Positions 1 through 64,000 of a stretch of 64,000 nucleotides of DNA are shown here, one piece after another. The translations under genes were made by a program, and so were the position numbers. Numbering within the stretch: the stretch's first letter is position 1; each line of letters starts with the position of its first letter. The notes beneath the pieces were generated by a model, which saw only the letters and a program-made list of their open reading frames with translations, searched no databases and had not been told where the DNA came from. The stretch comes from Methanofollis formosanus. GTDB taxonomy: Archaea; Halobacteriota; Methanomicrobia; Methanomicrobiales; Methanofollaceae. The DNA lies in the NCBI RefSeq assembly GCF_019633745.1, contig NZ_CP037968.1, positions 1,060,789 through 1,124,788 on the forward strand. The letters are read 5' to 3'.

Positions 1-40
1 CCGCGTATGCTTGAGCCCGGGGTTCATGCCTGACTCTGTC
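1..40. repeat. Fragment of MITE family 1 terminus
   Basis: The sequence reads like the inner end of the family 1 element (CGTATGCTTGAGCCCGGGG, then TTCATGCC), as seen complete at 9100-9144. Here the outer TTCTACARAGCC end has decayed to GACTCTGTC. It lies directly beside the target duplication of the complete copy that follows, so it is probably the remnant of an older neighbouring insertion whose body is outside the window. Confidence 0.5.
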
Positions 41-48
41 CAATTTTC

Positions 49-602
49 GGCTTTGTAGAATCGGGCATGAACCCTGGGCTCAAGCATACGGGATGAAAAT
101 TTTCTGAGCTGCGCTACGGCGTGTGGGCGGGATCCCAATCCTCGCGACAGGATCTTTGGAAGATCTAGTTTCATCGCCGCCCCGGTTATCCTCGTCGTGG
201 GGGGCCGGGGGCAGAGCCCCCGGCGCGAGATTGCGGGAAAGATTTGACGATTACGGGCGGCCGATCCATCAGAGAGATTTTCTATCCTCTGCGTATCGGC
301 TTCAACGGGATATGGCAAGTTCAAACTCTCATGCAAACCTGAAGAGAGGATCGTCTGGATCATTTTCATGGTAAATCGTCTTGATGGTTCTCTTCGACGG
401 GGGGCGTGCCGCCCCCCGAACCCCCCGCGCGAGCGATAGGCGGTGGACTGTAACCCCCCTTTCAGGGTCATTGCTCCGCCTTCCGCCCCAATCTTCATCC
501 AGGGGGTCCGGGGGTCTTCCCCGGCGTGAACAGGAGGGAAGGCGATGGATGAAGGTCACAGGGGGGTTGAGGTGATGAAAAGAGGATAGTTTCTACAGAG
601 CC
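49..602 (+). mobile_element. Complete MITE-like element, family 1 (554 bp)
   Basis: The ends are inverted repeats: GGCTTTGTAGAA at 49-60 and TTCTACAGAGCC at 591-602. The 8-bp direct repeat CAATTTTC lies immediately outside both ends (41-48 and 603-610), a perfect target-site duplication. Inside are a subterminal motif ending GCATACGGGATGAAAAT, a GC-rich hairpin module near 180-240, an AT-richer module near 260-370 and a second GC-rich module near 385-560. The small reading frames inside show no transposase features. Non-autonomous transposition is inferred. The 8-bp duplication fits IS6- or IS1595-type transposases, but nothing here decides between them. Confidence 0.88.
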
Positions 603-699
603 CAATTTTCCTCTATTCGCATCCGAATACAGACGAACCGATCTCTCCACCGGGGCCGAGCCCGTCCCGACGGAAAAACGCCCATACCGGCCCCCATCC

Positions 700-925
700 C
701 GGGATCAGAAGGCTTGATCCGGGCTCACATTGCAGAGATCGAGCATCCCGATAAATCAACGCCAGTTCAGAAAACGCGGCCATTATCATAGATCTGTCCC
801 GCCCCCTGAGGGTCAATATGAGCACGGAGGATATTCTCCCCCATGAACTCCGGGTACGGCTGCATATTGCCGTTGAGAGTGCACGGAAATCGCCGCGATT
901 GGGGATGGGCCGGGGTGTCAGGATA
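700..925. repeat. Diverged dispersed repeat, family 3, copy 1
   Basis: This stretch shares scattered blocks in the same order with 31585-31810. Examples are a CTTGATCCGGGC block, a TGTCCCGCC block and an identical GGAAATCGCCGCGATTGGGG block. Spacing between blocks is similar, with substitutions and small indels. I see no open frame common to both copies and no terminal repeats, so it is an old repeat or a non-coding unit of unknown role. Confidence 0.6.
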
Positions 926-1300
926 AAGCCGGAAATGAGAGTTCAGCATACACGATGAAGTACCATTTATGCACGGCTTCGCCCCTGGACCGGCATCAAA
1001 AACCAAACGCCCTTCGAGTCCGCTCCGGCGTATCGGATAGACCCGACTCCGGTCACTCTCTTTCCGCATCGGCAGGCCGGAAATACGAGGCTCCAATCGG
1101 AACCGACACATTATATAAATTGAAAGAATGAATCATCCCCCATTCACGACTCCAAGAGGCAAAAACGATAGATTCACTCGCCTGGTGGCAGAGCATGATG
1201 ATTAAGCCACCCGATCAGCAGGATGAAAACAAATCTTGACCGAAAAACAGAGAAAATACATCTCGCCAGATAATATCACGAAATCTCTGATATATTCTGC
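926..1300. other. Intergenic stretch with no recognised feature
   Basis: I see no convincing gene here. A short GCATACACGATGAAG near 947-961 resembles the subterminal motif of family 1 elements and may be a relic. The sequence becomes AT-rich from about 1200 towards the promoter of the next gene. Confidence 0.5.
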
Positions 1301-1304
1301 AAAG

Positions 1305-1317
1305 AAATATACTTTTA
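1305..1317 (+). promoter_or_regulatory. Probable TATA box for pdaD
   Basis: An AT-rich AAATATACTTTTA block sits about 30-40 bp upstream of the first possible start codon, the usual place for an archaeal TATA box with a very short leader. No clear Shine-Dalgarno site follows. This fits a short-leader or leaderless message. Confidence 0.45.
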
Positions 1318-1347
1318 AGTAGGGGGGGGTCTCAAATAGAGACACAA

Positions 1348-1875
1348 TTGATTTTACGGGTGAGCGACGGATTGACCAGAACATTTGTGCCAAAGAGGGT
1401 GTTTTTCACCTGCGGCGTGGGACGGGACTCCGAGTATCTCGGATCCTTTGAGATGGCGTTGCGAGCAGCAAAGATCGAGTGTTACAATCTGGTGACCGTG
1501 AGTTCGATCCTGCCGCCCAAGTGCCGGATCATCCCGCGCCGCGACGGCCTCGCCGACCTCGAGCCGGGAAGCATCGTCTTCACCGTCATGTCGCGGATCG
1601 CCTCCAACGAACCGCACCGGCGGATCTCGGCCTCTATCGGCGTTGCCATCCCTGAAGACATGGAAAATCAGTGGGGATACTTCGCCGAGCACCACGCCTT
1701 CGGCGACGGGAAAGAGAAGACCGGAGAGTATGCCGAACGCCTTGCATACAATATGTATAACAGCATCACCGACAAGATCCCGGAAAAAACCCTTAATATC
1801 ACCGAGAGTGCAGTCGTAGATGAAGAAGGCACCTGGACCACCGTACTCGCGGCCACCGTCTTCCTCATGGAGTAG
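1348..1875 (+). CDS. pdaD: Pyruvoyl-dependent arginine decarboxylase
   Basis: The enzyme decarboxylates arginine to agmatine, the first step of archaeal polyamine synthesis, using a pyruvoyl group made by self-cleavage. The hallmark cleavage region VSSILPP lies near residues 51-57, where the family cuts at the serine pair. The N-terminal FFTCGVG, the SRIASNEPHRRISASIGVAIP block and the EYHAFG-like AEHHAFG are also typical. Length (~175 aa, or 162 from an internal start) matches the family. The first possible start is TTG at 1348. In-frame GTG codons at 1360 and 1387 are alternatives, and the last agrees best with relatives that begin just before the PK-VFFT motif. A zinc-ribbon gene follows after 2 bp, so the two are probably cotranscribed. 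Confidence 0.92.
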   Translation: MILRVSDGLTRTFVPKRVFFTCGVGRDSEYLGSFEMALRAAKIECYNLVTVSSILPPKCRIIPRRDGLADLEPGSIVFTVMSRIASNEPHRRISASIGVAIPEDMENQWGYFAEHHAFGDGKEKTGEYAERLAYNMYNSITDKIPEKTLNITESAVVDEEGTWTTVLAATVFLME

Positions 1876-1877
1876 AG

Positions 1878-2348
1878 ATGACATCACGCACACGCGCACA
1901 CCACACCATCTGTCCGTACTGCAACGAGGAGGTCTACCTTGAGGAATTGATCGGCGGAAAGTGCCCGCTCTGCGGTTCTCCCCTCGAGGACCTCGAGGAC
2001 GAGTGCCTCGAAATGGACGACGCGCTCGAACGCTCCGACCTCTCCTGGCTCATCGGCCACTACTTCCTCTTCAAGAAACTCGACGAACTCGGGGCCAACC
2101 CCCTCCAGGCCATGCAGATCATCGAGAAATTCGAGGAGAAGCGAGAGGACGGGAACGCCGGCGACAACGCCGCCGACAACGCCGCCTTCGAGATCGAACT
2201 GCCCTATACTCGTCGGGAGCGCCTCCTCCCCCGGCACTGCGCAGACTGCGGCCGCCTCTTCTTTAAGGGCGGGAAAAAGATCTTTGCCGGCGACACGAAC
2301 AAACCCGGATATTCCGTCTTCTTCCGGTGCCCCACCTGTTCTCAGTGA
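1878..2348 (+). CDS. Double zinc-ribbon protein, function unknown
   Basis: The 156-aa protein carries two Cys4 sites. The first is CPYCNEE with CPLCGSP (residues ~12-35), and the second is CADCGRL with CRPTCS-type RCPTCSQ at the C terminus. The middle is acidic and contains a low-complexity GDNAADNAA stretch. Such paired zinc ribbons usually bind nucleic acid or hold a protein partner, but no catalytic motif is visible. It starts with ATG 2 bp after the pdaD stop and must share its transcript. I recognise it only as a hypothetical protein of methanogens. Its frame ends about 60 bp before a degenerate mobile element. Confidence 0.8.
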   Translation: MTSRTRAHHTICPYCNEEVYLEELIGGKCPLCGSPLEDLEDECLEMDDALERSDLSWLIGHYFLFKKLDELGANPLQAMQIIEKFEEKREDGNAGDNAADNAAFEIELPYTRRERLLPRHCADCGRLFFKGGKKIFAGDTNKPGYSVFFRCPTCSQ

Positions 2349-2406
2349 AGATATTCCGGAAGAGTCCGGGAGACGGACCTCTGCCTGGATCATATTCCTT
2401 TTTTTC

Positions 2407-2995
2407 GGCGGCGTAGAATTGCTCATGAGGCGAAGGCACGCCTCACGCATACGGGATGAAAATATCATATCAGAACTGGATCGATTCCTGACCCACATCC
2501 TTCCGAACGAGGAGCGAATCGAAGTCGAGCATCATGCCGCCCCTCGGCCATCTTCGTTGTGGGGGGTCCGGGGGGTGCAACCCCCCCGGCGCGAGATGGC
2601 AGGGAAATCTCGACGATGGGGGCGGCAGATCCATCAGAGGAAATTTCTATCCTCTGCGTATCGGCTTCAACGTGATATGGAGAGTTCAAACGCTCATGCA
2701 AACCTGAAGAGAGGATCGTCAGGATCATTTTCATAGTAAGTGAGCATGAACCCCGGGTTCAAGCATACGCGATGAAAATGTCTCGTCGCTTGCTCTCTCT
2801 CTTTTCAAGACTGAAGAATCGGTGGAGACCTCAATCCATCGCCGCACCCACCCCATCCCCTCGCGAGACGGCAGGAACGATCGTGCGATAGGGGGCGGCA
2901 CATCGGATCATCATGCTTTCCCAAACACTCGCACCGTGGGCGCCGCCAGGGTGAGTACAGGAGGGGGTCGGCCAACCCCCTCAAAACAGAGAGAT
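2407..2995 (+). mobile_element. Degenerate, mosaic family 1 element
   Basis: A decayed left end (GGCGGCGTAGAATTGCTCATG) begins at 2407. The GC-rich hairpin module lies at ~2540-2630 and the AT-richer module at ~2630-2735. A second left-end subterminal motif then restarts at ~2745 (GCATGAACCCCGGGTTC and GCATACGCGATGAAAAT). The order suggests two insertions or a recombinant. No clean right end or target duplication is visible. It fills the whole gap between the zinc-ribbon gene and proS, so the two genes converge on it. Confidence 0.65.
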
Positions 2996-3006
2996 CTGAG
3001 ACGATC

Positions 3007-4443
3007 TCAGTACGTCCGTGCGATCACGGTCGAGGTTCCCTGCCGACCGCAGACCGCACACGGACCCTCGGATATTGTGATATGCTCGCTGCGCACCTCG
3101 GTCCCGAGGACGCTCCCGTTGGTCGCTTTTTCCAGTTCTTCGGCGCAGGCCTCGTCGCCGCACCAGTGGACGACCGCGATCCCGGTCTTGACCGCCTCGG
3201 CCGCTTCCTCGACACTCCCGGCCTCGGTGATGTGCGAGGTGAGGAACTCCTCGGCGTTCGTGCGCAGACGGGCCGCATAGGCGCCCAGGATCTCGGGGAC
3301 CGCGGTGACGACCTCGTCACGCTGCACCGTCGTCTTCTCGCCATCCCTCGTGACGGCGACGACCGTGCCGGCGTCCAGGTCGCGCGGCCCGACCTCGACC
3401 CGCAGGGGCACGCCGTGCATCTCCCAGTGATAGTACTTCGCGCCCGGCCGCATGTCCCTGGTATCGATCTTCACCCTCAGGCCCGAATCCTGGAGTTCGG
3501 CCTTCAGCACCTCGGCCGCCGCCAGCACCTCGTCGGCGCGCTTCTTCATGATGATCGGGATGACGACCACCTGGACCGGGGCCACCTTCGGCGGGAGGAC
3601 AAGACCCTTGTCGTCGCCGTGGACCCCGATCGTCGCCGCAATGCACCGCTCCGAGATCCCGTAGCAGGTCTGGTGGACATACTGCTGCTGCCCCTCGGCG
3701 TCCTCGTAGGTGATCTCGAAGGTCTTCGAGAAGTGGTCGCCGAGGTGGTGGACCGTTCCCACCTGAAGCGTCCGGCCGTCGGGCATCAGGGCGTCGACGG
3801 CCATCGTGTAGTCGGCGCCCGGGAACTTGTCCCAGTCGGGCCGGCGGGAGATGGTGATCGGGATGCAGAGGTCGTCGTAGAACCTGGTGTACAGCGAGAG
3901 GGCGATCTCCACCTGCGCGGCCGCATCGTCCCAGGTGGCATGGGCGGTGTGGGCCTCCTTGAACGAGGTGATCTCCCTGAGACGGATGAGCGGTCTCGTG
4001 TGCTTCGTCTCGTACCGGAAGGTGTTGACGATCTGGTAGACCTTGAGCGGGAGGTCGGCGTGCGACCTCACCCAGAGGGCGAACATCGGATAGATGGAGG
4101 TCTCGCTCGTCGGCCGGAGGGCCAGAGGGATGTCGAGTTCGGAGAGACCGCCGTGAGTGACCCAGTAGACCTCGTCCTCGAACCCCTTGATGTGCTCGGC
4201 CTCTTTCATGAACTCGGTCTTTGGAATGAGAAGCGGGAAGAGCGTCTCCTCATGATCGGAGTTGTCGAGGAGGTCGCGGAGGATGGCATAGGTCTGCCGC
4301 CGCAGCCCGAACCCGAAGGGATACCAGACATACAGCCCCTTGACCGGGTAGCGGACGTCCATGATCTCAGCCCGCCAGAGCACGTCATTGTACCATGCCG
4401 AAAAGTCAGATTTTGATGGGAGTGAACCGCTCTCTTCTTCCAT
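3007..4443 (-). CDS. proS: Prolyl-tRNA synthetase (archaeal/eukaryotic type)
   Basis: This class II synthetase charges tRNA-Pro. At 478 aa it is the short archaeal form without the bacterial editing insertion. Motif 2 is visible as [17 protein letters not shown], preceded by [16 protein letters not shown]. An anticodon-binding domain ([37 protein letters not shown]) and a C-terminal zinc-binding segment with CGDEAC and CAVCGR complete it. ATG at 4443 opens the frame 9 bp after the upstream SpoIIM-like gene, so it is the last gene of a three-gene minus operon. A tRNA-Pro(GGG) gene lies elsewhere in this window at 36253-36327. Confidence 0.97.
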
Positions 4444-4452
4444 TGGGGTACC

Positions 4453-5019
4453 TCAAATCACCATATGTAGGAGTGCGGGCGTAATAAATGCCTCTATAAC
4501 GGCCGCCACGACGAGAAGAGGGACGACAATACGGAGGAATTGCCCGCCCATCCTGGTGGCCTCGGCCACGGCGTCGCCCCGGCCCGTCAGTTCGGCCACC
4601 AGCGCCCTGGCCAGGGCAAGACCGAGGGCGCCCGAGATGAAGATGGCCGGAAGCTCGAAGATCCCGTGAGGGACGATCCCGACTGCCAGGCCGAGCGGGC
4701 CGAGGGTATCGACGACCTCGTTGACGAAGATGCCGACGACCAGACCGTTGGAGAAGAGGATGAAGAAGGTGAGCAGCCCGAAGGTCGCCCCTCCCAGGAA
4801 GAGGATCGCACAGGCCTGGAGGTTGTTGAGGAAGATCTTCGCCGCAAGCATGAGGGGCGCGTCGTCGGCGACCTGGGCGAAGACACCTTCTTTGACGGTA
4901 TCCATGAGCGTCTGTGCCGCGGGGTCGCCCGAGGCCGCGAGGGCGTAGCCCGCCCCGCCGCCACCGAAAAAGAGGAGGAGGGCGACGGCCAGCGGGAGAA
5001 GAAGTGCGTCTCTAGACAT
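4453..5019 (-). CDS. SpoIIM-like (DUF95) membrane protein
   Basis: The 188-aa polytopic membrane protein belongs to the stage II sporulation protein M/DUF95 type, which is common in non-sporulating archaea. About five hydrophobic segments are visible. The family-typical stretch around IFLNNLQACAILFLGG, followed by GIVPHGIFELPAIFISGALG, is well preserved. The family's archaeal role is not established; links to membrane remodelling or export are only suggestions. Its ATG at 5019 overlaps the end of the DUF63 gene by 8 bp, and proS follows 9 bp after its stop, so the three are translationally linked. Confidence 0.85.
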   Translation of the reverse strand: MSRDALLLPLAVALLLFFGGGGAGYALAASGDPAAQTLMDTVKEGVFAQVADDAPLMLAAKIFLNNLQACAILFLGGATFGLLTFFILFSNGLVVGIFVNEVVDTLGPLGLAVGIVPHGIFELPAIFISGALGLALARALVAELTGRGDAVAEATRMGGQFLRIVVPLLVVAAVIEAFITPALLHMVI

Positions 5020-5857
5020 AGAGCACCATACGCATCAGGTCCCTGATCCCGGGCGCCATCCCGACGACGATCATCGCGAGCAGGACCAGGTGCCAGAAGG
5101 CAGGACTCCCCTCCTTCCGGTAGAGTTCAAGGATGTAGATCGCCGGGACGATCACCACCAGTTTCAGGAGGAACATCGAGAAGGCCGTGCCGGTCAGGCC
5201 GATGAGATGGGAACCGACGACATGCTGCTCCACATAATGGAGTGGATGGAGGTCGATCCCGAAACTCGTGGCGCTTGCGTCGAGCATGTGCCCGAAGATG
5301 AGGAGCGTGTACAGGGGTTCGGCGACATACTCCCAGCCGGCGAGATACCGAAGGGCGCCCCAGACGATGGCCGTCGTGACCACCGCCATCGCCGGGATGA
5401 CGAAGAGGACGAAGAGGTCGATCTGGGTGTGCGTCGCCCCCCAGTACATCAGGAGAAGGAAGGACGCCACCGAGAGGACGATCCCGGTCCAGGCATAGGG
5501 CCGGGCATAGTCGGAGACCACGCCTCTGAGTTCGAGGAGACGGGAGACAAAGAGGGCCCCGGCGGTGATGAAGAAGATCACGAAGAAGATGAGCGGGGTG
5601 ATCAGCAGGAACCTGACGTCTGAGGTGATCATCCCGGTGTCCTCGACCACCCGCAGGAGTCCGCCGAGCACGACGTACGGGATGGTGGAGAGGACGAACT
5701 TCCGGTCCACCGAAATTCCGAACCGCTGGAGGCCCCGGTAGACGAGATAGACCGCGATGATCAGGATTATCGCATACGTAAGCGTATCGACGACCGTGTA
5801 CGCCTGACCGTACCTGATCGGATCGATGTAATATTTGTAGATGAAGTCCCTAATCAT
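5012..5857 (-). CDS. DUF63 family membrane protein
   Basis: The product has about eight hydrophobic segments and matches the archaeal DUF63 type, including the N-terminal YKYYIDPIRYGQAYTVVDTL and a GHMLDASATSFGID motif with polar residues inside the membrane. It is a hypothetical integral membrane protein found across euryarchaeota. I chose ATG at 5857, giving MIRDFIYKYY; a TTG 12 bp upstream is possible but unnecessary. It is the first gene of the DUF63-SpoIIM-proS operon. It is divergent from egsA with only ~11 bp between the start codons, so each promoter must lie inside the neighbour or the messages are nearly leaderless. Confidence 0.85.
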   Translation of the reverse strand: MIRDFIYKYYIDPIRYGQAYTVVDTLTYAIILIIAVYLVYRGLQRFGISVDRKFVLSTIPYVVLGGLLRVVEDTGMITSDVRFLLITPLIFFVIFFITAGALFVSRLLELRGVVSDYARPYAWTGIVLSVASFLLLMYWGATHTQIDLFVLFVIPAMAVVTTAIVWGALRYLAGWEYVAEPLYTLLIFGHMLDASATSFGIDLHPLHYVEQHVVGSHLIGLTGTAFSMFLLKLVVIVPAIYILELYRKEGSPAFWHLVLLAMIVVGMAPGIRDLMRMVLYV

Positions 5858-5868
5858 CTGTGATCTCA

Positions 5869-6951
5869 ATGGGCGGAGAGGGTATTAAAGTACTCAGGGA
5901 GAAGGTCTTTGACAAGTCCAAGTGGATGCAGCTCCCGCGTGACGTGCTCATCGGGCATAACATGCTTGATGAACTCCCCTCGGTCTGCCAGGACCTGGGC
6001 CTCGGCAGACATGCCCTGCTTATCACCGGTGAGCGGACGAGGGCGATCGCGGGCGACCGGATCGCCTCCCTCCTGGAAGATCGGTGCGAGGTGACCACCT
6101 TTATCGTCCGCGCCGGTTCTCTCGACGAGATCGCGGTCGCCGAAGAGGTGGGGGCCGGGGCCGACTTCGTCATCGGCGCCGGGGGCGGCCGAGTCATCGA
6201 CACCGCCAAGATCGTCTCGTACAACCTCGACCGCCAGTTCGTCTCGGTCCCGACCGCGGGGGCCCACGACGGGATCGCCTCGGCGAGGGCCTCGATCCCG
6301 ACCCCTGAAGGGAGCGTCTCGCTCGATGCCCACCCGCCGATCGCCGTCGTCGCCGACACCGCGATCGTCGCCGCCGCTCCGCCCCGTCTCCTGGCCGCGG
6401 GGTGTGCCGACATCATCTCCAACTACACCGCGATCCTGGACTGGGAACTCGCCCACCGCCTCAGGGGCGACGCCGTCTCGGAATACGCGATGGCCCTCTC
6501 GAAGATGACCGCCGAGATCGTCGTGAAGAACACCGGGGTGATCAGCGCCCGGACCGAAGAGAGCGCCTGGATCGTGATGAAGGCCCTCGTCTCTTCGGGG
6601 GTGGCGATGTCCATCGCCGGGTCCTCCAGGCCAGCGAGCGGGGGGGAACACAAGTTCTCCCACGCCCTCGACCGCCTCGCCCCAGGGAAGGCGCTCCACG
6701 GCGAACAGTGCGGGGTCGGGGCGATCATGACGATGTACCTCCACGGCGGGGACTGGCGGTGGATCCGGGACTCGCTCAAGAGGATCGGGGCGCCGACGAC
6801 CCCGGCAGAACTGGGGATCGACGACGAGACCGCGGTCGAAGCCCTTCTGGAGGCCCGGACCATCAGGCCGGAGCGGTTTACGATCCTGGACATGGGCCTC
6901 TCCAGGGAGAGTGCCAGGCGGCTTGTCAGGATGCTGTATGAGAAGGAGTGA
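5869..6951 (+). CDS. egsA: sn-Glycerol-1-phosphate dehydrogenase
   Basis: This NAD(P)H- and zinc-dependent enzyme reduces dihydroxyacetone phosphate to sn-glycerol-1-phosphate, the step that sets the stereochemistry of archaeal membrane lipids. The Rossmann-type GAGGGRVIDTAK segment lies near residue 105. SVPTAGAHDGIASARAS and the metal-ligand histidines in GGEHKFSHALD and ALHGEQCGVGA are as expected for the iron-containing alcohol dehydrogenase superfamily. At ~360 aa its length is normal. ATG 5869 is preferred over an upstream GTG at 5860. A UPF0179 gene follows after 6 bp. The same membrane pathway is represented again by the lipid reductase at 21933. Confidence 0.96.
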   Translation: MGGEGIKVLREKVFDKSKWMQLPRDVLIGHNMLDELPSVCQDLGLGRHALLITGERTRAIAGDRIASLLEDRCEVTTFIVRAGSLDEIAVAEEVGAGADFVIGAGGGRVIDTAKIVSYNLDRQFVSVPTAGAHDGIASARASIPTPEGSVSLDAHPPIAVVADTAIVAAAPPRLLAAGCADIISNYTAILDWELAHRLRGDAVSEYAMALSKMTAEIVVKNTGVISARTEESAWIVMKALVSSGVAMSIAGSSRPASGGEHKFSHALDRLAPGKALHGEQCGVGAIMTMYLHGGDWRWIRDSLKRIGAPTTPAELGIDDETAVEALLEARTIRPERFTILDMGLSRESARRLVRMLYEKE

Positions 6952-6957
6952 GGAGTC

Positions 6958-7413
6958 ATGGCCAAACCAAAAACAAAAGTAACCCTGCTCGGGACGTGCC
7001 TCGCGGAGATCGGGCTCGAGTTCGTATACGAGGGCGAGGCGACCGGGTGCAGGAACTGCAAGCTCTGGAAGGTCTGCCACAACCTCCAGCCAGGGAAAAA
7101 GTATCAGGTCGTCGCGGTCAGGCCGAAGACCAGGCAGGAGTGTGCCGTCCACAAGGACGGAGTCTGTGCGGTCGAGGTGATCGAGGCCCCGGTCACCACC
7201 CTCATCCCGGCCGACCGGGCCATCCTCAACTCCAGTCTTCACTTTGAGTCCGCCTGCACCAGGACCGGGTGCCGGAGCCATCATCTCTGCCACCCCGACG
7301 GGATCATCGAGGGCGAGAAATATATCGTCGCGAAGGTGCTGGGCAGCGGCCCCGACGTCTGCGAGAAGGGGCGCATCCTCAAACTCGTCGAACTGCGGCC
7401 TGTGGGGGCCTGA
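6958..7413 (+). CDS. UPF0179 family protein
   Basis: This 151-aa archaeal protein belongs to UPF0179, recognised from the N-terminal KVTLLGTCLAEIG and the cysteine pattern CRNCKLWKVC. Further cysteines occur at CAVHKDGVCAVEV and CTRTGCRSHHLCHP. The number and spacing of cysteines suggest metal or Fe-S binding, but no biochemical function is established. It begins 6 bp after egsA and is likely the second gene of that operon. Downstream is T-rich sequence (TCCTTTTAG and CACTTTTTGACC) before the tandem repeat array, which could end the transcript. Confidence 0.88.
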   Translation: MAKPKTKVTLLGTCLAEIGLEFVYEGEATGCRNCKLWKVCHNLQPGKKYQVVAVRPKTRQECAVHKDGVCAVEVIEAPVTTLIPADRAILNSSLHFESACTRTGCRSHHLCHPDGIIEGEKYIVAKVLGSGPDVCEKGRILKLVELRPVGA

Positions 7414-7484
7414 CCACAGAAGTTTCAGATCCTTTTAGAAAACCTCACTTTTTGACCCTGAAGATATTCTCTTGATGGTTCTCT

Positions 7485-8602
7485 CTGGCGGGGGACGGCG
7501 AGAGCGCGTGATCCAACAGAATAATGATCGAACCACTCCTGTCCTGGTTCAATCTTCGGGATCGCGACGGCGGGGAGGTTTGGTGATCGCGTGCCGTCAC
7601 CGATCACTGAATAATATTTTCTGTCATTTCGCGAGAAGATGGGGCGAGGGACAGCACGCGGTGGTGTCCTCCTCAGAAAAATGATCGGCTCGCTCCCGTC
7701 TCACTCCTATCTTCGGAGTCACGACGACAGTACAGCGTCATGATCAGCACATGCCGTCCCCCTCATCACCGGATCTGTCCTGCCTTTTCGCGAGAAGATT
7801 GGGCGGGGGACGGCGACAGAGATCAACCTCCTCCCGTCCGGTTCTATCTTCGGGGTCATGAAACCGGGACAGCGTTGTGATCAAAATGTGCCGTCCCCGA
7901 TTACTGAATTTGTTCTGGTATTTCGCGAGAAGATCGAACGGGGGACGGCACCACGCGTGATCCTACCGAACGATGATCGGCCCGCTCCCGTCTCACTCCT
8001 ATCTTCGGGGTCACGACGACGGTACAGCGTCATGATCAGCACATGCCGTCCCCCTCTTCACCGGATCCGTCCTGCCTTTTCGCGAGAAGATTGGGCGGGG
8101 GACGGCACCACGCGTGTTCCCGATGAATAATGATCGGCCAGTTCCCGTCTCACTCCTATCTTCGGGGTCACGACGACGGTACAGCGTCACGATCAGCACA
8201 TGCCGTCCCCCTCTTCACCGGATCTGTCCTGCCTTTTCGTGAGAAGATAGGGCGGGGGACGGCTCCACGCGTGTTCCCAATGAATGATGATCGGCCTGCT
8301 CCCGTCTCACTCCTATCTTCGGGGTCACGACGACAGGGCAGTGTGATGTTCAGACCATGCCGTCCCCCTCTTCACCGGATCCGTCCTGCCTTTTCGCGAG
8401 AAGATTGGGCTGGGGACGGCACGGGGTGGCGTGGTCCTCAGGATAATGATCGGCCCGCTCCTGTCCGGGTTCTATCTTCGGGGCCATGACGACGAGAAAG
8501 GTACGATGATCCAAACATGCCGTCCCCCTCTTCACCGGATCTGTCCTGCCTTTTCGCGAGAAGATTGGGCGGGGGACGGCTCACGCGTGTTCCCGATAAA
8601 TG
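7485..8602 (+). repeat. Tandem repeat array A (seven ~155-bp units)
   Basis: Seven units start at about 7526, 7683, 7821, 7974, 8131, 8289 and 8448. Each opens with GATCGGCCCGCTCCCGTC and then has CTATCTTCGGGGTCACGACG. After that comes an 11-bp inverted pair TGCCGTCCCCC/GGGGGACGGCA around a ~42-nt loop (8044-8054 with 8097-8107 is a perfect example). The unit ends with ACGCGTGTTCCCGATGAAT. Inside the loop sits CTTTTCGCGAGAAG, an imperfect palindrome. Units 1 and 3 are most diverged. Changes keep the stem but not any reading frame. The period is far too long, and the units too alike, for CRISPR. Confidence 0.9.
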
Positions 8603-9144
8603 GGCTCTGTAGAAAACATCCTCTTTTCATCACCACAACCCCCCTGTGAACTGAATCTATCGCCTTCCCTCATGCTTATGCCGGGGGCTCCGCCCCCGGA
8701 CCCCCGGGATGAAGATTGGGGTGGAAGGCGGAGCAATGAATATGAAAGGGGGGTTGCAGTCCCCCGCCTATCGCTCGCGCGGGGGGTTCGGGGGGCGGCA
8801 AGCCCCCCGTCGAAGAGAACCATCAAGATGATTTACCATGAAAATGATCCAGAATATCCTCTCTTCATGTTTGCATGAGAGTCTGAACTCTTTATATCAC
8901 GTTGAAGCCGATACGCAGAGGATAGAAAATTCCTCTGATGGATCGGCCGCCCCCATCGTCGAGATTTCCCTGCCATCTCGCACCGGGGGAAACCCCCGGA
9001 CCCCCCACGACGAAGATAGCCAAGGGGCGGTGATGGAACGAAGTCTCCACCAGTTCTCCTGTCTTGATAAGAGAGAGAGCACGTGACGAGAAATGTTCAT
9101 CCCGTATGCTTGAGCCCGAGGCTCATGCCCGATTCTACAAAGCC
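8603..9144 (-). mobile_element. Complete MITE family 1 element inside array A (542 bp)
   Basis: The ends are GGCTCTGTAGAA (8603-8614) and TTCTACAAAGCC (9133-9144). Flanks GATAAATG (8595-8602) and GATGAATG (9145-9152) form an 8-bp target duplication with one mismatch. Removing the element and one flank restores a normal unit junction of array A (CCCGATGAAT, then ATGATCGG). The body is the reverse complement of the 49-602 copy, with the same modules in the same order. The insertion therefore postdates amplification of the array. Confidence 0.9.
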
Positions 9145-9300
9145 GATGAATGATGATCGGCCCGCTCCCGTCTCACTCCTATCCTCGGGGTCAGGAATAC
9201 AGGACGGCGTGATGATCAGAACATGGCGCCGCCCCTCATCACCGGATCTGTTCTGCTATCTCGCGAGAAGATCGGTCTGGGGCGGCATGGAGTGGTTTTC
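9145..9300 (+). repeat. Last unit of array A, displaced by the insertion
   Basis: The unit resumes with GATCGGCCCGCTCCCGTC at 9154, followed by CTATCCTCGGGGTCAGGA and TCGCGAGAAGATCGG. It then decays: the stem reads GCGCCGCCCC/GGGGCGGC instead of the GTCCCC form. It runs up to the 3' end of the converging draG-like gene. Confidence 0.8.
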
Positions 9301-9336
9301 CTGCCCGCTGCCAGATCTACGGAGCGTATCACCCCC

Positions 9337-10209
9337 TCATCCTCTGGCCGCAGCGCAGAGCCTCCTCGAGAGGGCGAGGAGTTCGCCGGTGTGACGGAGC
9401 CCAACGAGCCACCGGTGCGGGATGAACGGGAAACCATAGCAGGCCCCGGCAAGCGCCCCGGCGATCGCCCCCACGGTGTCGGCGTCGCCCCCCAGGTTCA
9501 CCGCCCGCACCACCGTCTTTTCAAACCCGTCCGAGCCCATGAAGACGGCCACGGCGGCGTGGGTGGCGAGGACGGCATCGAGCGACGGTTCGAGCGGCCA
9601 CCGGTGGAACTCACCCAGGCGTTCGGCGACCTCGGGGTCCCGGCACCGGTCGAGGGCGTGGGTGAAGGCCCGCACCTTCGGGACGCCCCGGCACATCTCA
9701 GAGACCATCTGGTTCACGAAGGCCGAACACTCGCCGGCGACCGGGTCATAGTGGGTGAGCGCAGAGCACGCAAGGCTCACCTCACGCACCGCGCGCGGCG
9801 GATAATAGACGCCGAGGGGCGGGGCACGCATCACACTGCCGTTTGTCCTGCTCCCTCTGTTCCGGAGGTGTGCGACGGCCGCAGCCTCTTCGGGAGCGCA
9901 CCCCTCCCCGACCAGGGTGAAGACCGTCCCGGAGGTGGGCCCGTAAAATTCGGGAGCCTCCTCGAAGGCCCTGATCAGCCTCTCCATGAAGTCCTCGGGC
10001 GAGAATCCGCGGCACGATATGAGCGATTCGGCAAGTCCGATGGCCTGGAGCGTGTCGTCGGTGAACTCGCCACTCCGAATATCGTGAATCCCGCCGCCAA
10101 GCATCCTGGTAACACGGTTTTCCGGCGGAGGCAGCCCTTCGAGGGGCGCACCCAACGCGTCGCCTACAGCAAGTCCTACGAGGCACCCGGCCGCTCTCGT
10201 GAAGTCCAA
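9337..10209 (-). CDS. ADP-ribosylglycohydrolase family protein (DraG-like)
   Basis: The 290-aa protein removes or hydrolyses ADP-ribose linkages in its family; the actual substrate here is unknown. The binuclear metal-site motifs are present: GEFTDDTLQAIGLAESL near residue 50 and GGDADTVGAIAGALAGACYG near residue 240. The N-terminal AAGCLVGLAVGDALGAPLEG and SVMRAPPLGVY also match. I chose TTG 10209, giving MDFTRAAGC, because a GGTGATC Shine-Dalgarno (10215-10221 on the minus strand) sits 5 nt before it; the frame extends 15 bp further to another TTG. It is monocistronic and divergent from the UPF0058 gene. I see no ADP-ribosyltransferase partner nearby. Confidence 0.9.
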   Translation of the reverse strand: MDFTRAAGCLVGLAVGDALGAPLEGLPPPENRVTRMLGGGIHDIRSGEFTDDTLQAIGLAESLISCRGFSPEDFMERLIRAFEEAPEFYGPTSGTVFTLVGEGCAPEEAAAVAHLRNRGSRTNGSVMRAPPLGVYYPPRAVREVSLACSALTHYDPVAGECSAFVNQMVSEMCRGVPKVRAFTHALDRCRDPEVAERLGEFHRWPLEPSLDAVLATHAAVAVFMGSDGFEKTVVRAVNLGGDADTVGAIAGALAGACYGFPFIPHRWLVGLRHTGELLALSRRLCAAARG

Positions 10210-10214
10210 TATAA

Positions 10215-10272
10215 AGATCACCAATAAACTATATCAATCGGAGAAAAAATGTAATTTTTGAAGTTAGGTGAT
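10215..10272. promoter_or_regulatory. Divergent start region with paired GGTGATC ribosome sites
   Basis: GGTGATC occurs once on each strand (10215-10221 minus, 10266-10272 plus). Each is the exact complement of the usual archaeal 16S rRNA tail and lies 3-5 nt before a non-ATG start (TTG at 10209, GTG at 10276). AT-rich sequence between them (AAACTATATCAAT) can supply both promoters. These sites decide both start codons. Confidence 0.65.
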
Positions 10273-10275
10273 CGT

Positions 10276-10551
10276 GTGCAGAAAGAAGAGTTGCTCCACT
10301 TACACATGCTCTTGATGCATATCAAGAAGTACTATGAAACTACTACCGGAGAGGAGGTCTACACCCCCGACTACGATGTCCTCGGCGTCTCCCCCGCCCA
10401 CATCCACAAGAACAATATCTCCCACAAGAAGGCGATCCTCGCCCTCGGCGAGGACCTGGTCCACCAGCTGCGTAGCGCCACTCCCCACGCCCAGCAGGTG
10501 GAAGGGATCCACAAGGCAACCCATAATGAAGGCGTAGCACAAGAACATTAA
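10276..10551 (+). CDS. UPF0058 family protein
   Basis: This small 91-aa archaeal protein matches UPF0058 through QKEELLHLHMLLMHIKKYYE at its start, and SPAHIHKNNISHKKAILALGEDL in the middle. It is rich in histidine and predicted helical, with no known reaction. The GTG at 10276 is chosen for its GGTGATC ribosome site; a TTG at 10258 is in frame but lacks one. Elp3 follows after 6 bp, so it heads the elp3-priS-gins operon. Confidence 0.85.
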   Translation: MQKEELLHLHMLLMHIKKYYETTTGEEVYTPDYDVLGVSPAHIHKNNISHKKAILALGEDLVHQLRSATPHAQQVEGIHKATHNEGVAQEH

Positions 10552-10557
10552 GACGGT

Positions 10558-12129
10558 ATGGATGACGTCGACCTCTGCCGGGAGATTATCTCCCGCATCT
10601 CTTCTCAGCCCTGCGGACCCTCCGATCTCCAGCGGGTCAAGATCGCGGTCTGCCGAAAATACGGCGTGAGTTCCATCCCCAAGAACTCCGCCATCCTCGC
10701 TGCAGCCACCCCCGACGAAGAGGAGGTGCTGCGCGAGGTCCTTCTGGTCAAACCGACCCGGACGATCTCGGGCGTCGCCCCGATCGCGGCGATGACCTCT
10801 CCGTCCCCCTGCCCGCACGGCAAGTGTCTCCCCTGCCCGGGTGGCCCCGACCATCCTTTCGGTTCGCCACAGAGTTACACTGGCCAGGAACCGGCGGCCC
10901 TCCGCGGCACCCAGCACGAGTTCGACCCCTATGCCCAGGTGCAGGCCAGACTCTCGCAGCTCGAGGCCCTGGGCCACCATGTGGACAAGGCCGAACTGAT
11001 CGTGATGGGCGGGACGATGACCGCCCGGCCACGGGAGTATCAGGAGTGGTTCGTCCACTCGTGCGTCCACGCGATGAACGAGTACCGCTCAGACGAACAC
11101 CGTCCCTTCGACCCGGCGACGGTCCTGGAGGAGAACGAGTCGGCGCCGGTGCGGTGCATCGCCACGACCTTCGAGACCCGCCCGGACTGGTGCCGGCGCG
11201 AGCACGTCGAGGGGATGCTCGACCTCGGGGTGACCAAGGTCGAACTCGGGGTCCAGCACACCGACGACGCCGTCCTCGCCCTCAACCGGCGCGGGTGCAC
11301 AGTGGCCGACGCGGTCGAGGCGAACCGATTGCTGCGGGACGCCGGGATCAAGGTCGGGTTTCACATGATGCCAAACCTCCCGGGAAGCGATCTTGAAATG
11401 GACCGTGAGATGTTTCGGACGCTCTTTGCAGACGAACGGTTCAGGCCCGACTTTCTCAAGATCTATCCCACCCTGGTGACCCCGGGCTCGGAGATCGAGG
11501 CCCTCTGGGAAGAGGGAGAGTACGCACCGTACCCGGAAGACGACCTGGTAAACCTGGTCGCCTACGCAAAGTCGCTCCTGCCCGAATATGTCCGTCTCCA
11601 GCGGGTGCAGCGCGACATCCCGGCGCGGCTGATCGTCGCGGGTTCGCGCCACTCCAACTTCAGGCAACTCGCCCAGCAAAGGTTGCACGAGCAGGGCGGG
11701 GCATGCCGGTGCATCAGGTGCCGCGAGGCCGGACGGCGCCGGTCCGCCGGCACCCCGGCGATGCGCGACCTGAAGTACGCGTGCTGCGGTGGGACCGAAC
11801 ATTTCATCCAGTCCGAGGCTGGCGACGCCCTCATCGGGTTTGCGCGCCTCCGGTATCCAGGGGAGACGATCAGGCCCGAACTCGACGGGGCGGCCCTCCT
11901 GCGCGAACTCCATGTCTACGGGATGATGGTCCCCATCGGGACAGATGGGGGCAAAGGAGAGTTCCAACACCGCAGTTTCGGCAGGGAATTGCTGACCAGG
12001 GCCGAGGAGACCGCACGCGCCGACGGCTTCGGGCGGATCGCCGTCAACAGCGGTGTCGGCGTCAGGCCCTATTACCGGGGTCAGGGCTATGAACGCGAAG
12101 GGCCATACATGGTAAAGAGACTGCAATGA
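10558..12129 (+). CDS. elp3: Archaeal Elp3, tRNA wobble-uridine modifying enzyme
   Basis: Elp3 is a radical SAM enzyme joined to a GNAT acetyltransferase domain. It starts cm5-type modification at uridine 34 of tRNA using acetyl-CoA. The iron-sulfur cluster cysteines lie in CPHGKCLPCPGG (from residue 84, spacing C-x4-C-x2-C). ELGVQHTDDAVLALNRRG and HMMPNLPGSD follow. The zinc/linker region CRCIRCREAG precedes the acetyltransferase with ELHVYGMMVPIG and QHRSFGRELLTRAEE. Length (523 aa) is normal for archaea, where one polypeptide does the work of the eukaryotic complex. Its stop overlaps the priS start (ATGA). Confidence 0.95.
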   Translation: MDDVDLCREIISRISSQPCGPSDLQRVKIAVCRKYGVSSIPKNSAILAAATPDEEEVLREVLLVKPTRTISGVAPIAAMTSPSPCPHGKCLPCPGGPDHPFGSPQSYTGQEPAALRGTQHEFDPYAQVQARLSQLEALGHHVDKAELIVMGGTMTARPREYQEWFVHSCVHAMNEYRSDEHRPFDPATVLEENESAPVRCIATTFETRPDWCRREHVEGMLDLGVTKVELGVQHTDDAVLALNRRGCTVADAVEANRLLRDAGIKVGFHMMPNLPGSDLEMDREMFRTLFADERFRPDFLKIYPTLVTPGSEIEALWEEGEYAPYPEDDLVNLVAYAKSLLPEYVRLQRVQRDIPARLIVAGSRHSNFRQLAQQRLHEQGGACRCIRCREAGRRRSAGTPAMRDLKYACCGGTEHFIQSEAGDALIGFARLRYPGETIRPELDGAALLRELHVYGMMVPIGTDGGKGEFQHRSFGRELLTRAEETARADGFGRIAVNSGVGVRPYYRGQGYEREGPYMVKRLQ

Positions 12130-13259
12130 AACCCGCAACCCTTGAATTCCTCAGCCAGCGCTTCAATTCGTATTATCGCGAGAATTATCTCGCCATGCCC
12201 CCGGGGCTCAAGCAGCGGGAGTGGGGTTTTGTCTTCTTCGGCCAGGAGCAGGGGATACGGATGCGCCGTCACCTGGGGTTCGGGTCGCGCGAGGAGTGCA
12301 CCGACTACATCAGGTCGATGGCGCCGGCGCACGCCTATTATTCGACGGCCTATTACACCGACCCGGGCGCGGGGACGATGGGCGAGAAGGGGTGGGCGGG
12401 TGCCGACCTCATCTTCGACATCGACGCCGATCACCTGGTGAAGGGGGTGCCCTACGATGCGATGCTCGCGCGGGTCAAGGAGGAGGCCGAAAAACTCCTG
12501 GGCATGCTCACCGACGAACTCGGTTTCTCCAGAAAATCGCTCACCCTCGTCTTCTCGGGCGGGCGGGGCTATCACGTCCATGTCAGGGATCCGAGAGTCC
12601 ATAGCTGGGAGAGCCAGGAGCGCCGGGAAGTCGTCGACTATCTCTGCGCAACCGGCCTTGTCCCCACGTCCCTCTTTGGCGGAGAAGGAAGCGAGGGCTG
12701 GCAGGCAAGGTTCGCCTCGGCCCTCCGGGAGTATGCCGACCAGCTCCTTGCAGGCGGCGAGGAGGCCGCCCGCAAGCACCTGCTCGGGATGGAAGGAGTG
12801 GGGGAGACCTATGCCGGGAGGTTCATCGCCTCGCTCCAGTCCGCGGAGTTCGCCGCGGGCAGGATCCCAAAGAACCTCCTCTCCTCACCGGTGCTGCGCA
12901 CCCTCCTCTCTGAGGACGGTGGAGAACTTCTCCCCCTCGTCAAGGACCGGGCCGCCCTCGTCGACGAACCGGTGACGACCGACATCAAACGGTTGATCAG
13001 GATGCCCACCTCACTCCACGGCGGGAGCGGTCTGCGGGTTGTCGAAGTGCCGATCAAGGAACTCCCCGACTTCGACCCGCTCGTCGACGCCGTCGTCTTC
13101 TCAGAGCGGGAGGTGAAGGTGAACGCCGCCTTCGGCCTCTCCATGCCGGTCCTGGGCAATACCTACACCCTGAAGAAGGGGACCAACCTCGTCCCCGAGG
13201 CCCTGGCCGTCTTTCTCTGCTGTCGCGGGATCGCCGAGATCGGGGGTGGACGACGATGA
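12126..13259 (+). CDS. priS: DNA primase small (catalytic) subunit PriS
   Basis: This subunit makes primers for chromosomal replication together with PriL, which is not in the window. The metal-binding acidic motif is visible as LIFDIDADH near residues 95-103. The nucleotide-contact motif FSGGRGYHVHV lies near residue 142, and LIRMPTSLHGGSGLRV near residue 290. At 377 aa the length is usual for euryarchaeota. It overlaps elp3 by 4 bp upstream and the GINS gene by 4 bp downstream. PriS and GINS are neighbours in many archaea, so coupled expression of replication proteins is likely. Confidence 0.96.
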   Translation: MKPATLEFLSQRFNSYYRENYLAMPPGLKQREWGFVFFGQEQGIRMRRHLGFGSREECTDYIRSMAPAHAYYSTAYYTDPGAGTMGEKGWAGADLIFDIDADHLVKGVPYDAMLARVKEEAEKLLGMLTDELGFSRKSLTLVFSGGRGYHVHVRDPRVHSWESQERREVVDYLCATGLVPTSLFGGEGSEGWQARFASALREYADQLLAGGEEAARKHLLGMEGVGETYAGRFIASLQSAEFAAGRIPKNLLSSPVLRTLLSEDGGELLPLVKDRAALVDEPVTTDIKRLIRMPTSLHGGSGLRVVEVPIKELPDFDPLVDAVVFSEREVKVNAAFGLSMPVLGNTYTLKKGTNLVPEALAVFLCCRGIAEIGGGRR

Positions 13260-13894
13260 TGGACCTCGACGACCTCAGGATCATCGTCTGGAACGAGCGG
13301 GAGAGCGGAAAACTCTCCGAGATCCCGGGCGACCTCTTCAGGACGGCGAAACTCTCGCTGGACGAACTCTACGACGAGATCAACCGGATCCATGACCCCT
13401 TCTCCGAGGAGAGCGCCGTCCTGCAGGACCGGTTCCAGGCGATCAAGGAGACGCTCAACGCCATCATCAAGATCAGGCTCAAAAAGATCCTGAGACTTGC
13501 CGAGGCCCAGAACGAAGCCGAGTACTCGGACAAGGAGGAACTGAAACTGATGCTCCCGGCAGAACGAGCGATGTTCGATGCGGTCTGCCGCGAGATCGCC
13601 GCGTGCCGCGAGGGCCTTCTCGAGGGGACGGAGAGGGAGTTCACTCCCCCTGCGCCGGTCGAGGACGAACCGGTCTTCTTTGCCGGTGAGGGAGAACGAT
13701 CGGCACCGGTGGCCGCAGCCGCGGCCGACGCCGACACCGCGCTGGTGCTGATCAGAGCGGAGGTCCCCGAGTTCATGGGACTCGACGGCCGCACCTACGC
13801 CCTCGAGACCGAGGACATCGTCACCCTCCCGAAGGAGAATGCGGACGTCCTCTGCGGGCGCAACATAGCCTTAAATATAAGGCTTATCAAATAA
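13256..13894 (+). CDS. GINS complex subunit (Gins51/Gins15 type)
   Basis: The 212-aa product resembles the archaeal GINS protein that joins MCM in the replicative helicase. The N-terminal helical part has LDELYDEINRI, FQAIKETLNAIIKIRLKKILRLAE and LPAERAMFDAVCREI. An acidic, alanine-rich linker leads to a small C-terminal beta domain (VPEFMGLDGRTYALETEDIVTLPKEN), the arrangement expected for Gins51 (A domain then B domain). It starts 4 bp inside priS. The pcna gene often found in this neighbourhood is not here; rpl44e follows after 155 bp with its own likely promoter. Confidence 0.9.
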   Translation: MMDLDDLRIIVWNERESGKLSEIPGDLFRTAKLSLDELYDEINRIHDPFSEESAVLQDRFQAIKETLNAIIKIRLKKILRLAEAQNEAEYSDKEELKLMLPAERAMFDAVCREIAACREGLLEGTEREFTPPAPVEDEPVFFAGEGERSAPVAAAAADADTALVLIRAEVPEFMGLDGRTYALETEDIVTLPKENADVLCGRNIALNIRLIK

Positions 13895-14049
13895 TACAGG
13901 TATTCGAGAGAATAGTGCCGGGCAATCAGGGCGGGAAAATGACGGGATATCCTTCCATGGATCCCCGATCCCCCAGATAATACGGTCGGACCCGGCACTG
14001 CCGCAAAGCCCGGAACGGGCTGCAACGACCATCGTGAGGGGCTTATTTC

Positions 14050-14328
14050 ATGAAGATGCCAGCAAAATTTAGGGCTTACTGTCCGCACTGCAGATCGCAT
14101 GAGGTACACGAGGTTGAGAAGGTGAAGAAGGGCCGCACCAGCGGTCTGCACTGGATCGACCGGCAGAAAGCCCGGAGAGGCAAAGTGGGCAACATGGGCA
14201 AGTTCTCAAAGGTGCCGGGCGGCGACAAGCCGACCAAGAAGGTCAACGTCAGGTACCGTTGCACCAAGTGCGGGAAGGCACACCTCCGTGCGGGCTGGAG
14301 AGCAGGCAAGTTCGAGATTGTGGAGTGA
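14050..14328 (+). CDS. rpl44e: Ribosomal protein L44e
   Basis: This 92-aa component of the large ribosomal subunit sits near the E site. Zinc ligands appear as [18 protein letters not shown] and [10 protein letters not shown]. The typical [27 protein letters not shown] tract lies between them. ATG at 14050 gives MKMPAKF, matching the family start. It begins a translation cluster (L44e, S27e, aIF2-alpha, Nop10, PAC2) with gaps of a few bases or overlaps. Confidence 0.97.
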
Positions 14329-14333
14329 AAAGA

Positions 14334-14522
14334 ATGGTACGTCAGCACAGAGAGAACAGAAGCAAGTTCTACAGGGTCAAGTGCCCTGACTGCGAGAACG
14401 AACAGGTGATCTTCGAGAAGGCCGCCACCGTCGTCGACTGTGCGGTCTGCGGGCATGTGCTCGCCGAACCCACCGGTGGCAAGGCAACGATCAAAGCTGA
14501 GATCACAGCAGAACTCCAGTGA
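14334..14522 (+). CDS. rps27e: Ribosomal protein S27e
   Basis: This 62-aa zinc-ribbon protein belongs to the small subunit. Both knuckles are visible, CPDCENEQ and CAVCGHVL, and the protein ends in a [13 protein letters not shown] tail. The true start is ATG 14334, five bases after the L44e stop; the same frame is open further upstream through L44e but that part is not coding. It is followed after 9 bp by the aIF2-alpha gene. Confidence 0.95.
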
Positions 14523-14531
14523 GATTGACCG

Positions 14532-15317
14532 ATGCACGATAAAGACGAATGGCCGGAAGAGAGCGAACTCGTTGTATGTACTGTTGAAGACGTCAAGGAC
14601 TTCGTGGCCTTTGTGCGTCTCGACGAATACGCGAGCAAGAAAGGGCTCATCCACATATCCGAGATCGCAACCGGCTGGGTCAAGTACATCAGAGACTTCG
14701 TCAGAGAGGGGCAGAAGGTCGTCTGCAAGGTCCTCAGTGTCGACCCCAAGCGCGGCCACATCGATCTCTCCCTCAAGGATGTCAACGACCACCAGCGGCG
14801 CGAGAAGATCCAGGAATGGAAGAACGAGCAGAAGGCCGAGAAGTGGATCGGTTTTGTCGCAAAAGACACGGGCGCCGATCCTCAGATGATCAGAGATGCC
14901 TTCTACTCCAACTTCGGGCTGCTCTATTCGGCATTCGAGGAGATCGTGACAAAAGGCGACGCCGCGCTGAAGAAGCTTGACTTTGAGAAAGGAGTCAACG
15001 AGGCGCTCAAGGCAGTCGCGCAAGAGAACGTAAAGATCCCGAAGGTGACGATCACCGGCACCCTCGTCCTGACCTCGACAAAGCCGGACGGCGTGAACAT
15101 CATTCGCAGGGCCCTCCGGAGTGCACAGCCGAAGGTCGAGGAAGATGTCGAGATCGAACTCGTCTACCTCGGGGCGCCAAACTACCGGATCAAGGTCACC
15201 GCTCCCGACTACAAGAGAGCCGAGAAAGCCATTGAAAAGGCGTCATCTGCGGCAATCGGAGTCATGGAACGGGCCGGCGACGCCGGAAAGTTTGTACGAA
15301 AGGCAAAGAGCGCATGA
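14532..15317 (+). CDS. eif2a: Translation initiation factor aIF2, alpha subunit
   Basis: This subunit of the heterotrimer brings initiator tRNA to the small ribosomal subunit. An N-terminal S1 domain (CTVEDVKDFVAFVRLDEY, then KGLIHISEIATGWVKYIRDFV, residues ~15-85) is followed by a helical domain. The C-terminal domain VTITGTLVLTSTKPDGVNII, then VELVYLGAPNYRIKVTAPDYK contacts the gamma subunit. Length (261 aa) is normal. Beta and gamma subunits are not in the window. The stop overlaps the Nop10 start by 4 bp. Confidence 0.96.
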   Translation: MHDKDEWPEESELVVCTVEDVKDFVAFVRLDEYASKKGLIHISEIATGWVKYIRDFVREGQKVVCKVLSVDPKRGHIDLSLKDVNDHQRREKIQEWKNEQKAEKWIGFVAKDTGADPQMIRDAFYSNFGLLYSAFEEIVTKGDAALKKLDFEKGVNEALKAVAQENVKIPKVTITGTLVLTSTKPDGVNIIRRALRSAQPKVEEDVEIELVYLGAPNYRIKVTAPDYKRAEKAIEKASSAAIGVMERAGDAGKFVRKAKSA

Positions 15318-15475
15318 GCGGGCGGATCCGATACTGCGAGCGGGACCGCCGCTACACCCTGTTTTTCCGCTGTCCGGTCTGTGGGGGGCCGACAAGGACG
15401 GCACATCCGGCCAGGTACTCGCCCCAGGACCGATACGGCGCCTACAGGAGGCAGGCGAAGCGATGGACGACATAG
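15314..15475 (+). CDS. nop10: Ribosome biogenesis protein Nop10
   Basis: The 53-aa protein belongs to the H/ACA ribonucleoprotein that guides pseudouridylation and processes rRNA. MSGRIRYCERDRRYTLFFRC starts it, followed by PVCGGPT and HPARYSPQDRYGAYRRQAKR, the signature tail that binds Cbf5. Archaeal Nop10 has a zinc knuckle; here the cysteines are at YC, FRC and PVC. It starts 4 bp inside aIF2-alpha and ends 13 bp inside the PAC2 gene. Order aIF2-alpha-Nop10-PAC2 is conserved in archaea. Confidence 0.95.
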   Translation: MSGRIRYCERDRRYTLFFRCPVCGGPTRTAHPARYSPQDRYGAYRRQAKRWTT

Positions 15476-16206
15476 ATATCGCATATCTCACCGAAGACAA
15501 GGTCCAGGCAGACATCCTCATCGAGGGACTGCCCGGGATCGGTCAGGTCGGCAAACTCGTCGTCGAGCACATGATCCAGGAACTCGGCGCGGAGAAGGTC
15601 GTGGATATCATCTCCATCTATCTCCCGCCGCAGGTGCTCATCGACCCGGGCGGCGTCGTCCGCCTGCCGGCCAACGAGATCTTTCTCTGGAAGGGTGACG
15701 AGATCGCGATCGCATTTCTCATCGGCGACTTCCAGAGCACCTCCAACGAGGGACACTATCTCCTCGCCGACGCCTATCTCGATATCGCCGAAGAACTCGG
15801 CGTGAAGCGAGTCTACACCCTGGGCGGCTTCGGGGTCGGGCACCTCGTCGAGGAACCGAGAGTGCTCGGCGCGGTGACCGACGAGAAACTCATCGAAGAG
15901 GTGACCGGGGCCGGCGGCGCGATGACCGGCGACGAACCCGGCGGGATCGTCGGGGCCGCGGGGCTCCTCCTCGGCCTTGCCGCCGAGCGCGGGATGGACG
16001 GGATCTGCCTGATGGGCGAGACGCCCGGGTATCTCGTCGACCCAAAGAGTGCCGGCAGGGTGCTCGCCGTCCTCACCAGACTCCTCGGGATCGAGATCGA
16101 TCCCACGCGGCTCTCCGAGCACGCCGCGGAGATGGAGAAGATCCTCGCCCGGTACGAGGAGATGGAGCGGGGCAAAGAGGAAGAGTCCCTCAACTACATC
16201 GGGTGA
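15463..16206 (+). CDS. PAC2 family (proteasome assembly chaperone-like) protein
   Basis: The 247-aa protein belongs to the PAC2 group, whose eukaryotic members help build the proteasome core; the archaeal function is unproven. Seen here are LIEGLPGIGQVGKLVVEHMIQELGA at the start, a YLPPQVLIDPGGVVRLPANE block, and YTLGGFGVGHLVEEPRVLG in the middle. The end is a helical, charged tail. ATG 15463 is chosen because the frame upstream merely runs through Nop10 in a different phase. Translation is likely coupled to nop10. Confidence 0.9.
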   Translation: MDDIDIAYLTEDKVQADILIEGLPGIGQVGKLVVEHMIQELGAEKVVDIISIYLPPQVLIDPGGVVRLPANEIFLWKGDEIAIAFLIGDFQSTSNEGHYLLADAYLDIAEELGVKRVYTLGGFGVGHLVEEPRVLGAVTDEKLIEEVTGAGGAMTGDEPGGIVGAAGLLLGLAAERGMDGICLMGETPGYLVDPKSAGRVLAVLTRLLGIEIDPTRLSEHAAEMEKILARYEEMERGKEEESLNYIG

Positions 16207-16212
16207 ACGAGC

Positions 16213-17331
16213 ATGGCCGTCTACGCCGACCTCCACATCCATTCTCCTTTTTCGATGGCCACCTCCCCCTCGATGACGCCGGCGGCCCTCTGCGATGCCG
16301 CGGCCCTCAAGGGGGTCGGAGTGCTGGGAAGCGGGGACGCCCTCCACCCAGAGTGGCGGGCGGCCTGGGAAAGATATGAGGACGGGACCGGGACGGTCGT
16401 CCTCCCGACCACCGAGGTGGAAGGGAAAGGACGCGTCCACCACCTCATCGTCATGGAGGACTTCTCCTGCTTCGAGGAACTCGCCGCCGTCTTCGCTCCT
16501 CATTCCCGCGACCTCCTGACCGGGGGGCGGCCGCATGTGCGCCTCGGCGGGGAGACGATCGCCGCGGCGGTCCACGACCTCGGCGGCCTGGTCGGTCCGG
16601 CCCACGCCTTCACCCCCTGGACCTCGCTCTATGCCTCCCACGACTCGGTCGCCTCTTGTTATGGCGAGGAACCGATCGATTTTCTTGAACTCGGTCTTTC
16701 GGCCGACACCTCGTACGGCGCCGGGATCCCAGAACTCGACGGCGTCCCCTTCCTCTCCAACTCGGACGCCCACTCGGCACACCCGGTCAAACTGGGCCGC
16801 GAGTTCAACCGCCTCGACCTCGGCACGGTCACGCCGAAGGCCGCCTTCGACGCGGTGAAACGCGGGAAGGTCACGCTCAACGCCGGGTTCTTCCCAGAGG
16901 AGGGGAAGTACAACCGCACCGCCTGCACCCGGTGCTACCGGCAATACACCCTCGAGGAGGCAGAGGCCCATGCCTGGACCTGCCCGATCGACGGCGGGAA
17001 GATCAAGAAGGGCGTGCAGAACCGCGCCCACGAACTCGGCGGCGGCGGCGACCGCTCGGGCCGCCCCCCATACTATCACATCATCCCGCTCGGCGAGATC
17101 ATCAGGGTGGTCCTCGGCGTCTCCTCCCCAACGACCAGAAAGGTGGAGGCACGGTATGCTCGCCTGACCGACGCCTTCGAGACCGAGATCGCCGTCCTCG
17201 CCGAGGTGCCCCCCGAAGAGATCGCCGAGGTCGACCTTGAGGTGGGGGACGCCATCGCCGCCTTCAGGGACGGACGGGTGAACCTGGTCCCGGGCGGCGG
17301 CGGGAAATACGGCACGTTTTCTTTTCTGTAG
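16213..17331 (+). CDS. Endonuclease Q family protein (EndoQ)
   Basis: EndoQ cuts DNA 5' of deaminated or abasic residues (uracil, hypoxanthine, AP site), starting an archaeal repair route. The PHP nuclease domain shows ADLHIHSPFSMATSPSMTP at the start and SNSDAHSAHPVKLGREFNRL near residue 180, which supply metal ligands. A zinc finger follows: CTRCYRQYT, then AWTCPIDGGKIKKGV. A C-terminal part has YYHIIPLGEIIRVVLG. Length, 372 aa, fits. It starts 6 bp after the PAC2 gene, at the end of the translation cluster. Downstream is an inverted repeat GGACCGAATCGGTCC (17349-17363), then array B. Confidence 0.9.
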   Translation: MAVYADLHIHSPFSMATSPSMTPAALCDAAALKGVGVLGSGDALHPEWRAAWERYEDGTGTVVLPTTEVEGKGRVHHLIVMEDFSCFEELAAVFAPHSRDLLTGGRPHVRLGGETIAAAVHDLGGLVGPAHAFTPWTSLYASHDSVASCYGEEPIDFLELGLSADTSYGAGIPELDGVPFLSNSDAHSAHPVKLGREFNRLDLGTVTPKAAFDAVKRGKVTLNAGFFPEEGKYNRTACTRCYRQYTLEEAEAHAWTCPIDGGKIKKGVQNRAHELGGGGDRSGRPPYYHIIPLGEIIRVVLGVSSPTTRKVEARYARLTDAFETEIAVLAEVPPEEIAEVDLEVGDAIAAFRDGRVNLVPGGGGKYGTFSFL

Positions 17332-17424
17332 GCGCGGGAGACGACCGGACCGAATCGGTCCGGCCCTCGCCCTTTGAAGAGCGGGTACGATTTTCGGGAT
17401 CCTGACAGGCAGGTACGGGCCTGC

Positions 17425-18460
17425 AGTTCACTGGAGGACGGCACACCAGAGGAACACACCACCCCGTGCCGTCCCCCGTCCTATCCTCTCGCGAGACGGC
17501 AGACCAAGATCGATGATGAGGGGACGGCACATTCTGATCAGTACGCCGCCACGTTGTCATGATCCCGAAGATTGGAGCAGGACGAGAAAGGGGCGATCAT
17601 TCTTCACCAGGAACACGCGTGATGCCGTCCCCCGTCCTATCTTTTCGCGAAATACCAGAACAGATCGATGATGATGAGGGGACGGCATGGTTTGATCATG
17701 ACGCCGCCACGTTGTCATGACCCCGAAGATAGAACCGGGACGGGAAAGGGCCGATCATTCTTCACCAGGAACACGGGTGATGCCGTCCCCCTGTCCTATC
17801 TTCTTGCGAGACGACAGAACAGATTCGGTGAAGGGGGACGGCATGGTTTGATCATGACGCCGTCCCGCTTTCATGACCCCGAAGATAGAACCCGGACGGG
17901 GGATGGGCACGCTACCCCGCGCCTTTGTCACGACCCCGAAGATAGAACCGGGACGGGAAAGGGCCGATCATTCTTCAGCAGGATCACGCGCTGCGTGCCG
18001 TCCCCCACCCCATCTTCTCGCGAAATACCAGGGAAGATTGTACGACAAGGGATGGCATATTCTGAACATCACGCTGTCTCGCATTCATGACCCCGAAGAT
18101 TGGAGCGGGACGGAAAAGAGGCGATCTTTTTCAGCGGGATCACGCGCCCCGACCGCCCTCCGTACGATCTTCTCGCAAGACGGCAGAACAGATCCGGTGA
18201 TGAGGGGCGGCATGGTCTGATCATCACGCCGTCCTGGTATCATGACCCCGGGGATAGATCCGGGACGGCAGAGTGCCGATCAGTTCTCAGCGGGATCACA
18301 CTACCGCGTGCCGTCCCCCACCCTCTCCTCTCGCGAGATGGCAGAACAGATCCGGTGAAGGGGGACGGCACACTGATCATCATGCCTTCCCGTTGTCATG
18401 ACCCCGAGGATAGAAGCCGGATGGGAGAGGGACGACCTCTTTTCAGAAGATCACACCACC
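17425..18460 (-). repeat. Tandem repeat array B, inverse orientation of array A
   Basis: About seven units of the array A repeat lie here as the reverse complement. The block CATGACCCCGAAGATAGAAC recurs at roughly 17559, 17718, 17873, 17929, 18088, 18240 and 18397. Between them are the same paired arms GCCGTCCCC and GGGGACGGCA around TTCGCGARA cores. One unit (17873-17929) is truncated to about 56 bp. The sequences are more diverged from each other than in array A. I see no gene within it. cbiM begins about 200 bp after its end; 18461-18656 holds only AT-rich promoter-like sequence near 18600. Confidence 0.88.
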
Positions 18461-18656
18461 GAAGGCCGGCATCTCCGGTGCGAGTGCGATTGCCCTCCTC
18501 CCTGCGCGCGTCCCCATCCAACCGTAGCACGAGGGTCCAGGTTCATACCTGAGAGGAACCCGCCATCCCGACCGACAGCGCAGGATAAATAGCATGACCG
18601 CACACGAAGTACGATAATCTTTCACTAAGTCAAAAAAAATTGTGAATGGTGAGATC

Positions 18657-19352
18657 GTGCATATCATGGAAGGATTCCTCCCACCGGCCTGGTGCCTCTT
18701 CTGGTTCCTGGTCTCCGCCCCGTTCGTCGTCTACGGGATGTACCAACTGAGAATACTGATGAGAGAGAAGAGAGAGGCACTCCCGCTCCTCGCCGTCGCA
18801 GGCGCCTTCATCTTCGTTCTCTCCTCGCTCAAACTCCCCTCGGTGAGCGGGAGCTGCTCCCACCCCACCGGCACCGGGCTCGGGGCGGTCCTCTTCGGCC
18901 CCTTCATCACCTCGATCCTCGGGCTGATCGTCCTCCTGTACCAGGCGGTCTTCCTGGCCCACGGCGGCCTCACCACCCTGGGCGCGAACCTCTTCTCCAT
19001 GGGGATCGCCGGCCCGCTCCTTGCCTATGCGGTCTACCGGGGGGGCCAGAAGGTCGGACTCAACACCTACCTCACCGTCTTCCTCGCCGCCGCCCTCGCC
19101 GACCTCTTCACCTATGTGGTGACCGCGGCCCAGCTCGCCCTCGCCTTCCCGGCAGAGGCCGGCGGGTTCGTCACCTCCTTCCTCGCCTTCGCCGGCGTCT
19201 ACGCCGTCACCCAGGTGCCCCTCGCGATCATCGAGGGCGCGGTCATCGCCCTGACCTTCAAGTACATCATCGACGTCCGCTCCGAGATCCTGGTCAGGCT
19301 CGGGGTGCTCTCCGACGCCGTGGCCGCACGCCTGCAGGGGGCGAGGGCATGA
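18657..19352 (+). CDS. cbiM: Cobalt ECF transporter, substrate-binding membrane protein CbiM
   Basis: CbiM gives the cobalt uptake system its specificity. The N terminus [12 protein letters not shown] places the conserved His and the metal-binding amino-terminal loop. [23 protein letters not shown] follows, then about seven membrane segments. I chose GTG 18657 because a GGTGA ribosome site lies 4-5 nt upstream and because CbiM needs its N terminus close to HIMEGF; a GTG 15 bp upstream is possible. It overlaps cbiN by 4 bp. Cobalt is needed for corrinoids in methanogenesis. I found no recognisable cobalamin riboswitch upstream. Confidence 0.95.
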
Positions 19353-19639
19353 AGTACGCCATGGAGCTTACCGTCCTTGCGCTCATCCTCCTCTTCGCCG
19401 GATCATTCGTCATCGTCCTGAACACCGGCGAGCACGAGTGGGGCGGGACCGACGGCCAGGCCGGCGACATCATCAACGAGATGACCGGCACCGAGTACGA
19501 ACCCTGGGCCGACCCCATCTACGAACCTGCAAGCGGCGAGATCGAGTCGCTCTTCTTCTGTCTCCAGGCCGCGATCGGGGCGCTGGTGATCGGGTTCTTC
19601 TTCGGGTATTATTACCGCGGACGGCGGATCAATACCTGA
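19349..19639 (+). CDS. cbiN: Cobalt transport protein CbiN
   Basis: The 96-aa auxiliary membrane subunit has two transmembrane segments ([19 protein letters not shown] and [12 protein letters not shown]). Between them is an extracytoplasmic loop with GTDGQA and [21 protein letters not shown], the CbiN pattern. ATG 19349 overlaps the cbiM stop. CbiN loads metal into CbiM in related systems. Confidence 0.94.
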
Positions 19640-19683
19640 AACTACCCATTTTATGCAAAAAGGCGAAGGAACAGGAGAGGAAG

Positions 19684-20466
19684 ATGGAGAATATCCTGGA
19701 CGATTACGCCCACCAGAACGCCCTGCGGGACGTCGACACCCGGCTCAAACTCGTCCTCGGCGGCGGGGCGATCATCGTCGGCATCCTCTCGACAGGGCCG
19801 GTCGCCCCGCTCTTCATCGCCGTCTCCATGGCGGCGATCACCGTCTTCCTCGCCCGGATACCGGGGAGGTTCTACGCGACCCTCCTCACCATCCCCCTCT
19901 CCTTCGCCGTCCTCTCCGCAGGCGTGATCCTCTTTCTCCAGGGCGGGGGAGAGACGCTCTTCGCCCTGCCCGTCGGTGGGATCACCCTCACCGCCACCAC
20001 CGGCAGCGCCGACCAGGCCGCCCTGGTCCTGGCCCGGACCTTCGGGGGGATGTGCTCCCTCTTCTTCATCGCGCTCACCACCCCGATGGTCGAGATCTTC
20101 GCGGTGATGCGGGCGCTCAGGCTCCCTGCCGAGTTCGTCGACCTTGCCATGCTCATCTACCACTTCATCTTCATGCTCATCGGCGAGGCAGTGGCTACCC
20201 ACAACGCCCAGGAGATCCGCCACGGCTACGCCGGGTTCAGGAACTCGCTCCGTTCTTTCCCGATGCTCGCCGGAGCGCTCTTCGTGCGGGCCTGGGAGAA
20301 AGGGGAAGATTTGATCCTTGCCATGGACGCCCGGTGTTATGACGGGAAGTTCGCCCTCGATGAGCGAGGTGACGGCCCTTCGCCCCTGAGCACCGCCGGC
20401 GTCGCCGTGTACCTCGCCGCTGCCGGTGCGATCGCCCTCCTGACCGGAGGCGTACAGCCATTCTGA
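19684..20466 (+). CDS. cbiQ: Cobalt ECF transporter, membrane coupling protein CbiQ
   Basis: The 260-aa transmembrane T component has five or so membrane segments and the EcfT-type coupling helix region ALRLPAEFVDLAMLIYHFIF, then RHGYAGFRNSLRSFPMLAGALFVRAWEKGEDLILAMDARCYDG, which docks on the ATPase. ATG 19684 is preceded by AGGAGAGGAAG, a good ribosome site; the frame is open upstream but that part belongs to cbiN in another phase. It is cotranscribed between cbiN and cbiO. Confidence 0.95.
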   Translation: MENILDDYAHQNALRDVDTRLKLVLGGGAIIVGILSTGPVAPLFIAVSMAAITVFLARIPGRFYATLLTIPLSFAVLSAGVILFLQGGGETLFALPVGGITLTATTGSADQAALVLARTFGGMCSLFFIALTTPMVEIFAVMRALRLPAEFVDLAMLIYHFIFMLIGEAVATHNAQEIRHGYAGFRNSLRSFPMLAGALFVRAWEKGEDLILAMDARCYDGKFALDERGDGPSPLSTAGVAVYLAAAGAIALLTGGVQPF

Positions 20467-20474
20467 GAACGACC

Positions 20475-21752
20475 ATGAGAGAAGCAATCGAATTCCAGGA
20501 CGTACACTTCGCCTACCCCAACCGCCCCGAATCCCTCCGCGGCATCGACGTCGCCGTCAGAGAAGGGAGCAAAGTCGCCCTCGTCGGCCCGAACGGCGCC
20601 GGCAAGACAACCCTCCTTCTGATGTGCAACGGGATGCTCAGGCCGACGAGAGGCGCGGTGCGGGTCGGCGGGGTACCGGTGCATTACGACGCCCGATCCC
20701 TCCGGGAGGTGCGGCGGAAGGTCGGACTCGTCTTCCAGAACTCAGACGCCCAGCTCTTCGCCCCCACCGTCTGGCAGGACGTGGCCTTCGGCCCCCTCAA
20801 CCTCGGGATGGAAAAGGACGAGATCAAGGAGGCGGTCGACCGGGCCCTTCACCAGGTCGGGATGAACGGCTACGAGAGACGCCCGCCCCACCACCTCTCA
20901 GGAGGGGAGAAGAAGCGGGTCGCCATCGCGGGGGTGCTCGCGATGGAGCCTGAGGTGCTGGTCTTCGACGAACCGACCAGCGCCCTCGACCCGGCCACCG
21001 CCGAGGAGGTGATGGACCTCCTGGACGAACTGAACCACGAAGGCCGGACCGTCCTCCTCTCCACCCACGACGTCGAACTCGCCTACCGCTGGGCCGATGA
21101 AGTGGTGCTGATGGAGAGCGGCACAGTGCTGAGGCACGGGAGCCCGGAGACGATCTTCTCCGACACCGCCCTCCTCCACCAGGCCAGACTCAAACCGCCT
21201 GCGGTGATGGATCTGTACCGGGAGCTCTCCGACCGAGGTCTCTTCAACGGTGAGAAACCGCCCCGCAGCGCCCTTGCGTTCACCGACCTGGTCGAGAGTC
21301 TGGCCGGCGGCCGGCGATATCAGGATAGGTGCGGCACCATCTCTATCTGGGACGCCGCCGGGACCGATAGCACCGCACTCGACACCCTCCTCGCTTCCGG
21401 CACCGTCGCCCGGGTGGGGGCGATGGGCACCAGGGCGAAACAACGGGCCTCCGAGGAGGGGATCATCCCCGACTTCACCTACGGCGTCATCGACAAGTGC
21501 CTCCTGCGGGCGGTCGCCGGTGAGGACTCGCTCATCCTCACCGCGGGTGGGATGGTCGCCCATACCCGCGAGCGGATCGCCGCCTATGCCATAGAAAGCG
21601 GGCGGGAGATCGGGGTCAGGACCGTCGGAAGAGATCCTCAGGAGCAGGCCGGAGGCGAGACGGAAGGCCGGGAGAAACGCAGCAATAATGAGATCGTCCC
21701 TGACCACCGGCACTCCGGGCATGAAGATAATATTAATGGAATGGCGGGATAA
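20475..21752 (+). CDS. cbiO: Cobalt ECF transporter ATPase CbiO with extra C-terminal domain
   Basis: The first ~270 residues are a standard ECF ATPase: Walker A GPNGAGKTT, Q-loop VFQNSDAQLFAPTV, signature HLSGGEKKR and Walker B VLVFDEPTSALD. A further ~150 residues follow, including GTISIWDAAGTDSTALDTLLAS, VGAMGTRAKQRASEEG and LILTAGGMVAHTRERIAAYAIESG, then a charged low-complexity tail. I do not recognise this extension. CbiO alone is usually ~280 aa, so 425 aa is long. The gene ends 2 bp before the next possible start. Confidence 0.92.
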   Translation: MREAIEFQDVHFAYPNRPESLRGIDVAVREGSKVALVGPNGAGKTTLLLMCNGMLRPTRGAVRVGGVPVHYDARSLREVRRKVGLVFQNSDAQLFAPTVWQDVAFGPLNLGMEKDEIKEAVDRALHQVGMNGYERRPPHHLSGGEKKRVAIAGVLAMEPEVLVFDEPTSALDPATAEEVMDLLDELNHEGRTVLLSTHDVELAYRWADEVVLMESGTVLRHGSPETIFSDTALLHQARLKPPAVMDLYRELSDRGLFNGEKPPRSALAFTDLVESLAGGRRYQDRCGTISIWDAAGTDSTALDTLLASGTVARVGAMGTRAKQRASEEGIIPDFTYGVIDKCLLRAVAGEDSLILTAGGMVAHTRERIAAYAIESGREIGVRTVGRDPQEQAGGETEGREKRSNNEIVPDHRHSGHEDNINGMAG

Positions 21753-21763
21753 TATTGAGTACA

Positions 21764-21943
21764 ATGCTCAATATTCGCCGGGAGATATGTGGGTACTGTG
21801 GTGCCTGCGTCTCTGTATGCCCTGAAGGAGCCCTCGAACTGATCGACGCATACCTCACCGTCGACAGCGAGACCTGCATCAACTGCGGCATCTGCACGAA
21901 GGCGTGCCCGCTCGGGGCCCTGGAGGTCATCAATGAAGTCTGA
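21764..21943 (+). CDS. Small 2[4Fe-4S] ferredoxin
   Basis: This ~59-aa ferredoxin has two CxxCxxCxxxCP motifs, [12 protein letters not shown] and [15 protein letters not shown] 21764 is used; a TTG at 21755 is also in frame. It overlaps the following lipid reductase gene by 11 bp. In Methanosarcina acetivorans a ferredoxin encoded next to the geranylgeranyl reductase was shown to supply electrons for lipid hydrogenation, so the same role is inferred here. Confidence 0.93.
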
Positions 21944-23132
21944 GTACGACGTCCTCGTCATCGGGGGCGGACCGGGCGGCGCCGTCGCAGCGTGGACCGC
22001 CGCCAGGAAGGGGCTCTCGGCCTGTCTCATCGAGAAGAGACCGGCGATCGGTGCCCCGGTCAGGTGTGCTGAGGGGATCGGGAAGAAACTCCTCACCGAT
22101 TTCCTCGAGCCCGACCCGCGCTGGATCTCCGCGGACATCAAACGCGCCCGGATCGTCGCTCCCGACGGAACCCAGATCCAGCTCAAGGAGGACCTGGCCG
22201 GGGCGGAGGTCGGTTACGTCCTCGACCGGAAGTTCTTCGACCGCGAACTGGTCTGGAAGGCTTCTGAAGCCGGTGCCGATGTCTTTGTCAAGACACGGGC
22301 CGTCGAACCGATCATCGAGGACGGCATCCTGAAGGGAGCGGTCGTCGAGTCCTGCGGCAGGCGCCAGGAGGTCAGGGCGCAGGTCACCATCGCCGCCGAC
22401 GGTGTGGAGTCGAAGTTCGCCCGCTGGTGCGGGATCGAGACGGCCGTCCCGGTACAGGAACTGATGAGCTGCGTCCAGTATCTCGTCACCGACATCGACA
22501 TCGACCCGGCCTCCAACGACTTCTACCTCGGCAACGAGGTCGCCCCGCAGGGGTATCTCTGGGTCTTTGCAAAGGGGGAGCGGAGCGCCAATGTCGGGAT
22601 CGGGATCCCGGCCTCGAAGAATATGCCTGGCAACCGTGCCAAGGACTATCTCGACCGCTTTATGGCCGAACACTTCCCTGACGGCAAGATCATCGAGTGC
22701 ATCTTCGGCGGCGACCCGGTCTGCCGGCCCATCGACTGCACGGTCTCAGACGGACTGATGATCATCGGCGACGCCGCACGGGTCGTCGACCCGATCACCG
22801 GCGGCGGGATCGGCAACGCGATGATCACCGGCAGACTTGCGGCAGAGGTGGCGGCGAAGGCGATCGCCGCGGGCGACACCTCGAAAGCAGCGCTGATGCC
22901 GTACGACGTGGAGTGGCGGGCTTCGAAGATGGGTCAGAACCTCGAGCGCAACTACAAGGTCAAGGAGTTCTTTATCAAACTCTCCGACGAGAAGATGAAC
23001 GACCTCGCCGATTCGATCGCAAACATCGATTTCGCCGAGTTCTCGGTCAAGGCCCTCGTCCTGGAACTGATCAAGAGAAACCCGAAGATGCTCTTTGAGC
23101 TGAGAGAACTCAAAGACGCACTCAAACATTAG
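21933..23132 (+). CDS. Digeranylgeranylglycerophospholipid reductase
   Basis: This flavoprotein saturates the isoprenoid chains of archaeal lipids. The FAD-binding motif [21 protein letters not shown] begins at residue ~6, and ending GADV..., [29 protein letters not shown] (near residue 285) is the second flavin motif. [21 protein letters not shown] lies between them, as in geranylgeranyl reductases. Length 399 aa is normal. The overlapping ferredoxin gene upstream is its likely electron donor. With egsA at 5869 this is the second archaeal lipid gene of the window. A strong terminator follows. Confidence 0.94.
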
Positions 23133-23136
23133 ATCA

Positions 23137-23190
23137 ACCGGTGCCCGGGTACGTGCCGGATCCGGCTCCCGGCTTATTTTTTTGAATAAA
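23137..23190 (+). terminator. Terminator after the lipid reductase
   Basis: GC-rich inverted sequence (GTGCCGGATCCGGC and neighbours) is followed by TTATTTTTTT. The T tract alone can stop archaeal RNA polymerase. Confidence 0.7.
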
Positions 23191-23394
23191 AGTTCTTGAG
23201 CGCGAATGATAGAACCGGCAACTGCCATACGCTCTTCAGGACTTTTTTTCTCTGCCTTCCAGGTCCCATCACCATGCCGGGGGGTCCGGGAGCTGCGACC
23301 TTCGAGAGAGCACCCGGTGCGAGGACGGGGGGCACGGCGATCTGATCCGCCGCCCTTATCGCAGGAACCTTTCCTGTCATCTCGCACCGAGGGA

Positions 23395-24232
23395 AAAAAA
23401 CCCGGTCCCCCCGAGCGAAGATAGGCGGCGGACTGCAACCCCCCTTTCATGGTCATCTCTCCGCCTTCCCGTCCCAATCTTCATCCCGGGGGTCCGGGGG
23501 CGGAGCCCCCGGCGTGAGCATGAGGGGAGGTGATGGATGAAGGTCACAGGGGGGTTGAGGTGATGAAAAGAGGATGGTTTACTATGAGGTCATCCCAAAA
23601 CTCTCCGGCCTTGCTATGTGACCTGAAGATTTTTCTGAAGTACGGCTTCGTTCAAGAGATTGCTGCCGCCCCGCCCCTATCTTCATCGTGGGGGGGGTCC
23701 GGGGGGTCTCCCCCCGGCATAAGAGGACAAGGAACCATTCTTTCTTCTCTCTGTGGGCGGTATATCGGATCATCACGCCTTCTCCCATTCATCACGACAG
23801 GGGCGGCGCCCCAGGAATCCCCGGGATTGTGATTGAAGCGAGGAAGGCAGAGGAATCATCGCTGAGAAGAGTTTCGATCTCGAGATTGATCGAGCCCCGG
23901 ATACTTCTGGGATATGCTCCATGAAAATGATCCTGACGATCCTCTCCTCAGGTTTGCATGAGCGTTTGAACCTGTCATATCACGTTGAAGCCGATACGCA
24001 GAGGATAGAAAATTTTTCTGATGGATCGGCCGCCCCCATCGTCGAGATTTCTCTGCCATCTCGCGCCGGGGGGTTTCACCCCCCGGCCCCCCCACGGACC
24101 GAAGATCGGTGAGGGCGGCGACGGAACACGATCCCCGCCGATTCTCCTCTCTTGAAAAGAGAGAGAGCACGTGACGAGCAATGTTCATCGCGTATGCTTG
24201 AGCAGGGGGTTCAGGCCCGATTCTACAGAGCC
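23395..24232. mobile_element. Mosaic of family 1 element pieces, split by a family 2 element
   Basis: 23395-23585 is the second GC-rich module of family 1 in plus orientation, ending AAAAGAGGATGG without the terminal repeat. 23920-24232 is the other half in minus orientation, ending with the intact terminus TTCTACAGAGCC (24221-24232). A family 2 element (23586-23919) lies between. The two halves face opposite ways, so they do not come from a simple interruption of one copy. The stretch 23191-23394 upstream holds faint GC-rich hairpin remnants only. No target duplication is visible. Confidence 0.7.
23586..23919 (+). mobile_element. MITE-like element, family 2 (334 bp)
   Basis: The left end reads GAGGTCATCCCAAAACTC and the right end reads GATACTTCTGGGATATGCTC, whose complement is GAGCATATCCCAGAAGTATC. 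They form an imperfect inverted repeat. Both ends reappear, exchanged, in the copy at 36753-36962. The interior has a GC-rich hairpin module similar in design to family 1 (GTGGGGGGGTCCGGGGGG) and a GGAACCATTCTTTC block also seen at 60549. No coding capacity for a transposase. Confidence 0.7.
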
Positions 24233-24257
24233 AAAAAAAGAGACCTCCCGGCGTCTC
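24233..24257 (-). terminator. Hairpin and T-tract terminator of trkA
   Basis: On the minus strand GAGACGCCGGGAGGTCTC is followed by seven T residues. The hairpin overlaps the trkA stop codon. The T tract touches the end of the family 1 element at 24232, so the element landed exactly at the end of this transcript. Confidence 0.75.
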
Positions 24258-24924
24258 AGGCCTTCGGGCTCTTCAACTGCCGGTTGAGAATGGCGATGCA
24301 CTCTTTTTCGGCTTCTTTCTTGGTGAAGACCGTGATGACGTCGCCGGGCCGGATCTTCACGTCCCCGCTCGGGATGATCAGTTCGCCGCCCGCCCGCCTG
24401 ATCGCGATGAAGACGAAATTCTTCACCTCAAGTTCCCTGATCTCGTGGTTGATGATCGGCGCATCGTCCTCTGCCACGACTTCGAAGATCGTCCCGCCCG
24501 GAATGGAGGCGAGTTGCTGCATGTTCGGGTTCTCGGCCCAGTAGTAGAGGCGAGTCGCCACGAGTTCGTCCGGGTTCTCGCTGATCTTCACCCCCACTTC
24601 CTTGAAGAGGGCGGAGTGCTCCTTCTGGTTCACGATGGAGACGACGTTTGGGACCTTGAAACGTTTTGCCAGCCAGCAGGTCATCAGGTTCACGGCATCA
24701 TCGCTCGTCGTTGCGACGAGGCTCTGCGCCCGTTCGATCCCGGCATCGTCGAGGACCGAACTGTCGGTGGAGTCGCCGGCGATTGCAAGCACGTCGTAGT
24801 GCTCCAGGATGTCGTTGCACTTCGTCTCGTCCTGATCGATGACAACGACGCTGTTCCCATGATTTGCCGATATCGCCGTCAGATTTCTCCCGATCCCGCC
24901 GAGACCAACGATGATGATGTACAC
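24256..24924 (-). CDS. trkA: TrkA family potassium channel/transport regulator
   Basis: The 222-aa cytoplasmic regulator has an N-terminal RCK/KTN nucleotide-binding domain (IIVGLGGIGRNLTAISANHG, then VVIDQDETKCNDI and AGDSTDSSVLDDAGIERAQ). A TrkA-C domain (VKNFVFIAIRRAGGELIIPSGDVKIRPGDVITVF) follows. It gates a Trk/Ktr or Kch-type potassium pore in response to nucleotides. No pore gene is nearby. The start is GTG 24924. It is divergent from rnhB across a 54-bp gap. Confidence 0.92.
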   Translation of the reverse strand: MYIIIVGLGGIGRNLTAISANHGNSVVVIDQDETKCNDILEHYDVLAIAGDSTDSSVLDDAGIERAQSLVATTSDDAVNLMTCWLAKRFKVPNVVSIVNQKEHSALFKEVGVKISENPDELVATRLYYWAENPNMQQLASIPGGTIFEVVAEDDAPIINHEIRELEVKNFVFIAIRRAGGELIIPSGDVKIRPGDVITVFTKKEAEKECIAILNRQLKSPKA

Positions 24925-24978
24925 ACACCAGTTTGCCGCCCCCGGCTTGAAATAGCTTGTGCATCCAACCTATCACCC

Positions 24979-25614
24979 ATGATCTGTGGCGTCGACGAGG
25001 CAGGAAAGGGCGCAGTCTTTGGTCCCATGGTGGTGGGAGTCGTCGGGTGCGAGGCCGAAGAGGACCTCCCCGCTGGGGTGCGGGACTCGAAGGCCCTCAC
25101 CCCCAAACGGCGGGAGGCGCTCTATGCCGAGATCACGGGGTCGTTCCCCTGGCGTGTGGTCGAGATCCCGGCGGCCGAGATCGATCGCCTCAGGCAGGAG
25201 ATGACGATGAACGACCTGGTGGTCAGGGCCCATGCCGAGGCGGTCAGAAGCCTGGGGGCCGGACAGGCCTTCCTCGACGCCTGCGATGTCGACGAGGAGC
25301 GGTACCGCTCGAAGGTCGCCGCCCTTGTCGGAGACGGCTGCGAGGTTGTCGCCCGTCACCACGGCGACGCCCTCTTCCCGGTGGTGAGCGCCGCAAGCAT
25401 CGTCGCCAAAGTAACGAGGGACCGGGCACTCGAAGACCTCAGGGTTGAGTATGGTGCGATCGGGAGCGGATACCCCTCGGACAAAGTCACGATCGCCTAT
25501 CTCAAGGACTATATCGCGGGACACGGCACCGCCCCCATTTTCGCCCGCACGAGCTGGGAGACCGTGGCCCGGCTCTTCGACCGGCGGCGGCAGACGAGTC
25601 TCGGCGATTTTTAG
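24979..25614 (+). CDS. rnhB: Ribonuclease HII
   Basis: RNase HII removes single ribonucleotides and RNA primers from DNA. The N-terminal ICGVDEAGKGAVFGPMVVG holds the catalytic Asp-Glu pair. FLDACDVDEERYRSKVA and VSAASIVAKVTRDRALEDL supply the remaining acidic residues. GSGYPSDKVTIAYLKDY is family-typical. ATG 24979 gives 211 aa, normal for archaea; the frame is open further upstream without support. Its stop overlaps the 3' end of the converging membrane gene by 4 bp. Confidence 0.96.
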   Translation: MICGVDEAGKGAVFGPMVVGVVGCEAEEDLPAGVRDSKALTPKRREALYAEITGSFPWRVVEIPAAEIDRLRQEMTMNDLVVRAHAEAVRSLGAGQAFLDACDVDEERYRSKVAALVGDGCEVVARHHGDALFPVVSAASIVAKVTRDRALEDLRVEYGAIGSGYPSDKVTIAYLKDYIAGHGTAPIFARTSWETVARLFDRRRQTSLGDF

Positions 25615-26681
25615 GGTGTAAGCACCGGGGCCACCCAGCCGGTGAGCACGATCAGCACCCCGGTGAGGAGGGTGATCAAGAGGAGCAGGGTGATCGTCCT
25701 GACGGTTCGGTGCGGGTAGAGTTCAGACCGGCGCAACCGCCATAATCGCCCTCTGTCGGTGTAATAGGACGCGATGACGAGAGAGACCATGGCCGCGGCC
25801 AGCGTCCCGGCAAGGGCGTGGTAATACCCTCCCGGACCGGTCTGCCCCGGATAGCCGACTTCGGCGACCGCAACCCCGGCGCCGGCCAGGACCATGAGCA
25901 TCCCGACAAGGGTCTCCCGCTCCGATCCCTGCGGCAGCATGCCGCGGGACGACGCCCGGTTGTGGCTGTACGCGAGGAGGGCGATGCCGAGGAGGGCAGG
26001 GATCCAGTGGAACATGGGGCCCCGGCCTCTGGTGGTCGACGGCGGGAGAGAACCGGGTGTCGGCGAGACGGTGGGCCGGTCCTCCTCCCAGCTCTCATTC
26101 TCAGGTCGATCGTCCTCTTCGACCGGGAGGGATGGGAGCGGATTCACTCCCCCGCCGCCTCCCGGCCCCGGGGGCGACGGAGGACCGGGGATCTCGGTGA
26201 GGAGATAGGTGACCTCGAAGGAGATGGCATCCCCCTGGGCGTCGTTCTGGGGTTTGTAGATCTCCTGAAATTCCCAGTGCCAGGTGAGGTTTACGCTTTC
26301 CCCGGCATCGAGCCTGGAGATCCCGATCGTATTCCGGTCGTCAGGCCCGTGCGGGAAGGCTGCAAGGTTCGCCGGGAACGTTACTCCGCTCTCCAGCCGC
26401 TCCCCCGAGAGAGTGAAGAAGAGGTAGCGGCCGAGGGCGGCGCCGTCACCACCGCCGTCGCTCTCGGTGAGGCCGCTCACCCAGAGGGAGAGGGTGCCGG
26501 GTCTGCTCCCGGCGTTTCTGAGGGTTACGACGGTCTCCCCCTCCTCTCCGGGTTTAATCCCTTCCTCATTCCAGGAGAGGGACGCCCCCTTGTCGACGAC
26601 CAGGTCGATCTCCGCGGCGAAGACGGGGGTCGCGAGGGATATGACGAGGACTGCGGCGAGGAGATATGTGGTGGCCCGCAC
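25611..26681 (-). CDS. Membrane-anchored surface protein with TasA/CalY-like domain
   Basis: An N-terminal signal peptide (TTYLLAAVLVISLATPVFA) leads to a domain of ~160 residues. In it EEGIKPGEEGETVVTLRNAGSRPGTLSLWVSGL and GESVNLTWHWEF recall the TasA/camelysin fold, in which mass-balance repeats of 'PG..G..TV.LRN.G' occur. A proline- and glycine-rich linker with PGPPSPPGPGGGGGVNP and acidic residues follows, then four or five membrane segments. GTG 26681 is chosen; it lies 2 bp after the upstream stop, so the gene is the fourth of the surface operon. Assignment to the TasA group is an inference from motif similarity. A role as an anchor for the filament is possible. Confidence 0.65.
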   Translation of the reverse strand: MRATTYLLAAVLVISLATPVFAAEIDLVVDKGASLSWNEEGIKPGEEGETVVTLRNAGSRPGTLSLWVSGLTESDGGGDGAALGRYLFFTLSGERLESGVTFPANLAAFPHGPDDRNTIGISRLDAGESVNLTWHWEFQEIYKPQNDAQGDAISFEVTYLLTEIPGPPSPPGPGGGGGVNPLPSLPVEEDDRPENESWEEDRPTVSPTPGSLPPSTTRGRGPMFHWIPALLGIALLAYSHNRASSRGMLPQGSERETLVGMLMVLAGAGVAVAEVGYPGQTGPGGYYHALAGTLAAAMVSLVIASYYTDRGRLWRLRRSELYPHRTVRTITLLLLITLLTGVLIVLTGWVAPVLTP

Positions 26682-26683
26682 GG

Positions 26684-28690
26684 TCAGTACCCTCCTGGCG
26701 TGTACCAGACGCGTACCTCCTGGAGGACCGGGGTTACAGTGGTGTCGTCTGTGGAGAGGTTTGCCCGCCACTGGAGGTAGCGCCTAGAGGGGAGATTTGT
26801 GCTTACCGGGGAAATGTTCCCTACCGGCGTCCAGGCAAGGGTCGCGTTGTTATATGAAAAGTTAGCGTTGGAGGCCCGCACCTCGAACGAGATATTGGTT
26901 TCTGCGGGGATGCTGGCAGTCCAGGCGAGGGAGTCCCACTTTGAGTCGTTGGCAGTGGTGTCCAAGACGTCTGAGGTGATGGTGCCGGGCGAGAGATAAT
27001 GGCCCCCCTCATACACCGGTGAGTAGCGACGGACGATGTGTTCGTCTCTGTAGCCAGACCATTTTTGAACAAAGAAACCAGTCTTACCAGAAGAAGGTGT
27101 ATCAGCAGGTAGATGAACACTTTTCAAAAGTGTATCATCGATATAGAGATCAGCCCGCTGCCCGAAGAGGCCGAGTTCCTCAGTATGCCAACCAGTTGCT
27201 CCTCCCGGCACTTCCAACGGTTCATCAAACCAGTGTTGACCCCCAACATAACCCTCGACCCAGGCTGAATTCTGCCAAGGGGGTTCTTTTTTGACCGGTC
27301 CAGAAATATAATTTTCACCATCTACAAACCGGGCAATGACACCTGCCCGGATTGTCTCTAAGAATGTAGAAGAAGGATCAAACTTGAATCGTTCCCTGAC
27401 AGCAACATCCGACCAATTCTGATCGTCCCGATAAAGATAACCCCGTTCGCCTGTATTATCGTCTATTCTCAGTACTTTGCTCCCTCCGTTATTTACTACC
27501 CTAACATCAAAATTTCCCTCCTTTGTCCATCCATTCGGGAAATTTTCAACAATGTAATCCTCAAAGTCATCATAGAAGAGGAAGGTAGCTTCTCCATCGC
27601 TCGCACTCTCTGCAGCATTATTCCTATAGTGGAGATAGATGGTCGTCCCGTCCGCAGGGATGGACGGCACCCGCACCCAGAAGACTGCAGAACCCAACAA
27701 GGAATAACCATCACACCAGTGTGGGAGGAGAGGGCCCGTGATATCATCCGTAAATCTGATGTCCCTAAAATCATGCTGCATACCCCATTGATACGGCACC
27801 TCGACCCTCACCTGATAGTCATCAAGTGCGACGTCGCCGGGGTTGGTGATGGTGATCGGCGCACAATATTTCCAGGTCCCACCTCCTGCAGCCATTGCAC
27901 CGCCGGGGGGGTCGTCGTCATCGGCGGAGACTCCGTCCGGTGTTTTAGAAAGGAAAAATCCCTCTGTGCTCTTGTTCTCTCCCGCAACCTCGATGGGATC
28001 GTCGTTGTCCCCTTCTTCCTCCCCTGCAGTGCAGTTGAGAGGTGATGCCTCACCGTCCCCCGACAGAGAGTCCACGGTGGTGAAGTTCGCGGCCGTTGCA
28101 TTCGCGCCGGCCGTCGCGACCGGAATGGATTCATGGTCCTGAAGTTCATTGGAAGTGGAAACAACTCCAGAGGTTTCACCGTTTCCACTCTCATTTTCAT
28201 CGACCAGATCATCCGGTACTTTCAAACTCCCTCTCTCTACATCCACCGACGAGGCGTTCAGGGCGGTCGCGTTCAAACCCGGATCACGATCCTGATCGGC
28301 GAACTGGTCTGGGGATGCATCACGATGATCCACATCCTGATCAAAAGCGGGCAGGACGGCATCGCCTCCCGCCGCGTACGACGTCGCCCCGGGTTCCGAC
28401 CAGGAACTCCAATAACCGGTCCCCACCGAGGCCATGGGTTCGACCGGTGTGCCGATACTCTCCGTGACCAGGGTCACATTCCCGGGCTGCGAGTTCACAT
28501 CGACATCTTCACGCACACAAACCTCAAAGTCATCCTCTGTCGTCCAGATCCGACACTCCGAGCACCACGCCTCGAAGGTGATCGGCCCGGTCTTCTCACG
28601 GTCAACAAAGACGCACCCACTCTCCCCGAAGGGGACAGTGCAGAGTGCAAGGGCGAGGAAAAAAAGTATAACCAGCCTGACGCCCCGCAC
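26684..28690 (-). CDS. Secreted DUF2341 / lectin-like surface protein
   Basis: The ~668-aa protein starts with a signal peptide (LVILFFLALALCTVPFGESGC). A long acidic, low-complexity region (~residues 60-260) leads to a DUF2341 domain: WKYCAPITITNPGDVALDDYQVRVEV, ending FWVRVPSIPADGTTIYLHYRNN. A concanavalin-like module follows (FYDDFEDYIVENFPNGWTKEGNFDV, then YRDEHIVRRYSPVYEGG). The C-terminal part, SKWDSLAWTASIPAETNISFEVR, resembles other archaeal surface domains. Start GTG 28690 is preferred; TTG 28702 directly abuts the sipW stop. Bases ~26990-27800 are visibly richer in A and T than the ends of the gene, suggesting a mosaic origin. It may bind glycans or neighbouring cells. Confidence 0.75.
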   Translation of the reverse strand: MRGVRLVILFFLALALCTVPFGESGCVFVDREKTGPITFEAWCSECRIWTTEDDFEVCVREDVDVNSQPGNVTLVTESIGTPVEPMASVGTGYWSSWSEPGATSYAAGGDAVLPAFDQDVDHRDASPDQFADQDRDPGLNATALNASSVDVERGSLKVPDDLVDENESGNGETSGVVSTSNELQDHESIPVATAGANATAANFTTVDSLSGDGEASPLNCTAGEEEGDNDDPIEVAGENKSTEGFFLSKTPDGVSADDDDPPGGAMAAGGGTWKYCAPITITNPGDVALDDYQVRVEVPYQWGMQHDFRDIRFTDDITGPLLPHWCDGYSLLGSAVFWVRVPSIPADGTTIYLHYRNNAAESASDGEATFLFYDDFEDYIVENFPNGWTKEGNFDVRVVNNGGSKVLRIDDNTGERGYLYRDDQNWSDVAVRERFKFDPSSTFLETIRAGVIARFVDGENYISGPVKKEPPWQNSAWVEGYVGGQHWFDEPLEVPGGATGWHTEELGLFGQRADLYIDDTLLKSVHLPADTPSSGKTGFFVQKWSGYRDEHIVRRYSPVYEGGHYLSPGTITSDVLDTTANDSKWDSLAWTASIPAETNISFEVRASNANFSYNNATLAWTPVGNISPVSTNLPSRRYLQWRANLSTDDTTVTPVLQEVRVWYTPGGY

Positions 28691-28702
28691 ACCGGATCCC
28701 AA

Positions 28703-29203
28703 CTACTCCCCCCCCTTTCCGACCTGTCGCAGGAGCGACACAGCCTCGGTCAGGAGGAGGAGACAGGCGGGGACGACGATCAACAGGACGAATCCCGGAG
28801 GGCTTCGGATAAAGTGGCTGAGATACCCGAGGAAGGGGAGATGAAGGACGACGACGCCGACCACGTCCTTCGCCGCCACCGTCGAGGGGTCGGGATCTTC
28901 GTTGGCGTCGCCCTTCGTCACGAAGGCACGCGGCGGGCCGGGGACGACCTCGACGACGCGGTGGGTGGTGAGGTGGCCGCCCTCACGGAAGGTGATGATC
29001 TCGCCCGCGCCGATCTCCGAGGCCGCCGCCGGCCTCGTGACCACCACCCCGCCGACAGGAATCGCGGGCTCCATGCTCCCCGAGAGCACGGTGTCCACCC
29101 GCCACCCCCCCATCGCCGCAAGGAGTATGGCACCCGCTGCCACGACCAGGAGCAGGAGGAGCACCCCCCGCCGCCCGGTCGGCGCCTTTCCTATTTCTGC
29201 CAT
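28703..29203 (-). CDS. sipW: SipW-type signal peptidase I
   Basis: The 166-aa membrane protease has the catalytic serine in VLSGSMEPAIPVGG. The base is histidine (HLTTHRVVEVV), and aspartates lie in GDANEDPDP, the Ser-His-Asp arrangement of archaeal/ER and SipW enzymes rather than the bacterial Ser-Lys dyad. One membrane helix precedes and one or two follow the catalytic domain. Such enzymes in bacilli process TasA and related proteins. The gene sits 30 bp downstream of the TasA-like gene, so the pair is a likely protease-substrate unit. Confidence 0.88.
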   Translation of the reverse strand: MAEIGKAPTGRRGVLLLLLVVAAGAILLAAMGGWRVDTVLSGSMEPAIPVGGVVVTRPAAASEIGAGEIITFREGGHLTTHRVVEVVPGPPRAFVTKGDANEDPDPSTVAAKDVVGVVVLHLPFLGYLSHFIRSPPGFVLLIVVPACLLLLTEAVSLLRQVGKGGE

Positions 29204-29233
29204 TGATCAGTTGTTTGCTGTGTGGGTCCGGTT

Positions 29234-29896
29234 TTACGGCTGTGGCTGTTTCAGCCTGAACGTGATGTTAAACAAACAACTGTCGCCCTGGACCTCGTTG
29301 CCGGTCTCAGGGGGGAGATCGTAGGAGATCCTGAAATAGCCAAAGGCAGAGTCTGCATCAGCAGTTTTGATATCGTCCCATGACCGATTTCCAAAGGTAT
29401 CCAGAGCATCATAGGCAGCCTCTGGGAGGTCTGGGTCCCCAGCGGAGTAATTTCGAATATTACCTGCACTGTCAAGGTACTGGTCTCCAGATTCCCATAC
29501 TCCATCATTATCCACATCAATCCAGAGAGCGACTCTCAGTTTATCTTCAAGTCCAACAGTGGAACCGTTCGTCATCTCTCCCTCAGGCTCAGTCGAAATA
29601 CCTTCGTCACCCGTCACCGCACCCATCGAGACATTGAAGATGCCTGCAATATTCCCGGTGTTACGCAGGGTCCAGTTGGCAGTGATGCCACTATCCCCGG
29701 GTTTGAGAGGATTAATAGTCACACTCTCGTTACAGGGGTCATACTGTCCAACCCACAGGTTCAGTGTCCCGGCCGTGAAGTTGTTATTCTGAGCCATCTC
29801 AACATCGCTGAAGTACGCGTACGTGCCCCCTCCGATGAAGAAGGCGATCAAAGCCATCCCAAGAGCCGTCAAAATAATTTTTTTCGTTTGATCCAT
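29234..29896 (-). CDS. TasA/CalY-like SipW-dependent surface protein
   Basis: The protein (220 aa) begins DQTKKIILTALGMALIAFFIGGG, ending TYAYFSDVE. This is the SipW-dependent signal sequence with the cut expected after TYA. The mature part, NNFTAGTLNLWVGQYDP and SITANWTLRNTGNIAGIFNVSM-like SGITANWTLRNTGNIAG, matches the TasA/camelysin fold. In bacilli TasA forms biofilm fibres. In archaea related subunits form bundling pili by donor-strand exchange. ATG 29896 is chosen because AGGTGAT lies 7 nt upstream. It heads a four-gene minus operon with sipW. Codons are more AT-rich than in housekeeping neighbours. Confidence 0.85.
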   Translation of the reverse strand: MDQTKKIILTALGMALIAFFIGGGTYAYFSDVEMAQNNNFTAGTLNLWVGQYDPCNESVTINPLKPGDSGITANWTLRNTGNIAGIFNVSMGAVTGDEGISTEPEGEMTNGSTVGLEDKLRVALWIDVDNDGVWESGDQYLDSAGNIRNYSAGDPDLPEAAYDALDTFGNRSWDDIKTADADSAFGYFRISYDLPPETGNEVQGDSCLFNITFRLKQPQP

Positions 29897-29903
29897 GGAT
29901 CCC

Positions 29904-29955
29904 ATCACCTAACATTTATATGTACGATCATAAGATATATTCAAATTATAAATAC
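29904..29955 (-). promoter_or_regulatory. Promoter and ribosome site of the surface operon
   Basis: On the minus strand GTATTTATAATTT (about 29943-29955) is a TATA-type box ~50 bp before the start. AGGTGAT (about 29904-29910) is the ribosome site. The rest of the 306-bp gap up to 30202 has no recognisable gene; ACTTTAATC near 30168 may be the TATA box of the next plus-strand gene. Confidence 0.5.
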
Positions 29956-30202
29956 ATTCTCATAACCTTTATCGTGGCCTTTGCAGAAAAACATCATCAC
30001 CGGAAGGCAACAGAACATCGCCCTGCCCCGTGCCCCTGCACAGTCGCCGGAACCGATGTCGAAAAAATCGGCACCATGATCGCAGGGCCGTCACAAAAGT
30101 TCAGGCACGACACCCGCCCCCCTGCAATCCCTGACAGCGCCGGCGGCCCCGGTCAGGAGGCCAGTACTTTAATCAGAGAGGGACAACTACCAGTATCTTC
30201 AG

Positions 30203-31516
30203 ATGGACTGGGTACTGGTACTCACATTGCTCCTCGCGATCTACATCGCCGTCGCCGCATACGTCCTGAAGACCGGACGTTTCAGCGAGCACATATCATT
30301 CTACGGCCCGATCATGATGATCAGGACGTCCAGAGTCGGGTTCTTCGACCTCTTCAAACCGATCTCAGGATTCCTCCGCGCCTACGGCACCTTCGGGGTG
30401 GTGATGGTCGTGCTGGCATCCATCGGGATGGCGCTCATGGTCGTCCTCTCCTTCCAGTTGACCCTTACCAATATCGACCAGCAGGGCGGTTCCCTCGCAC
30501 CCCAGGCCGTCCTCCTCATCCCCGGCCTCAACCCCTTCATCCCCTCGACCGTCGCTGTCTGGCTCGCCTTCTTCGTCACCCTCCTCGTGCATGAATGCGG
30601 CCACGGCGTCCTCTGCAGGATCGAGGACATCAAGGTGAAGAGCGCCGGCCTCCTCTACGCCGTCATCCCCATCGGCGCCTTCGTCGAACCCGACGAAGAG
30701 GACGTCGAGAAGACCACCGGCATGCCGAAGGCCAGGATGTACGGTGCCGGGATCACGAACAACATCGTCCTCGGCGCGATCTGTATCGTCCTCTTCGTAT
30801 TCCTGATGGGCATGGTCGTGCCGACGACCGCCCCGGTGGTCTACGGCATCTACCAGGACGGCCCGGCCGACCGCGCCGACCTCCCGACGCCCGCCATCAT
30901 CACCGAAGTGAACGGCATCGACGTCTCGACACCGGCAGACGTCGCCGCCGTCCTCAACACCACCAGACCCGGCGACACCCTGGACCTCGTCCTGGAAAAC
31001 GACGGAACCGAACGTGCATACTCCCTCACCCTCGACTCCTGGCCGGAGAGCATCACCGACCAGACCGGACCGCGGGAGAGCGGGTACATGGGCATCTACT
31101 ACTACCAGCCCGAGATCGTCACCAACACCGCCGCAAGCGTCCTTTCAGTGCCCGGGTTCTTCCTCTTCATCTCGATCCCCCTCGCACACCTCTACAACCC
31201 CGTCATCGGACAGCACCTCCTGATCCTCACCTCGCCCTCGCCTGACATCCAGTTCTTCACCGTCCCCTTCCCCTTCTTCTGGGAGGTGATCCACCTCCTC
31301 TTCTGGATGGCCTGGATCAACATCAACGTCGGGATCTTCAACGCCATCCCGATGCTCCCCCTCGACGGCGGATACATCCTCAAGGAAGGCCTGGACCGCG
31401 TCCTCGAACCGCGGGGACTGAAGCGATACTCGCAGACGATCATGTCGGCCATCACCTGGACCTTCTTCGCCCTCATCGCGACGACGATCTGGATCATGGT
31501 CTTCTACCGGCCGTGA
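30203..31516 (+). CDS. Site-2 protease family membrane metalloprotease (M50) with PDZ domain
   Basis: The 437-aa intramembrane zinc protease has the catalytic motif FFVTLLVHECGHGVLCR near residue 130. A second motif, INVGIFNAIPMLPLDGGYIL, lies near residue 380 and supplies the third zinc ligand. A PDZ domain is between them (VYGIYQDGPADRADL and ITEVNGIDVSTPADVAAVL). Six or more membrane segments are visible. Family members cut membrane-bound regulators or clear membrane fragments. It stands alone, 305 bp upstream of nothing but a divergent surface operon, so a link to that operon is only positional. Confidence 0.92.
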   Translation: MDWVLVLTLLLAIYIAVAAYVLKTGRFSEHISFYGPIMMIRTSRVGFFDLFKPISGFLRAYGTFGVVMVVLASIGMALMVVLSFQLTLTNIDQQGGSLAPQAVLLIPGLNPFIPSTVAVWLAFFVTLLVHECGHGVLCRIEDIKVKSAGLLYAVIPIGAFVEPDEEDVEKTTGMPKARMYGAGITNNIVLGAICIVLFVFLMGMVVPTTAPVVYGIYQDGPADRADLPTPAIITEVNGIDVSTPADVAAVLNTTRPGDTLDLVLENDGTERAYSLTLDSWPESITDQTGPRESGYMGIYYYQPEIVTNTAASVLSVPGFFLFISIPLAHLYNPVIGQHLLILTSPSPDIQFFTVPFPFFWEVIHLLFWMAWININVGIFNAIPMLPLDGGYILKEGLDRVLEPRGLKRYSQTIMSAITWTFFALIATTIWIMVFYRP

Positions 31517-31584
31517 GGGAAGGGGGGTGTCACCCCCCGACGGCGGCCCTGACCTGAGGAAAATACGCCCGTATCGACCTGGAT

Positions 31585-31810
31585 TTGAGGATCCGGGCAC
31601 TTGATCCGGGCCAGGATTGAAGAGATCCGGGAATCAAACCAGATGGGGTCCGTTCACGAAACGCAGACAATATCATGGATTTGTCCCGCCTTCTGACGGC
31701 CCGTATGAGCGAAGGTAATGTCTGAGCCCCCCGACCGCCGGGGCGGGGCCATATGGCCGGGGAGAACGCATGGAAATCGCCGCGATTGGGGGCGGTGTCA
31801 GTCCAACTGG
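31585..31810. repeat. Diverged dispersed repeat, family 3, copy 2
   Basis: It shares ordered blocks with 700-925: CTTGATCCGGGC, TGTCCCGCC and GGAAATCGCCGCGATTGGGG. The rest of the 31517-32063 gap has no identifiable gene. A GGGGGGTGTCACCCCCC hairpin just after the protease stop (31525-31541) may help end that transcript. Confidence 0.6.
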
Positions 31811-32063
31811 AACCGTTCGTTCAGCCCTGCCTTCTCCCCCATCGCCATCCAGGGATGCGGAGGCAGCGCCCCCGGCAACACCCCACGGACAGCGGAGAGG
31901 CGGGGCGATTATTGAATGGCGTTCCTCCCTATTGTCCGGTCGCAAGGAAAGGGGTCGCGGATCTATCCCCACGCGGGGGAGCTCCCCGAAACAAACATCA
32001 TCCGGCGTGCCCGAGGCATGCTCCCGCTTCATCCCTGATTCAAAAGAGCAAAAATGAAAAAGA

Positions 32064-33137
32064 TCAGTCTAACTCTTTCTTTCCTGACTTCAGCTCCTCG
32101 ATCGATTCTCCTTCCTCGATCTTCTCCTCGAGCTGACGAAGGAGGATATCGACCTCCTCAGGGCTCGGGATCCCGCCGAGGATCGATTCGTCAAGGGCCT
32201 GAGCCGCCTCCGCTCCCTCCTCTTCGGGCATCTCCTCGGTCGCCCCGAGGAACTTCGCGCTCTGTTTCACCAGGCTCGAAACCTCGAACGGGAAGATGAT
32301 CTTCGTCGCCTGCCCTTCGGCCATCTGTTTGAGGGCGTCGAGCGAGAGAACCGTGATCGCCTTCTTGTCCAGCGGTCTGGACCCGAGGGAGAGGATCCGC
32401 AGCCCCTGGGCCTCGCCCTGCGCCTGCAGGATCTTCGAGAGCCGCTCGCCCTCAGCACGGAGCACCTTGCTCTGCCGGTCGCCCTCGGCCTGGAGGATCA
32501 TGGACTGCCGCTCGCCCTCGGCACGGAGAATTGCGGAACGCTTGTCACCCTCGGCACGGAGGATTGCCGCACGCCGCTCACGTTCGGCCGCGGTCTGCTC
32601 GGTCATCGCCTGCTTGACCGCACCCACCGGATCGACCTCCTTGATCTCCACCCGCTCGACCTTCACCCCCCACTGATCGGTCTCGCGGTCCAGAATGTCG
32701 CGGAGTTTGGTATTGATCAGTTCCCGGTTGTACAGGATCTCGTCGAGTTCCATGTCCCCGATGATCCCCCTCAGACTGGTCTGGGCCAGGGCGACCGTCG
32801 CCATCCCATAGTTCGAGACCTCGAAGAACGCCTTCTCAGGGTCGACCACACGAGTATACACGATCGCATCGACATTGGTCGGCGAGTTGTCCTTGGTGAT
32901 CACCTCCTGCGAGGGGACGTCCATCACCAGGGTCCTGAGGTCGAGTTTCTCTACTACGGTGATGACCGGGAAAACCCACCGGAAACCGGGATTCAATCGC
33001 CCGATATATTTCCCGAGCCGGATCTGTAATCCCTGCTCGTAAGGCTGGACAATCACGACCCCCTTGGACATGATATAGATCACGACCAGGATCAGAAAGA
33101 TCGTGATGAGATTGCTGACGATCTCTTCAAGTACCAT
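32064..33137 (-). CDS. Stomatin/prohibitin (SPFH) family membrane protein
   Basis: The 357-aa protein has one N-terminal membrane helix (SNLITIFLILVVIYIMS). The SPFH domain follows: VIVQPYEQGLQIRLGKYIGRLNPGFRWVFPV, then VDAIVYTRVVDPEKAFFEVSNYG and ERVEIKEVDPVGAVKQAM. A long coiled coil, rich in RAEGERQS-type heptads (residues ~200-265), comes next, and an acidic tail ends it. ATG 33137 is chosen because it fuses with the NfeD stop (TAATG). The stomatin-NfeD pair is conserved in archaea; the partners form membrane scaffolds, and some NfeD proteins are proteases that cut stomatin. This NfeD lacks the protease part. Confidence 0.93.
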   Translation of the reverse strand: MVLEEIVSNLITIFLILVVIYIMSKGVVIVQPYEQGLQIRLGKYIGRLNPGFRWVFPVITVVEKLDLRTLVMDVPSQEVITKDNSPTNVDAIVYTRVVDPEKAFFEVSNYGMATVALAQTSLRGIIGDMELDEILYNRELINTKLRDILDRETDQWGVKVERVEIKEVDPVGAVKQAMTEQTAAERERRAAILRAEGDKRSAILRAEGERQSMILQAEGDRQSKVLRAEGERLSKILQAQGEAQGLRILSLGSRPLDKKAITVLSLDALKQMAEGQATKIIFPFEVSSLVKQSAKFLGATEEMPEEEGAEAAQALDESILGGIPSPEEVDILLRQLEEKIEEGESIEELKSGKKELD

Positions 33138-33595
33138 TATTTCATCTCCTCCACCACAATGTGCACCCCCTCGGAACGCACGACAACCACCTTCGTCCCT
33201 GCCGGGATAATACCGTCTACTGAGCGGGCACTCCACTCGACCCCCTCGATCGCGACCTTGCCGCGGATGCTCTCGGGTTCGACCTCTTTCGTCACCAGCC
33301 CTTCAAGCCCGATGACCGAATCGCGGCTGAGGGTTGTGGGGGGATTCTCATCGGGGGTGATCCGGGAATAGAACCAGACCGTTACCGCTGCAGCAGCAAG
33401 AGCCGTGACAACTCCCGCGATGACACCGATCGGTGAGCCGAAGACATCGACCCCGAGTACAAAGAGGGTTCCGAGGATGATCATCACCGTACCCGGGACC
33501 GCGATGAAAAAGCCCGGATTTGTTGCTTCTATCAAGAGAAAGAGGGCGCCAAGGACGATGAGGATCCATCCGATAGAGATGCCCAGCACTTCCAT
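33137..33595 (-). CDS. NfeD-like membrane protein, short form
   Basis: The 152-aa protein has four membrane segments (GISIGWILIVLGALFLLIEA, PGTVMIILGTLFVLGVDV and others). A C-terminal OB-fold follows: LEGLVTKEVEPESIRGKVAIEGVEWSARSVDGIIPAGTKVVVVRSEGVHIVVEE. This is the short NfeD form without a serine protease domain. ATG 33595 gives MEVLGISIGW; the frame is open 57 bp upstream. TATA-like ATATAAAG at 33618-33625 precedes it. It is translationally coupled to the stomatin gene. Confidence 0.9.
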   Translation of the reverse strand: MEVLGISIGWILIVLGALFLLIEATNPGFFIAVPGTVMIILGTLFVLGVDVFGSPIGVIAGVVTALAAAAVTVWFYSRITPDENPPTTLSRDSVIGLEGLVTKEVEPESIRGKVAIEGVEWSARSVDGIIPAGTKVVVVRSEGVHIVVEEMK

Positions 33596-33980
33596 GGGTT
33601 GAAATTGGTCCCTCAAGATATAAAGATGCCCAATCAAGAGAATAGGACTCATAATAGAGCATATAAGGTATAGAATGTAGATGAAGCCATATAGATGGGG
33701 AATGGGGATCCCACGATCACGGCCGTCTGAATCTCATCTATTCGTTCCCGCAGATACTCCCCGGTCGTCCCCATACACTCATAAAATCACCCTGATACTG
33801 ATATCGTTATCGGATTTCGGATGTGGTGACATGATGCATGTTCGAAATCCCCCCTCTTGAGATCAATCCCGGAGGCTGGCCACCCCCCGAACCCCCGCAT
33901 CTGGAGAGAAGAAGGGACCGCACCGTGTCCTTCAGATCCTCAGGCTCCGTCTCCCCTGCCCGATCATGAGAGGAACCCCC

Positions 33981-34546
33981 GGCTTTGTAGAATTTTTCAT
34001 GAGGCGAGCGCCTGCCTCAAGCATACGGGATGAAAATTTCTCGTCGCTTGATCGCTCTTTTTCAAGACAGGAGTACTCGTAGAGACCTCACGCAATCGCC
34101 GCCCCCACCTATCCTCATCATGGGGGGTCCGGGAGGCAACACCTCCCGGGGCGAGATGGCAGGGAAATCTCGACGATGGGGGCGGTCGATCCATCAGAAG
34201 AATATTCTATCCTCTGCGTATCGGCTTCAAAGGGATATGGCAAGTTCAAACGCTCATGCAAACCTGAGGAGAGGATCGTCAGGATCATTTTCATAGTAAT
34301 TCACCATGAACCCGGGTTCAAGCATACGCGATGAAAATTCTCGTTGGTCTCCAGGGTGTGTGGATCCATGCTCATTCGTCGGAGCAGGGCACCACCTCGG
34401 GCCACCACCTCCTTGCCGCCCCCCGGTTATCTTCGTCGTGAGGGGTCCGGGAGGCAACACCTCCCGGCGTGATTCATAGGGAACGGCAACGGATTCGGTT
34501 CACAGGCGGTCTGGGTGGATGAAAAACGGATGATTTCTACAGAGCC
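33981..34546 (+). mobile_element. Family 1 element with both ends but no target duplication (566 bp)
   Basis: Ends are GGCTTTGTAGAA (33981) and TTCTACAGAGCC (34535-34546). The flanks (GAACCCCC and ATAAAAGC) do not match. A second left-end subterminal motif occurs inside (near 34305-34340), so this copy looks like a recombinant of two elements. The 33596-33980 part upstream has no gene that I can support; only a weak GC-rich patch near 33870 is visible. Confidence 0.75.
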
Positions 34547-34629
34547 ATAAAAGCAAACGAAACCGATAATAATCCCATAAAAACAATTAAAATCAACAAT
34601 AATAATATCAATAAAATGTTAAATTCAGA

Positions 34630-34646
34630 AAATTTATAAATAATAT
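34630..34646 (+). promoter_or_regulatory. TATA-type promoter of the TPR gene
   Basis: AATTTATAAATAATATA lies ~30-45 bp before the GTG start in a 120-bp stretch of very AT-rich DNA (34550-34670), sharply different from the GC-rich surroundings. Strong promoter character is inferred from sequence alone. Confidence 0.5.
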
Positions 34647-34674
34647 AAATTGGATCTATTATTCTGGCGAGCAG

Positions 34675-35376
34675 GTGAGCAAGATACGTGAGATCCCGAT
34701 ACAGAAACGGTATGCCCTCGGCTGGTACCACGAAGGAGTCACCCACCTCTCGATGCACGAATACGAGGAGGCCCTCTCGTATTTCGACCGCGCCCTCAAG
34801 GCCGTACCCGACCACCCGGACTTTCTGATCGGCAAAGGCGAGGTCCTGATGGCCTTCGGAGAATATATTGACGCGTACGAATGTTTCCTTGCAGCCGCAA
34901 CCGCCGAACCGGAAAACCTCAAGGGGTGCATCCTCCTCGGCACCGCCCTCCTCAAACTCCGGAGATACGAACCTGCCGACGAGGCCTTTCTCGCCGCGAT
35001 CACCCTCAACCGGTACGACGGCGATGCCTGGCTCGGCCACGCCATCGCCTGTTATCATCGTGGTGAAGAAGCAAGGGCAAAGGATGCGTTTCTCACCTCC
35101 TACCGTTTCAAACCCGATCAGCCCGAACTGATGTATTACCTTGCCAGGACCGCCGATTCAGATCAGGAAGCGATCGGCTACCTCGCCAGGGGGTGCCGGC
35201 TCGACCCGAAGAACATCGACCTCATCACCGAGATCGCCGCGCGGCTCATGAACATCGGACGGTTCGATGATGCCGCCATCTTCTGCAGGCGCGCCTGCGA
35301 ACTCTGCCCGGAACATCCCAACGTCAGAGCAGTCGCCGGGAGGTACAGGGAAGCACAGAAAAAACGGAGGATTTAA
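34675..35376 (+). CDS. Tetratricopeptide repeat protein
   Basis: The 233-aa soluble protein is built of five or six TPR units. Examples are GWYHEGVTHLSMHEYEEALSYFDRALKAVPDHPD, GEVLMAFGEYIDAYECFLAA and GTALLKLRRYEPADEAFLAAITLNRYDGD. The N-terminal segment KIREIPIQKRYALGWYHEG is basic. Such proteins act as scaffolds for complexes; no partner can be named. GTG 34675 is the only plausible start. Its stop overlaps the converging DUF89 gene by 4 bp. Confidence 0.88.
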   Translation: MSKIREIPIQKRYALGWYHEGVTHLSMHEYEEALSYFDRALKAVPDHPDFLIGKGEVLMAFGEYIDAYECFLAAATAEPENLKGCILLGTALLKLRRYEPADEAFLAAITLNRYDGDAWLGHAIACYHRGEEARAKDAFLTSYRFKPDQPELMYYLARTADSDQEAIGYLARGCRLDPKNIDLITEIAARLMNIGRFDDAAIFCRRACELCPEHPNVRAVAGRYREAQKKRRI

Positions 35377-36230
35377 TCTCTGAGAAGGGCGACGCGCGAG
35401 CCCTTCGGCACACCGACCATCTCCGCGATCGTCTCGCACTTGACCGCCATCAGATGCGCGACCGGCGGAAAGTCGTCGTACTCGGTCAGCGACTCGTAGT
35501 TTGCCATTCCCTTCGCGATGACCAGCGTGCACCGGTCAAGGGCGTCGAGCAGTTCAGGCGGGGCCACGTCCAGGTTCACCCCGAGCTCGCGCTCGCCGGC
35601 CGTCGTCGTCAGCACCCGGTCGGCAAGCGCGTCCAACCCGAGGGCACGGGCGTCCTCGACCGTCGCATCGTTGAGGATCGGAGCGCCCCTCACCACGACG
35701 GTCACCTCGGCTCCCGCGTCCTTGAGATACCGGATCAGGAGACGGTCAAAGACCACTTCGCCGCAGTTGTCGGTCAGATACACCACCCGGTCGCAGAGAG
35801 AGAGGATCGCATCGGTCTCATCGATGGTCAGACCCTGCGAGAACTCTTCATCAAAGAACGCAAGAAAGTCGTCGGTCACCTGATGGGACTGGACACCATA
35901 GTCGAAGGTATTGGCGAGGACCGCCGCGCAGACATAGTCCCTGAAGGTCAAGAGCCGCGGCCCGACCACCGCCGCGGCGGCGAGGGCGTCGGCATTGTTC
36001 TCCTGTTTGAGCGCGAGATAGGGATCGTCCGAACCGATCATCTCGTAGGCGCAACGGTGAACGGCGCTCGCAATGACCGGAGCCGCCATCCCGGCCTCCC
36101 GGCCGGATGCAAGGACTTCGGCCGCCGCGTCCCGCACCGCTGTGATCCGCGCCGGATCATCGAGCACCAGGCCCGCCTCATAGACGACTCGCGAGAGGAG
36201 ACAATCAGTACACCGTGGCTGAAATTTCAT
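35373..36230 (-). CDS. DUF89 family protein (metal-dependent phosphatase type)
   Basis: The 285-aa protein belongs to DUF89, a family of metal-dependent phosphatases thought to clean up damaged phosphorylated metabolites. The N-terminal CTDCLLSR cysteine pair is typical of the archaeal branch. DNCGEVVFDRLLIRYL (metal site region), VVVRGAPILNDATVEDA and IAKGMANYESLTEY match the conserved motifs. The natural substrate is unknown. The gene stands alone, with tRNA-Pro just upstream on the same strand. Confidence 0.9.
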   Translation of the reverse strand: MKFQPRCTDCLLSRVVYEAGLVLDDPARITAVRDAAAEVLASGREAGMAAPVIASAVHRCAYEMIGSDDPYLALKQENNADALAAAAVVGPRLLTFRDYVCAAVLANTFDYGVQSHQVTDDFLAFFDEEFSQGLTIDETDAILSLCDRVVYLTDNCGEVVFDRLLIRYLKDAGAEVTVVVRGAPILNDATVEDARALGLDALADRVLTTTAGERELGVNLDVAPPELLDALDRCTLVIAKGMANYESLTEYDDFPPVAHLMAVKCETIAEMVGVPKGSRVALLRD

Positions 36231-36252
36231 AAAAACACCAAAAACAAAGAAA

Positions 36253-36327
36253 TGGGGTCACCGCGATTCGAACGCGGGTCAGAAGACCCCCAGTCTCCTA
36301 GGATGGTCCAGGCTACCCTATGACCCC
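36253..36327 (-). tRNA. tRNA-Pro (GGG anticodon)
   Basis: The cloverleaf folds from the minus strand. The acceptor GGGGTCA pairs with TGACCCC. The anticodon stem is GGAGA/TCTTC with loop CTGGGGG, so the anticodon is GGG. The T stem is CCGCG/CGCGG around TTCGAAT. The discriminator is A. CCA is not encoded. No intron is seen. A single G-U pair closes the D arm. Confidence 0.93.
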
Positions 36328-36604
36328 AATGACTCATTACTATTCGACCTCACGATATATGTACTCTTCCGTCCGGCACCCATGCCCGGCAAAGTTTTGG
36401 GGTGCGCTGGCCTTCCCAACGTCTGGAACGCAGGATACCAAAGACCCTGCTCTGCAGATACCCCTGGCTCGACGATTTTACCGGGGGACCGGCCATCCAC
36501 GGACCTACCCACGATGAAGATGGGCGAGGGCGGCGATTGAGGGGTTTCCCCTGTCGCGAGGAGAGGGATCCCTACAGGCCCTGAAACGCTGCCCAGAGCA
36601 ATGT

Positions 36605-37235
36605 TCAACCCCATATGCTTGAACCCGGGGTTCATGCCGAATTACCATGAAAATGATCCCGATGATCGACTCTCCAGATTTAGATGATGACCGGCCCTCT
36701 TCAGGATCTCTCACGGGCGATACGCAGAGAAAATAATACCCCCTCTGAATAAGAGCATATCCCAAAAGTATCTGGACTGATCAGCCGTGCCGCCCACCGA
36801 GAGAAGAAAGCGTGTTTCCTTGCTCTCTCCCGCCGGGGGGAGACCCCCCGGACCCCCCACGACGAAGATAGCCAAGGGGCGGCAGCAATCTCTTGAACGA
36901 CGCCGTACTTCTGAAACGTCTTCTCGTCACATATCAAGGCCGGAGAGTTTTGGGATGACCTCTAATTCTGTCCTCTGCCTTCCCCGCCCCCTCTTCATCC
37001 CGGGAGTCCGGGGGCAGGACACCCGGCGCGATTCATGGGGGAAGGCGTGATGATCAGACGTGCCGCCCGCATCGCAGATTCATCACCGCCGTCTCGCGCC
37101 GGGAGGCGGCGATGAAACCCCATCTTCAAGATACCCTGTCGCGATTGAAAGGGATCCGCCCACACGCTGAAGCGCTGCTCAGAATATTTTCATCGCATAT
37201 GCCTGAACCCCGGGTTCATGCCCGATTCTACAAAA
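36605..37235. mobile_element. Mosaic of family 1 element pieces around a family 2 element
   Basis: A family 1 inner end (ATATGCTTGAACCCGGGG, then TTCATGCCGAATTACC) occurs at 36610-36648. GC-rich module pieces lie at 36963-37100, and a right end TGCCCGATTCTACAAAAC at 37219-37236. A family 2 element sits between. The segment 36340-36604, next to tRNA-Pro, holds only a degenerate hairpin module (CCACGATGAAGATGGGCGAGGGCGG near 36508). No target duplication is visible. Confidence 0.65.
36753..36962 (-). mobile_element. MITE-like element, family 2 (210 bp)
   Basis: Ends GAGCATATCCCAAAAGTATC and GAGAGTTTTGGGATGACCTC form an imperfect inverted repeat, the mirror image of the 23586-23919 copy. The interior retains the hairpin GGGGGGAGACCCCCC and the CAATCTCTTGAACGACGCCGTACTTCTG-type block in reverse of 23640-23670. 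It is shorter by an internal deletion. Confidence 0.65.
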
Positions 37236-37279
37236 CTACAAACCCAAAAAAGATGAGTGCCCCCTGAAAGGCACACCGC

Positions 37280-37492
37280 TCAGATCCTGAGCTGCTTGAA
37301 TTTTTCCACGTTTTTCGTAAGCGCTTCGAGTTCGCTGTCGGTAATCTGCATCCTGCTCCCAAGGATGTCCACCTCATGGAGGAGTTGCTGGATCCTGACG
37401 TACATGATGTACATGATAAAGAGCTGGATGACGATCACGATACCAAGAATGATGAGGAGAATTCCATCCATCCCAAATGCTTCTGCTGCCAT
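37280..37492 (-). CDS. Small single-pass membrane protein downstream of minD
   Basis: The 70-aa protein has one hydrophobic segment (GILLIILGIVIVIQLFIMYIMY) followed by a charged, heptad-like C terminus (RIQQLLHEVDILGSRMQITDSELEALTKNVEKFKQL) that should form a coiled coil in the cytoplasm. It begins directly after the minD stop codon with no gap, so it is made with MinD and may tether it or a partner at the membrane. I do not recognise a named family. It could instead pair with the coiled-coil membrane protein at 38330. Confidence 0.7.
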   Translation of the reverse strand: MAAEAFGMDGILLIILGIVIVIQLFIMYIMYVRIQQLLHEVDILGSRMQITDSELEALTKNVEKFKQLRI

Positions 37493-38278
37493 CTAGTTTT
37501 TCCCCCTGAACAGTGTTCTTGCAAGACGCTCAATGAAACCTTCACGCTCCACCGCGCCGTCGTCATGATACTCACAGCCTGCGATCTCTGCGGCGATCCT
37601 CTTGATCGCCCTCGAAGCCGGACTGGTCGGGTGTTTGATCACGATCGGCGTCTTATAGGCCGCCGACTCACGGACAAACGTGTCTTCCGGGACGGCACCC
37701 AGGGACTGGACCCCCAGCGACTTCTCGATCTTGCGCTCGACAAAATCGACATTGTCTCGCCCGGCCCGGTTGATGATCGCATACCTGACATTCCCCCCGA
37801 CCAGTTCGGTCAGGATCTTGGTCTTCAGCCCGTCGACAATCGAGGAGAGCTCCGGGTTGACGACAAGGATTACCTCGTCGGCGATCGCGAGCGGGACCAC
37901 CCCGTCCCTGCTGATGCCCGCCGGAGCGTCGATGAGGAGATAGTCGCACCGGTTGACAAGATCGTGCATCACCTCGCGGAGGCGGTCGGGGTTGGCGTCC
38001 TGGAAACCCTGAAGCGATATCCCACAGGGCACGACCTTCAGGCCGGCAGGACCCTCGTAGGCCGCTTCTTCGACGGTCGCCTTTCCGGCAAGCACCTCAT
38101 GGAGGGTGACCGGGACGTTCTCGAGCCCGAGGAGGATCCCGATGTTTGCCATGCCCACATCGGCGTCGAGGATATAGGTTTCCTTGCCAAGTTGTGCGAG
38201 CGCCGTCCCGAGATTGACCGTCATGGTCGTCTTGCCCGTTCCGCCCTTGCCTGAAGCAATCGTATACGCTTTGATCAT
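37493..38278 (-). CDS. minD: MinD/ParA family ATPase
   Basis: The 261-aa membrane-switch ATPase has the deviant Walker A KGGTGKTTMTVNLG with signature lysine. YILDADVGMANIGILLGLENVPVTLHEVL is the switch region. LLIDAPAGISRDGVVPLAIADEVILVVNPELSSIVDGLKT is Walker B and beyond. A basic, partly amphipathic C terminus (FIERLARTLFRGKN) could target the membrane. Archaeal MinD paralogues position motility or chemosensory machinery rather than FtsZ in studied species. It is third in a four-gene minus operon with roadblock-like and duplicated-domain proteins. Confidence 0.9.
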   Translation of the reverse strand: MIKAYTIASGKGGTGKTTMTVNLGTALAQLGKETYILDADVGMANIGILLGLENVPVTLHEVLAGKATVEEAAYEGPAGLKVVPCGISLQGFQDANPDRLREVMHDLVNRCDYLLIDAPAGISRDGVVPLAIADEVILVVNPELSSIVDGLKTKILTELVGGNVRYAIINRAGRDNVDFVERKIEKSLGVQSLGAVPEDTFVRESAAYKTPIVIKHPTSPASRAIKRIAAEIAGCEYHDDGAVEREGFIERLARTLFRGKN

Positions 38279-38329
38279 CTCATTCCTCGCCTGTTTCTGT
38301 CTCTCGTCGTGCGGGTACCAGGTACGGCC

Positions 38330-38923
38330 CTACAGCCACTGCTGCAGCACCTCCACGGCATCGTGCTCCATGTCCTGTACCCACGTCTCAGGAATGTTGT
38401 GCTCGGTGTGCAGGATCCCGACCAGACTGGAGCCCTTGTGCTGGATACCGAAGAGCATCACCGTCGGGTCGTCGGGGAGCCTGCCCTCGGAGAAGACATA
38501 ACTGTACTTCGCGGCATCCGACGCTGCGTCTCCCCCAGAAGAGGCGACGACAAGACCGTCGTCGGTCGAGATCGTAAAGGCGTCAAGATAATACTTCTCA
38601 CAGAGCGCCTTCATGCTCTCCATAATATCGGCACGCCCCCTGATGAGTTCGATCTCAAGGGGGGGCTTCTCCCATTCGACCTCACGGGAACGCTGGATAT
38701 GCTTGAAAAGTTTGAACATATCCACCGGGGCCTGGGCCGTCCCCCCGACGATCTCCCGCAGAAGCCCGGCCTGCTGGCGCTCCTGATTGTCGACCCTGAC
38801 CTCTTCGAGAAGACCCCTGACTCTGACCATCTGGAGCACACACGCCGCGATGCCCACCCCGATCAGGGTGAGAAGGACGACAATGATCTCCCCCAAAACA
38901 ACAAGCGTTGTTCCGTCATCCAT
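38330..38923 (-). CDS. Membrane-anchored protein with roadblock/LC7-like domain
   Basis: The 197-aa protein has an N-terminal membrane helix (LGEIIVVLLTLIGVGIAACVLQM) and a short coiled coil with VRVDNQERQQAGLLREI. A C-terminal alpha/beta domain has MKALCEKYYLDAFTISTDDGLVVASSGGDAASDAAKYSYVF, resembling roadblock/LC7 proteins that sense or regulate small GTPases and MglA-type polarity systems. The fold is inferred from the 'DGLVVASSGG' pattern, which is shared with the clear roadblock protein at 40290. It overlaps the upstream gene by 8 bp. Confidence 0.65.
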   Translation of the reverse strand: MDDGTTLVVLGEIIVVLLTLIGVGIAACVLQMVRVRGLLEEVRVDNQERQQAGLLREIVGGTAQAPVDMFKLFKHIQRSREVEWEKPPLEIELIRGRADIMESMKALCEKYYLDAFTISTDDGLVVASSGGDAASDAAKYSYVFSEGRLPDDPTVMLFGIQHKGSSLVGILHTEHNIPETWVQDMEHDAVEVLQQWL

Positions 38924-39935
38924 ACTCTTTCTTCACTCCTTTTTCCTTGTTTTCCCCTACAAGATGACCGAGTTCCAGGCGATCGAGTATCGAGACGTAA
39001 CTGCCCTTCAGATCGGCCGCCATCTGGTCGGTGTCAATCTCATCCAGAGCGGCCAGATCCCTGAGAACAGGATCCTCACGCGGCATCTCTGCAGGCGCCC
39101 GGGTGTGTCGCTCCCCCTCTACACGTTTCCCCGGCACGGGCCCACGACCTGCATCCTTTGGAACAGAGGGCGCGGGTTGGGGTGCATCCCCCACCTCGCG
39201 CCTGCGCACGGGCGGGGCCGGGCGGGGGACGGGCGGCTGCCGGTCGTCCCCGACCTGACATCCCTGATTGAACTCGCGGGCAAGGGCGAGTTGCGGCGCC
39301 GTCAGGGAGTAGAGAGCCACCTCGCCGGGGTCCTTCATCTCCCTGACCTTTCCGATCACCGGGGCGCCGTGCTCGCACCCCCCGCCGGCGAGGACACAGA
39401 GACCTCCCGAGAAGACGAGGGTAAAGCTGTCGGAACCAGAGTTAAAAATGGCATATCCCGTGAAACCAGAATGGTTCAGACCCTCAAGTATCTCCAGACC
39501 GGGCTCATTCCGTCTGATCTCAACGAAGCACCCCCTGGGCACCTGAAGGCGAGTGGCCTTCCCCCCCGCCGGCAGAGGTTCGACTTTGCGGGTGTCGGCA
39601 GGGCGGACCGGGGGGGGCGGCACCTCCGAACGCGAGACCGAGGCCTTTGCATTGAACTCGGCCGCCAGACGGATCTGCGGCCCGCTCAGGAGATAGAGGG
39701 CCACCTCAACCGGGCCGTCCCCGAGATTCCTGACCGCCTCCCATGCAGGCGTGCCCTGATGGTCCAGATACTCGGCAAGGATACAGGTACCTTCCGAGAA
39801 CACCAGCGAGATCGAGGCACCCTCATGGTTCACCATCGCATGGCCTGAGAAGGAGGTCTCTGCCATCTCAGCGAGTACGGAAGATAAAGGTATATCGCGT
39901 CTGATGGAAGAGAAGTTACCTCTCGGAATATCCAT
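38916..39935 (-). CDS. Protein with a duplicated ~90-residue domain and proline-rich linkers
   Basis: The 339-aa protein carries two copies of one domain. Copy 1 (~residues 5-95) has FSGHAMVNHEGASISLVFSEGTCILAEYL, ending VEVALYLLSGPQIRLAAEFN. Copy 2 (~residues 130-225) has FTGYAIFNSGSDSFTLVFSGGLCVLAGG, ending GEVALYSLTAPQLALAREFN. Linkers are rich in proline and charge, and the tail EIDTDQMAADLKGSYVSILDRLELGHLV is helical. The pattern resembles DUF4388-like sensory domains; I cannot name it with certainty. ATG 39935 is used, ~30 bp from a TATA box. It heads the minD operon. Confidence 0.65.
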   Translation of the reverse strand: MDIPRGNFSSIRRDIPLSSVLAEMAETSFSGHAMVNHEGASISLVFSEGTCILAEYLDHQGTPAWEAVRNLGDGPVEVALYLLSGPQIRLAAEFNAKASVSRSEVPPPPVRPADTRKVEPLPAGGKATRLQVPRGCFVEIRRNEPGLEILEGLNHSGFTGYAIFNSGSDSFTLVFSGGLCVLAGGGCEHGAPVIGKVREMKDPGEVALYSLTAPQLALAREFNQGCQVGDDRQPPVPRPAPPVRRREVGDAPQPAPSVPKDAGRGPVPGKRVEGERHTRAPAEMPREDPVLRDLAALDEIDTDQMAADLKGSYVSILDRLELGHLVGENKEKGVKKEYG

Positions 39936-39954
39936 TACTAGGTTGAAGTGTTTG

Positions 39955-39972
39955 TAGATATTATAAATATAC
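39955..39972 (-). promoter_or_regulatory. TATA box of the minD operon
   Basis: Minus-strand CGTATATTTATAATATC lies ~20-37 bp before ATG 39935, too close for a long leader. A leaderless or very short leader message is inferred. The 354-bp gap between the divergent operons (39936-40289) otherwise holds AT-rich sequence without a gene. Confidence 0.5.
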
Positions 39973-40250
39973 GTTAATTGGGCGAAATAGAACAAAATAT
40001 ATATGACTTCGAAATGGTAAGAATTTGGATTTAAAAATATGCCTATCCACGATACGGCCGGACAGAAGTTCAGACATTAAAAAAGAAGGTTTTCAAACCG
40101 AAAACGGATATGGAGCAGGCCGATCCACCCATTCACCTTACAAAGACAAAAAATCCGAAAAATTTCAACAAATATCACTGAGAGTTCCGGGAAGGGGAAT
40201 TTGAGCACCCTTTATCGAGAAGGACGCCCCATACTAGCACCAAGAGAAAG

Positions 40251-40288
40251 CAAAATATGTTATATGAGCAGAGGCAAGGTAAGGTGGG
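40251..40288 (+). promoter_or_regulatory. TATA box and ribosome site of the roadblock/response-regulator operon
   Basis: CAAAATATGTTATATG (40251-40266) is a TATA-type element. AGGTAAGGTGG (40278-40288) contains the ribosome site just before ATG 40290. It favours ATG 40290 over the ATG at 40257, which would overlap the TATA box. Confidence 0.5.
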
Positions 40289-40289
40289 C

Positions 40290-40664
40290 ATGACAGAACA
40301 ACTGGGATTGAAGGAGAGGATCAACCGGTTCATCAAGGACATCATGGGAGTGGAGGGCGTCCGGGCCTGTGTCCTCTCCTCCAGAGACGGAATCCTGATG
40401 GGCAAGGCATTTTCCGACGACATATCAGTACCCTCTTTTGCTGCCATGAGCGCGACGCTCCTGGCATCCGCCGAAGCAGCCGCCAGCATCGCACACGTCC
40501 CCGCCCCGCAGAAGATCGTAGCCACCAGCGAGGGCGCACTGATGATGGTGATCAGCGCCGGGGAACGGACGCTTATCGCCGCAATACTCAAAGATGACAC
40601 CGACCAGGAAGCGGCCTACACGGCTCTGACAGAGATCGCGCGCGAGATCGCGGAGGTACTGTGA
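40290..40664 (+). CDS. Roadblock/LC7 domain protein
   Basis: The 124-aa protein is a single roadblock domain: ERINRFIKDIMGVEGVRACVLSSRDGILMG, then SATLLASAEAAASIAHVPAPQKIVATSEGALMMVISAGERTLIAAIL. In bacteria and archaea such proteins (MglB type) act on small GTPases or serve as dimeric scaffolds in polarity and signalling. No GTPase gene is in the window; the nearest nucleotide switch is MinD in the divergent operon. Its stop overlaps the response regulator start by one base. Confidence 0.88.
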   Translation: MTEQLGLKERINRFIKDIMGVEGVRACVLSSRDGILMGKAFSDDISVPSFAAMSATLLASAEAAASIAHVPAPQKIVATSEGALMMVISAGERTLIAAILKDDTDQEAAYTALTEIAREIAEVL

Positions 40665-41299
40665 TGTATTCAGTCATGGTCATCGACGACAGCCCGTTCA
40701 TCGTCGATGTCTTCGTCACGATGCTGGAGCGCGGAGGATACCGTGCGATTGCAGCGTACAGCGGAGAAGAAGGGCTTGAAATCCTCAAAACGATGACACC
40801 CGACCTCATCCTCCTCGACATCATGATGGAACCGATGGACGGATGGGAGACCCTCGAGAACATCAAGATCAACCCGGCGACCAGAGAAATCCCGGTGCTG
40901 ATGCTGACCGCCAAGCAATTGACCCCCGACGAAGCCGAAGGCTACGGGTCGTACATCGAGGACTATATTCTCAAACCGATCACCCACCGCGAACTCTACG
41001 AGGCGATCGAACGGGTGCTCCAGCGCCGCGAGGTGATTCGAAACGACGTCGAACGCGCGCAGCAGGTCGGCCTGGATCGACACCTCGTCGACGAATATGC
41101 CAGACTTGCCAAGGGCGTCGACGTGAACACCCGGCTGCTGCGCATCCTCGAGACCACCTACAATATCAAAGACTCCAAAGCGAGTGAGAAGATCTCGCTT
41201 GCAATCAAGAATATGGAGAACAGCATCAGGTTCCAGGAAGGCAGACTCAAACAGATCAAGGAAGATATCGAGGCCCTCCAGCAGAAACAGATCCAATAA
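40664..41299 (+). CDS. CheY-like response regulator with helical C-terminal region
   Basis: The 211-aa protein has a receiver domain (residues 1-120). The acidic pocket is VIDDS, the phospho-accepting Asp is in LILLDIMM, the switch Thr/Ser region is VLMLTAKQ, and the Lys is in YILKPITH. The last ~90 residues are helical (VIRNDVERAQQVGLDRHLVDEYARLAKGVDVNTRLLRIL, then a coiled coil with NMENSIRFQEGRLKQIKEDIEALQQKQ) and show no DNA-binding motif. It should work by protein contacts. ATG 40664 is coupled to the roadblock stop; GTG 40661 is an alternative. No histidine kinase is nearby. Confidence 0.9.
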   Translation: MYSVMVIDDSPFIVDVFVTMLERGGYRAIAAYSGEEGLEILKTMTPDLILLDIMMEPMDGWETLENIKINPATREIPVLMLTAKQLTPDEAEGYGSYIEDYILKPITHRELYEAIERVLQRREVIRNDVERAQQVGLDRHLVDEYARLAKGVDVNTRLLRILETTYNIKDSKASEKISLAIKNMENSIRFQEGRLKQIKEDIEALQQKQIQ

Positions 41300-41305
41300 A
41301 AGTAT

Positions 41306-41357
41306 TCAGCAGAGGCCGGCAACACCGTGCCGGGTCCGGCCGCCCTATTTTTCTTTT
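41306..41357. terminator. Terminator between converging genes
   Basis: The stem GGCCGGCAACACCGTGCCGGGTCCGGCC (shown as arms GGCCGG and CCGGCC) is followed on the plus strand by CTATTTTTCTTTTCC. It would stop the response-regulator transcript inside the 3' end of psiE. Confidence 0.55.
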
Positions 41358-41770
41358 CCGATCAGCGCAACAGCCAGCGACAGCACCGCGATGATGGCCA
41401 CCGTCCCGGCCACATCATAGACATCAAGCGGTTCCAGCCCATAGACCAGGATCTTGCGCACCATCGCGGTGAGGCCCGCGATGAGGATCGGCCTGACCTG
41501 GAGCCGGCAGGTTCTGAAGTAGGCCGTCACTGTCTCGAGAATCTCGATGATGATGATCGTAACCAGGAGCGCATGCAGGACCGCAAGCACCCCTTCGGTC
41601 ATCGACCCCCCGTCCAGGATGACGAAAAACCGGAGTGCAACATCGTAGAGCGAAATGACCGCAAGGAGAGAGAGCACCGCGGCGATCACCAGGTAGATGG
41701 CCGAATTGACCCCCATGATCGCGCGTATCGCCCACCCCATGCCCGGATGACACTCATCTCCGTTTTTCAT
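41345..41770 (-). CDS. psiE: PsiE-like (phosphate-starvation-inducible E) membrane protein
   Basis: The 141-aa protein has four membrane segments (IYLVIAAVLSLLAVISLYDVALRF, VLAVLHALLVTIIIIEILETVTAYF, PILIAGLTAMVRKILV and VAGTVAIIAVLSLAVALI). The polar motif EILETVTAYFRTCRLQVRPILIAG is typical of PsiE. Function is unknown even in bacteria. ATG 41770 gives MKNGDECHPGMGW; the frame is open 39 bp upstream. It is monocistronic. Confidence 0.8.
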   Translation of the reverse strand: MKNGDECHPGMGWAIRAIMGVNSAIYLVIAAVLSLLAVISLYDVALRFFVILDGGSMTEGVLAVLHALLVTIIIIEILETVTAYFRTCRLQVRPILIAGLTAMVRKILVYGLEPLDVYDVAGTVAIIAVLSLAVALIGKEK

Positions 41771-41905
41771 CAGCCGATATTGCAGATCGGAGCAATTAAA
41801 TCTTATCACTCCCCATAGAGACGTGTGCAGTCGGGAGCGTATGACCGTACGGTCCCGAAAGCCTTATCTGCTCTGAAAACATTGTAATAGTGCTGTCTGG
41901 ACATT

Positions 41906-41979
41906 GGGCCCATAGCTCAGTTAGGTAGAGCGCCTGGCTTTTAACCAGGTGGTCGGGGGTTCAAATCCCTCTAGGCCCG
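41906..41979 (+). tRNA. tRNA-Lys (TTT anticodon)
   Basis: The D arm is GCTC/GAGC. The anticodon stem is CCTGG/CCAGG with loop CTTTTAA, so the anticodon is TTT. The T stem is GGGGG/CCCTC around TTCAAAT. The acceptor is GGGCCCA against TAGGCCC; C6 faces A67, one mismatch near the base of the stem. The discriminator is G. CCA is not encoded. It precedes the RNA polymerase operon by ~75 bp. Confidence 0.93.
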
Positions 41980-42053
41980 CTTCCATGGCGCAGACTGTGG
42001 TTTTTACGTGGTGATAACCTGAACTTGACTCTTTCTCACCCGGGGGACAAAAA

Positions 42054-42305
42054 TTGAGCACCAGATTTAATGTTATAGAGCACGATATGGTGCCGGATCA
42101 CCAGAAAATGAGCGAAGGAGAGGTTGCGGAACTGCTGTCCCGTTACCAGATCACGCTCGAACAACTGCCACGGATCTACGGCGACGATCCGGCAGTGAAG
42201 TCAATCGAGGCAACAACCGGAGACGTCATCAGGATTATTCGGAAAAGTCAGACAGCAGGACTTGCCGAGTCGTATCGGTACGTGGTCAAGAGACCGAAAA
42301 AATAA
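42054..42305 (+). CDS. rpoH: RNA polymerase subunit H
   Basis: The 83-aa subunit (RPB5 C-terminal homologue) has [16 protein letters not shown] at its start and [41 protein letters not shown], the whole conserved body. It starts with TTG at 42054. It is the first gene of the polymerase operon and shares its frame with rpoB2 across a TAA stop, with 15 bp between stop and the inferred rpoB2 start. Confidence 0.96.
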
Positions 42306-42320
42306 CCGGGGCGGATAAAC

Positions 42321-43892
42321 CTGTTAGACAGAAGTATTTTATCGCGGGCATACTTCTCAGGCGATCATGTCGCCCGCCACCAGCTGGACTCGTTCAATCA
42401 TTTCCTTGAACACAACCTCCAGAAGGTCGTGGACGAACAGCGCATCATCGAGACCGACATCGAGAACAGAGGCAAGAACAGCGAGGCGGTCTGGGTCGAA
42501 CTCGGAACGATCCGTGTTAAGAAACCGATGGTCAGGGAGGCCGACGGTTCACAGAGCACGCTCTTCCCCACCGAGGCGCGCCTGCGCAATCTCACCTATG
42601 CGGCGCCGCTCGAACTGGACATGACGCTGGTCCAGGGAGACATCCGCGGCGAACCCATCACAACGACAATCGGGCAGTTGCCCATCATGGTCGGATCGAT
42701 GGCCTGCAACCTCTCGGAGGTCTCCAGAGACGAGCAGGCTGACCACGGCGAGGATCCGTACGATCCGGGCGGTTACTTCATCGTGAACGGTTCTGAACGG
42801 GTGCTGATGACCCTCGAGGACCTTGCCTCCAACAAGATCATGACCGAGTTCACCGAGCGGTACAACGAACGGATCTACGTGGCGAAGGTCTTCTCGCAGT
42901 ACCGCGGCTACCGTGCACTCGTCGTCGTTGAGAAAAACAAGAAGAACCTCCTCGAAGTCTCGTTCCCATCGGTCGCCGGGCACCTCCGCTTCGTCGACCT
43001 GATGCGGGCCCTCGGCCTGGGGACCGACCGGGAGATCGTGGAGGCCGTCTCGACCGACGAGGAGATCCTCACCTACATGATGCAGAACCTCGAGGAGTCC
43101 GAATGCGACTCAGTCGAGAGCGGCGTCATGTATGTGGGCAAGAAACTCGCGCCCAACCAGACGAAGGAATACCAGCGTCGGCGGGCCGAGTTCGTCCTCG
43201 ACTCCTATCTCCTGCCGCACCTCAACTACCTGATGCCTGAGAACCTCAAAGAGGGTGACGAAGGCTACGAAAAGACCGTCGAGAGCGTCAGACTCGCAAA
43301 GGCCCATTATCTCGGCCGCATGGCCGAGGCATGCTTCGACCTCGTCCTCGGGCGGCGGAAGGTCGACGACAAAGACCACTACTCGAACAAGCGGCTCAAA
43401 CTCGCCGGCGACCTGATGGAAGACCTCTTCAGGATCTCCCTCAACCGCCTCACCAGAGACATCAAGTACCAGCTCGAGCGGGCGAGCATGCGCCACCGCG
43501 ACCTCTCGATCTCGACCGCGGTCAGGGCCGACGTGCTCACCGAACGGCTCCTTCACCCCCTGGCTACAGGGAACTGGGTCGGCGGGCGGACCGGCGTCTC
43601 CCAGTTGATGGACCGGACCGACCGGATGAGCGTGCTCTCGCACCTGCGCCGCGTCATCTCGCCGCTGTCCAGGTCACAGCCCCACTTCGAGGCCCGTGAC
43701 CTGCACCCGACCCAGTGGGGACGGATCTGTCCGTCCGAGACCCCGGAAGGTCCGAACTGTGGTCTTGTGAAGAACTTTGCACAGATGGTAGAGATCTCGA
43801 AAGGCTATGACAATACAGAGGAGGTCAAGAACATCTTTTACAACCTCGGCGTCGAACCGCTGACCCTCGGGATCGGAGGTGAGCAACAGTGA
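42321..43892 (+). CDS. rpoB2: RNA polymerase subunit B'' (N-terminal half of beta)
   Basis: B'' holds the N-terminal half of the split beta subunit. Conserved coding begins well upstream of the first ATG/GTG/TTG (GTG 42429): codons from 42324 read [20 protein letters not shown], then [26 protein letters not shown]. This is the invariant archaeal B'' start region. Between the rpoH stop (42305) and this region the only near-start codons are CTG 42321 and ATA 42315, so CTG 42321 is inferred as start (523 aa). Also visible are [22 protein letters not shown] and [23 protein letters not shown]. The 3' end overlaps B' by 4 bp. Confidence 0.9.
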
Positions 43893-45703
43893 AGAAATCA
43901 CGCGTATTCCTTGACGGTTCGCTCATCGGGCTGGTCGAAAACCCGAAAGAACTCGTCGACAAGGCCAGAGCGATGCGCCGACACGGCGCGATCTCCCCCG
44001 AGGTGAACATCGCCTTCGAGGAGTTCAACGGCGATGTGGTCATCAACACCGACCGCGGCCGGGCGCGCCGCCCCCTCATCGTTCTCAAGGACGGCAAGCC
44101 CCTTATCACCAACGAAGACCTTGCACAGGTTGAGAACAGGGAAGAGACCTTCGGCGACCTGATCAAACAGGGGGTCATCGAGTTCGTCGACGCCGAGGAG
44201 GAGGAGAACCTCTTCATCGCGATCACCGAGGACGGGGTCACCCCCGAACACACTCACCTCGAGATCGATCCCTCACTGATTCTCGGGATCGGGGCGGCGC
44301 ACGTTCCTTTCCCTGAACACAACGCATCACCACGTGTTACGATGGGTGCAGGCATGGTCAAGCAGGCCCTGGGCTTCGCGACCGCCAACATGAAACTGCG
44401 TCCCGACACCAGGGCCAACTTCCTCCACTACGCCCAGAAGCCGATGGTCTACACCCAGGCCTCCGACCTGATCGGCTCTGACGAACGGCCAGCCGGCCAG
44501 AACTTCGTCGTGGGCATTCTCTCGTACGAAGGGTACAATATCGAGGACGCCCTCATCTTCAACAAGGCCTCCATCGAGCGCGGCCTTGGCAGATCCCACT
44601 TCTTCAGAACCTACGAGGGCGAAGAGCGGCGGTATCCGGGCGGCCAGGTGGACCGGATCGAGATCCCGGACGAAGAGGTCTCGGGCGCTCACGGTGCGGA
44701 GTACTACCAGAACCTCGACGACGACGGGATCATCAACCCCGAGACCGTCGTGCGCGAGAAGGACGTCCTCATCGGGAAGACCTCGCCGCCGCGGTTCCTC
44801 GAGGAACCGAGCGGCGAACTGATCGCCGTCGAGAAGCGGCGCGACACCTCGGTGACGATGCGCAGCAACGAGCACGGGATCGTAGACACGGTGATCATCA
44901 CCGAGGGCGAGAACTCGGCCCGTCTCGTCAAGGTGCGGACCCGCGACCTCAGGGTGCCTGAAGTGGGCGACAAGTTCGCGTCCAGGCACGGGCAGAAGGG
45001 TGTCGTCGGCTGGATCGTTCCACAGGAGGACATGCCCTTCACCGAGGCCGGGATCGCTCCCGACCTCGTCATCAACCCGCACGCCGTCCCGAGCCGGATG
45101 ACCATCGGGCATATGCTCGAGATGCTCGGCGGCAAGGTCGGTGCCCTGGAAGGCCGGCGGATCGACGCCACGCCCTTCCGCGGCGAGAAGGAAGAGGACA
45201 TGCGCGAGGCCCTCAAGAGACTCGGGTTCTCGCACACCGGCCGTGAAGTGATGTACGACGGCTACACCGGCAAGCACTTCCATGCCGACATCTACGTCGG
45301 GGTCATCTACTACCAGAAACTCTACCACATGGTATCCTCGAAGATGCACGCCCGGTCCCGCGGCCCGATCCAGGTGCTCACCAGGCAGCCGACCGAAGGG
45401 CGTGCCCGCGAGGGTGGTCTCAGGTTCGGTGAGATGGAGCGCGACGTGATGATCGGACACGGCGCCGCCATGGCCCTCAAGGAACGGCTGCTCGATGAGT
45501 CCGACAAGGTCGAGCAGTACGTCTGCGCCAAGTGTGGGATGATCGCGATGGTCGACCGCAAGCGCAACGTGACCCGGTGCCTCAACTGCGACAGCGAGAC
45601 CGATATCTACCCTGTAGAAATGAGTTATGCATTCAAACTTCTCCTCGACGAGATGAAGAGCATGGGCATCGCACCCAGGATGCGGCTGGAAGACATGGTA
45701 TAG
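43889..45703 (+). CDS. rpoB1: RNA polymerase subunit B' (C-terminal half of beta)
   Basis: The 604-aa subunit completes the split beta. [45 protein letters not shown] and [17 protein letters not shown] are catalytic-core motifs. A C-terminal zinc site ([11 protein letters not shown] and RCLNCDS) and [23 protein letters not shown]-type [17 protein letters not shown] follow. The split between B'' and B' is typical of methanogens and Archaeoglobus. The start codon is GTG overlapping rpoB2. rpoA1 follows after 13 bp with a GGGGGGATGAGG leader. Confidence 0.98.
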
Positions 45704-45716
45704 GGGGGATGAGGAG

Positions 45717-48374
45717 ATGACAAGCCCGAAGAGAGTTGGAAAGATCGAGTTCGGCCTGCTCTCGCCGAAGGAGATCCGCCAGGTATCGGTCAGGAAGATC
45801 ATCTGGGCCGATACCTATGACGACGACGGTTATCCCTATTCACAGGGGTTGATGGACCTCCACCTCGGAGTCATCGACCCGGGGATGCGATGCAAGACCT
45901 GTGGCCAGAAAGCAAGCGACTGCCCCGGCCACTTCGGCCATATCGAACTCGCAAAGCCGGTAATCCACGTCGGATACACCCGGCTGATCAGGAAACTCCT
46001 GCGAGTCACCTGCCGCAGCTGCGGCAGGCTTCTCCTCTCGCCCGAGGAGATCACCAGGATCGTCGGGGACGAAAAAGAGGACGTCATCGGCGAACTGGTC
46101 ACCGAGAAAGATATCAAGAAAGAACGGGTCTGCCCGTACTGCGGCGAGCAGCAGCTGAAGGTCAACTTCGAGAAACCGACGACCTTCTCGGAAGTCGTCG
46201 TCACCGTCGACGACGCCGGGAAGGAGAAGAAGGAAGAGCACAAACTCACCCCGGCCGACATCCGTGCCAGGCTCGAGCGGATCCCTGACGACGACCTCCG
46301 CCTCCTCGGGATCGACCCGACGGTGGCGCGGCCCGAGTGGACGATCCTGACCGTGCTCCCGGTCCCGCCGGTGACGATGCGGCCGTCGATCATCCTGGAG
46401 AACGGACAGCGGTCCGAGGACGACCTGACCCACAAACTCGTCGATATCATCAGGATCAACCAGCGTTTCAAGGAGAACCAGGACGCCGGTGCCCCGCAGC
46501 TGATCATCGAGGATCTCTGGGAACTCCTTCAGTACCATGTGACCACCTACATGGACAACGAGGTGGCCGGGTGCCCGCCGGCACGCCACCGGTCCGGTCG
46601 TCCTCTCAAGACGCTTTCACAGCGTCTGAAGGGGAAGGACGGACGGTTCAGGGGTTCGCTCTCAGGGAAGCGTGTGAACTTCTCGGCCCGTACGGTCATC
46701 TCGCCAAGCCCGTACCTCAGGGTGAACGAGGTCGGGGTACCGCTGGCCATCGCCAACGAGATGTCGGTTCCGGTCCCGGTCACGTCGCAGAACATCGAGG
46801 TGGCCAGGTCATATGTCCTGAACGGCCCCGTACGCAAGCTCCTCACCGACCCGCCGGGCGCTAACTATGTCATCCGCCCGGACCAGCGGCGTATCCGTCT
46901 CTCCGATGAGAACAAAGAGGACGTCGCCGAGCAGCTCGAGCCCGGCTGGACGGTCGAGCGGCAGATGCAGGACGGCGACCTCGTCCTCTTCAACCGTCAG
47001 CCTTCCCTGCACCGGATGTCGATCATGGCCCATCACATCAAGGTCATGGACGGCAAGACGTTCAGGTTAAACCCGGCGGTCTGTCCCCCGTACAACGCCG
47101 ACTTCGATGGCGACGAGATGAACCTCCACGTCCCGCAGACCGAGGAGGCGCGGGCCGAGGCCGAGATCCTGGTCAATGTCCAGGAGAACATCCGCTCGCC
47201 GCGTTTCGGCGGACCGATCATCGGCGGCATCCACGATCACATTTCAGGGATCTTCCTCCTGACCCACACAAAGCGGTGGTTCGACAAGAGCGAGACCCTC
47301 TATATGCTGCGGAACGTCGAGTTCGACCACCTCCCCGAGCCTGAAAAGGTCGAGGATGGGAAGCCCTACTGGACAAACAAGCAGGTCTTCTCGATGATCC
47401 TCCCGGATAAGATCAACATGATCTTCAAGGCCTCCTCCTGCGAGCACTGTGAGGTCTGCAAGCGGGAGATGTGCGAACGTGACGCCTATGTCAGGATCAA
47501 AGACGGCGAACTCATCACCGGCACCATCGATAAAAAGGCGATCGGCGCTTTCGACGGTGAGATCGTCAACCGGATCATCCGCCAGTACTCCCAGAAGCGG
47601 GGCGCGCAGTTCATCAACGACGTGACCCGGCTCTCCATCCGCGGTATCATGCACGACGGGTTCTCGTTCGGTATCGACGACGAAGATCTGTCCAAGACCG
47701 AGTACGGGCTCATCTACGAGATGCTCGACAAGGCCGAGGACGACGTCCGTCGGCGGATCCAGATCTACGAGGAAGGGCAACTCGAACCGATGCCGGGCCG
47801 TACCGAGGAGGAGACCCTGGAGATGCAGATCATGCAGGTGCTCGGCAAGGCTCGTGACCGCACCGGTGAGATCGCGTCCAGACACCTGGGTCTCTCAAAC
47901 AGTGCTGTGGTGATGGCGGTCTCCGGTGCTCGTGGTTCGATCCTGAACCTGACCCAGATGGCCGGTTGTGTCGGGCAGCAGTCTGTCCGTGGTGAGCGTA
48001 TCGTGCGTGGGTACGACCAGCGGACCCTGCCGCACTTCAAGCGCGGCGACCGGGGTGCCGGGGCCCACGGGTTTGTCAGGTCTTCGTACAAGACCGGGCT
48101 CAACCCGACCGAGTTCTTCTTCCATGCCATCGGTGGGCGTGAAGGTCTGGTCGATACGGCGGTCAGGACGTCGCAGAGCGGGTACCTGCAGCGGCGGATG
48201 ATCAACGCTCTCCAGGACCTCAAGGTCGAGTATGACCGGTCGGTGCGGACGACCGGCGGGCGGATCCTCCAGTTCAAGTTCGGCGAGGACGGGACCGACC
48301 CGACAAAGAGCAACTATGGTGAACCGGTGGACGTGAAAGGCGTAATCGAGAACGTACTCAAGGAGGAGATCTGA
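45717..48374 (+). CDS. rpoA1: RNA polymerase subunit A' (N-terminal part of beta')
   Basis: The 885-aa subunit carries the active-site metal motif [16 protein letters not shown] near residue 460. The N-terminal zinc site is [18 protein letters not shown], with a further [10 protein letters not shown] and [32 protein letters not shown]-type [23 protein letters not shown] and the bridge-helix region [35 protein letters not shown] are intact. Length is normal. It overlaps A'' as TGATG. Confidence 0.98.
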
Positions 48375-49546
48375 TGATGGACGAAGCGATGCGGGCCACC
48401 ATCGAAGCGGCCGATGTCCCCGACAGTACCAAAAACGACATGATCAAGTACCTCGAAGACAAGGAGTTGACCCCTGAACAGTTCGAGACGATCATGAACG
48501 GGATCACCAAAGAATACACACGGACCAGGATCGAGCCCTGCGAGGCCTGCGGGATCATCGCAGCCCAGTCCCTGGGCGAGCCCGGTACGCAGATGACGAT
48601 GCGTACGTTCCACTACGCGGGTGTGGCCGAGATCAACGTTACCCTCGGTCTCCCGCGTCTCATCGAGATCATGGACGCCCGCAAGGAACCGTCCACCCCG
48701 ACGATGACCATCTATCTCCAGCCGGAGTATGCCTCGGACCGTGACAGGGCCCGTGAGGTCTCCTGGCAGATCGAGGCGGCGCCGCTCCACGAATTCGGCG
48801 ACATCGTCACCGACATGGCCAACATGAAGGTGGAGATGCGGCTGAACCCCGCGGTCTGCGACAAGCGCAAGATCTCGGTGGAGGAGATCATGGAGCGGGC
48901 TCCGCAGAAGATCAAGGACCGCCGCCACTACCGGGACTTCGAGTCCGACTCGGACGTCGCCGAGGCGAGGATCACCTTCTACCCCAAAAACGAGAGTTAC
49001 CAGAATCTCTTCCAGCTTGCCGAGCATGTCAGAGGCGTGATCGTGCAGGGGATCGACGACATCGAGCGGGTCGTCGTTCGGAAAGAGAAGGGAGAGTATA
49101 TACTTTATACTGAAGGCTCCAACCTAAAAGACGTGTTCGAGGTCGTGGGTGTCGACACCACCCGTACCCGCACAAACAATATCAACGAGATCTCCCAGAT
49201 TCTCGGGATCGAAGCGGCACGAAACGCGATCATCGACGAGATGAAGAACACCCTGGGCGAACAGGGTATCTCGGTCGATGTGCGCCACATCATGCTCATT
49301 GCAGATATGATGTGCATGGACGGCGAGGTCAAGCAGATCGGGAGGCACGGGATCGCAGGCGAGAAGGAGAGCGTCCTTTCGCGTGCAGCCTTCGAGGTGA
49401 CGGTCAACCACCTCCTCGATGCGGCGGTCGCCCATGAGACCGATATCCTCAACGGCGTGACCGAGAACGTCATCGTCGGCCAGCCGATCCAGCTCGGGAC
49501 CGGGGACGTCAAGTTGATTGCAAAACCCTTACACCAGGAGAATTAA
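48374..49546 (+). CDS. rpoA2: RNA polymerase subunit A'' (C-terminal part of beta')
   Basis: The 390-aa subunit has the trigger-loop and jaw region: [46 protein letters not shown]. The C-terminal [25 protein letters not shown]-like [17 protein letters not shown] ending [19 protein letters not shown] also matches. No intein is present. Two ATG codons (48374, 48377) can start it; AGGAGGAGAT lies just upstream. It is followed after 2 bp by rpl30e. Confidence 0.98.
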
Positions 49547-49548
49547 AA

Positions 49549-49839
49549 ATGGACTTTAACGAGTCTTTAAGAAGAGCTATAAAAACCGGAGAGGTCTTCC
49601 TTGGGCAGAACTCGACCGAAGAGTGTGTCAAGGCAGGGAAGGCCAAACTCGTAGTCGTCGCAAAGAACTGCCCTGCAGCGTTCAAAGAGGCCATGCTGGG
49701 CCGCGAGGACGTCGAGACATATGTCTACAATGATTCAGGTGTCCAGCTCGGGAAAGCATGCGGAAAGCCGTTTGTTGTCAGCGCACTCGCCATTGTAGAC
49801 GCGGGTGAGTCCGACATCCTCAGCATCAAGAGGGCCTAA
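49549..49839 (+). CDS. rpl30e: Ribosomal protein L30e
   Basis: The 96-aa protein belongs to the L7Ae/L30e group. VFLGQNSTEECVKAGKAKLVVVAKNCP matches the RNA-binding core, followed by VYNDSGVQLGKACGKPFVVSALAIVDAGESDILSI. It lies between rpoA2 and nusA, its conserved archaeal position. It starts 2 bp after rpoA2 and abuts nusA with no gap. Confidence 0.97.
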   Translation: MDFNESLRRAIKTGEVFLGQNSTEECVKAGKAKLVVVAKNCPAAFKEAMLGREDVETYVYNDSGVQLGKACGKPFVVSALAIVDAGESDILSIKRA

Positions 49840-50292
49840 ATGGCGGAAATTAAAATTACCGAAGACTGCATGCGGTTGATCTCCCAGTTCGAGAACATGA
49901 CCGGCGCCGGGAGCCGCGACTGTATCGTCGACGAGCGGAACGACCGGATCATATTTGTCATCAATCCTGGCGATATGGGGCTTGCAATCGGGAAGCGGGG
50001 TTCGACGATCAAGAAGGCGTCCGAGGTCTTCGGCAAGAGGATCGAGGTCGTCGAGTACTCGGACGAGCCCGAACAGTTCATCAAGAACTGTTTCCTGCCC
50101 GCCCAGGTCACTTCTGTCGCTTTCGAAGAGGATGAAGAGGTCGGGACGGTTGCGTATGTGGACGTAAAGGCCGAAGAACGCGGTCTTGCCATCGGGAAGG
50201 AGGGCAAGAACATTTTCAAGGCAAAGAAGCTCGCAGCACGGCAGCACAGCATCGGAGATGTGCAGCTCGTGCAGGACGACGAGGGCTTCTAA
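49840..50292 (+). CDS. nusA: NusA-like transcription factor (archaeal, two KH domains)
   Basis: The 150-aa protein has two KH RNA-binding domains. The first GxxG-type loop is NPGDMGLAIGKRGSTIKKASEVFGKRIEVVEYS and the second is VKAEERGLAIGKEGKNIFKAKKLAARQHSI. It lacks the S1 and polymerase-binding parts of bacterial NusA. It ends the operon: a T tract follows directly. Genes for S12, S7 and EF-2/EF-1alpha, often next in archaea, are not here. Confidence 0.96.
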   Translation: MAEIKITEDCMRLISQFENMTGAGSRDCIVDERNDRIIFVINPGDMGLAIGKRGSTIKKASEVFGKRIEVVEYSDEPEQFIKNCFLPAQVTSVAFEEDEEVGTVAYVDVKAEERGLAIGKEGKNIFKAKKLAARQHSIGDVQLVQDDEGF

Positions 50293-50310
50293 GCTTCTTT
50301 TTTTCTGACG
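50293..50310 (+). terminator. T-tract terminator of the RNA polymerase operon
   Basis: GCTTCTTTTTTTCTG follows the nusA stop within 3 bp. No hairpin is needed for archaeal termination. The next gene, 40 bp on, must have its own promoter; TATATAG at 50321-50327 is a candidate. Confidence 0.65.
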
Positions 50311-50349
50311 ACCGGATCGTCTATATAGCGGAGCGGCACCTGTGCCGTC

Positions 50350-51000
50350 ATGGTACTGAAGGCGCTCTTTCTCAACTGCACCCTGAAATACTCCCCTGAG
50401 GTCTCGAACACCGAGGCGTTGATCCGCAAGGCCGCGGCGATCTTCCATGACCTGGAGGTGGAGAGCGAGGTGGTGCGGGTCACCGACTATGCCGTCAGGT
50501 TCGGGACGTCGTCGGACGAGGGGGATGGTGACGAGTGGGCGCGGATCCTCCAAAAGATCAAAGACTGTGATATCCTGGTGATCGGGTCGCCGATCTGGTT
50601 CGGGGTCAGGTCATCGGTGGCTCAGCTGGTCATCGAGCGTCTGGACGGAACCTATGCCGAGGGCGACCCCGGGAGCGGGCAGTACCCCCTGTACGGGAAG
50701 GTGGCCGGGGTGATCGTCACCGGCAACGAGGACGGGGCCCACACGGTGGCGGCCCACACGCTCTTCAACCTCACCCATCTGGGTTGCACCGTCCCGCCGA
50801 ATGCCGACTGCTACTGGGTGGGAGACGCGGGGCCAGGGCCGAGTTATATCGAGGCCGGGGGCGACCGCCACCTGTACACCAACCGGACGGTCCGCTACAT
50901 GGTCCACAACCTCGCGTTCATGGCCGGACTCCTGAAGGAGCACCCGATCCCGACGAACCTGAAGGCGCTCGACGAGGAGGCGAGGGCGGTCAGCCGGTGA
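50350..51000 (+). CDS. Flavodoxin-fold NAD(P)H-dependent reductase family protein
   Basis: The 216-aa protein has the flavodoxin-like fold of the FMN reductase/WrbA type. KALFLNCTLKYSPEVSNTEALIRKAA is the phosphate-binding loop (residues 4-29), and IKDCDILVIGSPIWFGVRSSVAQLVIERLDG the second flavin contact. GKVAGVIVTGNEDGAHTVAAHTLFNLTHLGCTVPPNADCYWVGDAGPG is the third. It lacks the CxxCxxC motif of iron-sulfur flavoproteins. Substrate unknown. It stands alone behind the polymerase operon. Confidence 0.85.
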   Translation: MVLKALFLNCTLKYSPEVSNTEALIRKAAAIFHDLEVESEVVRVTDYAVRFGTSSDEGDGDEWARILQKIKDCDILVIGSPIWFGVRSSVAQLVIERLDGTYAEGDPGSGQYPLYGKVAGVIVTGNEDGAHTVAAHTLFNLTHLGCTVPPNADCYWVGDAGPGPSYIEAGGDRHLYTNRTVRYMVHNLAFMAGLLKEHPIPTNLKALDEEARAVSR

Positions 51001-51059
51001 GGTCTTCCCTGGAATGCCGGACGGAAGGGGGGTGTCGGTCTTCGATGAGATGTGGGAAG

Positions 51060-51245
51060 GCACTTTGATGAGAACGGCCGCCCCCAATCGTAGAATATTT
51101 CCTGCCATCTCGCGCTGGGGGAAAATCTCCGGACCCCCCACGACGAAGATAGCCGAGTGGTGGCATGATGCTCGACTTCGATTCGCTCCTCGTTCGTAAG
51201 GATGAGGCGTGCTTTCCCCTCATGAAAAATTCTACCGGTCCAGAG
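51060..51245 (-). mobile_element. Fragment of a family 1 element
   Basis: The GC-rich module (GGACCCCCCACGACGAAGATAGCC) is in minus orientation. It is followed by a block ending CTTCGATTCGCTCCTCGTTCG that matches, in reverse, the segment near 2505-2535 of the degenerate element before proS. Only at these two places is that block present. Ends are missing. Confidence 0.6.
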
Positions 51246-51520
51246 AGTCATTTTTTTCTTCGCGCCCGGTTTGCACCCGGTTTGCATCAGGCGATATCTC
51301 GCCGAAAGCCTTCGTTCGATGATCGGAGCATGCATGCGCCTTACTCCCGGTCGTTTGCACTCGCGCCCGGATCACGGCCGGAGAGACCTGCCTCATGATC
51401 GCCGGTGCCGGGTGTTCTCCGGATCGTGTGCAAATTATCGGGGGTAGCTGTACACACTTCTCTCTATGTACTCTGTACACAGATCCAGGTGAGGATAGGG
51501 TTTTTTTCATCGACCACCAC

Positions 51521-51542
51521 GTTTGCACCCGCGGGTGCAAAC
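51521..51542. other. 22-bp perfect palindrome in a TTTGCAC-rich stretch
   Basis: GTTTGCACCCG and CGGGTGCAAAC are exact complements with no spacer. Related TTTGCAC/GTGCAAA words occur at 51269, 51282, 51354 and 51430. The paired GTACAC words (51450 and 51474) lie between. The 51246-51649 segment has no gene that I can support. The site could be bound by a dimeric regulator, form a cruciform, or be part of an origin-like region; nothing here decides. Confidence 0.55.
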
Positions 51543-51649
51543 CGGGCGCGAGGATAGAAAGGTCGGGTCCGTCGTCGTTGGTCGGGGCGTCTGTCTTCGT
51601 TGTCTCCTCGCGGTGGACCTGGTGATCGAACGAGACATAATGTTCCCTG

Positions 51650-52004
51650 GGTTTTGTAGAATCGGGCATGAACGTCGGGTTCAAGCATACGTGATGAAAA
51701 TTTCTCGTCACTTGCTCTCTCTCTTTTCAAGAAAGGAGAATCGGGGGGATCGTGTTCCATCGCCGGCCCCACGATGATCTGATGGGCCGCCCCCCATCGT
51801 AGAATCTTCCCCGCCATCTCACGCCGGGGGGAAACCCCCCGGACCCCCCACGACGAAGATAGCCGAGGGGCGGCAGGTCAAGAGATCTCTGCCCTTTCCC
51901 CTGTCACGAGGAGAAGGATCAAGGATCATCTCACACCATGGAGACCTGCACTATGAAATTTTCATCCCGTATGCTTGAGCCGGGGGTTCATGCCGAATTC
52001 TACA
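51650..52004 (+). mobile_element. Short family 1 element with both termini (~355 bp)
   Basis: Left end GGTTTTGTAGAATCGGGC at 51650. Right end GCTTGAGCCGGGGGTTCATG then CCGAATTCTAC ends near 52004, where it merges with the first homologous bases of the VOC pseudogene. The AT-richer module is missing, so this is an internally deleted copy. Left flank GTTCCCTG has no matching right flank. Confidence 0.7.
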
Positions 52005-52220
52005 TCGAAGTCCTGGGACAGGAGATCAAAATAGATATGGGGGCGAATGTCGAATTCGTCGGAGGTCTTGCTCTCTGGGAGTGGAGATACATGAATAACC
52101 TCCTCTTTTGAGGGAAAACTTCCGGTAGACGAAGGACTCTCAGAGGCAGAGATTGCAGAGCGGCCCACTCTTCCCGACCCGGTGGTCACGGCGTTCCTGT
52201 GTGGAGAGTGGTGTGACTGA
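51998..52220 (+). pseudogene. Broken copy of the downstream VOC gene
   Basis: It parallels 52340-52777. The frame FYIEVLGQEIKIDMGANVEF then VGGLALWEWRYMNNLLF aligns with the intact protein from residue ~22 to ~58, then hits TGA where the intact gene has GAG. After ~25 bp about 200 bp are missing, and the copy resumes with GLSEAEIAERPTLPDPVVTAFLCGEWCD and a stop. The deletion lies between GACGAGGG and AACGAGGG words of the intact gene. The 5' ~21 codons are absent. It was made by duplication and has decayed. Confidence 0.85.
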
Positions 52221-52291
52221 GGCATGTTCCTGGTTCATGCCTGATTCTGCAAATTCGATCGTTTTATCTCGCCCGGCGAAGAGGGACATTC

Positions 52292-52777
52292 ATGGAGATC
52301 GCATTCAGGGGCCCGGTCCTCTTTGTCAGGGACATTGAGCGTGCAAAGGAATTCTATATCAACGTCCTGGAACAGGAGGTGAGCCTGGACCTGGGGGTGA
52401 ATGTCGGGTTTGTCGGGGGACTTGCCCTCTGGGAGCGAGGGTACGTGAACGACCTCCTCTTTGAGGGGAAGATGGCGGCAGACGAGGGGGCTCCACGAAT
52501 GGAGGTGTACTTCGAGACGAGAGAGATCAGGGAGGTGGCACGCCGCGCCGGGGCGGCCGGGGTCAGGTTCCTCCACCCTCTCACCGAACAGCCCTGGGCC
52601 CAGTTGGCGGTGCGGTTCTACGACCCTGACGGCCACCTGATCGAGGTGGCCGAACCGATGGACGCGGTGGTCCTCCGCCTCGCCAACGAGGGGCTCTCCG
52701 AGGCGGAGATCGCAGAGCGGACCTTCCTCCCCGGACCGGTGGTCGCGGCGTTCCTCCGCGGAGAGTGCTGTGACTGA
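52292..52777 (+). CDS. VOC superfamily (glyoxalase/dioxygenase-like) protein
   Basis: The 161-aa protein has one VOC module pair: FRGPVLFVRDIERAKEFYINVLEQEVSLDLG at the start and AVRFYDPDGHLIEVAEPMDAVV near residue 115, with the metal-ligand Glu in LIEVAEP. A C-terminal helical appendage (LRLANEGLSEAEIAERTFLPGPVVAAFLRGE) resembles a small helix-turn-helix. Substrate unknown: such proteins bind antibiotics, methylglyoxal adducts or aromatics. ATG 52292 is clear. It overlaps the next gene by 8 bp. A degraded duplicate lies just upstream. Confidence 0.85.
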   Translation: MEIAFRGPVLFVRDIERAKEFYINVLEQEVSLDLGVNVGFVGGLALWERGYVNDLLFEGKMAADEGAPRMEVYFETREIREVARRAGAAGVRFLHPLTEQPWAQLAVRFYDPDGHLIEVAEPMDAVVLRLANEGLSEAEIAERTFLPGPVVAAFLRGECCD

Positions 52778-53300
52778 GGTGAGGTTCAGGGAGGTGCAAC
52801 ACCTCTCCCATCCCCTGATCTGGCTGATCGTCATCGGGATCACTGCGCTGGCCTGGTGGTCGGCGGTGCAGCAACTCTTCCTTGGCGTGCCCTTCGGGAC
52901 CAATCCTGCTCCCGACGAAGTGGTCGTCCTCATCTTCGTCATCTTCGGCCTGCTCTTCCCTCTCTTCGCTCTCGTCATGACCCTCACGGTCGAGATGCGG
53001 GAGGATGGGATCTATTACCGACTCTTCCCGCTTCACCTCACCTTCAGGGTGATCCCCTGGGTGGAGATCAGGGACATGGAGGCCTGCACCTACCGCCCCC
53101 TGGCCGAGTTCGGAGGGTGGGGGATCAGGTGGGGCGGCCGGAACCGGAGGGCCTACACCACCGGGGGCAACCGCGGGGTGCGAGTACATCTGAGAGACGG
53201 GCGTATGATCCTCCTCGGGAGCCGGGAGCCGGAGGTGCTCGTTGCCGCGGGGCGGACAGTCAGGGGTGCTCCCGCATGTCCATGTACCTCACAAGCCTGA
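52770..53300 (+). CDS. Membrane protein with PH-like domain, function unknown
   Basis: The 176-aa protein has two membrane segments (PLIWLIVIGITALAWWSAV and VVLIFVIFGLLFPLFALVMTL). A cytoplasmic domain follows, MREDGIYYRLFPLHLTFRVIPWVEIRDMEACTYRPLAEFGGWGIRW, with the layout of bacterial PH-like domains, then GGNRGVRVHLRDGRMILLGSREPEVLVAA. GTG 52770 overlaps the VOC gene. Its last ~14 codons overlap the 3' end of the converging DUF475 gene, so the true end of the functional protein may be earlier. Confidence 0.75.
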   Translation: MTEVRFREVQHLSHPLIWLIVIGITALAWWSAVQQLFLGVPFGTNPAPDEVVVLIFVIFGLLFPLFALVMTLTVEMREDGIYYRLFPLHLTFRVIPWVEIRDMEACTYRPLAEFGGWGIRWGGRNRRAYTTGGNRGVRVHLRDGRMILLGSREPEVLVAAGRTVRGAPACPCTSQA

Positions 53301-54195
53301 CCGACTTATACATGAAGTAACCGACGACGGCAAAGGTGACGACCGGCGAGACGTACGAAGGGATATGCAGCCCGAAGGCGTCGAGGAGCATCACCAGGCC
53401 CAGACAGAGTATGGAGTACATCGCTCCGTTCTTGAGGAAGACATAGCGCCTGATCCTTTCGATGTTCCCGACGGTCACCTGCCGCACCACCACGGCCCCG
53501 ATCCCGTTGCCGAGAATGATCAGGGGAACCGAGAAGGTGAAGGCAAAGGCGCCGAGGACGCCGTCGATGGAGAAGGTAGCGTCGATCACCTCGAGGTAGA
53601 AGATCTTCGAGATGTCAGAGAGTTGTGCCTCTTTCAGTTGCTGTTCTTTGAGTTCGGCGTTGTTCCGGAACCCCTGCACGATAAAAAATGCCGTCGAGCC
53701 CATGACCGCGCCGAAGGCCATGAGTGGTTGGCGGTTGATCGCAAACCAGACGATGACGGCAAGGGCCACCGAGACAGCGGCATAGAACCAGACGCCCTTC
53801 TCGGCAAAGTAGCGTTCGCCCCGCAGCCCGAACTCCTTGGGTTCGAGAAAGATCCAGTGGAGAAAGAGAAAGACCAGGAATGTCCCGCCGAAGGCAAGAA
53901 GGATGGGTGCCGACTCCTCGATCGCCCCGGCCACCGCCGGGTCGTCGGAGAAGGTGGCGGTGAGCGCCCCGACCGGGCCGAGGGCCGGGGTCGTCGCCCA
54001 GACGATGAGCCAGGGCAGGACGCCCCGCACCACAAATACCGCAAGAAGCAGACCCCAGAGAAGGAACCAGCGCCTGGCCCGCTCCCCCATCGTCCCGAGT
54101 ACCTCGGCGTTGATGATGGCGTTGTCGATGGAGGAGATGGTCTCGAAAAGACAGAGGCCCGCCACCGTGAGGACGATCCCGAGGAGGTCGAGCAT
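53260..54195 (-). CDS. DUF475 (TerC-like) integral membrane protein
   Basis: The 311-aa protein has about eight membrane segments. The TerC-superfamily acidic motif near the start is FETISSIDNAIINAEVLG, with a second, FYLEVIDATFSIDGVLGAFAF, in the middle, both with membrane-embedded acidic residues. DUF475 proteins are linked to tellurite resistance and possibly metal handling. ATG 54195 is used. The gene is single and converges on the VOC/PH-like pair with a 41-bp overlap. Confidence 0.9.
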   Translation of the reverse strand: MLDLLGIVLTVAGLCLFETISSIDNAIINAEVLGTMGERARRWFLLWGLLLAVFVVRGVLPWLIVWATTPALGPVGALTATFSDDPAVAGAIEESAPILLAFGGTFLVFLFLHWIFLEPKEFGLRGERYFAEKGVWFYAAVSVALAVIVWFAINRQPLMAFGAVMGSTAFFIVQGFRNNAELKEQQLKEAQLSDISKIFYLEVIDATFSIDGVLGAFAFTFSVPLIILGNGIGAVVVRQVTVGNIERIRRYVFLKNGAMYSILCLGLVMLLDAFGLHIPSYVSPVVTFAVVGYFMYKSVRLVRYMDMREHP

Positions 54196-54260
54196 GGGCG
54201 ATCACGGGGAGATGGATCTCTGAGACGATAAAGGGGGACGACGGGAGATGGTACGCCGGG

Positions 54261-55058
54261 TCATCGGATCGTCAGAACCCGGCATATCCCCCGCACCCCG
54301 GCCATGAAGGGCGTCTCCTCTCCGAGGAGGGAGGTGACGGCCGGGCCGGCCCGGCACACCGCCTCGTCGTACGGCAGGTACGTGATCGTGGTAAAGAGAT
54401 GGCAGGGGCCGACGGCACGCCCCACCTCCTCCAGGTCGGTCTCACCGCAGACCCGGTTCACGACCAGGTGAATGTCTCCGATCCCGAGGGCGCGGGCGAA
54501 GACGGCCGCCCGGAGAGCGACGGAGAGAGCGCTCTGCGAAGGATCCGCCATCACAAGCGCCCTGGAAAACCCCTCCGCCACCGCCCGCCCGAGGTGCTCC
54601 ACCCCGGCAAGGGTGTCGAGGAGGACCACCCCCTGTGTCCGGCGGACGAACTCACCGATCATTCCTCCGGGACAGGTGCTCCCCGCCTCAAACAGGGTGA
54701 GACGCTCGCCGAGCCGTACTGCAGAGTGCTCCGGGGTATCCGGGAGGCCGGGTCGGAGGTGCAGGAGCGTACCGGTCCCGCCCGCATCCTCCTCCACTGC
54801 ACCTCCATGCAGGAGCGGCGGCACGATCCCGGCCCCGGGAGGATGCCCCAGGGACGCGGCAAGACGCCGCTCCGGATCGGCGTCCACGGCGAGCACCTCC
54901 AGGCCCTGCATGACAAAGAGATGGGCAAGGAGGGCGACAAGGGCGGTCCTGCCCGTGCCCACCCTGCCGGTGACGAGGAGCCTGAGCCCCTTCTCCTCTT
55001 CCCTGACCACGTTCCTCATGACATCGAACGCCCGCTGGATCCCGTCCTTCTCGATCAT
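54261..55058 (-). CDS. ParA/CooC-like protein with altered P-loop
   Basis: The 265-aa protein has the SIMIBI fold: LLVTGRVGTGRTALVALLAHLFVMQGLEVLAVDADPERRLAASLGHPPG, then VVLLDTLAGVEHLGRAVAEGFSRALVMADPS and IHLVVNRVCGETDLEEVG. It is closest in layout to CooC/MinD proteins used in CODH maturation. The Walker A reads GRVGTGRT instead of GKGGxGKT, with both lysines replaced by arginine, so ATP hydrolysis may be lost or changed. No CODH gene is nearby. ATG 55058 fits. 55059-55332 holds no gene. Confidence 0.75.
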   Translation of the reverse strand: MIEKDGIQRAFDVMRNVVREEEKGLRLLVTGRVGTGRTALVALLAHLFVMQGLEVLAVDADPERRLAASLGHPPGAGIVPPLLHGGAVEEDAGGTGTLLHLRPGLPDTPEHSAVRLGERLTLFEAGSTCPGGMIGEFVRRTQGVVLLDTLAGVEHLGRAVAEGFSRALVMADPSQSALSVALRAAVFARALGIGDIHLVVNRVCGETDLEEVGRAVGPCHLFTTITYLPYDEAVCRAGPAVTSLLGEETPFMAGVRGICRVLTIR

Positions 55059-55332
55059 GGTCCCGGCCCCGGATTCCGCTCATTCGTCTTCCCGGATCCG
55101 TCTCGACAAACATGGACGCTCCCCTCTTCAGACCGGGCAGACGCTGCCTTCATCAGGGAGAGACACAACCCTTCATCTTGTGAAACCGGGATCAGCCGGC
55201 AACAAAAATCTCCATTTTTATCCCCATCGTCCATTCCCCCTCTGTAACTCCGGGTATTCCATACCGCTCCTCGGCAATAACTCTTGGGGCCGGGATCGGG
55301 TCTCGGGAGAGGATTAAAAAAATGCTTCAGGG

Positions 55333-56514
55333 CTATAAAAAGGCCCTGATGACGCGAGCGAGCCTTTCCATCCCTTCTTTGATGCTCGCCTCGTCGGCAT
55401 TGGAGAAGTTCAGGCGGATAGTATTCTCCCCGCCGCCGTTTGCGTAGAAGGGGACACCCGGCAGGACGGCGACACCCTCCTTCACCCCGGCATAGAAGAC
55501 GTCCATCGAGGAGACGCCCTCGGGCAGCGTGACCAGCATGAACATCCCCCCCTGCGGGGTGGTGTGGGTGACGCCGGCGGGGAAGCGGTCGTCGAGAAGG
55601 TCGCACATCAGCCGGCAACGTTCGCCATAGATCGCAGAGACCCTCCTGACATGGGCGTCGAGGTCGGTCCGGGTGAGGTAGCGGTGGAGGATCATCTGGC
55701 AGAAGAAGTTCGAGTGGAGGTCGGCCGCCTGTTTGGCGACATTGAACTGCTTCAGGATGGGGGCAGGGGCGTAGATCCATCCGATCCGCATCCCCGGCGC
55801 GACGATCTTGGAGAATGAGCCTGAGATGAGCGCACCGTCGGGGAGATACTTCTTCACCGGAAGACGGGGTTGGCCGTCGAAGAAGAGTTCTCCGAAGGCG
55901 TCGTCCTCGTAGAAGACCGTCCCCGAATCTTCGAGGATCCCGGCGACGGCACGGCGCTTCTCCTGCGAGTACGTGAGGCCCGAGGGGTTCTGGGAGTTGG
56001 GGATCCCGTAGAAGAACTTGGGAGCCTTCTCCGTGACCATCGCCTCGAAGGCATCCAGATCAGGCCCGTCCTCTTCGAGAGGCACGGCATGGAACTCGGG
56101 CCCGTACATCGAGAAGGCCTCGATGGCCCCGAGGTATCCGGGCCGCTCCACCCCCACGACGTCGCCGGGGTCGAGGAAGATCTTGGCCACCAGGTCGAGG
56201 CACTGCTGGGAACCGTTGACGATCTGAATCTCCGAGGCGGTGGCCGGAAGGCCGAGGCGTTGCCGGTATCGTTCTGCGATGAACTCCCGCAGCGGCAGGT
56301 AACCGTCGGTCGTCGAATACTGGAGGGCGCACTGCCCCTCCTCGTCCAGCACCTCGCGGGTGACGCGGGCGATCCCGTCCACGTCGATGAGCGAACCGTC
56401 CGGGAGGCCACCGGCAAAGGAGATGACGCCGGGTTCTCCCGAGACCCTGAAGAGTTCTTCGATAAATGATTCAGGCGCCTTGTACATCCGGTCTGCAAAA
56501 CGATAGCTCATCAT
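55333..56514 (-). CDS. PLP-dependent aminotransferase (class I/II, 2-aminoadipate type)
   Basis: The 393-aa enzyme resembles archaeal aromatic/2-aminoadipate aminotransferases. ISFAGGLPDGSL and LQYSTTDGYLPLREFIAERY open the fold. PLP contacts include IVNGSQQCLDLVAKIFLDPGD, FYGIPNSQNPSG and the Schiff-base lysine in SGSFSKIVAPGMRIGW. VLPGVPFYANGGGENTIRLNFSNA lies at the end. Substrate cannot be fixed from sequence. Two ATG codons start it. It is monocistronic and divergent from the chagasin-like gene. Confidence 0.92.
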   Translation of the reverse strand: MMSYRFADRMYKAPESFIEELFRVSGEPGVISFAGGLPDGSLIDVDGIARVTREVLDEEGQCALQYSTTDGYLPLREFIAERYRQRLGLPATASEIQIVNGSQQCLDLVAKIFLDPGDVVGVERPGYLGAIEAFSMYGPEFHAVPLEEDGPDLDAFEAMVTEKAPKFFYGIPNSQNPSGLTYSQEKRRAVAGILEDSGTVFYEDDAFGELFFDGQPRLPVKKYLPDGALISGSFSKIVAPGMRIGWIYAPAPILKQFNVAKQAADLHSNFFCQMILHRYLTRTDLDAHVRRVSAIYGERCRLMCDLLDDRFPAGVTHTTPQGGMFMLVTLPEGVSSMDVFYAGVKEGVAVLPGVPFYANGGGENTIRLNFSNADEASIKEGMERLARVIRAFL

Positions 56515-56685
56515 GATCCTTATCTCCAGTCCATATTCTCCCCGGACACACCTGAACTCTCCATATTCTCAGGTCAGGGCGCCGTGGCAGGACGTATTTC
56601 ACAGATTCGAGGAGAGAGACCAAAAACATATCCCGCTATGGGAGTCGTCACAACGTTTATCCCTTCCGGAGGCCGATGCCGGTCG

Positions 56686-57051
56686 ATGAAGTATCCGGTC
56701 ATGACCGTCGCTCTCCTGATCCTTGCCCTCGCCCTCGGCGCCGCCGGGTGCATGGGGGCACCGGACATGGTCAGGGTCGGCGAAGAAGAGAACGGGAGCA
56801 CGGTCACGGTCGCCTCGGGCGGGCGGGTGGTCATCACCCTCCCGTACGACACCATCTCAGGGAACCAGTGGCGGACCGACCTCAGCGACGGCCTCGTCAT
56901 CACCGACGAACAGACCATGCCGGGGACACAGGAGTGGACGGTCGAGCCTCTCTCCTCCGGCACCTTCACCTTCAGGGCCTTCCTGGTCGGGGCATGGGAT
57001 CCCGAGACGAAGGCGGAAAAACAGTTCGTGCTGACCATCAGGGCGGTCTGA
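56686..57051 (+). CDS. Chagasin/I42-type protease inhibitor lipoprotein
   Basis: The 121-aa protein starts MKYPVMTVALLILALALGAAGC; the LGAAGC ending is a lipobox, so the product should be lipid-anchored outside the cell. The mature domain has LPYDTISGNQWRTDLSDGL, the inhibitor loop pattern of I42 cysteine-protease inhibitors, and GTFTFRAFLVGAWDPETKAEKQFVLTIRAV. The target protease is unknown. ATG 56686 is chosen for the signal peptide and the GGAGG near 56668; the frame is open 102 bp upstream. It is single. Confidence 0.8.
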   Translation: MKYPVMTVALLILALALGAAGCMGAPDMVRVGEEENGSTVTVASGGRVVITLPYDTISGNQWRTDLSDGLVITDEQTMPGTQEWTVEPLSSGTFTFRAFLVGAWDPETKAEKQFVLTIRAV

Positions 57052-57171
57052 GGAGGGCGCCGGAAGGTGAGAGACAGATCTTAGAAAAGAAGATGGGATC
57101 CGGATAGGCATGGTTGAAGGGAGACGACCTCAGGAAGAGTAATCGCCCCCGCCGACGCTGCCTCACCCCTC

Positions 57172-57879
57172 TCACAACAAATCCTTCCGTCTTCTTCTCG
57201 GCACGCACTCCTCGGTCCGCTCGATCAGCCCGTCCTTCAGGTAGATCACCCGGCAGAGATAATCGATATGCCAGTCCTCGTGGGTGACCATCACGATCGT
57301 CTGGCCGCGTTCCTCGTTGAGGCGCTCGAAGAGGTCGAGGATCGTCCTCGAGGTGGTGGTGTCGAGGTTGGCGCACGGTTCGTCGGCAAAGAGGATGGAG
57401 GGGTTGTTCACCAGGGCGCGGGCGATGGCCACCCGCTGCTGCTCGCCGCCCGAGAGTTCGCTCTGGAGGTGACCCCGCCGCTCCCACAGCCCCACTTCGG
57501 CCAGGATCTCCGCGCTCACCTTGACCGCCTCCTCCTTGTGCATCCCGGCGACGAGGGCCGGGAGAAAAACGTTCTCCTCCACGGTCAGTTCGGGCATGAG
57601 GGCATAGTCCTGGAAGACATAGCCCAGACGGTGCAGCCGGAACCTCGTCTTCTGCCGCTCAGAGAGGGCGAGGACATCGGTCCCGTCGATCGCGATGGTG
57701 CCGGCGGTCGGGCGGTCGAGGAGGCCGAGGGCATGGAGGAGGGTCGACTTGCCAGAGCCCGACGGCCCCATGATCCCGACGAACTCGCCGCTCCCGATGG
57801 TGAAGGAGACCCCGCGCAATGCATGGACCGCGACTTTCCCCATCATGTAGGTTCTGGCAAGGTCGGTGACGACGATCAT
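57172..57879 (-). CDS. ABC transporter ATPase, MacB/LolD type
   Basis: The 235-aa ATPase has Walker A GIMGPSGSGKST, Q-loop RLGYVFQDYALMPELTV, signature ELSGGEQQRVAIARAL and Walker B SILFADEPCANLDTTTS. An unusual but family-typical 'TVMVTHEDWHIDYLCRVIYLKDG'-like end follows. It lies 3 bp after the permease gene; with the CARDB-type surface protein before that, it completes a MacB-type operon. Such systems use ATP to drive a periplasm-facing mechanical step, not classical import. Confidence 0.93.
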   Translation of the reverse strand: MIVVTDLARTYMMGKVAVHALRGVSFTIGSGEFVGIMGPSGSGKSTLLHALGLLDRPTAGTIAIDGTDVLALSERQKTRFRLHRLGYVFQDYALMPELTVEENVFLPALVAGMHKEEAVKVSAEILAEVGLWERRGHLQSELSGGEQQRVAIARALVNNPSILFADEPCANLDTTTSRTILDLFERLNEERGQTIVMVTHEDWHIDYLCRVIYLKDGLIERTEECVPRRRRKDLL

Positions 57880-57882
57880 CTC

Positions 57883-59088
57883 CTACCCCCGGATCGCATC
57901 CAGGATCTCCTCCCTGGTGGTCAGCCATGCCGGGACATACCCGGCGACGAGCGAGACGGCAAAGAGCCCGAGGATACTCCGGGCGATGATCCAGGCACCG
58001 ACCACCGGCCGCACCTCGCCGCCCGGAAAGACCAGGGGGTTGGCGGTGAGGTACAGGAAGAGGGCGGCGGTGAGGGCACACCCGACCGCCGTACCCAGGA
58101 GAGCGATGAAGGCGACCTGGGCGACGTACGAGGTGATGATCACCTGCCGCTCGATCCCGATCGCCTTGAGGATCCCGATCTGCTTGCGCTTGTTGACGGT
58201 GTTGATGAAGATGATGATGAAGATGACGACGATGGCGATGATCAGGGAGACCAGGGTCGAGATGGCGTTGATGATGTCGAAACTCCCGATGGCGTCCTTC
58301 ACAAACCCCTGCGCCTTCTCCCTGAAGGTCTTGACCTCCTCCTGGACGCCGTAACTCAGGAGGGTGACCTTCATCTCGGCCTCGGTACCGGGCTCGGTCA
58401 GCCTGACCAGCACCTGGGAGGCCTGGTCCGAGAGGCCGTAGACCTCCTCGATCTCCTGCGTCGTGACATAGGCCTGGGCGTCCACCCCGACTGCCTGGGT
58501 CTCGATGATCCCCTTCACCCGCAGGTCCCTGGTCACCCCGTTCCCGAAGGTGACCGTGACCGTGTCGCCGACCTGCACCCCGCCCAGCGAGTCGATCTTG
58601 TCCTTGGTCTCGTCCTCGTTGCCTGCAAGGAGGGTGCCGAGGAGGACCTGGTCCTTGTCGCCGTCGGAGAGGAACTCACCGTCCACGACCCTGGAGGCGA
58701 TCTGCGTCACCTCCCGTTCTTCGCTCGGCCGAAACCCGACGACCGAGGTGGCGAGCGAGGTGCCCCTGTACGCGATGGTCGCCCCGACCAGGATCCGCGG
58801 CGAGGTGCCGGCGACGCCCGGCACCCGGTCGACCCGGTGCGTGAGGCAGGATACCTCGTCGATGTAGAGGTCGTCCTCCCGCGGCTCGATGACCAGATCG
58901 CCGTAGGTGTAGTCGACCGACTGGCGATCGAAGATATCGATGACCCCGAGAATGATGGAGGGGAGGAAGACCAGGTTGACAAAGACGAGGGCGATGATCG
59001 CCACGGTCAGGAAGAAGGTCCACCGGTTCCCGCGCTGCACCGCCCGCATCGCCAGGAAGAGCGAGACCGAGAGACTCATCGTCTTCAC
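57883..59088 (-). CDS. ABC transporter permease, MacB/FtsX type
   Basis: The 401-aa permease has an N-terminal membrane helix (FFLTVAIIALVFVNLVFLPSIILG) and a large external domain of ~220 residues (DYTYGDLVIEPREDDLYIDEV, then VEEVYGLSDQASQVLV). Three C-terminal membrane helices follow (INAISTLVSLIIAIVVIFIIIFINTVN, VAFIALLGTAVGCALTAAL and others), with the FtsX coupling motif RKQIGILKAIGIERQVI. It overlaps the surface protein gene by 4 bp upstream. Confidence 0.93.
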   Translation of the reverse strand: MKTMSLSVSLFLAMRAVQRGNRWTFFLTVAIIALVFVNLVFLPSIILGVIDIFDRQSVDYTYGDLVIEPREDDLYIDEVSCLTHRVDRVPGVAGTSPRILVGATIAYRGTSLATSVVGFRPSEEREVTQIASRVVDGEFLSDGDKDQVLLGTLLAGNEDETKDKIDSLGGVQVGDTVTVTFGNGVTRDLRVKGIIETQAVGVDAQAYVTTQEIEEVYGLSDQASQVLVRLTEPGTEAEMKVTLLSYGVQEEVKTFREKAQGFVKDAIGSFDIINAISTLVSLIIAIVVIFIIIFINTVNKRKQIGILKAIGIERQVIITSYVAQVAFIALLGTAVGCALTAALFLYLTANPLVFPGGEVRPVVGAWIIARSILGLFAVSLVAGYVPAWLTTREEILDAIRG

Positions 59089-60347
59089 TCCTCCTCACGC
59101 GTGCGCCGTCTCATCCAGAGAAAGACTCCGACCGCCGCCACGACGAGGACGACGACGGCGACGAAAAGTCCTGACCGGTCGGTGGCCTCGACGGTAAGAC
59201 TGAGGTTCTCTTCGGCGAGATGCTCTCCCCGGTCGTCCTGGTAGGTAATGGTCAACCGGTAGGGCCGGTCGCCGGCCTCGCCGGCCCTGAGAAGGAAGAC
59301 CGCCGGAGCGTCGTTGTCGGGCTCGATCGTCCCGACGAAGGCCTCTTTGTTCCCCTCATAGGGGAGATCGACCGTCGCCCGCACCGAGTTGGCGTCGTCG
59401 GTGCCGGTGTTCTCGATCCTGATGATGAGGGTGAAGGGGTCGCCGGCGGCAAGGCGGGGCGGGTCGGTGGAGAGGGAGGCGATCCCCATCTCGGCCCGCC
59501 CCTTCACCTGCACCCCGACGCTCTCGTTCATCTTCGTCTCCGTGGTGTCGGGGGCGCGGTAGGTGACGGCGAGCGGGACCTGCTGGATGCCGGTCGGGGT
59601 CTTCCGGTCGGTCGAGAAGGAGAGGTTGAGCCCGATTTTCTCGTCGGGTTCGAGCGACTCGAAGTAATAGTTTTCAGGAGTGAGGGAGACGAGAGAGTCG
59701 TTGGGCGAGACCCGGACCGAGAGGTCGCGGGCCCTGGCCCCGCCGACATTCGTGAGGACAAGACCGAGGGAGAAGGACTCCCCGGGAACCACCTCGTCGG
59801 GAACGGTCCTGGCCACCGTGATCGCCGGTCTCTTGATGACGGCATAGGCCGAGTTCACATTCACGGGAACCGGGAACTTCACGCTCCGCGCCCCCTGGAC
59901 CCGCACCCAGGCCTCGGGAAAATAGATCCCCTCCTCGGCCGGGGCCCTGACCAGGAAGGTGAGAGTGACCGACTGACCGGGACCGACCTCGCCGACCTGG
60001 CCGTAGGCCCCGTTCAACACCTGAAGCCCCTCGCCCTTGAGGGTGACGCTCTCGACATAGGCGTTGATGGCCGTGCTCGTCGTCTCGGTCCTGGTCTCGG
60101 TCCCCGGACCGGCCGAAGAGTCCGAACTGGTCCTGACCGCCTCTTTTGCGGTGTTGGTCAGGGTGACGGTGATCGTCCCCTCGTCGCCGGGCATCAGCAC
60201 CCGGGGAGTGAGCGTGGCATTCGTGACGATCACCGTCGGTTCGTCGGCGGCCGCATGGAAGACCAGGCAGAGGACGGCAAGTATGATCAGCAGCGGTATG
60301 CGGTGATCCGTGGAACTCCCCCCACACCGGGATCGGGAGGACGACAT
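59085..60347 (-). CDS. Secreted CARDB/COG1361-type surface protein with C-terminal anchor
   Basis: The 420-aa protein starts with a signal peptide (IPLLIILAVLCLVFHAAA). Three or four Ig-like repeats follow, each with 'LTPRVLMPGDEGTITVTLTN', 'VVPGESFSLGLVLTNVGGARARDLSVRV' or 'LAAGDPFTLIIRIENTGTDDANSVRATVDLP' cores. A C-terminal helix (LFVAVVVLVVAAVGVFLWM) and basic tail RRRTREEE anchor it. It is the external partner of the MacB-type transporter. The gene starts 14 bp after a family 1 element end, so its promoter lies in or across that element. Confidence 0.85.
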   Translation of the reverse strand: MSSSRSRCGGSSTDHRIPLLIILAVLCLVFHAAADEPTVIVTNATLTPRVLMPGDEGTITVTLTNTAKEAVRTSSDSSAGPGTETRTETTSTAINAYVESVTLKGEGLQVLNGAYGQVGEVGPGQSVTLTFLVRAPAEEGIYFPEAWVRVQGARSVKFPVPVNVNSAYAVIKRPAITVARTVPDEVVPGESFSLGLVLTNVGGARARDLSVRVSPNDSLVSLTPENYYFESLEPDEKIGLNLSFSTDRKTPTGIQQVPLAVTYRAPDTTETKMNESVGVQVKGRAEMGIASLSTDPPRLAAGDPFTLIIRIENTGTDDANSVRATVDLPYEGNKEAFVGTIEPDNDAPAVFLLRAGEAGDRPYRLTITYQDDRGEHLAEENLSLTVEATDRSGLFVAVVVLVVAAVGVFLWMRRRTREEE

Positions 60348-60361
60348 ATTATGGTTTTGTT

Positions 60362-60645
60362 GGTTCTGTAGAATCGGGCATGAACCCCGGGTTCAAGCAT
60401 ACGGGATGAAAATTGCTTTGATCAGCGTTTCGAGATTTTGAGGGATCCCTTTTCTCATGACCGGGAGAGATCATTCTTTCGCCGCCCCTCGGCTATCTTC
60501 GTCGTGGGGGGTCCGGGGGGTGCAAACCCCCCGGCAGGAGAGAGCAAGGAACCATTCTTTATGCTTTCTGTGGGCGGCACCTCTGATCGGTCTGCCTTCC
60601 TTCGTCACTCACGTCGGGGGCACTGCCCCCTGATCTCACGCCGAC
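60362..60645 (+). mobile_element. Partial family 1 element upstream of the ABC operon
   Basis: The left end GGTTCTGTAGAATCGGGC with subterminal motif (GCATACGGGATGAAAAT) is intact at 60362-60410. The GC-rich hairpin module follows (60486-60540), then a GGAACCATTCTTT block shared with family 2 at 23731. No right end is visible. The gap to the PAP2 gene has no other feature. Confidence 0.65.
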
Positions 60646-60742
60646 CTTGATCTTCGCACTCTTCGATCTCGCCTCTTCCCCTGTCCTTGCCGTGGGGAAG
60701 AGAGGACAACCCATATCACATCTCACCGCGAAACCCGGAACG

Positions 60743-61753
60743 ATGATTGGCGCTCCGCCTGACGGAACCGGGATCGTCCTCGACACCCAGGCATATCTCG
60801 GATGGGCCGGACCGTTCTGGACAGCGGTCTCCTTCACCGGGGCGGCGGCGTTCTTTCTCCTCCTTCTCCCCCTCATCTACTGGTGTGTCAGCCCTCGCCT
60901 GGGGCTGCGGCTCGGTCTCCTGCTTGCGATCTCGGTGGGGATCAACACGAGCGCGAAACTCCTCCTCGCCACCCCGCGTCCGTACTGGGTGAGCACCGCG
61001 GTGCACCCCCTTGCTGCCCATCCTTCCTTCTCGATGCCCTCCGGGCATGCCCAGAACGCCGTCCCCTTCTGGGGGCTCCTCGCTGCCTGGACCGGGTGGA
61101 AGCGGTGGGCGGTGGCCGGGGCGACGGCGCTCGTCCTCCTCACCGGGCTCTCAAGGATCGTCCTCGGCGTCCATTATCCCGGAGATGTCCTGGCCGGCTG
61201 GGCGGTAGGGGCCGTGCTCCTCGTCGGGTTCCTCATGCTGGAGAGGCCGGTCTCGGCATGGACGACGGGCGCCCCCTGGCCCGCGAAGATCGCGGCCCTC
61301 CTCATCGGGGCGGCCGCCCTGGTGGTCCCTGCGGCGGTGGCCGTCCTCTGCCTCCGGGAACCCCTCCCGGCGGCGTGGATCGATACGGCGACGGCGACCT
61401 CGGGTCTTCCGGCGGCGCTCGCCATCGATCCCTACTCGATGACCCCGGCCCTCTTTGCCGCCGGCACGCTCTTCGGGATCGGGAGCGGAGCGATCTGGAC
61501 CGGGACCGACTTTGGGGTGGGCGGGAGGCTCAGGGTGCGGGCCGCCCGCTATCTCCTCGGGATGGCCCTTGCCGCCCTCATCTGGGCGGCCCTCACCCTC
61601 CCCCTCCCCTTCGGATGGGTGGGCGGTGTGTCGGCCTGGCTCCTCGACCTCCTGCGCCCGGCGGCCCTCGGGTTCTGGATGGCCGGAGGTGCCCCGCGGC
61701 TCTTTGCCGGGTTCGGGCTCCTCGGCACGGAAGAGGACAGGGGGCGGAGATGA
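60743..61753 (+). CDS. PAP2 superfamily membrane phosphatase
   Basis: The 336-aa protein has the three PAP2 motifs: KLLLATPRPYW, SFSMPSGHAQNAVPFWG and SRIVLGVHYPGDVLAGW, carried on about nine membrane segments. Family members dephosphorylate lipid phosphates or isoprenoid pyrophosphates such as dolichyl-PP; the substrate here is unknown. ATG 60743 gives MIGAPPDGTGIVLDTQAYLGW, matching other archaeal members; the frame is open to TTG 60647 over the element edge. The C-terminal third is longer than in minimal PAP2 proteins. It is monocistronic. Confidence 0.88.
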   Translation: MIGAPPDGTGIVLDTQAYLGWAGPFWTAVSFTGAAAFFLLLLPLIYWCVSPRLGLRLGLLLAISVGINTSAKLLLATPRPYWVSTAVHPLAAHPSFSMPSGHAQNAVPFWGLLAAWTGWKRWAVAGATALVLLTGLSRIVLGVHYPGDVLAGWAVGAVLLVGFLMLERPVSAWTTGAPWPAKIAALLIGAAALVVPAAVAVLCLREPLPAAWIDTATATSGLPAALAIDPYSMTPALFAAGTLFGIGSGAIWTGTDFGVGGRLRVRAARYLLGMALAALIWAALTLPLPFGWVGGVSAWLLDLLRPAALGFWMAGGAPRLFAGFGLLGTEEDRGRR

Positions 61754-61983
61754 GGAGAACAAAATACTATCCAGAATCTTCCCCTGACGGTGCCATGTCC
61801 TCTCTTCTCTTCCCGGACCTCACGGAAAAAGAAACTCCAGGACACTCTCCGGGAATTATCTCACAAGAAGCGTTCAGATCTATCGGATCTCTCCTCCGCA
61901 CCGGATGAGAACTTAAATTTCACCAGGCACAATAGATCCAGATATATAGAAATTATTTAATTTTGTAGCGCCATCCCAGGGGT

Positions 61984-62745
61984 ATGTTCAGGATCCATGG
62001 GGTCGGCCCGACGACCCCTCTCACTCAGCGCGGCACCCGCCTCATCTGCTGGTGGATGCTCATTTTTCTTGCCCTCGTCCCGGCAGGAGCGGTCGGGCTG
62101 CAGGTCGGCGTGGAGGGGGATCTGCCCGGCGAAGTCGCCGAAGGGGAAGAAGTAAACTTCACGCTCACCCTCGCCGGCCTCCCGCCTGCGGCCGACGACC
62201 TGGTCCTCGAGACCGATCTCGTCCCTGAGGACGGCACGCCGCTCTTCTCGGTTGAAGGAACAGAGACCGTCTCCAACAGCACCCCCTTCATCGTCCCCCT
62301 CCCCGCGGGGAACGGGCCGCTGAAGATCGCCGTCACCGGCCAGGCCCCCAGGGCCGCGGATGTGCGGCAGTGCGGGGCGGTCACCCTCACCACCTATGAC
62401 CCCAGGCTGAGCGGCTATGCCTACTACCGGGTAAGGTTCACCGACGACGAAGGCAACCGCCTGGCCGAGAGCGACACACGAGTCTTTGCTCTGAAGGTCG
62501 AGGCCATCGAGGAGTTCAACGAGAAACTGGGAGGGATCTCGGACCCCTTCATGGACGCCTACCTCCAAGACCTCTTCGACAAAGGGCTTGTCGGGGAGGC
62601 GAACGCCCTTGCCGATCACGAACTCGCGAAAGAATCGACGGTCCCGACCCTCTGGGCGGTCGCGGGCATCGTCCTCGCCGCAGTCCTGGCCCTGGTCATC
62701 GGGATCAGGATCGGCGGACGAGAATATGAGGTGAGCGAAGAATGA
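61984..62745 (+). CDS. Signal-peptide membrane protein coupled to the tubulin-like gene
   Basis: The 253-aa protein has a signal/anchor (LICWWMLIFLALVPAGAVG) and an external beta-rich domain with VGVEGDLPGEVAEGEEVNFTLTLAGLP and GPLKIAVTGQAPRAADV. A helical segment VEAIEEFNEKLGGISDPFMDAYLQDLFDKGLVGEANALADHELAKE follows, then one C-terminal membrane helix (LWAVAGIVLAAVLALVIGIRIGG). No known family is recognised. ATG 61984 is the best start, though the N terminus is long before the hydrophobic part. The stop overlaps the next start (ATGA), so the two proteins are made together. Confidence 0.7.
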   Translation: MFRIHGVGPTTPLTQRGTRLICWWMLIFLALVPAGAVGLQVGVEGDLPGEVAEGEEVNFTLTLAGLPPAADDLVLETDLVPEDGTPLFSVEGTETVSNSTPFIVPLPAGNGPLKIAVTGQAPRAADVRQCGAVTLTTYDPRLSGYAYYRVRFTDDEGNRLAESDTRVFALKVEAIEEFNEKLGGISDPFMDAYLQDLFDKGLVGEANALADHELAKESTVPTLWAVAGIVLAAVLALVIGIRIGGREYEVSEE

Positions 62746-64000
62746 AGCGTGAGAGAGAGACGGGGACCGCCCTCCAGCTCCCGATCGACCTGACCCTCTG
62801 CGGTCTTGGCGGGTGCGGGAAAAAACTGGTCGGCGAGATCTGCAGACAGGAATGGTTCCTGGACTATTACTCCAGGACAGGCCGGCACCTGAGCATCTAT
62901 ACGATGGACACCGACGCCAACGAGCGGTTCCAGGACGAAGCCATGCGGGAGAGGGTGCTTGGGATCGTCGACTCGCTGGGCGGCCGGGGCAACATCGAGT
63001 ACGACACCCTGTACCTCCCGAACCTCGCAAACATCAGCCAGGTCTCCGACCTCGCCGGCCTGGACATCGCCGAGAAGATCAAAGGGAGCAAGTCCGAACC
63101 CGGCACCGCGGTCTGGTGGCTGAACGATCCTTCGGAAGACGGCCTGCACTTCGACGAACTCAGGACCATCGACCCCTTCGTCACCGACGACTTCGGCGGC
63201 GGGGTGCACCGGCGGCGGGCGATCTCCAAGGCGATCCTGTATAAGGTGATCAACGAGGGACAGGCGGGCGGGTTTCCCATGTTCTCGACGATGGGCACGA
63301 CAGTGCTTGTCGTCGGACTCGGCGGGGGAACCGGTTCGGGGATGTTCATCGACCTCGCCCGGTATATCAGGGGACAACGGGGCGAGACCGCCCAGATATG
63401 GCTGTATATCGTCCTCCCGACCACCATGGAAGGCGAGAAGGAACAGCTCAACGCCGCCGTCGCCCTGACCGAACTGGAATATCTCAACCAGAACGAACGC
63501 CTCTTCAACTACATCGTCCTCACGCCACTCGGCCCGACCGGCTACAAGAAGGGCGAGGAGGCACGGGAGGAGGTGCACGAGTTCGACGCCGTCTTCCCGT
63601 ACATCTTCACCAACTTCCTCCACCTCGAGAAGGGCGACATCAACATCGGAGACGCCAAGAAGCCGTACGCCTCGTTCATCATCGCCGACGCCCATGTCAT
63701 CTCCTATCCGGTCGAGGAGTTGCGGCGCTTCAAGGAGGAGTACGAGGTGGTCGTCGAAGAACTGGAGGAGATCACCGCCAGCAGGAAACACCTCAACCAG
63801 GCGGTCGGCGACCTCCTGGACGAGGCCGGCCTGACCGCGGTGCTCCCGCCGACCAGAAGCGACTTCGACTATATCAAAAAGGAGTTCGGGACCATCGAGA
63901 AGGTCTGGAGGAACGAGATCGGCAGGTTGCTCGACTACCAGACCGGCAGCGCCGTCGAGTTCTTCATCGAGAACAATGTGCCGCCTGAACTCCGTCCCGA
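62742..64000 (+). CDS. Tubulin/FtsZ-superfamily protein (3' end outside the window)
   Basis: The 419 visible codons contain the tubulin signature GLGGGTGSGMFIDLARY (residues ~193-210), the nucleotide-phosphate loop of tubulin and FtsZ. The N terminus LTLCGLGGCGKKLVGEI parallels the T1 loop (FtsZ GVGGAG), and YTMDTDANERF parallels FtsZ NTDAQ. LPTTMEGEKEQLNAAVALTELEYL parallels the T5/helix region. KGDINIGD (near residue 304) could be the T7 catalytic segment. It is longer than FtsZ, with a charged helical part after residue ~325. It is neither canonical FtsZ nor CetZ by these motifs; the Tubulin_2-like group is the nearest guess. It starts 4 bp inside the membrane protein gene and continues past 64000. 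Confidence 0.82.
   Translation, partial: MKRERETGTALQLPIDLTLCGLGGCGKKLVGEICRQEWFLDYYSRTGRHLSIYTMDTDANERFQDEAMRERVLGIVDSLGGRGNIEYDTLYLPNLANISQVSDLAGLDIAEKIKGSKSEPGTAVWWLNDPSEDGLHFDELRTIDPFVTDDFGGGVHRRRAISKAILYKVINEGQAGGFPMFSTMGTTVLVVGLGGGTGSGMFIDLARYIRGQRGETAQIWLYIVLPTTMEGEKEQLNAAVALTELEYLNQNERLFNYIVLTPLGPTGYKKGEEAREEVHEFDAVFPYIFTNFLHLEKGDINIGDAKKPYASFIIADAHVISYPVEELRRFKEEYEVVVEELEEITASRKHLNQAVGDLLDEAGLTAVLPPTRSDFDYIKKEFGTIEKVWRNEIGRLLDYQTGSAVEFFIENNVPPELRP

Follow-up and report, generated by a model that had tools for sequence, protein, structure and literature searches.

A MITE inserted into a satellite array that appears related to its own interior in Methanofollis formosanus

Organisation of the interrupted array

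The window, a stretch of 64,000 nucleotides from Methanofollis formosanus (NCBI RefSeq assembly GCF_019633745.1, contig NZ_CP037968.1, positions 1,060,789 to 1,124,788 of the forward strand), contains two arrays of the same tandemly repeated unit, here called array A and array B. Array A lies in the gap between UPF0179 and ADP-ribosylglycohydrolase, with araM next to UPF0179 on the other side, and one of its units is split by a short non-coding mobile element, a MITE. The features of the locus, with the evidence on which each was placed, are collected in Table 1.

Table 1. Repeats and insertion features in the window (positions are those of the window; TIR, terminal inverted repeat; TSD, target duplication)
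Feature	Position	Strand	Evidence
Array A, ~157-bp satellite units in tandem, MITE-interrupted	7487-9301	+	unit profile, join test
Interrupted unit, left half (model 1-84)	8518-8602	+	unit profile
Left copy of 8-bp target duplication, GATAAATG	8595-8602	+	flank reading, join test, sister-copy TSDs
MITE, 542 bp, non-coding, TIRs GGCTCTGTAGAA / TTCTACAAAGCC	8603-9144	+	101 genome matches, sister copies with 8-bp TSDs
Left TIR	8603-8614	+	same 12-mer ends a resident IS5-family IS
Internal hairpin a, GCCTTCC...GGAAGGC, GC-rich apical stem	8661-8733	+	element block ~59-131 recurs alone
Internal hairpin b, GGCCGCCCC...GAAGATAG...GGGGCGG, GC-rich apical stem	8945-9036	+	read from sequence
Right TIR	9133-9144	-	sequence reading, sister copies
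Right copy of 8-bp target duplication, GATGAATG	9145-9152	+	flank reading, join test, sister-copy TSDs
Interrupted unit, right half (model 76-153, from 9143)	9145-9220	+	unit profile
Array A last, partial unit (model 2-77)	9228-9301	+	unit profile
Array B, same satellite as array A, opposite orientation, between two genes	17451-18457	-	9 unit-profile matches
Second full-length MITE, perfect 8-bp TSD GAAAATTG	49-602	-	BLAST match and ends

The MITE family

The inserted element has the features of a MITE: TIRs, a TSD of constant length, multiple copies and no transposase gene. No ORF of 100 amino acids or more lies within 8603-9144. BLAST gave 101 matches in its own 2.97-Mb genome, and the left 20-mer of the element has 70 genome matches when up to three mismatches are allowed, whereas the reversed control has 0. 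Statistics on full-length elements were taken from the 19 near-complete copies among the 101 matches, and those on TSDs from the 11 of these with both ends, in which the 8-bp repeats agree at 8/8 positions in six copies, at 7/8 in three (the 8603-9144 copy included) and in two are absent. The family is modular, with 240-bp, 542-bp and ~930-bp forms, and its listed target octamers are ~72% AT, while the window is 61% GC. It occurs in 11 of the 12 genus genomes; outside the genus, 0 of 19 genomes from the same order contain it. Elsewhere in the window, a pair of MITE ends facing inward over a span of 566 bp (33981-34546) probably marks one more copy. At L046 (genome 1426800-1430000), several ~310-bp MITE right-half modules stand in tandem, which suggests that larger MITE units multiply too.

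The insertion scar and the rebuilt unit

A first-pass annotation of the locus had read the two flanks of the element as a target duplication. This reading is borne out by correct coordinates, a match at 7 of 8 positions, the TIRs and the sister copies with 8-bp TSDs. The chance of an 8-bp repeat at 7/8 or better is ~4e-4 with equal bases, before the TIRs and sister copies are counted. When the unit profile is followed across the MITE, model positions 76-84 are covered on both sides, and this overlap is the target duplication. In a join test, we scored 25 joins of both flanks, using a profile derived solely from the other arrays. The best join, at 130.8 bits, was the one in which the MITE and exactly one 8-bp copy are removed. 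The remaining 24 joins scored 110.8-126.7 bits, and the intact complete units of array A scored 104.3-130.6 bits with the same profile.

Deletion of the element and one flank does restore a normal unit, as the first-pass annotation had claimed; its statement that the restored junction is seen five more times in array A was too strong, since, of six other comparable junctions, half are close to the rebuilt site (identical at 49, 48 and 45 of 54 positions) and half are poor matches (35, 33 and 30). One TGATCG match lies elsewhere in a unit. A rebuilt junction strongly unlike the other units, which would speak against the reading, was looked for in array A and not found. We conclude that the MITE was inserted by transposition with duplication of 8 bp. 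The element sits where the unit, GC-rich elsewhere, is richest in AT.

A candidate source of transposase

A resident 1008-bp IS starts with GGCTCTGTAGAA and carries an exact 8-bp TSD, GAACAATC, on both sides. Its transposase scores above the cut-offs for the IS5 family (NF033579, 237 against 140 bits) and for Pfam PF01609. One subgroup of IS5, ISH1, makes duplications of 8 bp. The 1008-bp IS has what would be expected of the autonomous partner of an IS5 derivative, sharing with the MITE its 12-bp left end and the length of its TSD. A 954-bp relative of this IS is present in G009 with exact flanks CGAAAATC, and relatives of its transposase occur in 9 of the 12 genus genomes. An IS5-family transposase probably acted on the MITE in trans, and the 1008-bp IS may have supplied it; the link is circumstantial, because the IS and the MITE have only ~12 terminal bases in common.

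Two other assignments were tried and set aside. Elements of the IS1595 type make 8-bp TSDs and have ends similar to those of the MITE, but an IS1595 transposase had no match in the genome. Likewise, REP, BIME or REPIN elements were discarded as a class, no Y1 (REP-associated) transposase having been found with PF01797 in the one genome searched. In G004 (L167, L175), a transposase of 72% identity is present in three open copies, of which the two examined end in GGCTTTGTTGAA; MITE matches in G004 are short and weak only.

Dispersed arrays of the same satellite

The repeated unit of arrays A and B forms a family of at least 41 arrays in the genome, with 287 matched units covering 40.6 kb, a total that is a lower bound taken from the matches listed plus one further array (L018). 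Units lie head to tail at several loci and are non-coding, as in a satellite; each array holds 3-12 matched units, and no coding-like ORF with a score of 25 or more was found inside the 41 arrays. The satellite is nearly confined to the species, since, of 30 relatives, only three, which are members of the genus, gave matches, with one to three units per place in the stretches retrieved. Unit phase 60-89, where hairpin b ends, is the end point of 20 of the 41 arrays (p ~2e-5 under uniform phase). A tandem repeat of another period, 33 bp (a multiple of three), is found at 32441-32588 of the window, possibly in a coding region.

Kinship of the satellite unit and the MITE interior

The first-pass annotation had treated element and array as unrelated. 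We find instead that internal hairpin modules are common to both. A satellite profile built from arrays only, used with a cut-off of E<0.01, hits 9 of the 19 near-full-length MITE copies; the full set of 19, dinucleotide-shuffled 20 times, gave no hit. The strongest of these hits (E=3e-11) falls in a longer copy at L028; at the same cut-off, the 8603-9144 MITE and nine further copies of the 19 gave no hit. Hairpin types a and b align with the satellite unit in other MITE copies, and unit and modules are colinear over ~150 bp, spacer and loops included. Most MITE modules carry in each hairpin an extra GC-rich stem of ~30 nt that is absent from the satellite units. Composite forms occur in sister genomes: in G001, a MITE right end is followed by a MITE-type hairpin and then by satellite units, in phase, and in G005, MITE-type hairpins frame satellite units, again in phase. 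These comparisons argue with good confidence for common descent of the satellite and MITE modules. Since the array unit corresponds to the interior module of the MITE, the MITE at array A appears to have landed in an array of its own interior's relatives.

Element ends are also seen at array edges. With a right-end profile, and leaving aside the whole MITEs at array A and L082, an inward-facing MITE right end was found at 11 of the 41 arrays, nine of them at E<1e-6; ten lie 0-78 bp from the array and that at L087 lies 332 bp away. The other 30 arrays gave no inward right-end match beyond whole MITEs alongside, and the sole right end facing outward is that of a whole MITE next to array L018. 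With left- and short-end profiles, terminal matches pointed inward at L082, L083, L088, L114 and L077, and outward at L081 and L088, the outward ones looking like separate MITEs near the arrays. A fuzzy 12-mer test on the right side, at 10 or more matching positions, was positive inward at 11/41 arrays as against 7/41 in the outward control, which was also raised, partly because whole MITEs adjoin some arrays. At the left edge of array A, a likeness to a decayed MITE end is visible only by eye, the end profile giving no match. Inward-facing ends on both sides, together with an 8-bp repeat of at most one mismatch, were found at 0 of 41 arrays (mean of the mismatched-pair control, 0.4). We therefore discarded the idea that the arrays are intact transposons bounded by two ends and a TSD, and transposition of whole arrays is no more than a possibility. 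Of what marks a MITE-borne satellite, a unit homologous to the MITE interior is thus present, but a complete array-bearing element was found at none of the 41 arrays.

Further MITEs lie 0-66 bp from satellite arrays at L082 (genome 755900-759300), L018 and L081. At L082, the array directly adjoins a MITE copy on its left and is closed on the right by an intact MITE left end.

Common descent leaves two directions. An older satellite could have supplied hairpin modules to MITEs, and the satellite units, lacking the ~30-nt GC-rich apical stems, are possibly the simpler and older form; capture of this kind has been proposed for a Xenopus MITE (PMC12628747). The distribution of the two families points the other way: the MITE is present in 11 of 12 genus genomes and the satellite in 4 of 12, and in the stretches retrieved from genomes other than that of M. 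formosanus it is limited to one to three units per place. We regard capture as unlikely. Growth of arrays inside MITEs appears to be the better of the two directions, and it is mainly the 11/12 against 4/12 distribution that suggests it.

Order of events at the locus

The order araM, UPF0179, gap, ADP-ribosylglycohydrolase is kept in 11 of 11 genus relatives. The satellite profile found no array in the orthologous gap of any of them, with one weak 14-bit hit that sits inside the MITE-bearing gap of G003. This gap is ~1.7 kb in G003, where it contains MITE sequence, ~0.6 kb in G001, ~160 bp in G005 (the closest relative) and about 15 bp in the remaining relatives. Compared by eye, array A and the G005 gap gave no confident alignment.

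Divergence within the array bears on the same question. The interrupted unit shares ~90% identity with the sister units closest to it, a difference of ~10%, whereas private changes in the 8603-9144 MITE amount to 12 of 417 conserved columns (2.9%; range over the 19 copies, 1.0-8.1%). As rough clocks, these values suggest that the units had separated before the MITE arrived. Together with the gaps of relatives, which lack the array, they suggest that an empty gap acquired first the array and then the MITE, an order that we consider well supported. The first-pass annotation had likewise placed the array first and the jump second. Its use of the single TSD mismatch as a relative age fails, as this is one of 8 positions and TSD identity does not track divergence in the family: perfect TSDs occur at 4.4% private change, and 7/8 in a copy at 1.7%.

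Alternatively, the MITE may have entered a short array whose left side expanded later, so that only the interrupted unit and its neighbour predate the jump. The asymmetry of array A, with about seven units to the left of the MITE and one and a half partial units to its right, would fit this, and so would the mutual likeness (89%) of the left units at 8044 and 8201. However, the interrupted unit is as near to these two (90%) as they are to each other, and the distances between units exceed the private change of the MITE, so that the most recent duplications seem to predate the jump, although gene conversion could blur this comparison. Later expansion of the left side is, in our judgement, improbable.

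Other readings of the arrays

The likeness of array and MITE could be convergent or functional if both were of the common GC-rich palindrome type seen in the alternating REP and BIME repeats of bacteria. The unit does consist of two inverted hairpins, which is the build of a BIME, and its conserved stem is 97% paired over 7 pairs. Against this, the similarity of unit and MITE extends through loops and spacer in colinear order, and shuffled copies yield no hits; we consider convergence quite improbable.

As to gene context, 34 of the 41 arrays could be classified (unknown codons were scored zero, and seven arrays were left out), and they lie between 16 convergent, 17 tandem and 1 divergent gene pairs. 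One divergent pair or fewer among 34 has a probability of 7e-4 under a simple 1:2:1 expectation. Avoidance of divergent pairs would suit arrays that act as transcript ends or regulatory RNA and are kept by selection, the MITE being incidental, but we think this very unlikely: the same bias would result from promoter avoidance and from insertion at the T-rich ends of genes, a hand count in 190 units gave few compensatory changes for the main stem (9 cells over 11 pairs), and Rfam found no family at gathering score in the window besides one tRNA elsewhere. RNAalifold returned no structure for the 190 units, an outcome shared by its column-shuffled controls and therefore uninformative.

Comparison with known systems

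The element at array A resembles known MITEs from IS5-family IS in being short and non-coding, in having the termini of a resident IS and an 8-bp TSD, and in its many diverged copies; it differs in its modular interior of repeated hairpins (240 to ~930 bp) and in having ~12 bp in common with the IS. In a review of Xenopus work (PMC12628747, sections consulted), internal repeats of MITEs are described as growing into satellites from which the element ends are lost afterwards. In those sections, MITE, array and composite forms of Xstir and miDNA4 coexist, units derive from the MITE interior, and long arrays occur without element ends, all as proposed here; unlike them, the present arrays are those of an archaeon, with 3-12 matched units each, in gaps between genes. 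The same sections of the review text make no mention of prokaryotes, bacteria or archaea. In Drosophila virilis, Tetris / TIR-220 offers a second parallel, the ~220-bp internal repeats of a non-autonomous element having seeded satellite-like arrays; as far as the excerpts of PMC4079207 go, it differs in being a foldback element of a eukaryote with the repeats in its TIRs. Dispersed satellites are on record in Leptospira interrogans and in Methanocella conradii; like ours, they are non-coding and lie at several loci of a prokaryote genome, but their repeats are much shorter (37 nt in M. conradii, in a family of five), and the excerpted text of PMC6749651 gives no transposon origin for either species.

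Proposed origin of the arrays

We propose that the two-hairpin module was amplified in tandem inside MITEs, by unequal recombination or replication slippage, and that amplified modules were carried to new sites or were seeded from several MITEs, after which the outer MITE ends of the arrays would have decayed. At array A, an IS5-family transposase acting in trans would then have moved a non-autonomous MITE into an AT-rich spot of one unit in an existing array, duplicating 8 bp. Taken as a whole, this explanation, in which a MITE jumped into an existing array and satellites grew inside MITEs whose ends then decayed, seems likely to us.

A wider reading, towards which we lean slightly, is that a conversion of transposon to satellite may be under way. 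The interior of an IS5-type MITE would have given rise to at least 41 dispersed arrays in one species, the stages of MITE, composite and array without ends would coexist in this species and its sisters, and MITEs would insert into arrays already formed. We know of no earlier prokaryotic case of such a conversion, and our searches of the open-access literature listed no paper on a prokaryotic satellite derived from a MITE.

Taken by itself, the jump is an ordinary event, placed in time only relative to the array. The presence of the repeat unit inside a MITE family, in contrast, offers a testable mechanism in a small, gene-dense genome, and raises the question of whether a tandem array grows inside a transposon and then loses the transposon's ends.

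Follow-up and report, generated by a model that had tools for sequence, protein, structure and literature searches.

A cluster of four genes in the methanogen Methanofollis formosanus very probably encodes a filament system of the TasA/SipW type. The cluster lies in a stretch of 64,000 nucleotides (here called the window) of a genome of 2.97 Mb in a single contig, and it specifies a TasA-like subunit, a signal peptidase, a large secreted protein with a DUF2341 domain, and a membrane-anchored protein with a second TasA-like domain. An earlier note on this DNA had read these as subunit, signal peptidase, tip and base, and that plan was supported in the tests that were run, in that the gene set is conserved and the model of the proposed base matches the TasA fibre. 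What is new here is how the donor and acceptor parts divide among tip, subunit and base. On balance we favor the view that the system is complete, with a tip that would only donate a strand and a base that would only accept one.

The four genes, numbered 1 to 4 in the order just given, are closely packed as one operon on the minus strand (25611-29896), and all four of those that the earlier note had placed there were found (Table 1). Genes 1 and 2 are separated by 30 bp, while genes 2-3 and 3-4 abut, and a G-rich sequence resembling a ribosome-binding site lies upstream of genes 3 and 4. The ORF of gene 4 extends to 26771, but the true start of the gene is the GTG at 26681.

Table 1. Features of the four-gene cluster; positions are those of the window.
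Feature	Position	Strand	Basis
Probable archaeal TATA box, TTTATAAT	29945..29952	-	~50 bp upstream of gene 1; inferred by eye only
Gene 1, TasA/camelysin-type filament subunit, 220 aa (putative donor and acceptor)	29234..29896	-	PF12389, TIGR04088, 8AUR profile match
N-terminal donor-strand segment and linker of subunit, YFSDVEMAQNNNFTAG	29768..29815	-	aligned to FNDI-KSKDATFASG of 8AUR; pattern F.D.E......F.A
Gene 2, SipW/Sec11-type signal peptidase, Ser-His-Asp	28703..29203	-	TIGR02228, NF046067, Sec11 chains, conserved catalytic residues
Gene 3, large secreted DUF2341 protein, 672 aa (proposed donor-only tip adhesin)	26684..28702	-	DUF2341 8.7e-20; no TasA-core match
Donor-strand-like segment of tip, VFVDREKTGPITFEAW	28565..28612	-	F.D.E......F.A at residue 32, spaced as in subunit
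DUF2341 domain of tip	27527..27772	-	residues 311-392
C-terminal module of tip (GTITS...DT...W...W...RYLQWRA...RVWY)	26687..26995	-	kept in aligned Methanomicrobiales tips and Chloroflexota L079, L101
Gene 4, TasA-like domain protein with membrane anchor, 356 aa (proposed acceptor-only base)	25611..26681	-	profile, fold and helix evidence
TasA-like acceptor domain of base	26187..26615	-	core model E=6.8e-7 from model position 2; donor model no match
C-terminal membrane helices of base	25614..26012	-	model helices 226-245, 254-275, 283-307, 309-354

The subunit matches the Pfam family PF12389 with E=4.8e-15 (56.3 bits against a curated cut-off of 22.5) and TIGR04088, a model of the SipW-type signal, with E=1.4e-9 (37.8 bits, cut-off 19), in agreement with the earlier proposal of a SipW-dependent TasA-like protein. 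Its family profile matches the TasA fibre structure 8AUR at 2.5e-7 with the donor strand and the core both aligned, the alignment running from 8AUR residue 2 onward, i.e. from the donor strand on. Residues 28-38 of a TasA subunit are reported to be the donor strand that completes the next subunit in the fibre (PMC9674648), and the N-terminal segment of the Methanofollis subunit is, by this alignment, homologous to that strand. A predicted structure of the subunit, based on only 4 sequences, reached a pLDDT of 31 and was too poor to use; because the model failed for lack of alignment depth, the donor strand of the subunit rests on sequence alignment to 8AUR. No viral relatives of the subunit were found in a search of IMG/VR. 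The peptidase of gene 2 scores above the cut-off of the archaeal/ER-type model TIGR02228 (1.4e-27) and matches Sec11 structure chains (SEC11) at 3.4e-15; with the Bacillus SipW equivalog NF046067 it reaches 1.7e-27 and yet stays below the cut-off (96 vs 190). The conserved residues LSGSMEP...THR...GDAN provide the Ser-His-Asp set that had been predicted for this enzyme.

The proposed base begins with a signal peptide of conventional appearance, followed by a TasA-like domain, a linker rich in Pro and Gly, and some four membrane helices at the C terminus. Profile-profile comparison with TasA gave a probability of 97% (E=1.1e-10), and the homology begins just after the donor strand; the alignment to 8AUR, a weak match (E=0.6), starts at chain residue 11. 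Against PF12389 the protein scores 12.7 bits, below the curated cut-off of 22.5, which is passed by one Chloroflexota base. Most of the TasA-like domain was predicted well, with blocks mostly at pLDDT 80-92, and the best fold match of the model in the PDB is the TasA fibre 8AUR (E=5.6e-5, probability 1.00), with TM-scores (0.29/0.42) that are modest, one reason being that the model also contains the membrane helices. By profile comparison and predicted fold, the window base is a remote TasA/camelysin relative, which upholds the earlier claim of a membrane-anchored protein with a second TasA-like domain.

The large protein of gene 3 had been described as a DUF2341 lectin-like protein; the DUF2341 part of this description stands, but a lectin or LamG-like identity found no support, the region after DUF2341 having no Pfam or PDB profile match. 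Near its N terminus is the pattern F.D.E......F.A, which occurs in only 2 of the 209 ORFs of the window, the subunit and the tip. The Methanofollis tips carry it at residue 28-32, as in the subunits, and when these tips were shuffled it appeared within the first 60 residues in 0-3 of 20,000 shuffles. The window tip and the subunit profile are aligned at the same place by hhalign, weakly (E=0.03, probability 1.7%); the tip has no significant match to the signal-plus-donor HMM described below (E=1.5) and none to TIGR04088. The putative donor strand of the window tip is thus indicated by a motif, without a significant profile match, and that motif could be just a recognition site for the peptidase. 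Archaeal tips have a Cys near the predicted cleavage site (Cys30 in the window, 28613-28615), which is missing from the Chloroflexota tips.

The subunit alignment was split at the end of the donor strand. One part gave a signal-plus-donor model, for which only subunits were used, and the other a core model; both models were searched against 14 tips and 14 bases. The donor model is significant, always at the N terminus, in the tips of three Chloroflexota loci (L100, 1.9e-15; L102, 1.2e-8; L101, 0.003), and it weakly matches the tips of L079, L059 and several others at the right place; the tips of the window, L013 and L058 gave no significant match, nor did any of the 14 bases. The L100 tip is independently matched by the public model TIGR04088 (3.5e-7, above cut-off). 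The core model matches all 14 bases (2.5e-9 to 1.1e-3), from its first positions in 13 of them and only at its end in the L102 base, and matches none of the 14 tips below E=0.5. A base with the TasA fold and without the donor strand can only accept a strand, and a DUF2341 protein with the strand and without the fold can only donate one; such a division of parts would determine the outward end of the fibre. It is this split, together with the swapping of tip middles described below, that leads to the reading of the three proteins as tip, subunit and base.

In the mechanism that we infer, the signal peptidase would cut the subunit near Y28 and the DUF2341 protein near V31, so that an F-x-D-x-E...F-x-A strand becomes free at the N terminus of both, and subunits would polymerise by placing the N-terminal strand of one into the groove of its neighbour. 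The base, as an acceptor, would tether the fibre to the membrane by its proximal end, and the DUF2341 protein, as a donor, would close the distal end and display there a variable, putative binding module, presumably for adhesion. The broader generalisation, that archaea and bacteria share a self-contained donor-strand filament in which polarity is set by domain content and the fibres end in interchangeable heads, seems to us as easily wrong as right.

Fibres might also be made with the fourth protein acting as a membrane assembly factor or chaperone, the fibres then being released or held in some other way. The TapA protein of B. subtilis has been described as a chaperone-like initiator, with fibres assembling from secreted subunits (PMC10151520), and the base retains the segment that self-complements monomeric TasA, so that it might never accept a strand. 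This alternative is nonetheless unlikely, because a TasA core without a recognisable donor strand, as found in all 14 bases, and C-terminal helices are as expected of an end piece. More doubtful is the idea that the DUF2341 protein has no place at the fibre end and is an independent surface protein with just the SipW-type signal in common. The Cys near the cleavage site could serve as an anchor in archaea, and it would fit this idea that TIGR04088 does not recognise the window protein, but the ESGC before Cys30 does not fit a lipobox, the Chloroflexota tips manage without the residue, and tip and base genes are adjacent across two domains of life.

An opposite polarity is improbable; in it the donor-only protein would nucleate near the cell, as some models propose for TapA, and the proximal end would not be the acceptor-only protein. 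The polarity of related filaments is described as unsettled (PMC9715654) and TapA is reported to co-localise with the membrane (PMC10151520), but in the present system membrane helices are found in the acceptor protein only and large variable modules in the donor protein only. We give almost no credence to a cluster that makes no filament and whose gene 1 product is a camelysin-like protease; the family name of PF12389, Peptidase_M73, would suggest such an enzyme, but TasA belongs to this family too, and among solved structures its fibre is the closest relative. The donor-only tip and acceptor-only base remain the preferred reading.

The complete four-gene set is found at nine loci. Four of these are in Chloroflexota, and the other five, in Methanofollis, occupy two different genomic sites. 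The window's gene order recurs at the same site in L012 and L013 and at the other site in L014 and L015, where the subunit shows only ~40% identity and the peptidase 57%. Loci on cut contigs agree, with tip then base in L016, L017, L019/L082 and L080 and with subunit, peptidase and tip in order in L058; in genome G108 these three genes are at the end of one contig, and the base lies at the end of a second contig. Among the Chloroflexota, L079 has the window's gene order, L100 has the peptidase first, and extra TasA-like proteins are present in L084 and L102. In the latter (L102:5084-11662, minus strand), two SipW-type peptidases and three TasA-like proteins are followed by a SipW-motif DUF2341 tip and a base. 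Wherever tip and base are both on uncut sequence the base comes directly after the tip, the sole exception being the deleted copy L085. L085, on a Dehalococcoidia contig that is a sister to that of L079, is the same site with a clean 3.4-kb deletion running from an early point in the TasA gene into the base gene, which may be either an operon loss or an assembly collapse.

The earlier note had raised the possibility that the genes lie together by chance in one genome; since the set is conserved in other Methanofollis and in Chloroflexota, chance adjacency was rejected. Nor is the cluster special to methanogens. The base protein was detected in 10 of 150 genomes of the host's order, one of them (L020) a weak match without a cluster, and in 3 of 301 Chloroflexota genomes; a stricter profile search found it in 9 of the 393 genomes of the host's phylum, 41 of which have PF12389. 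Related Methanofollis have an empty first site; in L111, rnhB and the gene for an M50 protease are 200 bp apart there. The conserved gene order, the distribution of the base and the empty site together argue that the set behaves as one accessory unit. The M50 protease and rnhB were rejected as parts of the system because they adjoin without the cluster in L111 and L109 and because the cluster is sited elsewhere in G033/G039. Between the two genes in L109, from a Methanofollis relative without the cluster, is a 115-aa ORF (L109:7438-7785, minus strand) with a weak signal peptidase match (8e-5 over 44 aa), which may be what is left of the cluster. A tree of base proteins neither supports nor opposes horizontal transfer between Chloroflexota and Methanofollis: the two groups separate cleanly in only 14% of its bootstrap trees, despite the 54% identity of the Dehalococcoidales base.

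The tips are similar at the N terminus and mostly constant in the C-terminal module, while the middle is exchanged: it is DUF2341 at Methanofollis site 1 and in L102, Kelch repeats in L058 and L059, an SGL/NHL-like propeller in L100 and His-rich repeats in L014 and L015, and it is almost absent in L019. The His-rich middles (tips L014:7244-8719 and L015:6489-7973) contain GGxENHTHT-like blocks that resemble histidine-rich tail-collar repeats and have no Pfam match. We know of no binding function for the His-rich or DUF2341 middles. Compared with L012, the window's peptidase is 93% and its base 76% identical, the subunit and the tip reach 52% and 47%, and flanking genes lie at 85-97%. The subunit gene (50% GC) and the tip middle (47-50% GC) are AT-rich in a window of 61% GC. 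These comparisons indicate fast change in the exposed parts but not in the machinery, which is what one would expect of a surface structure used for adhesion.

The nearest known system is the tapA-sipW-tasA operon of B. subtilis, which likewise combines a TasA-family subunit with a Sec11-like peptidase, SipW, and with a minor protein that only donates a strand and has the N-terminal motif in common (PMC9674648, PMC10151520). TapA differs from the tip in being a small Ig fold without a large exchangeable module (PMC10151520), and the available text of these reports describes no membrane-anchored TasA-core protein (PMC9674648, PMC10151520). No match to a TapA family was seen in Pfam or NCBIfam scans of the cluster. 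In archaea, the bundling pili of Pyrobaculum calidifontis (AbpA) are TasA-like donor-strand filaments (cited in PMC9674648, PMC10903470), and the Sulfolobus thread (Saci_0406/Saci_0405) is a donor-strand filament with a proposed donor-only cap, so that Saci_0405 joins TapA (PMC10151520) as a precedent for a donor-only terminal protein (PMC9715654). The thread differs in that its cap has a subunit-like fold and no acceptor-only base is named in the available text, where the polarity is stated as unknown (PMC9715654). The literature searched yielded no paper on Methanofollis filaments of the TasA/tip/base kind. How TasA-like and archaeal donor-strand filaments end, and with what polarity, is an unresolved question, and with end pieces that can be told from sequence it becomes directly testable. 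The system may also parallel chaperone-usher pili, in a form common to methanogens and Dehalococcoidia whose tip modules can be swapped. Other Halobacteriota clusters (e.g. L060, L061, L065, L073-L077) similarly place TasA-like proteins beside SipW-type peptidases, but in many of them the DUF2341 tip and TasA-core base are replaced by a long multi-helix signal peptidase together with a two-helix protein that appears, by eye, DUF5305-like.
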